NCBI GenBank assembly: GCA_022426185.1
Contig: JAKMEB010000054.1
Location: 1 to 43,256 of the forward strand
Source of the DNA: Schleiferiaceae bacterium
GTDB taxonomy: Bacteria > Bacteroidota > Bacteroidia > Flavobacteriales > Schleiferiaceae
Length of the DNA stretch: 43,256 nucleotides
Reading direction: 5' to 3'
Below are positions 1 to 43,256 of this stretch, one piece after another. The translations under genes were made by a program, and so were the position numbers. The stretch's first letter is position 1; each line of letters opens with the position of its first letter. Under the pieces are notes generated by a model. The model worked only from the letters and a program-made list of their open reading frames with translations. It ran no database searches and had not been told where the DNA came from.

Positions 1-746
1 GCGCCATAAGTTTCACCTAAAAGGGGATCAAAACCGCTCATATCTAGATGTACGGCCTCTGGGTCGTCCTTTACGCTAACGTCCCACCATACGGAGGTAT
101 TCCACCAAACGCCTTGCACCGACCAAGCCGTTGTTTCTGTATCGTATTTCTCGTCAGCGGCAAGCTCGGCGCATTCGATAGCCAGTTCAGCTGATGCGGT
201 GTGATGGCCGTGGCCTGCTCTCTCGTCAGGAGGAAAACGTGTGATGATATAATCTGGCTTGAGTTCGCGAATGGTACGCACAGCTTGTAGCTGTAAGTCA
301 TCGTGGTCCCATTTAGTCCATACCTCATCCACACTTTTTGAATAGCCGAAATCCAATGCATCCGTAAAGCGTTGGTTTCCCCCGTCCAAACTACGAGCTG
401 CCCGCAATTCGTGCTCGCGAATGACACCTAGATCAGCACCCAGCTCATCTCCTAAAAGATTCTGACCACCTGAACCGCGAGTCAAACTTAGATAGGTCGT
501 TTCTGCATCCAAGGCGTTGGACAACCAAGCAATTAATCGCGTATTCTCATCATCTGGATGAGCTGCCATATAGAGCACACGTTTTCCAGATCCAAAACGC
601 TCCATTTCTGCTAAAGCTGCACTCTGTGACAAATTAGAATATTGTGCAAAAGATTGATTTCCAAAGCATAGCAAAAGCAGTATTAAAAAAGCTTGAACAT
701 TTGAATTACTGCGTGTTATCTTGGTACTCTTATTTATTAAATCCAT
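1..746 (-). CDS. PIG-L family deacetylase, N-terminal part (3' end runs off the window)
   Basis: Manual translation of the complement from ATG at 746: MDLINKSTKITRSNSNVQAFLILLLLCFGNQSFAQYSNLSQSAALAEMERFGSGKRVLYMAAHPDDENTRLIAWLSNAL...LSLTRGSGGQNLLGDELG...IITRFPPDERAGHGHHTASAELA. AHPDDE and GHGHH are PIG-L motifs; signal peptide present. Absent from the ORF track, presumably because it is open at the window edge. Confidence 0.88.
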   Translation of the reverse strand, partial: MDLINKSTKITRSNSNVQAFLILLLLCFGNQSFAQYSNLSQSAALAEMERFGSGKRVLYMAAHPDDENTRLIAWLSNALDAETTYLSLTRGSGGQNLLGDELGADLGVIREHELRAARSLDGGNQRFTDALDFGYSKSVDEVWTKWDHDDLQLQAVRTIRELKPDYIITRFPPDERAGHGHHTASAELAIECAELAADEKYDTETTAWSVQGVWWNTSVWWDVSVKDDPEAVHLDMSGFDPLLGETYG

Positions 747-3700
747 GGTTAGAATTTTACTCTTTTTATTTACGGTAACTTCTTTTGTAGCGCAAGCTCA
801 GCTTAAAGTCCAGTTAAAATCGGGCACCTACCACATTGAGAACGGAACGTACAAACAGTTGAGCACTACACAACCTACCTACGGTGTGGGTCTTTGGGAC
901 CGCGCCGTGCTCGCCGAAGATAAAAAAGCATTGACCGATATAGGTGTAGAATTAGGGCATTATTTACCAAAGAATGCTTTCGAAGTAAAAATTCCTGCAG
1001 GTTTAACCAGCAGTGAATTGCAAGATGCAGGGCTCAGTGCTTTTGTAAAATGGACCCCGATGATGAAACTGGACGGACCTCTTTCCATCGGTGATTGGCC
1101 GGAATGGGCCGTACTCAATGACGGTCGTGTTGCGGTTCAATTCAGAACGTCTGAGTACTGGAAAGTACCAGCATTTATTGCCCAGGTCGTTGACCTTAAC
1201 GCGCAATGGCATACCGCAATTATAAAGCCTGAATTACTGAATCAATTGGCTCAAGATGATGCTGTATTGTTCATTCAAGCTATTGAAGAACCTGGAACAC
1301 CAGAAAATTACAACAGCCGTGCTGCTGCGAGAACTGCGTACATCCAAGGTCAAACTCCTTTTGATGGATCCAACGTGGTCGTAGGTCTTGGCGATGATGG
1401 TGATATAGGTCCTCATGCTGACTACAAAGGACGATTAACCTCTTTGGCCGGTAATAGCATAGGTGACCACGGAGACCATGTCGCGGGAACCATTTTTGGA
1501 GCGGGAAATATTGATCCTACAGCTGAAGGAAATGCACCAGGTGCTACCATGGTCTATTACGACTATCCAAGCAACTTAAGTAACGTTGATGCGCACTACG
1601 TTTCTTACGGTATACGCGTGACCAACAGTTCTTATTCTAACGGCTGTAATGCAGGATATACATTTTACGCCCAGCAAATGGATAAAGATGTTCGAGATAA
1701 CGCGGCTCTAGTACACGTCTTCAGTGCAGGAAACTCAAACGGTTCCAATTGTGGTTATGGCGCAGGTTCACAATGGGGAAATATTACCGGTGGTCACAAA
1801 CAAGGTAAAAATGTTATTGCCACTGCGAATATTACCAGTACAGATGCAATTGCAACATCTTCTTCACGCGGACCTGCTGCTGACGGTCGTATAAAACCAG
1901 ATTTAGCAGCAGTCGGCACGAACGTTTACTCTACTATTGACTCCCATACCTACGGCAACAAAACGGGTACCTCCATGTCTGCTCCCGGTGTTGCTGGATA
2001 CTTCGCTGTATTGCACAATACCTTTGATGTATTGCAACAAGATACAGCGGATGCCGGTTTACTAAAAGCTATTGCAATGAACACTGCAGATGATTTAGGC
2101 AATCCTGGTCCCGATTTCATCTACGGTTATGGACGCGTTAATGCCCGGAAAGCACTCAAGGTAATTCAAGACACCCAATTCTTTAGCAACAGCATTACCA
2201 CAAACGACACTTTGACTTACACCATTTCCTTACCCGCTGGTGTAAATAAATTCAGTGCAATGCTGTATTGGACTGATAAAGAAGGTTCGATCAATGCATC
2301 AAAAGCATTGGTCAATGATTTAGATTTCGAAGTGACAGACCTCACCGGTACAACCACCTACGAGCCTTGGGTTCTTGATCCAACGCCAAATACAACAACA
2401 CTTTTGTATGGCGCTACGCGAGGCGTAGATACACTCAACAATGCCGAACAAGTCACACTCAATGCGCCAAACTCGGGAGATTATAGGTTTACCGTTTATG
2501 GTACCAACATCCCTCAAGGCCCTCAAACATTTTACATTGTATACGCGATGGATATGGAAAAAAATCCCATCGCCTTCCCGCATGATAATGCAAAATTAAC
2601 ACCGGGTGCAAATTACGTGCGTTGGAATGGTTCAACTTCCTTGACCTGGCAATATTCCACGGATAGTATGAGTACTTGGACTACGGTAAACTTGAATGCG
2701 ACCGGAGGGAATCGAGTAGCCAATTGGAATGTACCGAACGTCGCTACGAAAAATGCATTTCTACGCAATATTCAAGGTACGGACACCACAGTAGCAGGAC
2801 CGTTCGTCATACTAAATACGCCTAACAACCTCAGTCTAGACTGGGCCTGTCCGGATAGTATTAAAATTTCATTCAGCCCGGTTACCGGCGCAACAGATTA
2901 TACAGCCTATATATTAGGTACGAGCTACATGGACAGCGTATACAACAGTTCAGCCACGAGTATGATCATTCCTTATCAGCCCATCAGTGGTACTTGGTTC
3001 AGCGTAAGTGGTGCCATTAACACTGTAGAGGGAAGGCGTGCCTATGCGGTGCAACTCCCCTCAGGCACAAACGCATGTCCTCTCCCAAGAGACGGGGGTA
3101 TTAGTAGTTTACTAAGTCCACAATTTGTGACGTCCTGTCAAAATCCAGTACAACCCGTAAGTATTACCATAACGAATCCCTCTACGCAGGTCTTAGATAC
3201 TTTGCCAGTTGCGATGACTTTCGGAAGTGTCACTGTTCGCGATACGTTCTACGGCAATCTAAATTCGTATGCTGATACTGTATTTACTTTTGCTGCGCCT
3301 ATAGTCTGGAGCGGAACAACGGCGCAGACTCTCAAGATCTGGTCTGAACTTAGCGGCGATCAAAACAGCCTAAACGATACCGTTGTCCAGAGTGTTAATT
3401 ACTACAGCTCCTCACTTTACGGCCTGCCCTTTACTCAGAATTTTGACGGGTTTTCAAATTGTGGAACGAACACCAATTGTGGGGGAACGGTATGTAATTT
3501 AGGCGGTAACTTCATCAATCTTACCAATGGTACAGAAGACGATATCGATTGGCGTACTAATAGCGGTTCAACCGCTTCTAGCGGCACTGGTCCAACATCA
3601 GGTACTGGTGGTTCAGGGAAATACCTGTACTTAGAGGCATCTGGGAATTGCGAATTCCAAGAAGCATTATTGTATACACCCTGCATCGATTTAGCTGGGA

Positions 3701-5490
3701 GTATCGCGCCAGAATTAAGATTTGCGTATCACATGAATGGGGCCAACCAGGGTGATCTTGAAGTATCCATTTTCGACGGTGCAAGCTGGAGCGTACTCTT
3801 CAGTCAGAGCGGAAATCAAGGAAACAGTTGGAAGAATGTAGCCATTGATCTAACCAGTTTCGCTGGAGATACGGTGCTCTTCAGATTTAAAGGAACTACC
3901 GGCGACAGCTACCAAAGTGATTTAGCTATTGATGCTATTGAAATTGAAGATAATATTGGTACACCTGTTGCAGATTTTGCGCCAGTAACTGCTACGCCCT
4001 GTCTCAATACAGGAGTAATTCTAGAAGACTTCAGTGCAAAGAGTCCCACTGCGTGGAATTGGTCCATCACTCCTGCGACCCATAGTTTTATCAATGGTAC
4101 CTCAAGCACCTCACAAAATCCGGAAGTCAGCTTCAGTGCTTACGGTGCTTACACCATTACGCTTATTGCGAGTAACACGTATGGCGCGGATACCATTGTA
4201 TTAACCAATGCAGTCACGGTAAGCCCCTTACAAACACTTCCTTTTGTCGAAACATGGACCGGGAATGGAGCGGTTTCATTTACTACAGAAAACCCGGACG
4301 GCAGTACCAGTTGGACGAAAGGCGAAGTTACTGGACCCACCGGTGCGAAAAGTGAAGTGATGTACATGAATTACTTCAACTACTCCACCGTTGGTGCAGA
4401 AGACGGTTTATTAAGTGAGAAATTTGACATTAACGGCTACAACCCAGTGTTGTATTTCGATGTAAGTTACGCACCCTATTCTGCGGCCTTTTCCGATTCT
4501 CTGATCGTCGAAGTAAGCACGGATTGTGGAGCAACTTTCACGCGAGTTTATGAAAAAGGCGGTTCTAATCTAGCGACCACGTCTAATTCTCAAAGTCAAT
4601 TCATTCCAGGCGGATCAAGCGATTGGCGCACAGATAGCGTGGTTCTATCAACTACAAGTGGCGACTTCGTCCAATTCCGCATCAAAGGAATCGGAGGATA
4701 CGGTAATAACCTTTACCTAGATAACATAAGGGTCATTTCTTCTGGAACGCCTGCTACGGCTGCTTTGAATGTATCACCCATATGTGAAGACCACCCGTTT
4801 AGTTTTGAAATGAGCAGCGCTGACACTACTGTAAATGGTGTTTTCACTTTAAACCGCCAAGGGTCCAGTTTGCTTTCTACCTATCTAGGAATGGGCTTGC
4901 ATTCGGCTACGCTTACTATTGCGACGGACTACGACTTGGAATACGTTTACTACAATGCCTACACCTTTGTGGCAGACAGTGCAGTTTTAGTTCCTGGGCC
5001 GCAATTAGATGCTGACTTCGCATTGCAAAACACCAGCGGTCTAACCTATCAATTCAACGACCTCACTACGCCAACGCCAACTGCTTGGTCCTGGGATTTT
5101 GGGGACGGAGCCTCTTCAAATGCCCAGAATCCAACCCATACTTTTTCGAGTAACGGACCTACAACTATTAAGTTAGTCGTTACTACAGATTGTGGATTGG
5201 ATAGTATGACTGTGCCGTATTCAAATATTGGACTCAATGAAGAAGGAACTGCTTCCATCGCAGTCTATCCAAATCCTACTGAAGGTATCCTTTACATCCA
5301 AACTGGCGCTGCGCAAGGAAAGATTATGATTCAGATCTTCGGTATGAATGGAACCTTAATTGAAGAAAGCAGCTTTAGAGCTACTGAAGAACGAATCACA
5401 CTAGACTTAAACGCCTATGCAAGTGGCTTTTATCAAGTCAAAGTAACTACCACAGATTCCGTTCAGAATGTGAAGATTACTAAACACTAG
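745..5490 (+). CDS. Secreted S8 (subtilisin-like) peptidase with MAM-like and PKD modules and T9SS C-terminal sorting domain
   Basis: ORF with signal peptide MVRILLFLFTVTSFVAQAQ (ATG 745 preferred over TTG 721). Catalytic blocks VVVGLGDDGDIG, GDHGDHVAGTI, GTSMSAPGVAG; PKD WSWDFGDGASSNAQNPTHTFSSNG; C-terminal VYPNPTEGILYIQT...[21 protein letters not shown]. Confidence 0.92.
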   Translation: MVRILLFLFTVTSFVAQAQLKVQLKSGTYHIENGTYKQLSTTQPTYGVGLWDRAVLAEDKKALTDIGVELGHYLPKNAFEVKIPAGLTSSELQDAGLSAFVKWTPMMKLDGPLSIGDWPEWAVLNDGRVAVQFRTSEYWKVPAFIAQVVDLNAQWHTAIIKPELLNQLAQDDAVLFIQAIEEPGTPENYNSRAAARTAYIQGQTPFDGSNVVVGLGDDGDIGPHADYKGRLTSLAGNSIGDHGDHVAGTIFGAGNIDPTAEGNAPGATMVYYDYPSNLSNVDAHYVSYGIRVTNSSYSNGCNAGYTFYAQQMDKDVRDNAALVHVFSAGNSNGSNCGYGAGSQWGNITGGHKQGKNVIATANITSTDAIATSSSRGPAADGRIKPDLAAVGTNVYSTIDSHTYGNKTGTSMSAPGVAGYFAVLHNTFDVLQQDTADAGLLKAIAMNTADDLGNPGPDFIYGYGRVNARKALKVIQDTQFFSNSITTNDTLTYTISLPAGVNKFSAMLYWTDKEGSINASKALVNDLDFEVTDLTGTTTYEPWVLDPTPNTTTLLYGATRGVDTLNNAEQVTLNAPNSGDYRFTVYGTNIPQGPQTFYIVYAMDMEKNPIAFPHDNAKLTPGANYVRWNGSTSLTWQYSTDSMSTWTTVNLNATGGNRVANWNVPNVATKNAFLRNIQGTDTTVAGPFVILNTPNNLSLDWACPDSIKISFSPVTGATDYTAYILGTSYMDSVYNSSATSMIIPYQPISGTWFSVSGAINTVEGRRAYAVQLPSGTNACPLPRDGGISSLLSPQFVTSCQNPVQPVSITITNPSTQVLDTLPVAMTFGSVTVRDTFYGNLNSYADTVFTFAAPIVWSGTTAQTLKIWSELSGDQNSLNDTVVQSVNYYSSSLYGLPFTQNFDGFSNCGTNTNCGGTVCNLGGNFINLTNGTEDDIDWRTNSGSTASSGTGPTSGTGGSGKYLYLEASGNCEFQEALLYTPCIDLAGSIAPELRFAYHMNGANQGDLEVSIFDGASWSVLFSQSGNQGNSWKNVAIDLTSFAGDTVLFRFKGTTGDSYQSDLAIDAIEIEDNIGTPVADFAPVTATPCLNTGVILEDFSAKSPTAWNWSITPATHSFINGTSSTSQNPEVSFSAYGAYTITLIASNTYGADTIVLTNAVTVSPLQTLPFVETWTGNGAVSFTTENPDGSTSWTKGEVTGPTGAKSEVMYMNYFNYSTVGAEDGLLSEKFDINGYNPVLYFDVSYAPYSAAFSDSLIVEVSTDCGATFTRVYEKGGSNLATTSNSQSQFIPGGSSDWRTDSVVLSTTSGDFVQFRIKGIGGYGNNLYLDNIRVISSGTPATAALNVSPICEDHPFSFEMSSADTTVNGVFTLNRQGSSLLSTYLGMGLHSATLTIATDYDLEYVYYNAYTFVADSAVLVPGPQLDADFALQNTSGLTYQFNDLTTPTPTAWSWDFGDGASSNAQNPTHTFSSNGPTTIKLVVTTDCGLDSMTVPYSNIGLNEEGTASIAVYPNPTEGILYIQTGAAQGKIMIQIFGMNGTLIEESSFRATEERITLDLNAYASGFYQVKVTTTDSVQNVKITKH

Positions 5491-6902
5491 GCACGACGGC
5501 TGACCGCCCAAGCTCCTAGATAGGTGATTAAACCATTATACAGTAAAAGCTCAAAACCTATGGTGTACCCTAAAGTGGGCGCCCATAGGCTTAGGGCGTA
5601 TGCCAAAAGCGGGCTAATTAGTGCGACCGCAGTAATATTCCAGCCTTGAATGGTCCTTCTTTGTGTGAGAGCGAACGCGAAAAGACCCAGTAACGGACCA
5701 TAGGTGTAGCCAGCAGCAGTAAATAGTGTAGAAATAATACTGTCGGCCTGCAACGAATAAATGAGCAGCATTACCGAAAGTAAGACCACCATAAACCCTA
5801 AATAGACTCCAGTTCTGCGCTTTGTATTTTCCTCCGTTTCCATCCCAAGGAAGTCAATACAAAAAGCAGTGGTTAACGAAGCTAAAGCGCTGTCAGCACT
5901 TGAAAATGCTGCTGCCAACAGTCCTAAGAAAAACACGGCACCCAGAAGGGGTGGCATACCGCTGCTGGTGGCAACGGTCGCGAAGAGCTTATCTCCAGTA
6001 GCCGTAATTCCATTGAGGGAGGCATAATCGGTTAGAAGTATTCCTAGGGCAAGAAACAGTGCATTCACAAAAAGTAAATTCACACCTAGCAGCACCATAT
6101 TTTTTTGGGAGTCTTTGAGACGCGCGACCGTTAGATTTTTCTGCATCATGTCTTGATCTAAACCCGTCATTGCCACAGCAATAGACATACCCCCGAGCAG
6201 CTGTTTCCACCAAGCTTTTGAAGAACCCGATTTAACGAAATACGCCATATCACTCGAGGTAATATAGTGCCAAAGGCCTTGTTCTTTTGGGACTACGGCC
6301 TTACCAACAAAATAAAGTGCGAGGGCTGCTGCAATGAGCATGAAGGCAGTTTGTAGCGTATCAGTTATGACGATCGTAGCGATGCCACCGGCAGCGCTGT
6401 ACAATGCTATGAGTACAAGAACGGCTATTGCTGTAATAGGAAAAGGGATGCCAATACTGTCGCAAATCATTAATTGGATTACCATCGTAACGATGTACAA
6501 ACGTGCGCTGGCTCCGACAATTCGAGAAATTAAGAAGAATGCTGACCCGGTTTTGTAGCTCGAAGCGCCTAGTTTTTCACCTAAAAAACTATAAATACTG
6601 ATCACATTGTAGCGATAATACACTGGAAGCAAGACGTAAGCAATGATTAAATAACCAAAGAAAAATCCCACTACCATCATGAGGTAGGTCATGCCCGAAG
6701 CGGCGGTCCATCCCGGTACACTTATGAAGGTCACGCCACTAAGCGAGGCGCCGATCATGCCAAAACTTACCAGCAGCCAAGAGGCATTTTTATTCGCGTT
6801 GAAGAAGGTGGCATTGTTCGCGCCGCGCGAGGTGATTTTCCCAATCACAACAAGCACACCGACATAGGCAAGCAAGAGAATTAAAAAGAGCGTGTAGTTC
6901 AT
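5487..6902 (-). CDS. Sodium:solute symporter family transporter
   Basis: [27 protein letters not shown]... multi-TM with SSS-type [48 protein letters not shown]. Start trimmed from 7250 to 6902 because the upstream extension runs antisense through recR. Confidence 0.88.
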
Positions 6903-6925
6903 GTTCACAAATATGCGCAATCCCT

Positions 6926-6933
6926 TACTTTTG
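6926..6933 (+). promoter_or_regulatory. Bacteroidetes -7 box TACTTTTG upstream of recR
   Basis: Exact match to TAnnTTTG, 6 nt before ATG 6940. Confidence 0.55.
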
Positions 6934-6939
6934 GGAGAC

Positions 6940-7557
6940 ATGAATTTTTCAAGTAGAAAAATAGAACAAGCCGTAGAAGAAATTTCACGGTTGCCAGGTA
7001 TAGGTAAGAAAACTGCCCTGCGGCTTGCGTTGCATTTATTGCGCAGACCGGAGGGGCAAACTGAAGCTTTAGCCGCTGCATTGGTCGATTTACGCCAAAA
7101 TACCAACTTCTGTGGCACGTGCCATACACTCTCAGATACCGAAACCTGCAGTATTTGTGCCTCGCCGAAACGCGATTCAAGCATTGTATGCGTTGTAGAA
7201 GATGTGCGTGATGTGATGGCCATAGAAAATACAGGCGGGTACCAGGGCACTTACCATGTTTTAGGCGGACTGATTTCGCCTATGGATGGCGTGGGGCCAA
7301 GCGACTTGACCATTGATCATTTAATTCAAAAGCTGCACGATGGCGGTATAGAAGAATTGGTTTTTGCTTTGAATACCACTATGGAAGGCGATACCACTAA
7401 TTTCTACCTGTACAGAAAAGTGAAAGATTTTAATGTCAAACTCACTACCATTGCCCGCGGTATTTCCGTTGGTGATGAGTTAGAATTTGCAGATGAAGTG
7501 ACTTTGGGTCGCAGTATCCAACAGCGCATTCCATACGAACAAAGCCTTCCAAAATAG
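6940..7557 (+). CDS. recR: Recombination mediator protein RecR
   Basis: [34 protein letters not shown]; zinc finger [16 protein letters not shown]; Toprim [28 protein letters not shown]. Confidence 0.96.
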
Positions 7558-9506
7558 TGGATCTCAGTGTAGTCATAGTCAATTACAATGTCAAAGAATT
7601 TTTGACGCAATGTTTGGAGAGCATCTATCGCAGCCAGACACGTTTTACGATTGAAGTAATTGTTGTCGATAATGCAAGTAGCGACAGCGGACAAGACGAA
7701 ATCTTGAAGGCTTTTCCTCAAGTACGATGGATTGCAAATACTGAAAATGTAGGATTCGGCCGAGCGAACAATCAAGGATTTGAGGCTGCCTCTGGAACTT
7801 ATACGCTTATTCTTAACCCCGATACTGTAGTTCAAGAAGATACCTTTGAAGTCTGCTTAGATTATTTAAAAACGCATCCTGAAGTAGGCGGATTGGGCAT
7901 TAAGGGCATTGATGGAGCCGGTCAATTTCTCCCGGAAAGCAAACGCGGTTTACCTACGCCGTTGACCGCCTTATGGAAAATAACTGGGCTTTCGAGAATA
8001 TTTCCAAAATCGCCAACTTTCGCCCGCTACCACATGGGGCATTTAGATCCCAACACCAATCATAAAGTCGATATTTTAGTCGGTTGCTTTATGATGGTTC
8101 CTTCAGCTTTGTTGGCAGAAGTTGGAGGATTTGACCCGCGGTATTTCATGTATGGGGAGGATATTGATCTGAGCTATGAGTTGCTGAAATCGGGCCATGA
8201 AAATCATTACATCAGTGATTCTCAAATAATTCATTACAAAGGAGAGAGCACGAAACGTGGAAGTTTGAACTACGTGCGTATGTTCTATCAGGCCATGATC
8301 ATCTTTGCCAAGAAGCAATTTAGTGGTTCCTCTGCCCTGGCCTACACTCTGCTCATTTATCTAGGAATTTATCTGCGAGCCGGTTTGGCTTTATTGGCTC
8401 GACTTACAAAAAGTGCCGCGACACCTGTTATAGATGTGCTGCTTTTAGCCCTGACCCTAGACCAATTAAAAATCTATTGGGAATTAAACCACCGATTTAT
8501 AAATGGCGGTTCGTACCCAGATACCTACACCTATTACGTTCAAGGCTCCTACATAGTCTTCTGGCTGCTTGCTCTGGGCTTAAGTGGCGTTTATACAAGG
8601 AATGCCAGGCCAGCCGTTATCGCGCGTGCTATGGCCATTGCGACGCTAGTGATCGGCTTCTTTTATGGATTACTACCAGAAGCACTTCGATTCTCTCGAG
8701 CCCTCCTACTTCTCGGAGGCTTAGGTGGTATTGCTGTGCTCATTATCTGGCGTTCACTCATGGGACTGCTCACTGGGAAACATTTTTTTACGCGTCCCGT
8801 CCAACGTCCAAGAATGCTGTACATAGGCTCCGATTCCGGAAAAAATACACTTCAAAGGTTGTTAGCAGAAAACGGCATTATACCGGCATTCTTTTCCCAC
8901 GAGACTGTTCTAGAGCACCAAACACTTGACCTTGAACAATTGGCAGCAAAAACTAAGCTCTACGGCATCAACGAATGTGTCGTAGAATCTACTGCGCTCC
9001 CAGCATCATCGCTCATGCGCATCATGACTGCTTTGGGTCCCAAGACGAGCGTTAAATCATTACTTTCGCAAGGGCCTTTTATCGTGGGGTCAAATAGCAG
9101 CTTAAATCAGGGTGAGGCCTATGGGTTAGGACAGTTCAATGTGGCGAATGGAAATTACCGCAGACAAAAACGTCTGCTTGATATCTCATTGACGCTACTA
9201 ATCATCGTCCTACTGCCGCTTTCCATGTCTGTTGCTATCCTTTCCGGACGAGCTAAAGGCTTGAGACATTGGTTATCAAATACTGAAAAACTACTCCAGG
9301 GTAAAGCCACGTTAATCAGTTATTCCTCTGATCAGGCAGAAAAAAATCAACTGCCTTCACTACCTCCTCCAATTTTCGATATCGCAACAGGTATCCCTGA
9401 AGTTTTGAATGTTTCGCAAAGCGTGTCGACACTTGTTATCAACTATGCAAAAGAAGCGGATTTAAAGTCTGATTTGCGACAACTGTGGCAATTAAGCAAA
9501 TTCTAA
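7557..9506 (+). CDS. GT2 family glycosyltransferase with C-terminal membrane region resembling a degenerate polyprenyl glycosylphosphotransferase
   Basis: GTG start overlapping the recR stop (taGTG). LSVVIVNYNVKEFLTQCLESI, VIVVDNASSD, NPDTVV, GFDPRYFMYGEDIDLSYEL. C-terminal part KRLLDISLTLLIIVLLPL...INYAKEADLKSDLRQLWQL. Confidence 0.88.
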   Translation: MDLSVVIVNYNVKEFLTQCLESIYRSQTRFTIEVIVVDNASSDSGQDEILKAFPQVRWIANTENVGFGRANNQGFEAASGTYTLILNPDTVVQEDTFEVCLDYLKTHPEVGGLGIKGIDGAGQFLPESKRGLPTPLTALWKITGLSRIFPKSPTFARYHMGHLDPNTNHKVDILVGCFMMVPSALLAEVGGFDPRYFMYGEDIDLSYELLKSGHENHYISDSQIIHYKGESTKRGSLNYVRMFYQAMIIFAKKQFSGSSALAYTLLIYLGIYLRAGLALLARLTKSAATPVIDVLLLALTLDQLKIYWELNHRFINGGSYPDTYTYYVQGSYIVFWLLALGLSGVYTRNARPAVIARAMAIATLVIGFFYGLLPEALRFSRALLLLGGLGGIAVLIIWRSLMGLLTGKHFFTRPVQRPRMLYIGSDSGKNTLQRLLAENGIIPAFFSHETVLEHQTLDLEQLAAKTKLYGINECVVESTALPASSLMRIMTALGPKTSVKSLLSQGPFIVGSNSSLNQGEAYGLGQFNVANGNYRRQKRLLDISLTLLIIVLLPLSMSVAILSGRAKGLRHWLSNTEKLLQGKATLISYSSDQAEKNQLPSLPPPIFDIATGIPEVLNVSQSVSTLVINYAKEADLKSDLRQLWQLSKF

Positions 9507-9565
9507 TGCAATAGTGTTTGTGGGATATTTTGCCGTAAATTCGAGGACCGAAAAACCCAAATTCA

Positions 9566-10933
9566 ATGGCTCAGTTTGAATTAATCCTGCCCAAAATGGG
9601 CGAATCAGTCGCAGAAGCTACCATCACCAATTGGTTGAAAAACATTGGTGATGTGATTGACGCTGAAGAAAGCATAGTCGAAGTCGCTACCGATAAAGTA
9701 GATAGCGAGGTCCCTTCACCTGTAAGTGGAACATTAATTAAGATTTTAGTAGATGTAAATGGAGTTGCTGAAGTTGGCAGCCCGATTGCCATTATAGAAG
9801 TAGAAGGCGAAGGCAGTGGTTCAAGCGCTGCCCCCGTGCCGGAAGTGACCCCCGAACCAGCAGTTGCCGCCGCGGAGATTGAAGAGCAAGTGGCCGCTGC
9901 AGCAGCAACAGTAAGTGCAACGGAGCCTAGTGGACCTATCGCTAAGAATTCAAATGGGCGATTCTATTCGCCTTTGGTACGCTCCATGGCGAAAGAAGAA
10001 GGCATAGGGCAATCTGAACTGGACCAAATACCAGGAAGCGGCAAAGAAGGTCGCGTCACTAAAAAAGATATCATCGCTTATCTCGATGGAGGTCGCAGCA
10101 ACGCTGCACCTGCAGCAGTGAGTCAAACGACTCCAGTACGCCCAGCAGAAACTGCGGCTGCCCCTGCGCAACCAACATCAGTTTCTACAACTAAAACATC
10201 AGCACCTGCTATTAAAATTGGTGCCGGCGACGAAATCATAGAAATGGATCGTATGAGAAAACTCATAGCGGACCATATGGTTAACTCTGTCCAGACCTCA
10301 CCGCACGTAACCAGCTTCGTTGAAGCAGACATGACAAAAGTCGTACTCTGGCGCAACCGAATGAAAGGGGAATTCCAGAAAAAACATGGTGAAAAAATCA
10401 CCTTCACACCAATCATCATGGAGGCCATCGTTAAGGCCATTCAAGACTTCCCAATGATCAATGTGAGTATCGACGGAAACAACATTATTAAACACGGTGC
10501 GATCAATGTAGGAATGGCAGCCGCGCTTCCTTCTGGTAACTTGATTGTTCCAGTGGTAAAAAACGCCGATCAACTGAGCCTACTTGGCATCACCAAAGCC
10601 GTGAATGATCTCGCTAACCGTGCTCGTAACAATCAACTTAAGCCGGATGAAATCAGCGGTGGAACTTATACCTTAACCAATGTCGGAACCTTTGGGAATG
10701 TGATGGGTACACCCATCATTAACCAGCCTCAGGTTGCCATCATGGCTGCTGGCGCTATTGTTAAAAAACCAGCTGTAGTTGAAACTCCAGAAGGTGACGT
10801 AATCGCTGTTCAACATAAGATGTTCTTAAGCCATAGTTACGACCACCGTGTTGTTGACGGTGCCTTAGGCGGGATGTTCGTTAAACGCGTCGCGGAATAT
10901 TTAGAATCATGGGATTTAAATCGAGAGATTTAA
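9566..10933 (+). CDS. 2-oxo acid dehydrogenase E2 component (dihydrolipoyl acyltransferase)
   Basis: Lipoyl domain VEVATDKVDSEVPSPVSGTL; PSBD SPLVRSMAKEEGIGQSELDQIPGSGKEGRVTKKDIIAYL; catalytic SHSYDHRVVDGALGGMF. Confidence 0.95.
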   Translation: MAQFELILPKMGESVAEATITNWLKNIGDVIDAEESIVEVATDKVDSEVPSPVSGTLIKILVDVNGVAEVGSPIAIIEVEGEGSGSSAAPVPEVTPEPAVAAAEIEEQVAAAAATVSATEPSGPIAKNSNGRFYSPLVRSMAKEEGIGQSELDQIPGSGKEGRVTKKDIIAYLDGGRSNAAPAAVSQTTPVRPAETAAAPAQPTSVSTTKTSAPAIKIGAGDEIIEMDRMRKLIADHMVNSVQTSPHVTSFVEADMTKVVLWRNRMKGEFQKKHGEKITFTPIIMEAIVKAIQDFPMINVSIDGNNIIKHGAINVGMAAALPSGNLIVPVVKNADQLSLLGITKAVNDLANRARNNQLKPDEISGGTYTLTNVGTFGNVMGTPIINQPQVAIMAAGAIVKKPAVVETPEGDVIAVQHKMFLSHSYDHRVVDGALGGMFVKRVAEYLESWDLNREI

Positions 10934-10955
10934 TTTCAAATTTATAACTTTATGA

Positions 10956-10982
10956 AGCCGCCCTTAGGGGTGGCTTTTTTTT
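10956..10982 (+). terminator. Intrinsic terminator after E2 gene
   Basis: AGCCGCCC-TTAG-GGGTGGCT stem-loop followed by TTTTTTTT. Confidence 0.85.
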
Positions 10983-11000
10983 GAATTTAATCGTACCCGA

Positions 11001-11768
11001 ATGAAATTAAATCTCTCGCGTCCCATCTGTTTTTTCGATTTAGAAACTACGGGCGTCAATGTTACCAATGACCGCATCGTAGAAATCTGCATTCATAAAA
11101 TCCATACCGACGGTAAAGAGGAAACGCATACCTGGCGTGTGAATCCAACCATACCCATTCCTAACGGCGCATCATTAGTACATGGGATTTACGATAAAGA
11201 CGTTGCTAACGAACCCCCATTTAATGAATTGGCAGCTGCGGTGCATCAGCTCATTAGTGATAGTGATCTCGCAGGATACAACAGCAATAAATTTGATATT
11301 CCACTGCTTGCAGAAGAGTTTTTACGTGCAGACATTGATTTTGAAATGGGTAAACGCAAGGCCGTTGACATACAAAACATTTTTCATCGCATGGAGCAAC
11401 GCACCCTCAGTGCTGCGTATAAATTCTATTGCAATAAGAATCTAGATGGTGCGCATACTGCTGAGGCAGATGTGATGGCTACCTACGAGGTTTTGAAAGC
11501 ACAGATAGAACGCTATGAAGAATTAGAAAATGACATGAATTTTCTGTCCGATTTCTCCAACCGACAACGCGTTGCAGATTTCGCAGGCTTTATCGCATTT
11601 AATGACGATGATGAAGAAATCTTTACCTTCGGAAAGTACCGCGGTATGACCGTTAAATCTGTATTGCAAGAAAATCCTGGCTATTTCAGTTGGATACAGA
11701 ATGCAGATTTCCCACTCTACACGAAGAAGGTATTGACGGCCATTCGACTTAAAAATTTCAATAAATAG
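11001..11768 (+). CDS. DEDD-type 3'-5' exonuclease (DnaQ-like) with C-terminal DUF3820-like segment
   Basis: ICFFDLETTGVNVTNDRIVEICIHKI, GYNSNKFDIPLLAEEF, GAHTAEADVMATYEVL; C-terminal FTFGKYRGMTVKSVLQENPGYFSWI. Confidence 0.88.
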   Translation: MKLNLSRPICFFDLETTGVNVTNDRIVEICIHKIHTDGKEETHTWRVNPTIPIPNGASLVHGIYDKDVANEPPFNELAAAVHQLISDSDLAGYNSNKFDIPLLAEEFLRADIDFEMGKRKAVDIQNIFHRMEQRTLSAAYKFYCNKNLDGAHTAEADVMATYEVLKAQIERYEELENDMNFLSDFSNRQRVADFAGFIAFNDDDEEIFTFGKYRGMTVKSVLQENPGYFSWIQNADFPLYTKKVLTAIRLKNFNK

Positions 11769-11781
11769 TAAAGCGTCAGCG

Positions 11782-12396
11782 ATGAAGATTATTTGTATCG
11801 GGAGGAATTACGCAAAGCATGCAGAGGAACTAAACAATCCCATTCCTGAGGAACCCGTGGTTTTCCTTAAACCTGATACAGCGCTATTGCTGAAAAAGCA
11901 TCCTTTCTTCATACCAGAGCACAGCAATGACGTACATCATGAAATTGAGGTCGTTGTAAAAATCAATAGATTGGGTAAGCACATTGAACCTCGTTTTGCC
12001 CATAAATACTACAATGAAATCGGTTTGGGCATTGATTTTACTGCCAGAGACGTACAAGCAAAATGTAAAGAAAAAGGCTTGCCATGGGAAAAAGCAAAGG
12101 CCTTTGACGGATCGGCTGCAGTTTCACGATTCTTTTCATTGGACACATTAGAAAAAGAGATCAACGATGTTAATTTCCATCTGGACATCAATGGAAAAAC
12201 GGTTCAAACAGGCCACACGGCTAACATGTTATTCTCTGTAGATGAGATCATTAGCCATGTTTCAAAATACTTTACTTTAAAAACTGGCGACCTTATTTTT
12301 ACCGGTACACCCGCCGGAGTAGGTCGCGTAGAACGTGAAGATTTGCTAGAGCTCTTTCTTGAAAACGAGCGCGTTTTCTACTTCAATGTGAAATAG
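11782..12396 (+). CDS. Fumarylacetoacetate hydrolase family protein
   Basis: MKIICIGRNYAKHAEELNNPIPEEPVVFLKPDTALL; HHEIEVVVKI; DLIFTGTPAGVGRV. Confidence 0.93.
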   Translation: MKIICIGRNYAKHAEELNNPIPEEPVVFLKPDTALLLKKHPFFIPEHSNDVHHEIEVVVKINRLGKHIEPRFAHKYYNEIGLGIDFTARDVQAKCKEKGLPWEKAKAFDGSAAVSRFFSLDTLEKEINDVNFHLDINGKTVQTGHTANMLFSVDEIISHVSKYFTLKTGDLIFTGTPAGVGRVEREDLLELFLENERVFYFNVK

Positions 12397-12476
12397 GATC
12401 TAATCATTCATTTTATCGTTGGCGCATTTAAGTGCCACTTTTGTTGACTTTCAGGTCGGGCGCATCGCCATTTTTA

Positions 12477-12484
12477 TATATTTG
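12477..12484 (+). promoter_or_regulatory. -7 box TATATTTG upstream of the T9SS cargo gene
   Basis: Exact TAnnTTTG 38 nt upstream of ATG 12523. Confidence 0.5.
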
Positions 12485-12522
12485 TAACTACCCTGAAAAT
12501 ACGTTAACACAAACGCGTTAAA

Positions 12523-15500
12523 ATGAAGAAAAGCTTACTAGCTGTACTCCTAATTGCCCTCGCTTCCCCAGCGGTTTTTGGACAATTTGCTCCGCCAATT
12601 GACACCGTTTACACGGAAAATTTCGATGGAACCCTAGGCGCCGACTCAGTTGCCGCCAACTACAACACGGATTCTACCAACGCCACGCGCTCTTGGAACG
12701 ACACGTCGTACATCAAGACCACTGGTAATGCATCTTTTCATACGCAGATCTATGCGAATGATTCCATCATTTTTGAGACGGATGCCTTCACCACAGTGAC
12801 GTATACCAATGTTCGTTTGACGTTCGATCAAATTTGTAAAATCCGTTACATTCAGAAAGCATTCATCCAAATGTCTCGTGATAATGGAGCGACTTGGGTC
12901 AATTTAACAAGCACTCACTATCAAGGCAGCAGCCCGCAGTTTGGATCGCAGGGTTGGTTCAATGAATTATCTTATCCTTCCCAACTACTTACTCCCTACT
13001 GGTACGGTCCTACCATTGGTAATTCCAATACCGGAACGGGACCTACGCCAACTACAGCATCAGACTGGTGGGCACGTGAAATTTTCGACCTCAGTAGCTA
13101 CTTAGGTACTTATGACAACACCAATTCTCAGTATGGGTATGCGAATTGTAAGTTGCGTTTCATCATGTCGAACAAAACGGGAACTCCTTCCCCAGCAGCG
13201 CTGGACGGTTGGTTCCTTGATAATATCATGGTAGAAGGTGCACCTTGTGAATTGGAGCCGCCAACCATGGATTGGGTGAATGTCAGTGTACCCGCAAAAC
13301 CTATTGGTGCGCGTTACATGCCTACGCAATCGGTTCGTGTTAAAGGAAAAGATAATGTTGGGGTAGATAGCATGCGTATTTATATGCGCCGTTACGATTA
13401 TTCTGCCAGTTCGTGGGGTACTTGGAGTGATTCGTTAATGTCGTCTTCATTCTCAACCAACTGTCCTGATTCCTCGCAATACACTTACACCTTTGGGAAT
13501 ATTGACATTCATGATACTATTGAATGGTACGTGCGAATTTTTGATTGTGCTTGTCCTAATGTAGTAAGAGACCCACTAGAGTCTGCCTCCATTTTTGCAT
13601 ATAGATTCTGGCGCGATGCTGGTCTTCCCCCAATTTGTGGAACGACCACACAGAGTTCGTTCCCGTATTCTACAACGCTTCCAGTAGATCAGGATTTTGA
13701 AAATAATGTTTACTGGGTTGCAGGTTCAGGTACCGGTGGAACTGGCGTCAGTCACCGTGGAAACTTCCCAGATCAAAATCCACCGTATGGTGAAAACTAT
13801 AAAGTAATCCCAAATGAGAATACCATTGGATTTGCTTGGTCTATAAGAACAGGTAGTACTTCGACCAACCTTACAGGACCCGACGGTGATGCTTCCCCTA
13901 ACGGAGGTGGTAAGTACATTTATACAGAAGCCGAACAAGGAAGTAAAAACGATAAGGCGCACTTTATTACGCCCTGTTTAGACTTGAGAAGTTACAATTG
14001 TGCCATTCTGGAATTTGACTACCACATGTACGGTGCACACGTTGACTTCCTCGCAATCACCGCGGATACAGGTTTCAATACATCGGCCTACACGGGATTA
14101 GCCCGTATAGATGGAGAACAACAGACGAAATCTACAGATCCGTTCAACACCTACTCCGTGGCTTTGAATGACATCACAGGCGATTATGCACGTATTCGCT
14201 TCTCTGTGAATAGAGGGAATTCCCTTAAAGGTGATGTCGCTATTGATAACATCCGTATTTACGAACCGCCTACCTATGAGGTAGCATTGCGTGATGTATT
14301 TAATCCCGAAAACGGATATTGTTCTTATTCGAACAACGAAACCATTGATTTATGGATTCAGAACAACGGTTGTACTAATCTTGACAGTGTGCCAGTAACT
14401 TGGGAGTTTGATTATACCAATACTGCGGGTACAACGACGAATCAATCGAATACAGAATACATCACGAACAAGACCCTCGAAACAGGAGATTCTACCTTCT
14501 ACACATTTGGAACTGGACCTAACTTAAGCGGTTATGGAGTCTATGACATTTGGGTGTACACAGAGCAACCTGGAGATACAGTTGCAACAAATGATACCAT
14601 TGGTCCTATCAGAATAGTCCATGAAGAGCCGTATTCAACCTTCCCGTATGTTTTAGACTTCGATGGGGCGGGTACTACAGCCGGTAACAACACAGCTGCA
14701 AATGCCGGTAGTTTCCCTTCAGACGTATTTACACCGTTACCTGCGGGTAATAGTGGTGAGTATGCCTTTATGGTAGGAGACGAATGGACACCAACTATTG
14801 GGTCTGGTCCTATCACTGATAAGAGTGCTCAAGGAAATTATTTAGTTACGGAGGGTAACTATGGAATCTCTCCTGCTTCTGCGACTTTGGTCTCAAAGTG
14901 TTTGGACTTAAGCAATATGACCAAACCGGTATTGCAATTCCGTCACCACATGTATGGAGCTGATATCGGCGCGATCCGTGTACAATGGATTAAGTCAGGT
15001 GATAACTTCTGGACAAACCCAATGACTCCATTTACGACCACCCTTACCGACGAAAAAGACAATTGGTCCTTTTATGAAGTTGATCTTAGTGCGCAGGCCG
15101 GTAATCTGGTAAAGCTTCGTTTTATCGCGCAGAAATCAGGATTTGGTGTAGCTGCAGATATTGCGTTTGACGATATCGTTATTGTAGACAAAGCAAATGT
15201 TGACGTTGGTGTTGATGCCATCGAAAACCCGGTTGCTCGTATCAACATGGTCGGTGGACCGGCTACCCAAAAAGCGAAGTTCAAGGTGAGAAACTTTGGT
15301 AAAAATGCCCAAAGTAATGTGCCTGTGACGTATACCGTCACCCCTACCTGTGGTACAAACGCAGGGGTAAGTACTACGTATACATTCACCCACAGTGCTT
15401 CTATTCCTGCGGGAGGTAATGTTTTAGTTACTGACAATACCAACACCGTTGCATGGCCGAAGGGGACTTTTGAAGTTTACGCCTACACTACAAAATCTAC

Positions 15501-17313
15501 CGACAACCATTCTTGGAATGATTCGTCCTATGTGAAAAGCGCCGGATGGCCGGAAGTTTATATTCAATCGGGATTTGTTGAAGATTTTGAAAACTGTAAT
15601 GATGGCGATTCATCAGGATTCTTCGTTTCAGGTGCATTAGATTTATGGAAAGTGGATCAAATTAATGCCCTTGGGAACAACAATGGTATGGCTACTCGCC
15701 CTAACCAAAATGTACCTGGTGGTCTAGAAGAATTCTTATACTTCCCAAGATTCATAGGCTTTGACACTATTGCAGGTGCAGAATTGCGTTTAGTTCACGA
15801 CGTAGATTTAGGCGCTGGTGATGTTGCACTTATCGAATTTCAAGGAAGCGGTACATGGAATACCTTAGGGTTCTGGGATCCGCAGAATGTGGTAAGTACA
15901 AATTGGTACAATACGGGTACTTCTTCTGTAAACGATGCATGGGTTGGTGCCCAAGGTCAGATGAGTTCTTCTTGGCCACTATCTACATGGAATTTCTCTG
16001 CCGCACCGTTAATTCTTCGTGCACGCATGAAATCTGGAACTGGTAATAGTGATGGTTGGAATTTGGACAAGGTAGAAGTTTACATTCCGCCGCAAAACAG
16101 TGCCGCCCCTATTAATGTCACTACAGTTGAATACTTGCCGGTACCGGACCAAAACAATCACTTAAAGACACTTATCAAGAACACAGGTGCGAAGGTGCTA
16201 GACAGTTGTTTAGTTGAATTCAGTACAGATGGTGGGACTACTTGGTCTAATCCAGAGCAGGTTGTGTTTAACCCACCGTTAGTTCCTAGAAAAACGTCAT
16301 GGTACGAATTCGATCAAGACTGGGTGAGTCCAGCAAGTGGTCTTTACAACGTTTGTGTACGTACATCGCGTCCTGATAGCAAACCAGATAATAACACTAG
16401 TGACGATCAAATCTGTGCGGATATTACCGTGTTGGATAAGATCATTATGTCCGTCGATAGTTCTTATTGTAATGACTTCGATGATCCTTCTATTACACCT
16501 TGGTTGACATTAAATGCATTTGTCAAAGACGGCTTGACCGCTTGGGAGGTAGGAACACCTAGTATTGCTCCTTTAGTTTCCGCTAATAGTGGATCAAATG
16601 CTTGGATGACCGATTTAGATTCAAATTACAAGAAGCGTGATTCTTCTGCATTGTACACTCCAGTATTCAGATTGGACTCGGGACAGACGTATACGTACGA
16701 ATTCATGCAAGCCTTCTCCACTGAAATTTATCACGATGGAGGAACCGTAGATATCACCTTCGATGGAGGTATTTCATGGCATACAGTGGGTACGAATCTC
16801 AATGGCGCGACTTGGTTCAATACCAGTTTTGTTACGTCGTTAGATATATTCAAACCAGGATGGACTGGAGTCAGTAACGGATGGGAACAAGCGAAGATTA
16901 ATCTTGCTGTGGATACTGCACGAAACGCAATCTTTAGATTCCGCTTTGGTTCGGATGAAACCATTAATAAAGCAGGTTGGGCTATTGACGATTTCTGTTT
17001 CTATAAGACCAGCGATAATGACAAGGTTTACGTCATTGGTCAAGAAGAATTGGAACAAAACATTGGTGTCGGAAACATACATCCGAACCCGACTTCAGGA
17101 ATAGCGCAGCTACCTATTAGCTTCCAAAGCGATGCAGACGTGATCATCACCGTTCGCAATACGCAAGGACAAATTCTAGAACAACGATCCGTACATGGCA
17201 CATCGGGTATTCAAACCTTTACCATTGAAACTTCTTCATGGTCGGCCGGTATGTATATCGTTGAAACAGTTACTCCATTAGGAACGGACGTACAGCGTTT
17301 AATTGTAGAATAA
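12523..17313 (+). CDS. Large secreted T9SS cargo protein with repeated MAM-like/jelly-roll and CARDB-like modules
   Basis: Signal peptide MKKSLLAVLLIALASPAVFGQ; repeated CLDL..L.F.YHMYGA...DNIRI modules; C-terminal IHPNPTSGIAQLPISFQ...WSAGMYIVETVTPLGTDVQRLIVE. Confidence 0.88.
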   Translation: MKKSLLAVLLIALASPAVFGQFAPPIDTVYTENFDGTLGADSVAANYNTDSTNATRSWNDTSYIKTTGNASFHTQIYANDSIIFETDAFTTVTYTNVRLTFDQICKIRYIQKAFIQMSRDNGATWVNLTSTHYQGSSPQFGSQGWFNELSYPSQLLTPYWYGPTIGNSNTGTGPTPTTASDWWAREIFDLSSYLGTYDNTNSQYGYANCKLRFIMSNKTGTPSPAALDGWFLDNIMVEGAPCELEPPTMDWVNVSVPAKPIGARYMPTQSVRVKGKDNVGVDSMRIYMRRYDYSASSWGTWSDSLMSSSFSTNCPDSSQYTYTFGNIDIHDTIEWYVRIFDCACPNVVRDPLESASIFAYRFWRDAGLPPICGTTTQSSFPYSTTLPVDQDFENNVYWVAGSGTGGTGVSHRGNFPDQNPPYGENYKVIPNENTIGFAWSIRTGSTSTNLTGPDGDASPNGGGKYIYTEAEQGSKNDKAHFITPCLDLRSYNCAILEFDYHMYGAHVDFLAITADTGFNTSAYTGLARIDGEQQTKSTDPFNTYSVALNDITGDYARIRFSVNRGNSLKGDVAIDNIRIYEPPTYEVALRDVFNPENGYCSYSNNETIDLWIQNNGCTNLDSVPVTWEFDYTNTAGTTTNQSNTEYITNKTLETGDSTFYTFGTGPNLSGYGVYDIWVYTEQPGDTVATNDTIGPIRIVHEEPYSTFPYVLDFDGAGTTAGNNTAANAGSFPSDVFTPLPAGNSGEYAFMVGDEWTPTIGSGPITDKSAQGNYLVTEGNYGISPASATLVSKCLDLSNMTKPVLQFRHHMYGADIGAIRVQWIKSGDNFWTNPMTPFTTTLTDEKDNWSFYEVDLSAQAGNLVKLRFIAQKSGFGVAADIAFDDIVIVDKANVDVGVDAIENPVARINMVGGPATQKAKFKVRNFGKNAQSNVPVTYTVTPTCGTNAGVSTTYTFTHSASIPAGGNVLVTDNTNTVAWPKGTFEVYAYTTKSTDNHSWNDSSYVKSAGWPEVYIQSGFVEDFENCNDGDSSGFFVSGALDLWKVDQINALGNNNGMATRPNQNVPGGLEEFLYFPRFIGFDTIAGAELRLVHDVDLGAGDVALIEFQGSGTWNTLGFWDPQNVVSTNWYNTGTSSVNDAWVGAQGQMSSSWPLSTWNFSAAPLILRARMKSGTGNSDGWNLDKVEVYIPPQNSAAPINVTTVEYLPVPDQNNHLKTLIKNTGAKVLDSCLVEFSTDGGTTWSNPEQVVFNPPLVPRKTSWYEFDQDWVSPASGLYNVCVRTSRPDSKPDNNTSDDQICADITVLDKIIMSVDSSYCNDFDDPSITPWLTLNAFVKDGLTAWEVGTPSIAPLVSANSGSNAWMTDLDSNYKKRDSSALYTPVFRLDSGQTYTYEFMQAFSTEIYHDGGTVDITFDGGISWHTVGTNLNGATWFNTSFVTSLDIFKPGWTGVSNGWEQAKINLAVDTARNAIFRFRFGSDETINKAGWAIDDFCFYKTSDNDKVYVIGQEELEQNIGVGNIHPNPTSGIAQLPISFQSDADVIITVRNTQGQILEQRSVHGTSGIQTFTIETSSWSAGMYIVETVTPLGTDVQRLIVE

Positions 17314-17336
17314 TACAGGAACCAACTCTTTTTTTT

Positions 17337-17378
17337 CACCCTCGCACTTCTCTCGAGAATGCGGGGGTGTTTTTTTTT
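17337..17378 (+). terminator. Strong intrinsic terminator after T9SS cargo gene
   Basis: CACCCTCGCA / TGCGGGGGTG plus inner TTCTC/GAGAA, followed by a T9 run. Confidence 0.9.
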
Positions 17379-17535
17379 CGCATCGCTCCTACGCAGGACG
17401 CGGCGTCTTGCCGTTATCAGGTGACTTTGGCAGTCAAGTAAGGATAGAGCATTCTGAAATAGTGTTTCACACTATTCTAAAGCAACTTAATTTTTGTAGC
17501 AAACAAAAGCAACCGCTTGTAGACGGTCCTCTTGT

Positions 17536-18564
17536 TTAACGATAGATGTTGCGGCTGTTGAGCCAATTTGTCCATTTGCGTTGATTCACCAAATGTCCCG
17601 CATAAGTTCGAGCGAAAGAATGGTATCCGGGTTGATCCGGATCTGCACACATGAAAATGAAATCATGTTCAGGGGCATTTAACACCGCCAAAAGTGCTGC
17701 CTTTTCAGGCACACAGATGGGACCTGGTGGCAAGCCCACATTTCTGTAGGTATTGTATGGCGAATCTATACTTAAATCTTTACGTAATACACGTTGTACC
17801 ACTTTGGCAGGATCTTTCTGCTGCATCGCATAGATTACAGTAGGATCTGCTTGCAGCTTCATGCCAGTGGCTAATCGGTTCAAATACAATCGCGCCACTT
17901 TGGGACGATCCTCCGATTTACTGCTTTCCTTCATAACGATAGATGCCAATGTACTGACCTCTCCAGGTGTTAGGCCTATTTCTTGCGCCTCGCGAATACG
18001 TGAAGGAGTCCAGAATGAAATGGTATTTTGGTACAGCTTATTCGCAACAGTCGTTGCACTCGCATTCCAATAAAACTCATACGTATCCGGCAAAAAGGCA
18101 CCTTGTTTCAAGGGTCCCTCCCATCCTTCCATTGGCATCTGTAATGCATCAAAAAGAGAAGCCTCATCGGTGAGCAGTTGAGTGCTTAATTGACCCGCGA
18201 GATCACGTAAATTCTTGGCACTATTAAAACTGACTTTAACGGGGGTTTGCAATCCTGCCTTCAACATATTCACAATCCCATTGCTACTCATGCCCTCAGT
18301 GATCAAGTAATGCCCAGTTTTGAGTGTATCTAATCCTTTCTTCGTGCCGATCAAATAAAATCCTTCAGGTTGAAGTAACAATCCTGATTCGAACCAGTCC
18401 TCGTAGATGTTTTCTAATGTAGTTCCTGGCTCTACGAATAATTCATAAGGCGTCAATTCCGGATTCACATTGGGCTCAAAAACCGCATTGTAGCCTTTCC
18501 AAACTAACAATAGTAATAATCCTGGGATAACCACGCCTATGGTGATAACCATCAGTTTTCTCAT
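17536..18564 (-). CDS. mltG: Endolytic transglycosylase MltG
   Basis: VNKMLKAGLQTPVKV-like region, LASIVMKESSKSEDRPKVARLYLNRLATGMKLQADPTVIYAM, SPYNTYRNVGLPPGPICVPEKAALLAVLNAPEHDFIFMCADPD. Confidence 0.95.
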   Translation of the reverse strand: MRKLMVITIGVVIPGLLLLLVWKGYNAVFEPNVNPELTPYELFVEPGTTLENIYEDWFESGLLLQPEGFYLIGTKKGLDTLKTGHYLITEGMSSNGIVNMLKAGLQTPVKVSFNSAKNLRDLAGQLSTQLLTDEASLFDALQMPMEGWEGPLKQGAFLPDTYEFYWNASATTVANKLYQNTISFWTPSRIREAQEIGLTPGEVSTLASIVMKESSKSEDRPKVARLYLNRLATGMKLQADPTVIYAMQQKDPAKVVQRVLRKDLSIDSPYNTYRNVGLPPGPICVPEKAALLAVLNAPEHDFIFMCADPDQPGYHSFARTYAGHLVNQRKWTNWLNSRNIYR

Positions 18565-19076
18565 GAAACTAATTTTTGAAAGAGTTGTGCGTTATAATGG
18601 GCGCCGTTTGACCAAACCCAATCTTCTAAAGTCCCAACCTTGCGGTATCCGCTTTGTTCGAACAATAGCATAGAAGCTTCATTATTTGTAGGTGCATGTG
18701 CGTACAAACTGTGCAGCGCTAAAGTGTTAAAGCAATAGGACTCGAAGGCTTGAAGTACCATTTTACCTAACCCTTTACCACGATACTCATCTGACAATAC
18801 GATACCGATCCCGGCTTTACGGGCTGTAGCATCGTAATCAAAAAGATCGACGGCTCCGACTGTAGCACCTTCATATACAAAGAGCAATCGAAGTTGACCA
18901 TCACGTTGTAAGTTCCCGGGCTGCGCGGCCAAATAATCGGCCAATACCGCTTTACTCCATGGTTCCTTACTGATGCCAAGGTACCAGAGTGACGCATCAT
19001 TTTCGATGCGATACAACCATTGAAGATCCTCCGGCTCAGGTGCCCGTAAATAGCCGTTGTTGGTCACTGGAATCAT
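18561..19076 (-). CDS. GNAT family N-acetyltransferase
   Basis: RimJ/RimL-like: LRAPEPEDLQWLYRIENDASLW, AGIGIVLSDEYRGKGLGKMVLQAFESYCFNTLALHSLYAHAPTNNEASMLLFEQSGYRKVG. 4-nt overlaps with both neighbours. Confidence 0.93.
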   Translation of the reverse strand: MIPVTNNGYLRAPEPEDLQWLYRIENDASLWYLGISKEPWSKAVLADYLAAQPGNLQRDGQLRLLFVYEGATVGAVDLFDYDATARKAGIGIVLSDEYRGKGLGKMVLQAFESYCFNTLALHSLYAHAPTNNEASMLLFEQSGYRKVGTLEDWVWSNGAHYNAQLFQKLVS

Positions 19077-19843
19077 AAGTGCAATCTCCCTTTAAAAACC
19101 TGGACCGCAGGTCCAGTAAGCACTACATTCTTAAAAGGTCCACGACCTTCAAAATCTACAGTCAGCGTTCCACCTTGGGCATACAATGTAACCGGTGCTG
19201 ATGGGACCCAGCCTTGAGCCACGGCGACCATTGCCGCAGCAGTTGCACCGGTTCCGCAAGCTAAAGTTTCGTTTTCTACACCGCGTTCGTACGTCCTAAT
19301 AGAAAGTTCACCTTCGCACGCTTGTATGAAATTCACGTTCACTCCTTCCGGACCGTAAGCATCTCGAATAGGTCGTGCTGTACCTACAAAATCTGGTCCT
19401 GGAGCGCGGTGTTCAACGTGTTGTGGTGAACCTGTATTTATGAAATACCCCTCGTTTTTTGAAATAACGGAAGGGGCATCTATCATACTTAAAGCGACGC
19501 TTGTTTCTGAAACAAGGGCCGTATGTGCGCCATCCACGGCATGAAAACGCAATGTACCCTGAGCAGCAATGCCTAAATCCACTGCAAAACGAGCGATACA
19601 TCTTCCGCCGTTGCCACACATCGTACTTTCCTTACCGTCGGAATTGTAATACCGCATGTAAAAATGATCTCCTTCAACCTGAGGCGCTTCTAATAACATT
19701 AATCCATCCGCACCTACACCATAATTGCGATGGCACCATTGTGCGATGGTTTCTGTCGTTAAGGTCAGGTCGTTGGATCGATTATCAATAAGAATGAAAT
19801 CATTTCCAGCGCCGTGGTATTTATAAAATTCTAGGTAAGCCAT
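19073..19843 (-). CDS. dapF: Diaminopimelate epimerase
   Basis: FYKYHGAGNDFILIDNRS, MRYYNSDGKESTMCGNGGRCIARF, ERGVENETLACGTGATAAAM. Confidence 0.97.
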   Translation of the reverse strand: MAYLEFYKYHGAGNDFILIDNRSNDLTLTTETIAQWCHRNYGVGADGLMLLEAPQVEGDHFYMRYYNSDGKESTMCGNGGRCIARFAVDLGIAAQGTLRFHAVDGAHTALVSETSVALSMIDAPSVISKNEGYFINTGSPQHVEHRAPGPDFVGTARPIRDAYGPEGVNVNFIQACEGELSIRTYERGVENETLACGTGATAAAMVAVAQGWVPSAPVTLYAQGGTLTVDFEGRGPFKNVVLTGPAVQVFKGRLHL

Positions 19844-19954
19844 CCCTATAGGTGTTAAAAGGCGTTAAAGTTATGCGTTTCGGCGGGGTATGTACGTTGA
19901 TTTGGTGTACAATTTGAAGGTACGAAGTAATCAAGAATCTAACGAAAGAACCTT

Positions 19955-21412
19955 ATGAAAGCATTATTGAAATCCATCGCTCGTCCGGTACTATTCATTT
20001 CCATAGGCGGCTTAATCGCACTGGGAGCTGCACACAGCTTGGGTTGGACTGGTAAAACGATCATCATTAAGGATACTGATGAGCGTCCCGCTCAAGTGCG
20101 CTGGACGGCAAACAATCCTGTGCCCGCAGCTTCTACAGATTTTGTCGAAGCTGCAGAACGCACTGTTGCCGCGGTCGTTCACGTGAAGACCACTACAGAG
20201 CGCATTCAGAATTATTACAACCCACTCAATGATCTATTTTTTGGCCGTCCCTCTTCGCCGAAAAGGCATGAAGTAGAAGGTTCAGGTTCTGGAGTCATAC
20301 TGACAGAAGACGGTTACATCGTGACCAATAATCACGTAATAAAGGATGCGAAGAAAATAGTTGTAACTACCTCAAATAATGATGAGTACGAAGCTACCTT
20401 GATGGGTACAGATCCGACAACAGATATTGCATTATTAAAAATCGACGGCAGCGATTTGACGAGCGTTCAGGTAGGTAATTCCGACGACGTACGATTAGGC
20501 GAATGGGTATTGGCTGTTGGAAATCCATTCAACCTTACCTCCACCGTTACTGCCGGTATTATTTCTGCGAAGGGTCGTGATATCAATATCATCGATGAGC
20601 AAAGTGCGATAGAGAGCTTTTTACAAACCGATGCCGCTGTAAATCCAGGTAATTCCGGAGGTGCTTTAGTGAATACCGCAGGCGAGTTGATTGGAATCAA
20701 TACCGCCATTTCCTCGCGAAGTGGCTCATTTGAAGGATACAGCTTCGCCGTACCCGCAAATTTAATGCTCAAAGTAGTTAATGATCTGAAGGAATACGGT
20801 CGCGTACAACGCGCATTTATAGGCATCAACTACAATGAAGTGACTGCAGGATTGAGTGAAGAATTGAGCCTAGAAGTCAACAAAGGTGTATATGTTGCTA
20901 ATGTCATTGCAGGTGGCGCTGCGGACGATGCCGGCATCAGTAAAGGAGATGTTGTTATTAACGTAAATGGTAAGCCCATCAATTCTGGAGCGGATCTCAC
21001 TGAAGCATTAGGACAACATCGGCCTGGAGAAAAACTCTCTGTTGTCGTGAACCGATCGGGTAAAAACAAAGCATTTGAAGTGGTACTAAAAAATAAATTG
21101 GGGACCACCGAAATGCTCACTAAAGAGGAAGAACTGCTGCGCAGCTATGGTGCAAAAGTTAACGATTTAAGTAGTGTAGATAAACGTCGTTTAGGACTCC
21201 GAAATGGAATTAGAGTGACTGAAGTGCTGGGTGGCCGATTTGAAAATGCAGGTATCCCTAGAGACTTCATCATCGTAAAACTGAACAATGTCTACCTAGA
21301 GAACGTGGAAAGTTTTGAACGACTGGTGCAACAGTTTAACTCCGGAGACGGTGTCCTCATTCAAGGGTATGAACCTAATGGCAGAGCAAATTACTATGCC
21401 TTCGAATGGTAA
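19955..21412 (+). CDS. Periplasmic serine protease, Do/DegP (HtrA) family with PDZ domains
   Basis: GSGSGVILTEDGYIVTNNHVI, DIALLKI, QTDAAVNPGNSGGALVNTAGELIGINTAI; two PDZ regions. Confidence 0.95.
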   Translation: MKALLKSIARPVLFISIGGLIALGAAHSLGWTGKTIIIKDTDERPAQVRWTANNPVPAASTDFVEAAERTVAAVVHVKTTTERIQNYYNPLNDLFFGRPSSPKRHEVEGSGSGVILTEDGYIVTNNHVIKDAKKIVVTTSNNDEYEATLMGTDPTTDIALLKIDGSDLTSVQVGNSDDVRLGEWVLAVGNPFNLTSTVTAGIISAKGRDINIIDEQSAIESFLQTDAAVNPGNSGGALVNTAGELIGINTAISSRSGSFEGYSFAVPANLMLKVVNDLKEYGRVQRAFIGINYNEVTAGLSEELSLEVNKGVYVANVIAGGAADDAGISKGDVVINVNGKPINSGADLTEALGQHRPGEKLSVVVNRSGKNKAFEVVLKNKLGTTEMLTKEEELLRSYGAKVNDLSSVDKRRLGLRNGIRVTEVLGGRFENAGIPRDFIIVKLNNVYLENVESFERLVQQFNSGDGVLIQGYEPNGRANYYAFEW

Positions 21413-21495
21413 ACACAAGTAACCTATATTGACTATTACACCATGGAGCGCATTGTTTCATCTGGGGATATCTTTACGCCAAACACCTGTGTCAA

Positions 21496-21512
21496 AGTGT
21501 ACATATTACACT
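21496..21512. promoter_or_regulatory. Dyad AGTGTA-catat-TACACT upstream of gap (possible operator)
   Basis: Perfect 6-bp arms with 5-nt spacer. Confidence 0.35.
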
Positions 21513-21532
21513 GTTTATAATGAGACTAATCA

Positions 21533-21545
21533 ACTGTATTACAGT
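21533..21545. promoter_or_regulatory. Dyad ACTGTA-t-TACAGT upstream of gap (possible operator)
   Basis: Perfect 6-bp arms with 1-nt spacer, 35 bp centre-to-centre from the previous dyad. Confidence 0.4.
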
Positions 21546-21591
21546 AAAATAACAAGTACAGATAAACCTTTTTAACTCTGAGTCCCTGCCC

Positions 21592-21599
21592 TAACTTTG
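21592..21599 (+). promoter_or_regulatory. -7 box TAACTTTG upstream of gap
   Basis: Exact TAnnTTTG 26 nt before ATG 21626. Confidence 0.6.
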
Positions 21600-21625
21600 T
21601 AGGTAGAACCACCAAACTCTCACCT

Positions 21626-23059
21626 ATGATTACTCCGCAAGAGTACACTAAAAAAGTGGGGCTTCGTATCCAAAACGAACGCCTCGCCGTGGACGTAAGT
21701 GCCTGCGTACACGAACTCTTTTACAATAGAGGAATAGAAATCACCATATTCCGTAACCAGCTCAGAGATAAAAGTGCAAGCCAAGTATTGGAATTGCATC
21801 AATACGCTACGGATTTTGTTGGTAAAACCATCCGCGTGGATGATACCCTAGAGATGCTTCTTGCACTCAAGCGAACGGCTATTGAGCATGCAAAGCTAGA
21901 TATTGGCCGCATCACGCACGAATGGTCACAAACTGAGGTTACGGCTGACCACTGGATCATGGATCATTTGGAAAGTTTCTTTGAGCGTTCAATCCCAGAA
22001 CCACGTGACGTAATTCTCTTTGGATTTGGTCGCATTGGTCGTTTATTGGCTCGGGAATTGATCGTACAAGAAGGAAGTGGACAGCAACTGCGTCTGCGGG
22101 CCGTAGCAGTCCGAAGTATTGATGCCGCCAGTCTTCATAAAAGAGCATCGCTACTAAAAATCGATTCTGTACATGGTGACTTCCCTGGTACTATCGTGGT
22201 GGACGAAGAAAATTTCGCCTTAATAATTAACGGACGTCCCGTCTATTTCATACCTGCTCCGGACCCCTCAGAAGCAGATTATACTGCCTACGGAATTAAT
22301 AATGCCTTACTTATCGATAACTCCGGTGCTTTCAGAGATAAGAACGCTCTGAGCAGGCATCTTCAAGGAAAAGGGGTAGATAAGGTTTTACTTACAGCAC
22401 CGGGCAAAGGCATTCCAAACATTGTCCATGGCGTTAATCATAACACTGTGTCTAAGAGCGAACGTATCATCTCTGCAGCAAGTTGCACCACAAATGCCAT
22501 ATCTCCGGTACTTAAGGTCATTAATGATCACTTTGGTATTGAACGCGGTCATTTAGAGACCATACATGCGTATACGAATGATCAGAACCTTGTAGATAAT
22601 ATGCACAGCAAATACCGTCGTGGTAGAGCTGCTGCGATGAATATGGTCATCACGGAAACCGGCGCTGGCAAGGCCGTGGATAAATGTATCCCAGGCTTAG
22701 GCGAGAAATTGACTTCTTCTGCCATTCGCGTTCCTGTTCCAAATGGTTCACTGGCCATTCTTAACTTACAATTGGAACGCCCAGCAGAATTAGAAACGAT
22801 CCACAACACCGTCAAGAATGCAGCTTTATCAGGCGCATTGGTAGAGCAAATTCATTACAATACCTCTAATGAACTGGTTTCCTCCGACATCGTTGGAAAT
22901 CCTTGCCCATCTATTTATGACGTGAATGCTACTCAAGTTACTAAAGATGGGAAGTCTGCAGTATTATACGTTTGGTATGATAATGAGTACGGTTACAGTC
23001 GACAAGTACTGCGTCTTGCAAAGTATCATACTGGTGTGCGCCGTCCTTCGTACTATTAA
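21626..23059 (+). CDS. gap: Glyceraldehyde-3-phosphate dehydrogenase, long form with N-terminal extension
   Basis: DVILFGFGRIGRLLARELI, SAASCTTNAISPVLKVINDHFGIERGHLETIHAYTNDQNLVDN, VWYDNEYGYSRQVLRLAKY. Confidence 0.95.
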   Translation: MITPQEYTKKVGLRIQNERLAVDVSACVHELFYNRGIEITIFRNQLRDKSASQVLELHQYATDFVGKTIRVDDTLEMLLALKRTAIEHAKLDIGRITHEWSQTEVTADHWIMDHLESFFERSIPEPRDVILFGFGRIGRLLARELIVQEGSGQQLRLRAVAVRSIDAASLHKRASLLKIDSVHGDFPGTIVVDEENFALIINGRPVYFIPAPDPSEADYTAYGINNALLIDNSGAFRDKNALSRHLQGKGVDKVLLTAPGKGIPNIVHGVNHNTVSKSERIISAASCTTNAISPVLKVINDHFGIERGHLETIHAYTNDQNLVDNMHSKYRRGRAAAMNMVITETGAGKAVDKCIPGLGEKLTSSAIRVPVPNGSLAILNLQLERPAELETIHNTVKNAALSGALVEQIHYNTSNELVSSDIVGNPCPSIYDVNATQVTKDGKSAVLYVWYDNEYGYSRQVLRLAKYHTGVRRPSYY

Positions 23060-23085
23060 TAGCCATCAAACCTAATAGAATCAAA

Positions 23086-23120
23086 AAGGGCTCGGTACAG
23101 ATGTACCGAGCCCTTCTTTA
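23086..23120. terminator. Bidirectional terminator between gap and the Lrp-type regulator
   Basis: AAGGGCTCGGTAC-AGAT-GTACCGAGCCCTT with A-run on one side and T-rich on the other; genes converge here. Confidence 0.9.
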
Positions 23121-23140
23121 TTTAATGCATACAGCCTAAA

Positions 23141-23614
23141 CTATTTGCCTTCGTCTATAATAAGTTTAAGTAATCCTGTATTTGAATTTAGGCTCTCCTC
23201 CAGACTGATCATACTCTCCGTATTTTCCACACCCTCTACATCGTTAATCCTAAAAATAACATCCTTCGCATGGGATGCATCACGACAACGAATTTTACAA
23301 AATATACCATATTTACCAGTGGCTAAATGTGCCACAGTAACTTCCGGTACGCTTCGAAGTGCATTTATTATTTGAGGTGATGTAGAAGAACGAGACGTAT
23401 AGAGCCCTACGTAAGCAATAAACCCAAAGCCAAGCTTTTCGTAATCTACACTTATCGACGTACTCTTAATAATACCAATCTGCTCCATCTTTTTAACGCG
23501 CACATGAATGGTACCTGGGCTGACTAATAAATCCTTGGCAATTTCAGTGAAGGGTTTTCGTGCGTCCTTTACTAAATACTCTAGAATCTGTTTGTCAAGT
23601 TTATCGATCTTCAT
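23141..23614 (-). CDS. Lrp/AsnC family transcriptional regulator
   Basis: KIDKLDKQILEYLVKDARKPFTEIAKDLLVSPGTIHVRVKKMEQIGIIKS HTH; RAM domain. Confidence 0.95.
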   Translation of the reverse strand: MKIDKLDKQILEYLVKDARKPFTEIAKDLLVSPGTIHVRVKKMEQIGIIKSTSISVDYEKLGFGFIAYVGLYTSRSSTSPQIINALRSVPEVTVAHLATGKYGIFCKIRCRDASHAKDVIFRINDVEGVENTESMISLEESLNSNTGLLKLIIDEGK

Positions 23615-23736
23615 AATGCGTGATTCGGTTTATTAACCCAGCTAAATTACTTGATTATGGGATAGGTTACCTCATTTTTATACCGTTAAGGCTTGCGATA
23701 GCACTTCGTTTTATTTCAGGTTCAATTTTATTGTTG

Positions 23737-23744
23737 TATTTTTG
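23737..23744 (+). promoter_or_regulatory. -7 box TATTTTTG upstream of the 75-aa ORF
   Basis: Exact TAnnTTTG 55 nt upstream of ATG 23800. Confidence 0.5.
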
Positions 23745-23799
23745 CATTCTGTTCAAGATAAACGCATATTTGTTGAACTCAAACTAAAAACGCACCACT

Positions 23800-24027
23800 A
23801 TGACTGAATTAAGTACTGATACGCCTACACAAACCGCTCTTTACACCATCAACAATCCTGAAAGTGTTATTGAAGTCTTTCTAGATGATGCTGCGGGTAA
23901 CGTGCGCGAGGTTAAGTGCTTAAATCACAACCGATGTAAAGAATATACCTACAGTGTTGCTGAATATTTAGACCGCTACAGCCACCATCCTGCCGGCAAA
24001 GCGGTGAAAGCAGCATTAAAAGCATAA
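23800..24027 (+). CDS. Small protein of unknown function (75 aa)
   Basis: Own -7 box upstream and own terminator downstream; MTELSTDTPTQTALYTINNPESVIEVFLDDAAGNVREVKCLNHNRCKEYTYSVAEYLDRYSHHPAGKAVKAALKA. Confidence 0.75.
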   Translation: MTELSTDTPTQTALYTINNPESVIEVFLDDAAGNVREVKCLNHNRCKEYTYSVAEYLDRYSHHPAGKAVKAALKA

Positions 24028-24063
24028 CAATCTTTCCGTTCACTCTGTTTGTATTTGGGTTAA

Positions 24064-24098
24064 AGTGGCGTTGAGGGAAAGCAACGCCACTTTTTTTG
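24064..24098 (+). terminator. Intrinsic terminator after the 75-aa gene
   Basis: AGTGGCGTTG-agggaaag-CAACGCCACT followed by T-run. Confidence 0.92.
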
Positions 24099-24102
24099 CA
24101 TA

Positions 24103-24135
24103 AAAAAAGGCGCATCATTTGATGCGCCTTTTTAA
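24103..24135. terminator. Second, bidirectional terminator (serves gcvT on minus strand)
   Basis: AAAAAGGCGCATC-ATTT-GATGCGCCTTTTT. Confidence 0.9.
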
Positions 24136-24155
24136 TCTATACCGCTAAGGAAGTC

Positions 24156-25253
24156 CTATTTCTTGTAGAATGGAAGCTTACCCACCTGCGCTTTAATCTG
24201 CTTATTACGAATCACCACGAAGAACGTAGCCCCCTCTTTTGATAAGGCAACAGGAACATAACCCATTCCAATATTTTTGCCAGTAGATGGACTGTTGGTA
24301 CCTGAAGTAACACGACCGATCTCTTTTCCAGACGCATCTGCTATGGCATAGCCTTGTCTTGGTATACCGCGATCAATCATTTCAAATCCAACGAGCTTGT
24401 TTTCTGCACCAGCCTCTTTCTGGGCCTGAAAAAGCTCACAGGAAACAAAATCTTTAGTGAATTTGGTAATCCATGAAAGACCGGCTTCTATTGGACTTGT
24501 TGTATCATCAATATCATTTCCGTAGAGCGCCATACCCATTTCTAAACGAAGGGTATCCCTAGCACCTAGGCCAGCTGGAGCTAATCCAAAGGCATCACCG
24601 GCCTTGACGACTGCATCCCAAAGTTTTTCAGCGACCGCGTTAGGAACATACAACTCAAAGCCTCCTGATCCAGTGTAGCCTGTTGCGGAAATTATGACGT
24701 CATCTATTCCAGCAAGAGTGTCTACGGTAAAACTGTAGTATTTGATGGCTGCTAAATCAATATTTGTGAGCGTTTGTAGCAACGGGATTGCATTGGGACC
24801 TTGAACAGCTAAAAGACTGTAACCGTCGCTTTCATTACGCAAGCTCACGTCAAATTTAGGCGCATAATGCATGAGGTGATTCCAATCCTTTTCAATGTTG
24901 GATGCATTAACAACCAACATAAAATGTTGCGCGGAAAAGCAATACACTAATAGATCATCGACAATACCGCCTTGCGCATTTGGTAGGCAGCTGTACTGGA
25001 TTTTACCCGGTAATAATCGACTAACGTCGTTAGAAGTTACCAGTTGCAAAAAATCTAATGCTTGTGGACCTTCAACGAAGAATTCACCCATGTGACTCAC
25101 GTCGAACATACCCACCGCTTCGCGCACTGCTGCATGTTCTAGCTTAAGTCCATTGTATTGTACTGGCATGTTGTACCCCGCAAACGGTACCATTTTCGCC
25201 CCCAAAGCTTCATGAACATGGGTTAGCGCGGTGGTTTTTAAATCGTTACTCAT
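24156..25253 (-). CDS. gcvT: Glycine cleavage system T protein (aminomethyltransferase)
   Basis: KTTALTHVHEALGAKMVPFAGYNMPVQYNGLKLEHAAVREAVGMFDVSHMGEF; ATGYTGSGGFELYVP; GLGARDTLRLEMGMALYGNDID. Confidence 0.97.
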   Translation of the reverse strand: MSNDLKTTALTHVHEALGAKMVPFAGYNMPVQYNGLKLEHAAVREAVGMFDVSHMGEFFVEGPQALDFLQLVTSNDVSRLLPGKIQYSCLPNAQGGIVDDLLVYCFSAQHFMLVVNASNIEKDWNHLMHYAPKFDVSLRNESDGYSLLAVQGPNAIPLLQTLTNIDLAAIKYYSFTVDTLAGIDDVIISATGYTGSGGFELYVPNAVAEKLWDAVVKAGDAFGLAPAGLGARDTLRLEMGMALYGNDIDDTTSPIEAGLSWITKFTKDFVSCELFQAQKEAGAENKLVGFEMIDRGIPRQGYAIADASGKEIGRVTSGTNSPSTGKNIGMGYVPVALSKEGATFFVVIRNKQIKAQVGKLPFYKK

Positions 25254-25351
25254 TGTGATTGGTTCTTTATAGGTTAGCCATTACCTTCAAGGGGAAGACA
25301 CTTATAGTAATCTTCTGAAAATGAGAGGTAATTGTACTAGTATACATGGGC

Positions 25352-27592
25352 TCAAGAAGATGGGATCTTCATGCGTTGCGCCCAATCGCGTGCAAAACTA
25401 ACCATCAATTTGAACTCTGCCACACTTGCAACCCGTTCTTTATGGAAAATTAAAATTGATTTACCATTGCTTTCCATGTGAAAATCTGGATGCTCAAGTA
25501 AGAAGTCGACGCATTCTTTGGTGAAAAAGGCCTTAATCTCCTTAGGACGGGGGCCCTTCAGTTTGAATTTCGAATCAAATACCGGATTCCCTATTTTCAC
25601 ATCCTTTACCCCTGCATATTGCGCTAAACGAGAGAAAATGCGCTCGCGGTCTAAGACGAATTCAGGCAAGGTATTGATCTGAGGTTCCATCACTACACAC
25701 GCTAAGTGCTGGCTGTCTTTCATAATGAACTCACCGCTATGTGAGCTCACCTCCAAGGCGTAGAAATTTTCATCAACATCTTTAAGGAGGTTCGTTGTGT
25801 AGTCGATACGACGGTGGTCAAAGTATTTGAATTGTTCCACTAATTCGTCCCATTTAGAGGGCGGCCACGCAATGTATTTTAGTTCATTCAATACGGCATA
25901 GGCACTCAGTTTTTCTTGCTTAGCGCTCAATCTAGGACCTTGAGCGTTGCCTGCAGTACCTCGCATACTGTACTTAGCGGGGTTTGAACGCGACTGTACA
26001 CCCAAAGGATGAGACGATGACGGCGCAAAGGCTTCCAAGCCAACAAGCTCAAGGCTACCTCCTTTTTGATCAAAAAGCTCTGTGTAACCAGAGAGGTGTT
26101 CCATCACGGTATGGTCGACAAACTGGGTATTAGAGAAATCTGCAATCAGCGTGGCCGTAGTTGGGACGCTATCTAGCTTACTCTTTAACCTAGGGTAGTT
26201 CAAGAAATTCGCGAAGTAATTGATGTTCAATATGAACTTCTGTTCGTCCTCTTCGTAAAGCAATGTATTAGGACGGTAGAAATAGCGTAACATATCTACT
26301 CCTGAGCCAGTAATAAATACTTGGACAATGAACGTGGCCAACATTCCTAAGACGATACCCATGATCAATCCATAAACGAGGGTCGCGAAAAGGGTAAAGA
26401 AAAATAGAAATAACTGCTCTAAACCTATACTAGCAATACGTCTGAACTGCGATGGATTCAAGAGTTTATATCCGGTAAATACCAAAATAGCGGCTAATGC
26501 AGGAAGCGGAATTTGAGTCAGGAGTGTCCGGAAGAACAATACGAAGATTAAAATGAGAATTCCATGAAAGAAATTAGCCGAACGTGTTTTAGCTCCATTA
26601 CTCACATTTACAGAACTACGGGCAATTACCGTTACTACACTGAGTCCACCAACTAATCCAGATAAAGCAGTTGCAATACCTAAAGCGCGTAGATCCTTAT
26701 TGACATTTGAACGGCGCTTGTATGGATCTAATCGGTCCATACCTTTAATAGACAGCAAACTCTCTATACTTGCGATAAAGGTTAGTGAAACTGCTGCCCC
26801 CCAAAAAGGACCTTTGGTAATGCCTGAGAAATCCGGCATACGCCATGCAGACATCCAATCGGCTGGAATATTTACCAGATACTTTTCGGGAAAGAAGCTT
26901 GTACCAGTAATCCGAGTACCTATCATTTGAACTGCAACAGAAATAATAACTACCCAAAGTGGAGCTGGAACAGAATGCACCCATTGTGCTCTAATCTTTG
27001 GAAATAATGAAAGTAACAGTAAACTGAATAATCCTATACCCGCAGTTTTCCAAATTCCAGCATCGGCACCAAACAGGGCTTTTACGGAACTCACAAATTC
27101 CAGTAATAAAGGAATAGGGGCTGTGCTTTCAGGATCTAAAATTCCAATCATCACATGGCTTTGCTTCGCCAAAATGATAATTCCGATGGCTGCCAGCATT
27201 CCTTGAACGGCTGATGTCGGAAAAAGATCCGCTAATACACCTAAACGTACGGATCCTAATAAAAATAATAAAACACCACTTACGACAATTGCACCCAGTG
27301 CCATGTAATAACCGGCGAGCATATCTCCATTTCCTAGAGTTGTGATTGCTGCAAGAGTGACCACCGCTAAACCATTACCTGCGCCGGTGATGGTCACATA
27401 GGAACCACCTAAATGTGCTACGACTACTCCACCAACCACTGCAGCCATGAGACCAGCGATGGCTGGTGCACCCGATGCCAAGGCCAATGCTATTGAAATA
27501 GGCAATGCGACTAATGATACTACAAATCCAGCTTTTAGATCTGCCTGCCAATTTTCCTTAAACCCTTTTAATCCGCTGCTTGGCTTATTCAT
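25352..27592 (-). CDS. SulP family anion transporter with STAS domain and extra C-terminal cytosolic domain
   Basis: NWQADLKAGFVVSLVALPISIALALASGAPAIAGLMAAVVGGVVVAHLGGSYVTITGAGNGLAV; STAS ATLIADFSNTQFVDHTVMEHL; about 210 further residues. Start moved to MNKPSS (27592). Confidence 0.92.
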   Translation of the reverse strand: MNKPSSGLKGFKENWQADLKAGFVVSLVALPISIALALASGAPAIAGLMAAVVGGVVVAHLGGSYVTITGAGNGLAVVTLAAITTLGNGDMLAGYYMALGAIVVSGVLLFLLGSVRLGVLADLFPTSAVQGMLAAIGIIILAKQSHVMIGILDPESTAPIPLLLEFVSSVKALFGADAGIWKTAGIGLFSLLLLSLFPKIRAQWVHSVPAPLWVVIISVAVQMIGTRITGTSFFPEKYLVNIPADWMSAWRMPDFSGITKGPFWGAAVSLTFIASIESLLSIKGMDRLDPYKRRSNVNKDLRALGIATALSGLVGGLSVVTVIARSSVNVSNGAKTRSANFFHGILILIFVLFFRTLLTQIPLPALAAILVFTGYKLLNPSQFRRIASIGLEQLFLFFFTLFATLVYGLIMGIVLGMLATFIVQVFITGSGVDMLRYFYRPNTLLYEEDEQKFILNINYFANFLNYPRLKSKLDSVPTTATLIADFSNTQFVDHTVMEHLSGYTELFDQKGGSLELVGLEAFAPSSSHPLGVQSRSNPAKYSMRGTAGNAQGPRLSAKQEKLSAYAVLNELKYIAWPPSKWDELVEQFKYFDHRRIDYTTNLLKDVDENFYALEVSSHSGEFIMKDSQHLACVVMEPQINTLPEFVLDRERIFSRLAQYAGVKDVKIGNPVFDSKFKLKGPRPKEIKAFFTKECVDFLLEHPDFHMESNGKSILIFHKERVASVAEFKLMVSFARDWAQRMKIPSS

Positions 27593-28466
27593 AGGCGTTG
27601 TCTTTAGTAGTGTGCACAATTAAGACGTCCGAAGGCAGATCGGCCAGTATGTATTCTAAGTCGTGTTTGAAAATGCGGTCGAGCAAACCCAGCTTTGTAT
27701 CTGGTGAATTCACAACCAACAGATCTGCTCTTTTTGCTTTTGCGTAATGGGCAATGGTATACCCTCGCTTTCCAAAGACATGTTGCTCTTTAATATCAAG
27801 ATGTACTGGAACCTCACAGCTTTGAAGCATTTTTTCAATACGACTGTGCTGTTCGCGTTCTATTTGTTTTCTTTTGCGCTCACTGTTCAGTTGACTCTTA
27901 TCGTCATCTGGTTTAATCAATGATTTTTCACTCAATTCATCCACGACAAACAGTTCTTTACTGCCCAATTTTGATCCGAGCCATAAGGACGTACGAATGG
28001 TATCTAATGTCTTAGGGTGATCTAAACCGTTGACCACTATACGTTCACAGGGCATGCCTTCCACGCGACTGTGCGTTAATAATAGTAAGCTCACCTTAGC
28101 CTTACGGCATACATCGCGAGCAATACTTACAGTAAACACTTTGAACATGTTCTCTCGAACCAAAGCGCCTAAAGCCAGAAGATCAATGCTGTTGTCTTGA
28201 CAAAGCAAGCGTAATTCTTCCTTTGGGTCACCTTCCTTACATACCAATTCCACCTTCGTCTTAGGTATGCCCAGTTCTGCCAAAAATCCCGTGTAGGTGG
28301 TCTCACAACGCTCTGTCCATTCACCAATATGAAACACATACATCTGCGCCTCACAACGCTGTGCGATGCGATAGACTTCTGCTAAGTTTGCCTTTGCCAT
28401 GGGGGAAAAGCCCATAGCCGTAGCAATTCTTTTAAAGGTTACTGGGGGTGCAACTGGTTTTGTCAT
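27585..28466 (-). CDS. Universal stress protein, tandem UspA domains
   Basis: FKRIATAMGFSPMAKANLAEVYRIAQRCEAQMYVFHIGEW; second half ends AKRADLLVVNSPDTKLGLLDRIFKHDLEYILADLPSDVLIVH. Start at 28466 forms ATGA overlap with the upstream stop. Confidence 0.85.
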   Translation of the reverse strand: MTKPVAPPVTFKRIATAMGFSPMAKANLAEVYRIAQRCEAQMYVFHIGEWTERCETTYTGFLAELGIPKTKVELVCKEGDPKEELRLLCQDNSIDLLALGALVRENMFKVFTVSIARDVCRKAKVSLLLLTHSRVEGMPCERIVVNGLDHPKTLDTIRTSLWLGSKLGSKELFVVDELSEKSLIKPDDDKSQLNSERKRKQIEREQHSRIEKMLQSCEVPVHLDIKEQHVFGKRGYTIAHYAKAKRADLLVVNSPDTKLGLLDRIFKHDLEYILADLPSDVLIVHTTKDNAYE

Positions 28467-29557
28467 CGTACGTTCAGTAGTTGTTTCCATTCATTTAACG
28501 CTTTCTCAGTCCCTAGAAATACACGACCGATTCGACCCTTAGGGCCAGAAGTGAAAACGTGTTTTCCGCTGTACGCAAGGCTGTGCATGGCAGTAGTATC
28601 CAATTCATGTAAAACAGAATCGGCGTAATACATACCGGCGGTACCGGTAAAATACACATTCTGTCCTGCACTTACCACATCCGAACAATACGGAAGGTCT
28701 TTAAACTTTTCAGCACCTGAATAGTAGGCGCTTTCAGGGTTGTACTCTAGCGCATTACCCAATGCGGCAGTATCGAAGAGGTAATCACCTCCAACAATGA
28801 TGTAATGACCGTCGTGCCAGTCGTGAGCGAATGCACCTTGACTGGGAAGTCCTTGAGGCAACTCCAGCCACTTTGCCGCCCAAGTTTCTCCCCCATCTGC
28901 GGACGTATGTATGCGAGATACCGTACCTCCGGTCACCATGCTCAGCGTTGAATTCTTGAAAAGAATAGAAGATCCACTTGCAGCAAAAGCCGCTTCACCA
29001 TCAATAGCGGAAGGTCCAGCGATTTCAGTCCAATTTAGGCCGCCATCCACTGTCTTTAGGAGCTTAAAACGTCCATCTACAGGATCTCCAAAAACCCAAC
29101 CCAAGGTATCGTTTGCAAAGGTGATGCCGTCTAGGAATGTGGATTGTGCGGTATCTGTGAATACGCGCGTCCAATTCGTGCCACGATCTTCAGTAAAGTA
29201 AATGTAGGATGGTGCGCCGGCGCTCACCGCGACGAAGCGCGAATGGTTATGCGCCCAAATGCTGCGGAACTGACTCTCTGGTGCTCCTGGTAGTTGCGAA
29301 AATTCCCAATGGATCCCTTCATCTAGACTGTAACCAAAACTACCTTTTGAACCGCCTACAACTACCACACTATCGTGGACTGCGTGTAAGCCCCGGAAAC
29401 TGTACTCCTCGCCTGCATCGTATAGTGGAATTAAAAGTGGTCCTACGATTTGCTCCGGTTTATTGCAGCTCAAGGTACACAACGCAAAAAGTGCTGTACA
29501 CAGAATCAAACTTATACCTCTATGTCGATCAAACATGCATCCGAAGCTTTCTCTCAA
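28463..29557 (-). CDS. YCF48/BNR-repeat-like putative lipoprotein (beta-propeller)
   Basis: Lipobox-like LFALCTLSCNK; repeats SFGYSLDEGIHWEF, YFTEDRGTNWTRVF, LLKTVDGGLNWTEI, HTSADGGETWAAKW. True start may be 29536 (MFDRHRG). Confidence 0.8.
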   Translation of the reverse strand: MRESFGCMFDRHRGISLILCTALFALCTLSCNKPEQIVGPLLIPLYDAGEEYSFRGLHAVHDSVVVVGGSKGSFGYSLDEGIHWEFSQLPGAPESQFRSIWAHNHSRFVAVSAGAPSYIYFTEDRGTNWTRVFTDTAQSTFLDGITFANDTLGWVFGDPVDGRFKLLKTVDGGLNWTEIAGPSAIDGEAAFAASGSSILFKNSTLSMVTGGTVSRIHTSADGGETWAAKWLELPQGLPSQGAFAHDWHDGHYIIVGGDYLFDTAALGNALEYNPESAYYSGAEKFKDLPYCSDVVSAGQNVYFTGTAGMYYADSVLHELDTTAMHSLAYSGKHVFTSGPKGRIGRVFLGTEKALNEWKQLLNVR

Positions 29558-29572
29558 TATAAGCAGCAGCCG

Positions 29573-31237
29573 CTAAAAAGCAAAGTAAATAAAGGGCTGA
29601 ACCTCAGCACTAAGAATTTGGTAAATGACTAGGGTTGCGGAAAGGGTGAGCAGGAACAGCGCCCAGACCGGCGCAGTGCTTACCGCAATGCGAAGACGGG
29701 CCTTGTGCGCACTGGGTATCCAATGAATGCAATAGCCCAATACGAGAACCGTGAAATACTTCCAATTTCCAGCCAGCACACCACCAACGGTAGACCAGCC
29801 AAATTCGTTTGGAATTTTCGCAAGGATTTGAATGGCTCCATCCCACGTTGGAGAACGGAACCAAGCACGTGTGAATGTGATAAAAACGAGCGTGATTATT
29901 AAGCCTATTGCACGGTTGTACCACCGTGATTTATCTGCCCAAGGTGAAATTTTCTTCCAATTTTTATAAATGACTAATCCGACACCATTTAAGGTTCCCC
30001 AAGTCACGAAATTCCAAGAGGAACCGTGCCAAAGACCACCCAATACCATGGTTAGCATTAGATTGATGTTGGTATTGACCCAGCGTTCAGCGGTAGTGCT
30101 GTAGCGCATAAGTAAGTAGCCACCGGCAAAAAGCAAACCCAGCAAAACAGACAATAGCGGTCGATCGACTACTAAGGCAATCATGACTAAAAAGGTAAAT
30201 ACAATAACATAGGATGCCATAGAACCCGTACGATTTCCTCCTAAGGGGATGTACAAATAATCGCGCAACCAAGTAGAGAGTGAAAGGTGCCATCGACGCC
30301 AGAATTCTGCAACTGACGAAGCTTTATAAGGACTGTTAAAGTTCTTAGGTAAGGTGAATCCTAAAAGCATCGCAATACCTATGGCTACATCCGTGTAGCC
30401 TGAGAAATCGGCATACACTTGCATGGAGTACCCAAAGAGTGCGCTCATAGTCTCGAATCCACTGTAGAGTTGTGGGTTGTCAAAGACTCGATCAATGAAT
30501 TGGACAGCCAGATAGTCCGCGAGCACCAATTTCTTGAGTAACCCGTTTAAGATCCAGAAAATGGCCAAACCGGCGCGCTCCTTGGTTAGGGAATACGGCT
30601 GGTAGAGCTGTGGAATAAATTCGGAGGCCCGTACAATGGGACCGGCAACCAATTGCGGAAAGAAGCTGACGTAAAAACCAAAATCGAAAATATTTTTGAC
30701 CGGCTTTACATGACCCCTATAAATGTCAACACTATAGGAGATGGTTTGAAAAGTAAAGAAGGATATTCCCACAGGCAAAAGAATGCGGTCAAAGACGAAA
30801 TTGGTCCCTACTGCTTCATTGGTCCATAATGCAAACTGATTGATGACCTCCATTTCAATCCCGGTAAGCTCTTGAAGGAAATCTGCAACAAAGTAGGCGT
30901 ACTTAAAATACCCAAGCACAAAAAGATTGATTACAACGCTCAGTGCTACTAAGGTTTGGCGTTGCCAACGCACCTTATTTTTGAACAAAGCCCAACCAAT
31001 GCCATAATCTACGGTAGTGGAGAACAGCAAAATGATGAAGTAAAAACCACTGGTCTTGTAGTAGAAAAATAATGATACCGCAAAAAGAAAGAGGTTGCGA
31101 CGGGCTGTTTGCTTATAAACAAGACTGTAACCTCCTAGGACCAAAGCAAAGAATACCCAGAAGTAACGCTGCGTAAATAGCAACGGACTGTCCTGCTGAT
31201 AGGTAAGCCACTCTACTATGTTCCACTTGTCCATCAT
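29573..31237 (-). CDS. MBOAT family O-acyltransferase (AlgI/PatA-like)
   Basis: FGFYVSFFPQLVAGPIVRASEFIPQL; SVAEFWRRWHLSLSTWLRDYLYIPLGGNRTG; MVLGGLWHGSSWNFVTWGTLNGVGLVIYK. Confidence 0.96.
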   Translation of the reverse strand: MMDKWNIVEWLTYQQDSPLLFTQRYFWVFFALVLGGYSLVYKQTARRNLFLFAVSLFFYYKTSGFYFIILLFSTTVDYGIGWALFKNKVRWQRQTLVALSVVINLFVLGYFKYAYFVADFLQELTGIEMEVINQFALWTNEAVGTNFVFDRILLPVGISFFTFQTISYSVDIYRGHVKPVKNIFDFGFYVSFFPQLVAGPIVRASEFIPQLYQPYSLTKERAGLAIFWILNGLLKKLVLADYLAVQFIDRVFDNPQLYSGFETMSALFGYSMQVYADFSGYTDVAIGIAMLLGFTLPKNFNSPYKASSVAEFWRRWHLSLSTWLRDYLYIPLGGNRTGSMASYVIVFTFLVMIALVVDRPLLSVLLGLLFAGGYLLMRYSTTAERWVNTNINLMLTMVLGGLWHGSSWNFVTWGTLNGVGLVIYKNWKKISPWADKSRWYNRAIGLIITLVFITFTRAWFRSPTWDGAIQILAKIPNEFGWSTVGGVLAGNWKYFTVLVLGYCIHWIPSAHKARLRIAVSTAPVWALFLLTLSATLVIYQILSAEVQPFIYFAF

Positions 31238-32469
31238 TTGACAAGTGCTTTTAGATGATCCTCATAGGCCTCCCAAAAAGCCCAGAAAAGGAGATCAGAA
31301 TTTAATCGGTATCCTGCCCTTGTGAAATGAATTTTGTCCGATTTCGCTAATCCTTGTTCCTCCCAAAGTGCAATACTGTTTAAACCGCCCATAACCCCAA
31401 AGAGATCCCACAGTACAGCATCGTGTTCTTTACTTAATTGCTCCATGACACGGACCACATCCAAAGCATGTTTGTTTGGAGTACGGCGTTTGTAATAGCT
31501 GTCATTGTTGGTCATAAAAATGAAGGCACAATCTGGATTGATGGTACGAAACCAATCTACCAATGTATCGTATCTGGCCTTGTATTCTTCCGGATGCCAC
31601 TCTCGATCTGGTTTATATGCATCATTGATGCCCAGTCCAAAAATGACCAGATCAGGTGCAACATAAGCCCCCTGCTCCATGAAATTCTCACTACGCAAGA
31701 AAGATTTGGTTGCAGCCCCATTCACTCCAAGTGCGTGGTAGACCAGGCTTGGTTCATCACGTACCATCTGAATGCCTTGCAAAGTATACTGAGCCCCTCC
31801 AGTCTGTGGCGCCTCAAAACTAACCGCAACAGAATCTACCAATGCATTAAAAAACCATTGGCGCACACCTGCAACCGTATCCACGTGCGTACTATCCGGA
31901 GCAGGGGTACAAACGGGCACCATCGTATTGCTTTTGAAATGTTCAAAAACACGGAGCTCCTTAAAGGCATACGCTTTGCCTGGACCGCTAAAACTTTGCA
32001 ATACAAAACCGGCACTAGTATCGCGAGTGATCGCATCGATACCGCTAAAACCCCACGGACAGTTGTTCCGCGGTATGGAGTTTCTACACCCCTCCCAAGT
32101 CCCTATTTTCTTCACATAAATATTGCCGGGCATGTTCGTGTTCGCCAAGCGATGTGGGAAAAAGAAACCGCGCTCTACATTTAATTCTGGTGCCAACTGG
32201 GCCAAATTTTTACGCATCGTATGACTTAGTGTACCGCCTTGCACGTGCGAACCACCCATATGCACCACATTTACTTTCCCTTCTCCTTCAAAAATTGTGC
32301 GGTCCAATTTTTCAAAAAAATGCTCCAAGGCATCTTCTGACCCAAAAAACTGCAAAGACTGCTTCGAGGTATCTAAAAAAGGATATTTCAACGCAAGGGT
32401 ATTAAGCGACTCTTGACCGTGAAGACCTACAACAAATACGATAAAAAATACGGTGAGTTTTTGCTTCAT
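31234..32469 (-). CDS. Secreted SGNH/GDSL-hydrolase-like protein
   Basis: Signal peptide MKQKLTVFFIVFVVGLHGQ; VNVVHMGGSHVQGG, VIFGLGINDAY, SDKIHFTRAGYRL. 4-nt overlap with MBOAT gene. Confidence 0.85.
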   Translation of the reverse strand: MKQKLTVFFIVFVVGLHGQESLNTLALKYPFLDTSKQSLQFFGSEDALEHFFEKLDRTIFEGEGKVNVVHMGGSHVQGGTLSHTMRKNLAQLAPELNVERGFFFPHRLANTNMPGNIYVKKIGTWEGCRNSIPRNNCPWGFSGIDAITRDTSAGFVLQSFSGPGKAYAFKELRVFEHFKSNTMVPVCTPAPDSTHVDTVAGVRQWFFNALVDSVAVSFEAPQTGGAQYTLQGIQMVRDEPSLVYHALGVNGAATKSFLRSENFMEQGAYVAPDLVIFGLGINDAYKPDREWHPEEYKARYDTLVDWFRTINPDCAFIFMTNNDSYYKRRTPNKHALDVVRVMEQLSKEHDAVLWDLFGVMGGLNSIALWEEQGLAKSDKIHFTRAGYRLNSDLLFWAFWEAYEDHLKALVK

Positions 32470-34016
32470 TCTACGGGTACTGTTGCGGCACCTGTGCCTT
32501 GGTTCATTTGCTTGTAGTGTGCAGTTGAATCGATCAACCGTTGCGCCGGTGTTGGCACTGCCTGCATAAGTTCGGCGGCAATAACCGCATCGTACTGGTC
32601 TTCTAACGCCTTTAAGGCTTGAACCAGTGATGCACCTACTTTACTAGCGCCTTTGGGTGTGAAATGAATGTAGTCGCGCACGGCCAACGCAGGCGCTGCA
32701 TCCACCCAATCTACCATAGATCCCGAACCGCCCATAACATCGTATAAATCCCAAAACGCAATACCCCTAGCTAAGAGCTCATTACGCAACTGGTCTGTCA
32801 ATTCTTCCAGTAAAGGATAACTTTCAAAGGCCAATCCATTTTTTCGCGCCATATCTGACGGGCCTATGAATAGAAAGGCTGCTTTGGGATAAAGTCGCTT
32901 CAAGTAATCTGCTTGTCGGGCTAATGCACGGGCAAACCGGCCCACATGTGCCTCATCCTTCAAATAAGGCACTGCATTGCCGCCAAACTGCAAAATGATT
33001 AAATCATAAGCCTCTCTTTCTAGAGAAGCTTTGAATTGAGGCCCATTCATTTTTGTGAAAATCATTCCTGAAGCGCCGCGCATGGCTACGTTATCCGCAT
33101 GGAAACCAAAGGGACTTTCGAAACTGATGCCATACACACGAACTTGCTGTTGGGAACGAATGCGCAATGAAAATGCATCCTCAGTTGGGACATCAAGGGC
33201 CAGCGTCCACTCCCCGGCTGGGAATACACGCGTAGAATAAACAGAATCGGCCACGAGCAGCTGGACCACGGAAGGTGCATTCCCCTCTAAGTGTATTTTT
33301 GCAGTGGTAAAGTTTCGAGCTCTACGAAATCCCCAATTCCTCTTTTTAAATGCAATGCTTCCTGAATATTGACCGCTATCGTTGGGCTCCACTAATGTAA
33401 ACGAACCTAAATGCCCATATTTCATATCCGAAAAGACGGTATCACGACGGCCAAACACCGTCTTACGTGTCAAACCTTCAGCATCCTGAAAAGCAAGCGA
33501 TGAAGGAGCCACGAGCGGCTGAAGTGCTGCATAACCAAAACCCGTTCCGCCATAGCGACGTTGATAGGCATCTCGCAACTGCATAGTAATGCGATCCCCT
33601 TCTAACTGCGAATCACCAAAATGGAGTATTCGAACACGCGAATTGGAATTCGCTGAAAGACGCTTTAATGCTTCAAAGAAAGGCGAGAATGACTTGATAT
33701 CTACAAGTTGAATTGCAGTATCCAAAATGATCGGTTCCACTACAGGCAACAGCTCTGTTTCTTTAGAAAGTAACGGTGTTGCAAACGTATCCGTTTCTTC
33801 TATAAGGGCATCCAGAACAGCATTCTTGGGAGTCGTGAGTGTCGCTTTGGTGGAGTCGTCTTCCTGCCACAGTACACCCAGCAATTCGCCTGGGGTATAG
33901 TAACCCAGCTCAAAGGGGCCAACCTGCGCTTTCTCTTTTGGGGAAAGGAAACTCAATCCCAGCATAATGCTGCCTAATGCAAAAAGAAATAAAAAGAAAT
34001 GTGCCGGTTTATTCAT
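32466..34016 (-). CDS. Membrane-anchored SGNH/GDSL-hydrolase-like protein
   Basis: N-terminal TM; VRILHFGDSQLEGDRIT, LIILQFGGNAVPYL, VRDYIHFTPKGASKVG. 4-nt overlap with next gene. Confidence 0.87.
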   Translation of the reverse strand: MNKPAHFFLFLFALGSIMLGLSFLSPKEKAQVGPFELGYYTPGELLGVLWQEDDSTKATLTTPKNAVLDALIEETDTFATPLLSKETELLPVVEPIILDTAIQLVDIKSFSPFFEALKRLSANSNSRVRILHFGDSQLEGDRITMQLRDAYQRRYGGTGFGYAALQPLVAPSSLAFQDAEGLTRKTVFGRRDTVFSDMKYGHLGSFTLVEPNDSGQYSGSIAFKKRNWGFRRARNFTTAKIHLEGNAPSVVQLLVADSVYSTRVFPAGEWTLALDVPTEDAFSLRIRSQQQVRVYGISFESPFGFHADNVAMRGASGMIFTKMNGPQFKASLEREAYDLIILQFGGNAVPYLKDEAHVGRFARALARQADYLKRLYPKAAFLFIGPSDMARKNGLAFESYPLLEELTDQLRNELLARGIAFWDLYDVMGGSGSMVDWVDAAPALAVRDYIHFTPKGASKVGASLVQALKALEDQYDAVIAAELMQAVPTPAQRLIDSTAHYKQMNQGTGAATVPVE

Positions 34017-34019
34017 GCC

Positions 34020-35060
34020 CTACAGGGTACTAGGGTATTTATCTGGAGAATAATCCGTAATGGTTTGGGTATTGATTTTGAGGCGGTCTCCTGCTTTGAT
34101 TAATTCATCAACTTTATTCCAAGTCTTGATATTATCAGCACTGACACCGGGAAATTTGTTGGCAATACCCCATAAGGTATCTCCAGGTTTTACTTCATAG
34201 GATAGGTAATTGCCCGCAAGGGCTAACACTTCTTTATTGGGCGCCTGCGCTTCTGTTGCAGATGCGGTTTTTGGGGTTTCTTTCGGAGCTGATGCAGCAA
34301 TACGGGCCGATTCTTGTTTTTTCGAGGGCACCCATACGGTCAATTTTTGACCTGGATAAATGGTATTTCCTTTAATGCGGTTCCATTTCTGCAGGTCACT
34401 CACCTTCACCCCTAAAGTAGTACTGATGCGACCTAAATAATCGCCGGTACGAACCGTATAGGTAATGGCATCGTGCGTAGAAGGATCTGGCTGAAAGGAC
34501 AACACTTGCTTTTTACGCTTTTCGTATTGCGCTACAAGTCCTGCTTCATACTCCTGCTGTTCTTGAACCAAAGCGGTCCAATCTTCAGGAAGGGGTGACC
34601 ATTGCACTCCATAAAGGGCAGCTCCCTTCGGTAATACATCTCTATTTAAATGTGGATTAGCTGCTTCTAAAGCACGCAATTTTATCTGAGCTTCATCTGC
34701 TACCGCACTTAGCAATACGTTCCCAGGAGCCGCTGCAACGACAGCAATTAATGAAACCGCTACATCCTGCCCATAATACTGGCTCGCGGCTTGCTTTCCT
34801 TTCACAGGATCGAAACGTTCATCTACAAAATCGGTGATGGTAAGTCCCATTTTTACAGCTTGCACCCTAGTAAGTGCTGGAACCTCCGTTGACTGCCATC
34901 CTGCCGGCTCAAAAGTTGCTGGTGAACGAACCAACTCCCAATGGGTGTCTAAAGAAACTACCGTTGCAGTATCTGTTGCTGTTGAAGCCGCATGGAGGCC
35001 ATGGAAGCAACAAAGCAGAAATAAGAACAGATAAGAAGAAGAAGCAGTAGGTCGACGCAT
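34020..35060 (-). CDS. Secreted protein with degenerate lytic-transglycosylase-like region and two LysM domains
   Basis: Signal MRRPTASSSYLFLFLLCCFHGLHAAS; LysM ITYTVRTGDYLGRISTTLGVKVSDLQKWNRIKGNTIYPGQKLTVWVP and LSYEVKPGDTLWGIANKFPGVSADNIKTWNKVDELIKAGDRLKI; MltD-like FVDERFDPVKGKQAASQYY. ATG 35060 preferred to 35090. Confidence 0.85.
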   Translation of the reverse strand: MRRPTASSSYLFLFLLCCFHGLHAASTATDTATVVSLDTHWELVRSPATFEPAGWQSTEVPALTRVQAVKMGLTITDFVDERFDPVKGKQAASQYYGQDVAVSLIAVVAAAPGNVLLSAVADEAQIKLRALEAANPHLNRDVLPKGAALYGVQWSPLPEDWTALVQEQQEYEAGLVAQYEKRKKQVLSFQPDPSTHDAITYTVRTGDYLGRISTTLGVKVSDLQKWNRIKGNTIYPGQKLTVWVPSKKQESARIAASAPKETPKTASATEAQAPNKEVLALAGNYLSYEVKPGDTLWGIANKFPGVSADNIKTWNKVDELIKAGDRLKINTQTITDYSPDKYPSTL

Positions 35061-35065
35061 ATAAA

Positions 35066-35073
35066 CAAATATA
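35066..35073 (-). promoter_or_regulatory. -7 box TATATTTG at the head of the LysM/SGNH/MBOAT operon
   Basis: Exact TAnnTTTG on minus strand, 5 nt before ATG 35060. Confidence 0.6.
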
Positions 35074-35201
35074 ACGTTTGCCTCAGCCAATTCCGTGGAT
35101 CAACGGACCAAGAAAATTGAAGTTTTCCTCATTGTTTTGTGAAAAACTCCGCATGCTAAACCAGCGAGGATCGATGCGTGCGTTTTATCGTAACTAATAA
35201 G

Positions 35202-36515
35202 TTACAGTACTTCGCCGATCAAATCGTAATCGTGCGCTTCGACCACTTTAACGGTGCAGTAATCGCCGATTTTTAAATAAATATCTTCGGCAGGAATAAG
35301 CACTTCATTATCCACGTCTGGACTATCAAATTCCGTACGTCCCACAAAATGCGCCCCTTCTTTACGATCAATCAATACCCGGTATTCCTTACCTACTTTG
35401 AGCTCATTTAATTCCCGGCTGATATCCATTTGAATGGCCATAATTTCATCGACGCGCTGCTGCTTCACTTCTGCAGGAACATCATCCTCAAGATTGAATG
35501 CATGCGTATTTTCTTCGTGGCTGTAGGCAAAAACACCAAGTCGATCAAATCGCTGCTCGCGTACCCAATCCAATACCACCTGATGATCCGCTTCGGTTTC
35601 ACCCGGATATCCGGCAATTAATGTTGTGCGTATTGTAATTCCAGGTACTTTTTCGCGCATCATTGCCAATAAGGCATCCGTCTTGGCTTTCGTAGTTCCC
35701 CGACGCATACTCTTTAATACTGGATCCGCAATGTGCTGAAGTGGTATATCAATATAATTACACACCTTGGGCTCCTCGCGAATGATGTCCAATACATCCT
35801 GTGGGAAACCCGATGGAAAGAGGTAATGCAAACGAATCCATTCGATTCCCTCAACCTTAACCAATTCCTTCAATAATGCGCCTAATCTGCGTTCTTTATA
35901 AAGATCCAACCCATAATAGGTCAAATCCTGGGCTATGAGAATCAATTCTTTAACCCCTTTAGCTGCCAACTTCTCTGCTTCCGTTACCAGATCTTCAATA
36001 GGTGTTGATTTATGTCCTCCACGCATTAATGGAATAGCACAAAAACTACAAGGACGGTCGCAACCCTCTGCAATCTTTAGATAAGCAAAGTGTTTTGGCG
36101 TAGTAGTCATCCGTTCACCTACCAATTCGTGTTTGTAATCTGCACCCAAAGTCTTCAGTAAAAGGGGCATATCTCGGGTGCCAAAATAGGCATCAATATC
36201 CGTGATTTCAGCTTCAAGCTCAGGCTTATAGCGCTCTGACAAGCAACCGGTTACATACACATGATCCACGTCTCCACGCTGCTTTTTATCTGCATAATGA
36301 AGAATGGTATCAATACTCTCTTGCTTTGCATTATCTATGAATCCACAGGTATTGATCACCACAATATTCCCCTCCTCTTCTTCCGGTGCTTCATGCGTCA
36401 CCTCTTTACCATTGGCTTTGAGCTGCCCCATTAAAACTTCGGAATCGTAGATGTTCTTTGAACACCCGAGCGTCACAACATTAATGCTGTTCTTTTTACT
36501 GCTACGTGTACGCAT
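35202..36515 (-). CDS. rimO: Ribosomal protein S12 methylthiotransferase RimO
   Basis: NVVTLGCSKNIYDSEVLMGQL; radical SAM CDRPCSFCAIPLMRGGHKS; IPLQHIADPVLKSMRRG; TRAM domain. Confidence 0.97.
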   Translation of the reverse strand: MRTRSSKKNSINVVTLGCSKNIYDSEVLMGQLKANGKEVTHEAPEEEEGNIVVINTCGFIDNAKQESIDTILHYADKKQRGDVDHVYVTGCLSERYKPELEAEITDIDAYFGTRDMPLLLKTLGADYKHELVGERMTTTPKHFAYLKIAEGCDRPCSFCAIPLMRGGHKSTPIEDLVTEAEKLAAKGVKELILIAQDLTYYGLDLYKERRLGALLKELVKVEGIEWIRLHYLFPSGFPQDVLDIIREEPKVCNYIDIPLQHIADPVLKSMRRGTTKAKTDALLAMMREKVPGITIRTTLIAGYPGETEADHQVVLDWVREQRFDRLGVFAYSHEENTHAFNLEDDVPAEVKQQRVDEIMAIQMDISRELNELKVGKEYRVLIDRKEGAHFVGRTEFDSPDVDNEVLIPAEDIYLKIGDYCTVKVVEAHDYDLIGEVL

Positions 36516-36521
36516 ACTGGA

Positions 36522-37475
36522 TTATTTGTTGAATAAACTTGAAGCAAATGCCTCTGGGTTGAACAGTTGGAGATCATCTATGCCTTCGCCGACGCCAATA
36601 AATTTTACGGGGACATTCAACTGGTCGGAGATACCTATGACAACGCCTCCTTTTGCGGTCCCGTCCAATTTTGTTACGGCCAGCGAAGTGATTTGCGTAG
36701 CCTCAGAAAATGCCTTTGCCTGAAGCAGTGCATTCTGTCCGGTTGAACCGTCTAAAACAAGTAACACCTCGTGAGGTGCATCAGGAATTACCTTTTCCAT
36801 TACACGACGCACCTTGCTCAGCTCCGTCATCAAGTTTTTCTTGTTGTGCAATCTACCAGCGGTATCAATAATACAAAGGTCGGCTCCCTTAGAAACTGCA
36901 TGCTGAAGTGTATCGTAAGCCACCGATGCAGGGTCTGATCCCATCTCCTGTTTAATCACAGGTACTCCTGTGCGTTCACCCCAAACACCTAGTTGCTCAA
37001 TAGCAGCGGCACGAAAGGTATCCGCAGCACCCAATACAACATTATATCCTTTGTTTTTGAATTGGTGGGCAAGCTTACCTATGGTTGTAGTTTTCCCTAC
37101 ACCATTCACTCCGACAACCATAAGAACGTATGGCCCCTGCGTTTTAGGAAGCTCAAAGTCTTCCCAAGAACCGCGTTCGTGCTGCATGAGCCCCGAGATG
37201 ATCTCGTAAAGCATCTGCATAAGCTCGTCTTGATTCATGACTTTATCGCGCGCTACGCGCTCCTCTAAAGCCTCGATAATCTTCACCGTTGTATCTAGAC
37301 CTACATCAGAAGTAATCAACGCTTCTTCAATATCGTCTAAAACCTCATCATCAACAGAACTTTTACCAGCAACGGCGCGTGTAATCTTTTCGAATACACT
37401 ACTGCGCGTTTTCTCGAGGCCTTGATCTAAGGTCTCTTTCTTGTCTTTGGTGAAGAATTTTGAAAAGAAGCTCAT
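36522..37475 (-). CDS. ftsY: Signal recognition particle receptor FtsY
   Basis: VLMVVGVNGVGKTTTIGKLA, AADTFRAAAIEQL, CIIDTAGRLHNKKNLMTEL, TKLDGTAKGG. Confidence 0.97.
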   Translation of the reverse strand: MSFFSKFFTKDKKETLDQGLEKTRSSVFEKITRAVAGKSSVDDEVLDDIEEALITSDVGLDTTVKIIEALEERVARDKVMNQDELMQMLYEIISGLMQHERGSWEDFELPKTQGPYVLMVVGVNGVGKTTTIGKLAHQFKNKGYNVVLGAADTFRAAAIEQLGVWGERTGVPVIKQEMGSDPASVAYDTLQHAVSKGADLCIIDTAGRLHNKKNLMTELSKVRRVMEKVIPDAPHEVLLVLDGSTGQNALLQAKAFSEATQITSLAVTKLDGTAKGGVVIGISDQLNVPVKFIGVGEGIDDLQLFNPEAFASSLFNK

Positions 37476-37496
37476 ACGACTGCAATAATTAGATAT

Positions 37497-37522
37497 AAAA
37501 AAACCACTCCGGGGAGTGGTTC
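37497..37522 (-). terminator. Terminator downstream of rpmB-rpmG-DUF4295, just before ftsY
   Basis: Minus strand AACCACTCC-CC-GGAGTGGTT followed by T-run. Confidence 0.8.
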
Positions 37523-37546
37523 AAATATCGTGATTAAAGACGGATC

Positions 37547-37693
37547 TTACTTAAAGAAGTCTTTAGCTGTATCTTTAGGTACTACACGCGATTCAAAAGA
37601 GTACGACCCTTTTGCGTTTTTTACCATGTTGATCACTTTCGTGAATTGCTTAGCGTCAGCGGACTTAAGCGTTGCTACTACTTTCTTTGCCAT
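37547..37693 (-). CDS. DUF4295 family protein (48 aa)
   Basis: Manual translation: MAKKVVATLKSADAKQFTKVINMVKNAKGSYSFESRVVPKDTAKDFFK*; too short for the ORF track; located between rpmG and ftsY. Confidence 0.92.
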   Translation of the reverse strand: MAKKVVATLKSADAKQFTKVINMVKNAKGSYSFESRVVPKDTAKDFFK

Positions 37694-37694
37694 C

Positions 37695-37877
37695 TTACTT
37701 AATCTCTTTATGAACAGTCATGCGCTTCAATACAGGGTTGAATTTTTTCAACTCCATACGATCTGGCGTATTCTTTTTGTTCTTTGTTGTAATGTAACGA
37801 GAAGTACCTGGCATACCTGACTCTTTATGCTCAGTACACTCTAGGATTACTTGAACGCGGTTACCTTTCTTAGCCAT
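37695..37877 (-). CDS. rpmG: 50S ribosomal protein L33
   Basis: [60 protein letters not shown]. Confidence 0.97.
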
Positions 37878-37885
37878 GTCCTAAA

Positions 37886-38125
37886 TTATTTTACTACGTA
37901 TCCGTTAGCTGCTGCATCTTTCAATACGGCAGAGATACCTTTTTTATTGATAGTCTTCAATGTTGAAGCTGCAACCTTCAAAGTAACCCAACGGTCCTCT
38001 TCTGGGATGTAAAACTTCTTAGTGAGTAAGTTCGCATTGAACTTTCTCTTGTTCTTTTTATTCGAAAAGGAAACATTGTTTCCCGTCATTGCCTTCTTAC
38101 CGGTCAAATCACAAACACGTGACAT
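37886..38125 (-). CDS. rpmB: 50S ribosomal protein L28
   Basis: MSRVCDLTGKKAMTGNNVSFSNKKNKRKFNANLLTKKFYIPEEDRWVTLKVAASTLKTINKKGI. Confidence 0.97.
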   Translation of the reverse strand: MSRVCDLTGKKAMTGNNVSFSNKKNKRKFNANLLTKKFYIPEEDRWVTLKVAASTLKTINKKGISAVLKDAAANGYVVK

Positions 38126-38164
38126 AAGCTTTTTTGTTTTCTGGGTTGTACCAAAATGGTTTGC

Positions 38165-38195
38165 AAAATTAAGTCAATTAATATAATTGACCAAC
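38165..38195 (-). promoter_or_regulatory. rpmB promoter: TTG-N20-TAATTTTG
   Basis: Minus strand -33 TTG (38195-38193) and -7 TAATTTTG (38172-38165), 20-nt spacer. Confidence 0.7.
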
Positions 38196-38200
38196 ATTAC

Positions 38201-39442
38201 TTACCCATAATCTTCAACTTCTTTGAGTAATAAATTTAACGCGGCAAATATAGTCTTTTGAATGTTACGTTCCCGCACCTTTCCAAAGACGAATTTCTCA
38301 GTAATGGTACGTGTTGGACCAGCTATAGCAATCCAGCTGGTACCCACAGGTTTATCCGGCGTTCCGCCACCCGGACCGGCAATGCCACTGACCGCAACGG
38401 CAAAATCCACCTTTAATTTCTCACGTGCGCCCTCTGACATCTGCTGAACCACGGCTTCACTAACGGCACCTTTTTCCACGATTGTCTTGTGATCCACACC
38501 TAATAGCGTCTCTTTAATACTGTAGGAATAAGCAACAATACTCCCCTGAAAATACGCAGAGGATCCTGCTACACTAACTAATGCAGCTCCAATTCCGCCC
38601 CCAGTGCAACTTTCTGCAGTTCCAACCGTAAGCCCTTTTTGCGTGAGTATTTCACCCAAGTATTTTTCAATAGCACTGTTTGAACCGTCCATCAATGGAT
38701 CCCCAACTGCCTCTTTGAGCACGCGCGCTGCTGCTTCAAGATCTGCATTTAGATCGTCCGCACGTTTACCGCGTGCCGTAAGGCGCAATCGGACCAAGCC
38801 GGGCTTTGGGAGGTAGGCCAATTTTATATTCTCCGGAAATTCACTTTCATACGGTTCGATCTGATCCGCTAAAACACTTTCAGGAATACCCACTACAAAC
38901 AACGTTTTGTGCTTGATTTGGTAGTCGATTTCATCCTGCAAGAGCGGTAGAAGTTCATCTTTAATAATCCCTTTCATCTCATACGGCACACCCGGCAAAC
39001 TGACAATGCGTCTTCCTTCGTGGCGAAATAGCATGCCCGGTGCGGTCCCTTTGTGATTGAAAAGGACCTCACAATTTTCTGGGACCTCAGCTTGAAATTT
39101 ATTTCGCTCGACCGGTTTACGGCCAAAGCCTTCGAATAATTTCACAATGTGCTCCCAAACATCTTCCCGAAAAACCATTTGAGCGCCGAAGTAGCGGGCT
39201 AGGGTTTGCTTGGTGAGATCGTCTTTAGTGGGACCCAAACCGCCAGTCATGATGACCAGCTCAGTCGTAGGTAACAATCCCTCTAAAGCGTCTATTATGG
39301 CCTCAGCGGTATCTGTAATGCTGTTGATGCGAGAAATCTCGATACCCTCCAGGTTGAAGGTTTGTCCAATCCACGCACTGTTGGTATCGACGATTTGTCC
39401 AATTAAAATTTCATCGCCTATCGTAATGATCTCTGCTTTCAC
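38201..39442 (-). CDS. cinA: CinA family protein (competence/damage-inducible, NMN amidase type)
   Basis: VKAEIITIGDEILIGQIVDTNSAWIG, MTGGLGPTKDDLTKQTLA, TAESCTGGGIGAALV. GTG 39442 favoured over TTG 39466. Confidence 0.95.
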   Translation of the reverse strand: MKAEIITIGDEILIGQIVDTNSAWIGQTFNLEGIEISRINSITDTAEAIIDALEGLLPTTELVIMTGGLGPTKDDLTKQTLARYFGAQMVFREDVWEHIVKLFEGFGRKPVERNKFQAEVPENCEVLFNHKGTAPGMLFRHEGRRIVSLPGVPYEMKGIIKDELLPLLQDEIDYQIKHKTLFVVGIPESVLADQIEPYESEFPENIKLAYLPKPGLVRLRLTARGKRADDLNADLEAAARVLKEAVGDPLMDGSNSAIEKYLGEILTQKGLTVGTAESCTGGGIGAALVSVAGSSAYFQGSIVAYSYSIKETLLGVDHKTIVEKGAVSEAVVQQMSEGAREKLKVDFAVAVSGIAGPGGGTPDKPVGTSWIAIAGPTRTITEKFVFGKVRERNIQKTIFAALNLLLKEVEDYG

Positions 39443-39448
39443 TTCCTT

Positions 39449-39471
39449 TACTTTTGGTGAGACCAAAGATA
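39449..39471. promoter_or_regulatory. Face-to-face -7 boxes for cinA (minus) and nucleoside phosphorylase (plus)
   Basis: Plus TACTTTTG 39449-39456 and minus TATCTTTG 39471-39464 forming the imperfect palindrome TACTTTTGGTgagACCAAAGATA. Confidence 0.55.
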
Positions 39472-39477
39472 CTATTC

Positions 39478-40323
39478 ATGTTACCGCACGCTCCCTCTGA
39501 ACTCATTCTTAATCCCGACGGCAGTGTTTATCACTTAGGGCTCAAAGGTGAGGATATCCCTAACTTAATTTTTACAGTAGGCGATCCCGACCGGGTAAGC
39601 GGCGTAACACAGCACTTTGACTCTATTGCATGGACTAAACAACGAAGAGAATTCACTATTGTTCGTGGCACACTACAAGGCAAAGAGGTACTGGTCTTAT
39701 CGACAGGCATGGGTACTGATAATATTGATATTGTCTTGAATGAATTGGATGCAGCAGTGAACATTGATCCTACTACACGATTGAACCGGACCGATCTCCG
39801 CAAACTCACTATCATCCGGATAGGAACGAGCGGTGCCATTGACCCAAACATCCCGCTCGGCACACACCTTTTGAGTGCGGGCGCGCTTGCCTTTGACGGA
39901 CTGCTTCCCTTCTACAAACATCCTTTCAAAACGGTTACAGTACCTGGCGCGCCCTTCGACCCCTTTTACATTCCTGCGCCACACAACACAAACAATGCGG
40001 AGTCTATTCCGGAATTAATGTTAGGCATTACCGCCACGTTGCCCGGATTTTATGCGCCACAAGGACGCACCATTCGCACTTCTTCCGTTTTTAAAGAGGC
40101 TATGGACGCGCTGCATCAACAATCTTACGACGGTCATGCGTTGACCAATTTTGAAATGGAAACCGCGGGCATCTATGCACTGGCAACGCTTTTAGGCCAT
40201 GAGGCGTATAGTTTCTCTGCATTGCTCGCGAATCGCGCTGCTGGAACGTTTCATAACGAGCCGGGAAAGGCGGTGGAGTCGCTTATTCGCAAAGTACTGG
40301 CCTGGGCGGTGGAGCGGGCATAA
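39478..40323 (+). CDS. Nucleoside phosphorylase (uridine phosphorylase-like)
   Basis: FTVGDPDRVSGVTQHFDSI, REFTIVRGTLQGKEVLVLSTGMGTDNIDIVLNEL, IRIGTSGAI, NFEMETAGIYALATLLGH. Start trimmed to ATG 39478. Confidence 0.93.
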   Translation: MLPHAPSELILNPDGSVYHLGLKGEDIPNLIFTVGDPDRVSGVTQHFDSIAWTKQRREFTIVRGTLQGKEVLVLSTGMGTDNIDIVLNELDAAVNIDPTTRLNRTDLRKLTIIRIGTSGAIDPNIPLGTHLLSAGALAFDGLLPFYKHPFKTVTVPGAPFDPFYIPAPHNTNNAESIPELMLGITATLPGFYAPQGRTIRTSSVFKEAMDALHQQSYDGHALTNFEMETAGIYALATLLGHEAYSFSALLANRAAGTFHNEPGKAVESLIRKVLAWAVERA

Positions 40324-40325
40324 AA

Positions 40326-40351
40326 AAAACGCCCGCAATTGCGGGCGTTTT
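40326..40351. terminator. Bidirectional terminator between nucleoside phosphorylase and rny
   Basis: Perfect palindrome AAAACGCCCGCAATTGCGGGCGTTTT. Confidence 0.92.
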
Positions 40352-40373
40352 GAGTACTCTATAAAGTGTGCTC

Positions 40374-41909
40374 TTACTTCGCTACGTTCACAGAGCGTAG
40401 TTCACGAATAACAGTCACCTTAACCTGACCTGGGTAAGTCATTTCTGTTTGGATCTTTTGAGAGATGTCATAAGAGATTTGAGAGGCCATAGCATCTGAT
40501 ACTTTTTCGCTCTCTACCATTACGCGCAATTCCCTTCCTGCCTGAATAGCATAAGCTTTCGTTACACCGTCAAAGTCGTAGGCGACATTCTCAAGGTCTT
40601 TAAGACGTTGAATGTAGCTGTCTGCGACCATACGTCGTGCACCAGGACGTGCACCCGAAATAGCATCACATACCTGAACAATAGGCGAAATCAACGAAGT
40701 CATTTCGATCTCGTCGTGGTGAGCGCCAATGGCATTACATACCTCAGGCTTCTCCCCATATTTTTCTGCCCACTGCATTCCTAGAATGGCATGCGGTAAA
40801 TCGGTTTCTTCATGCGGCACCTTACCTATATCGTGGAGAAGACCTGCACGTTTGGCAATCTTAGGATTCAATCCTAATTCTGAAGCCATTATGGCACATA
40901 GATTGGCTACCTCACGGCTGTGTTGCAATAAGTTCTGCCCGTATGATGAGCGGTACTTCATACGACCCACTGTTTTTATGAGTTCCGGATGCAAACCATG
41001 AATACCTAGATCAATAGCGGTACGCTTACCTATCTGAACAATCTCTTCTTCGATCTGCTTCGTCGTTTTTGCTACGACTTCCTCGACACGAGCAGGATGA
41101 ATACGTCCATCACTAACTAGTTTGTGCATTGATAAACGTGCAATCTCACGACGGACCGGGTCAAAACAGCTCAACAAAATAGCTTCCGGCGTATCATCAA
41201 CGATAATTTCCACACCTGTAGCCGCTTCAATGGCTCTAATGTTCCGCCCTTCACGACCGATGATTTTACCTTTAATATCGTCGTTCTCTATATTGAAAAC
41301 GGAAACGGCATTTTCAATAGCATTCTCAGTCGCTACGCGCTGAATGCTCTGAATGACCACTTTTTTCGCTTCCTGATTCGCCGTAAGCTTCGCCTCTTCG
41401 ATCGTATTCTGAACGATGGCTTGTGCATCCAACTTTGCCTTATCCTTCAAGGCTTGTACCATCTGTTGCTTCGCTTCCTCCTCTGTCATGCCTGAGAGGG
41501 TTTCCAATTCAGCAATCTGTTTATCACGAAGTTTCTCTACCTCACGCGATCTCGCTTCTAGCGATTCGCGCTTTTTTGCTAAGGTCTCCTTGTCACGATC
41601 TAAATGACGCTGATCTTTCTTATACTCTTCAATACTTTTCTTTAGACGTTCGTCTTTCTCACGAAAAGAATTTTGACGTTCAGCCAATTTTTGATCGCGC
41701 TTTTGAACGGCGCGTTCGTGCTCTTCTTTTAGGTTCAAAAAGCGTTCTTTCGCCTCTAGAGCCCTATCCTTTTTTACCTGCTCTGCCTCTTTTTTAGCCT
41801 CAGTTATCATGAGGGCACTGCGTTTTTTCAGTGCGTTTTGCCAGAGTACATAGCCTCCGGTTAAACCGATCACAAGACCTACAACAGCAGCAATTATTGT
41901 CATTACCAT
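40374..41909 (-). CDS. rny: Ribonuclease Y
   Basis: N-terminal TM and long coiled coil; [35 protein letters not shown] domain [20 protein letters not shown]. Confidence 0.97.
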
Positions 41910-41932
41910 ACCACTTTGGGTTTATTGTTTTT

Positions 41933-42119
41933 AAAAAATCCCGCACCTGCTATGCATGTTGTCTAAACTCCTAAATATCAGGATCTGCACTTGCCGTGAC
42001 GCCTTGACCTTCCACTGGAGTGAACTCCCTCAAAAGAGGTGTGGCCTGCTCGTAACGTCGCGAGCGAAGTTCATAGCAACGTGCTCGTTGAGTTTAGCAC
42101 AAAAAATAGCAAGTACGGG
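41933..42119 (-). ncRNA. ssrS: Probable 6S RNA
   Basis: Non-coding gap between zapA and rny. Minus-strand 5' CCCGUACUUGCUA pairs with 3' UAGCAGGUGCGGG (13 bp, two G-U); CUAAACUC (42097-42090) pairs with GAGUUUAG (41970-41963); small CCUGA-UAU-UUAGG hairpin (41982-41970) on the 3' side; T-run after closing stem. Length about 187 nt. Confidence 0.82.
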
Positions 42120-42126
42120 AAAGTGT

Positions 42127-42456
42127 TTATCCGTTTTGTAGGGCTGCATCTAATACAGCTTCCACATCAGCCAGCGCTTTGCCGGCTTGGGACTGAACGT
42201 CTTGAGATTGTTTTAGCGCGATTTCCGCTTTGGAAGCAAGCTGCAGCGCACACATACTAAGTACGTCCTGCTTGTCTTGCACAGCATAACGGCTTTCAAA
42301 CCGCGCTACTGCATCATTTATGGTTTTCACCGCCGCTCTGATCTGCTCTTCCTCTTCCCGTTTAATGGTCAGCGGATAAGTTCTATTCGCAATGGTGACT
42401 TTTATTTTTAACGTGTTCTCACTCACTGAGGTTACGCACTTAACAATTTCAAACAA
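42127..42456 (-). CDS. zapA: Cell division protein ZapA
   Basis: LKIKVTIANRTYPLTIKREEEEQIRAAVKTINDAVARFESRYAVQDKQDVLSMCALQLASKAE; true start may be an internal GTG at 42426. Confidence 0.88.
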   Translation of the reverse strand: MFEIVKCVTSVSENTLKIKVTIANRTYPLTIKREEEEQIRAAVKTINDAVARFESRYAVQDKQDVLSMCALQLASKAEIALKQSQDVQSQAGKALADVEAVLDAALQNG

Positions 42457-42728
42457 CGGTCAATCTCCCGTACCAACTCCGCAATCTTCTCTTCGCTGTA
42501 GGTGTCTTTTGCGGGCGAACCACTTTGGACAGTTAATGCGAGATTACGTTGTTGCAACTGATCTTGAAAATCTGCATGTTCCGCTTGCAAGGCCGCGAGG
42601 GTTTCTTGCAAATGGTCAATTTGTTCTTCCAACTCCTGCACTTTCGACTGTAACTCCGCATTGCGATTGGCCACTTGAGAGGCCTTATCTACCACACGCT
42701 GAAGCACTTCAGAAATTTCAGTAGTCAT
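42432..42728 (-). CDS. Coiled-coil protein of unknown function upstream of zapA
   Basis: MTTEISEVLQRVVDKASQVANRNAELQSKVQELEEQIDHLQETLAALQ; overlaps zapA start. Confidence 0.85.
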   Translation of the reverse strand: MTTEISEVLQRVVDKASQVANRNAELQSKVQELEEQIDHLQETLAALQAEHADFQDQLQQRNLALTVQSGSPAKDTYSEEKIAELVREIDRCLKLLSA

Positions 42729-42744
42729 TTAAATCAGTTTCCAT

Positions 42745-42752
42745 CAAATATA
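42745..42752 (-). promoter_or_regulatory. -7 box TATATTTG for the coiled-coil/zapA/6S unit
   Basis: Exact TAnnTTTG on minus strand, 16 nt before ATG 42728. Confidence 0.55.
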
Positions 42753-42761
42753 CCATAATTG

Positions 42762-42769
42762 TAGCTTTG
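42762..42769 (+). promoter_or_regulatory. -7 box TAGCTTTG for the M23 peptidase gene
   Basis: Exact TAnnTTTG, 4 nt before ATG 42774. Confidence 0.55.
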
Positions 42770-42773
42770 TAGA

Positions 42774-43256
42774 ATGTTAAATCGGTCCCTAATTCTTGGG
42801 TTGTTACTAACGACCTCACTTTTAAGCGCACAATCTACGTTTGCGCCCAGCCCTCCTTTAGATATTCCGTTGGTGCTTAGCGGCACCTTCGCAGAACTGC
42901 GCGGAAACCACTTCCACGGCGGCATCGACATAAAAACACAGGGCCGCAGCGGCATTCGGATCAATGCAGTAGCCGACGGTTACGTAAGCCGCGTTGCAGT
43001 GAGTCCTTACGGTTACGGAAATGCACTTTACGTGAGACACCCAGAAGGCTATAGTTCTGTTTACGGCCACTTAATTGCGTTTTTTCCTGAATTGGAAAAA
43101 TGGGGGTAAGAGCAAGTGCGCGACCGCTGCAAAAACGACGGCAACCTCTACCCTTCGCCCGAACAGTGCAAGGTCACGCGCGGCCAGCTAGTCGCTTTCA
43201 GCGGCAACACCGGTGGCTCTTTCGGTCCACACCTGCACTTCGAGATCAGAGATACT
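42774..43256 (+). pseudogene. M23 family metallopeptidase frame interrupted by an in-frame TAA (43107-43109); continues past window end
   Basis: MLNRSLILGLLLTTSLLSAQ signal, FHGGIDIKTQGRSGIRINAVADGYVSRVAVSPYGYGNALYVRHPEGYSSVYGHL...[55 protein letters not shown] in one frame. Confidence 0.7.

Follow-up and report, generated by a model that had tools for sequence, protein, structure and literature searches.

A divergent 6S RNA very probably fills the zapA-rny spacer of a Schleiferiaceae bacterium

In the window, which is the whole stretch of 43,256 nucleotides analysed here, zapA and rny (RNase Y) lie in the same orientation on the minus strand, and the spacer of 217 nt between them is filled by a rod-shaped RNA. 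The presumed transcription unit and its borders are as follows:

42745..42752, minus strand: TATATTTG, a Bacteroidota-type -7 box and candidate promoter of the whole unit (pattern match)
42432..42728, minus strand: zapB-like coiled-coil ORF that would open the unit (ZapB profile match at E 3e-4, under the Pfam cut-off)
42127..42456, minus strand: zapA, directly upstream of the RNA (PF05164, E 6e-17)
41933..42119, minus strand: very probable 6S RNA (ssrS homologue), 187 nt with its 3' U-run (fold, covariance models R1 and R2, covariation, overlap with Rfam 6S families in relatives)
40374..41909, minus strand: rny, directly downstream of the RNA (RNase_Y_N, KH_1, HD)
40326..40351, minus strand: strong intrinsic-terminator-like hairpin AAAACGCCCGCAATTGCGGGCGTTTT after rny (terminator scan)

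The RNA begins 7 nt past the zapA stop and ends 23 nt short of the rny start codon, at the coordinates, strand and distance from zapA given by the sequence-only reading, an annotation made from the letters alone. That reading had seen no plausible minus-strand ORF here, and none of at least 60 aa covers the RNA. On the plus strand, two ORFs (61 and 73 aa) overlap the RNA, and despite them the conservation of the region is accounted for by helix covariation. The zapB-like ORF is matched by other coiled-coil families as well. Two closely spaced, divergent -7 boxes were observed at 42745-42769 of the window, TATATTTG on the minus strand towards the zapB-like/zapA/6S/rny unit and TAGCTTTG on the plus strand towards an ORF starting at 42774.

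The RNA folds at -67.6 kcal/mol, compared to a mean of -49.8 kcal/mol for shuffled sequences (z = -4.2), and 0 of 200 shuffles folded as well. The fold is a rod with a closing stem, a central bubble and an upper arm, in keeping with the rod of about 160-200 nt expected of a 6S RNA. The parts proposed from the letters alone, namely a 13-bp closing stem with two G-U pairs, a CTAAACTC/GAGTTTAG pairing, a GACG/CGTC pairing, CCTGATATTTAGG and a U-run, are all present in the window. A further proposed stem, GCAC-g-UUGC/GCAA-GUGC, is also present there but is not conserved, being complete in only 4 of 20 relatives, partial in 15 (5-7 of 8 pairs) and absent in the sister genus (1 of 8).

Searching at the DNA level recovered the spacer from 18 additional genomes of the same genus and from one sister genus. 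The resulting 20 sequences (19 from the genus including the window, one from the sister genus) were aligned with MAFFT without regard to structure (alignment A1). A wide alignment of 73 sequences was also used, which is fitted to the model and so leans towards it; shuffles ignore relatedness. The structural parts, all on the minus strand, are listed from 5' to 3':

42107..42119, minus strand: closing stem, 5' strand CCCGUACUUGCUA (window pairs; 14-pair consensus helix)
42090..42097, minus strand: core stem, 5' strand CUAAACUC, then a conserved and mostly unpaired AAC (wide alignment)
42077..42090, minus strand: possible 5'-side hairpin CAACGAGCACGUUG, in the genus only (RNAalifold in the genus; helix 6 of the wide alignment, 50.6% paired)
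42041..42073, minus strand: upper (apical) arm, 5' strand, ending in the invariant GAGCAGGCC (genus alignment; helices 7-11 of the wide alignment)
41986..42015, minus strand: upper arm, 3' strand, with the invariant GGAAGGUC (genus and wide alignments)
41970..41982, minus strand: 3'-side central-bubble hairpin CCUGAUAUUUAGG (helix 12, 79.9% paired, each of its three pairs showing compensatory changes)
41963..41970, minus strand: core stem, 3' strand GAGUUUAG (wide alignment, window pairs)
41940..41952, minus strand: closing stem, 3' strand UAGCAGGUGCGGG (window pairs; wide alignment)

The sequence-only reading had staked itself on covariation in the closing stems among relatives, and these stems covary strongly. 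In the structure-free genus alignment, 15 of the 54 pairs changed on both sides, 96.5% of cells were paired and the covariation score was 0.228, compared to 1-6 pairs, 32-41% and at most 0.052 in slid controls. In the model-fitted wide alignment, 50 of 54 pairs changed on both sides and 84.7% of cells were paired (slid controls: 27-32 pairs, 36-44%). Support is strongest for the closing stem: all 14 consensus pairs change on both sides and 92.8% of cells are paired in the wide alignment. It lies outside the Rfam family RF01685, whose 108 positions run from ACUCAAC to GGAGUUU. The core stem AAACU/AGUUU is paired in 99.7% of cells of the same alignment, with few but compensatory changes; although nearly invariant, AAACUC/GAGUUU becomes AAACCG/CGGUUU in genus g12 (L191, L196), a compensatory replacement where the RNA is most conserved. 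By eye, the core stem of L199 is apparently AAATTC/GAATTT. RNAalifold places a local CAACG/CGUUG hairpin where the GCAC-g-UUGC/GCAA-GUGC stem had been proposed; this hairpin is supported inside the genus only, and in the wide alignment about 51% of its cells pair.

An Infernal-type search with Rfam models had been suggested as a check on the 6S reading. It gave no family at its gathering score anywhere in the window, but homology to the 6S families emerged through relatives. The best sub-threshold match in the window was RF01693, Bacteroidales-1 (27.2 bits, E 0.016, cut-off 60), and RF01685, 6S-Flavo, reached 20.2 bits (E 4.4, cut-off 85), both on the correct strand and in the correct place. 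RF01685 and RF00013 gave no match over the organism's own genome, and Twister-P5 and snoRNA matches near the region were at chance level. No Rfam model reached its gathering score in 20 loci of the window's whole family either; that score is a detection threshold of the existing models and not a biological feature.

We then searched with two covariance models. R1 was built from the 20 sequences of A1; its matches within the genus follow by construction, and those beyond the genus do not. It found exactly one copy each in 111 of 392 genomes of the order. Among 80 loci from named organisms, fetched by rny similarity and including Aquimarina, Aequorivita, Maribacter, Polaribacter and Owenweeksia, zapA was detected in 77 and the R1 match lay between zapA and rny in 73. 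In Flavobacteriaceae, R1 matches covered 16 of the 17 above-cut-off RF01685 matches, the exception being in L159, and in Bacteroidales they covered six of the eight above-cut-off RF01693 matches at E 5e-11 to 5e-4, missing two. Because R1 coincides with above-cut-off matches of both families, the window's RNA is homologous to both Rfam 6S families and joins them. The wider model R2, searched under strict filters in 396 genomes across the phylum, found one copy each in 88. One copy per genome, or two in some clades, is what is expected of 6S RNA, and in the organism's own genome this RNA is the only significant R1 or R2 match. R1 also scored the antisense of one 6S copy (L014 1497-1682, minus strand, 27.6 bits), unsurprisingly for a rod that is almost palindromic, and this match was excluded from motif counts. 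In L159, which is from Capnocytophaga canis, positions 4298-4404 correspond to the Bacteroidales small SRP RNA (RF04183, 103.9 bits) and lie downstream of rny at a distance of about 1.3 kb.

Covariation and the relatives' overlap with RF01685 and RF01693 bear out the 6S reading, and we are highly confident that the zapA-rny spacer encodes a divergent 6S RNA, an ssrS homologue and thus an RNA of a known kind. By analogy with the family, the closing stem, the central bubble with its small 3'-side hairpin and the upper arm would together imitate an open promoter, and the housekeeping RNA polymerase holoenzyme would bind the RNA instead of DNA. The polymerase would be released on transcribing a short product RNA from the bubble's 5' side; the template of this product is predicted to extend through the conserved AAACUCAAC in the direction of the 5' end, and the product would be something like GUUGAGUUUAGCAC. 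In Bacteroides thetaiotaomicron the 6S RNA and its product RNAs have been seen by dRNA-seq (PMC7366714), and 6S RNA has been detected in Flavobacterium psychrophilum (PMC9723704).

How the RNA is expressed is suggested by the signals around the unit. Its lack of a clear promoter of its own, remarked on in the sequence-only reading, agrees with a TAnnTTTG scan of the minus strand, in which the interval from 42745 to the RNA contained no -7 box. The nearest such box upstream is TATATTTG, just before the zapB-like ORF; TAnnTTTG is no commoner in the window than in shuffles, so it is position that speaks for this box. At the RNA itself no local terminator hairpin was called. With the closest -7 box lying ahead of the zapB-like gene and the terminator beyond rny, processing of the RNA from zapA mRNA is plausible; the RNA would probably be part of a zapB-like/zapA/6S/rny transcript and be cut out by RNases. 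Alternatively, a weak 6S promoter of a type missed by the scan could lie in the 3' end of zapA. E. coli ssrS has its own promoters, and inspection by eye shows TAAGTTTC/TAACGTTT-like sequence retained in the genus immediately ahead of the RNA. However, just 1 of 135 relatives has a TAnnTTTG upstream of the RNA. By contrast, clear promoter-like TAnnTTTG boxes stand right before the free-standing Bacteroidales copies, also judged by eye, and we regard an own promoter as rather unlikely.

The position of the RNA is shared widely. As the sequence-only reading had pointed out in support of 6S RNA, E. coli ssrS follows zapA, 41 nt apart, and the window's RNA likewise lies next to zapA, an arrangement known in beta- and gamma-proteobacteria (PMC7641849). 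Twenty regions with R2 matches were fetched, 18 of them from outside Flavobacteriales, and rny adjoins the RNA in seven of these 18 (L268, L272, L276, L277, L278, L279, L282). In each of the six regions tested (L268, L270, L275, L276, L277, L278), Pfam identifies the ORF upstream as ZapA. With zapA-6S-rny in distant Bacteroidota and zapA-6S in E. coli, the zapA-6S-rny order looks ancestral to Bacteroidota and the zapA-6S order would be even older. In L266, L267 and L270, the place of rny downstream of 6S is taken by an ORF that, in our assessment, resembles a YmdB-type phosphoesterase. A YmdB-type phosphoesterase gene adjoins rny in Bacillus.

The RNA is not always retained or fixed in place. 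In genus g11 of the same family (L192, L194) the zapA-rny spacer is about 70 nt and has no room for the RNA, and R1 and R2 found no 6S RNA elsewhere in eight g11 genomes; the 6S RNA has apparently been lost there. The genome G055 also has a short spacer, with an R2 candidate on another contig (L280, G055:C20:17463-17629, E 4e-6). This candidate, away from zapA-rny in a small AT-rich genome, looks degenerate in its 3' half.

These neighbourhoods bear on whether the structure is instead a cis-regulatory leader of rny, for example for RNase Y autoregulation, and not a trans-acting 6S RNA. The RNA ends 23 nt before rny, and its adjacency to rny recurs in distant Bacteroidota. Such a leader is nonetheless very improbable as the sole explanation, given that the Bacteroidales copies exist with neither rny nor zapA beside them and behind promoter-like TAnnTTTG boxes of their own, that the G055 copy sits elsewhere in its genome and that the RNA family overlaps the Rfam 6S models; a dual role as rny leader and 6S RNA is possible. 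An explanation of the region as nothing more than a transcript end, be it a terminator or a repeat, or as a coding-region shadow, as the U-run after a GC-rich closing stem and the two overlapping plus-strand ORFs might hint, can be dismissed in view of covariation throughout the 54-pair rod, the overlap with Rfam 6S families, invariant unpaired motifs, the single copy per genome and the absence of a called local terminator.

Besides the 6S RNA itself, most relatives (L051-L090, L094-L170) carry (C)GTTCTTTAAAATA or close variants between the zapA stop and the RNA, 15-39 nt before the RNA. With one locus per genus, 31 of 43 genera in the order had GTTC[TA]T[TA] (expected: 1.1 genera from dinucleotide shuffles, 0.7 from the rest of the same loci), and GYTCTTTAANA, the published gamma-proteobacterial boxA consensus (PMC5725501), matched 19 of 164 upstream regions exactly (0.07 expected; two of the 19 from distant Bacteroidota; related sequences counted separately). 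These enrichments are descriptive because the motif was spotted in and tested on the same data, the independent supports being the outside consensus and the 16S leaders. In several of the same genomes a like element, e.g. GTTCTTTAACATATTG, lies in the 16S leader, 84-144 nt before 16S. By eye, CGTTCTTTTTATA precedes the RNA in two Bacteroidia copies where neither zapA nor rny was detected nearby (L183, L186), which suggests that the boxA-like element goes with the 6S RNA rather than with zapA. The window's genus has no boxA-like element before 6S, though it is kept before 16S; as the organism's own assembly lacks 16S, rRNA leaders were taken from same-genus genomes. In E. coli rRNA, boxA recruits NusB and S10 and blocks Rho termination (PMC4807359, PMC5725501). 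The element before 6S may likewise act in antitermination, and in light of this rRNA role a Rho-blocking boxA would suit an untranslated stretch ahead of rny. Among the papers searched, none combined boxA, NusB and 6S RNA.

Taken together, we tentatively propose, as a possibility and not as the expected outcome, that the 6S RNA of Bacteroidota ancestrally came from a boxA-bearing zapA-6S-rny transcript under Nus antitermination, from which RNase Y excised it, and that the window's genus is derived. Nus factors would allow polymerase to cross the untranslated 6S segment with no termination by Rho and might help its ends to pair; RNase Y, encoded just downstream, would cut 6S from its own mRNA leader; and the window's genus would have kept the operon and lost boxA. 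If so, the levels of 6S RNA and RNase Y and cell division would be coupled, and the boxA-like element, if functional, would be an additional non-ribosomal, non-coding target of the Nus antitermination complex. The zapA-6S-rny operon placement, usually accompanied in relatives by an rRNA-type antitermination signal, looks unreported; earlier 6S surveys may mention the neighbourhood. It is this linkage of boxA and RNase Y that is worth following. For annotation, R1 fills a blind spot, since Rfam models miss the 6S RNA in this genome's whole family and in many other Bacteroidota, and it joins 6S-Flavo with Bacteroidales-1 in a single family and supplies the closing stem that was missing.

Compared with known systems, the window's RNA and E. 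coli ssrS (RF00013) show no sequence-level match in either direction, including R2 against ssrS. The two share size, a rod with a central bubble and a place directly after zapA in the same orientation, followed in E. coli by fau/ygfA instead of rny; the shared zapA-6S order argues for common descent of 6S RNAs that sequence search does not link. Bacteroidales-1, or 6S-Bacteroidales (RF01693), is the best sub-threshold family in the window and the one of which R1 recovers six of eight above-cut-off copies, but its Bacteroidales copies have no zapA or rny within 1.5 kb, unlike the window's RNA. 6S-Flavo (RF01685) occupies the same zapA-rny spacer and has the same conserved ACUCAAC ... GGAGUUU core; its model is this 108-position core without the closing stem, which covaries in the window's RNA. 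Finally, the boxA-like element of the relatives resembles the boxA of rRNA leaders and suhB (PMC5725501) in its fit to the gamma-proteobacterial consensus and its likeness to 16S leaders of the same genomes, and differs in that it precedes a 6S RNA, where its antitermination function is putative.
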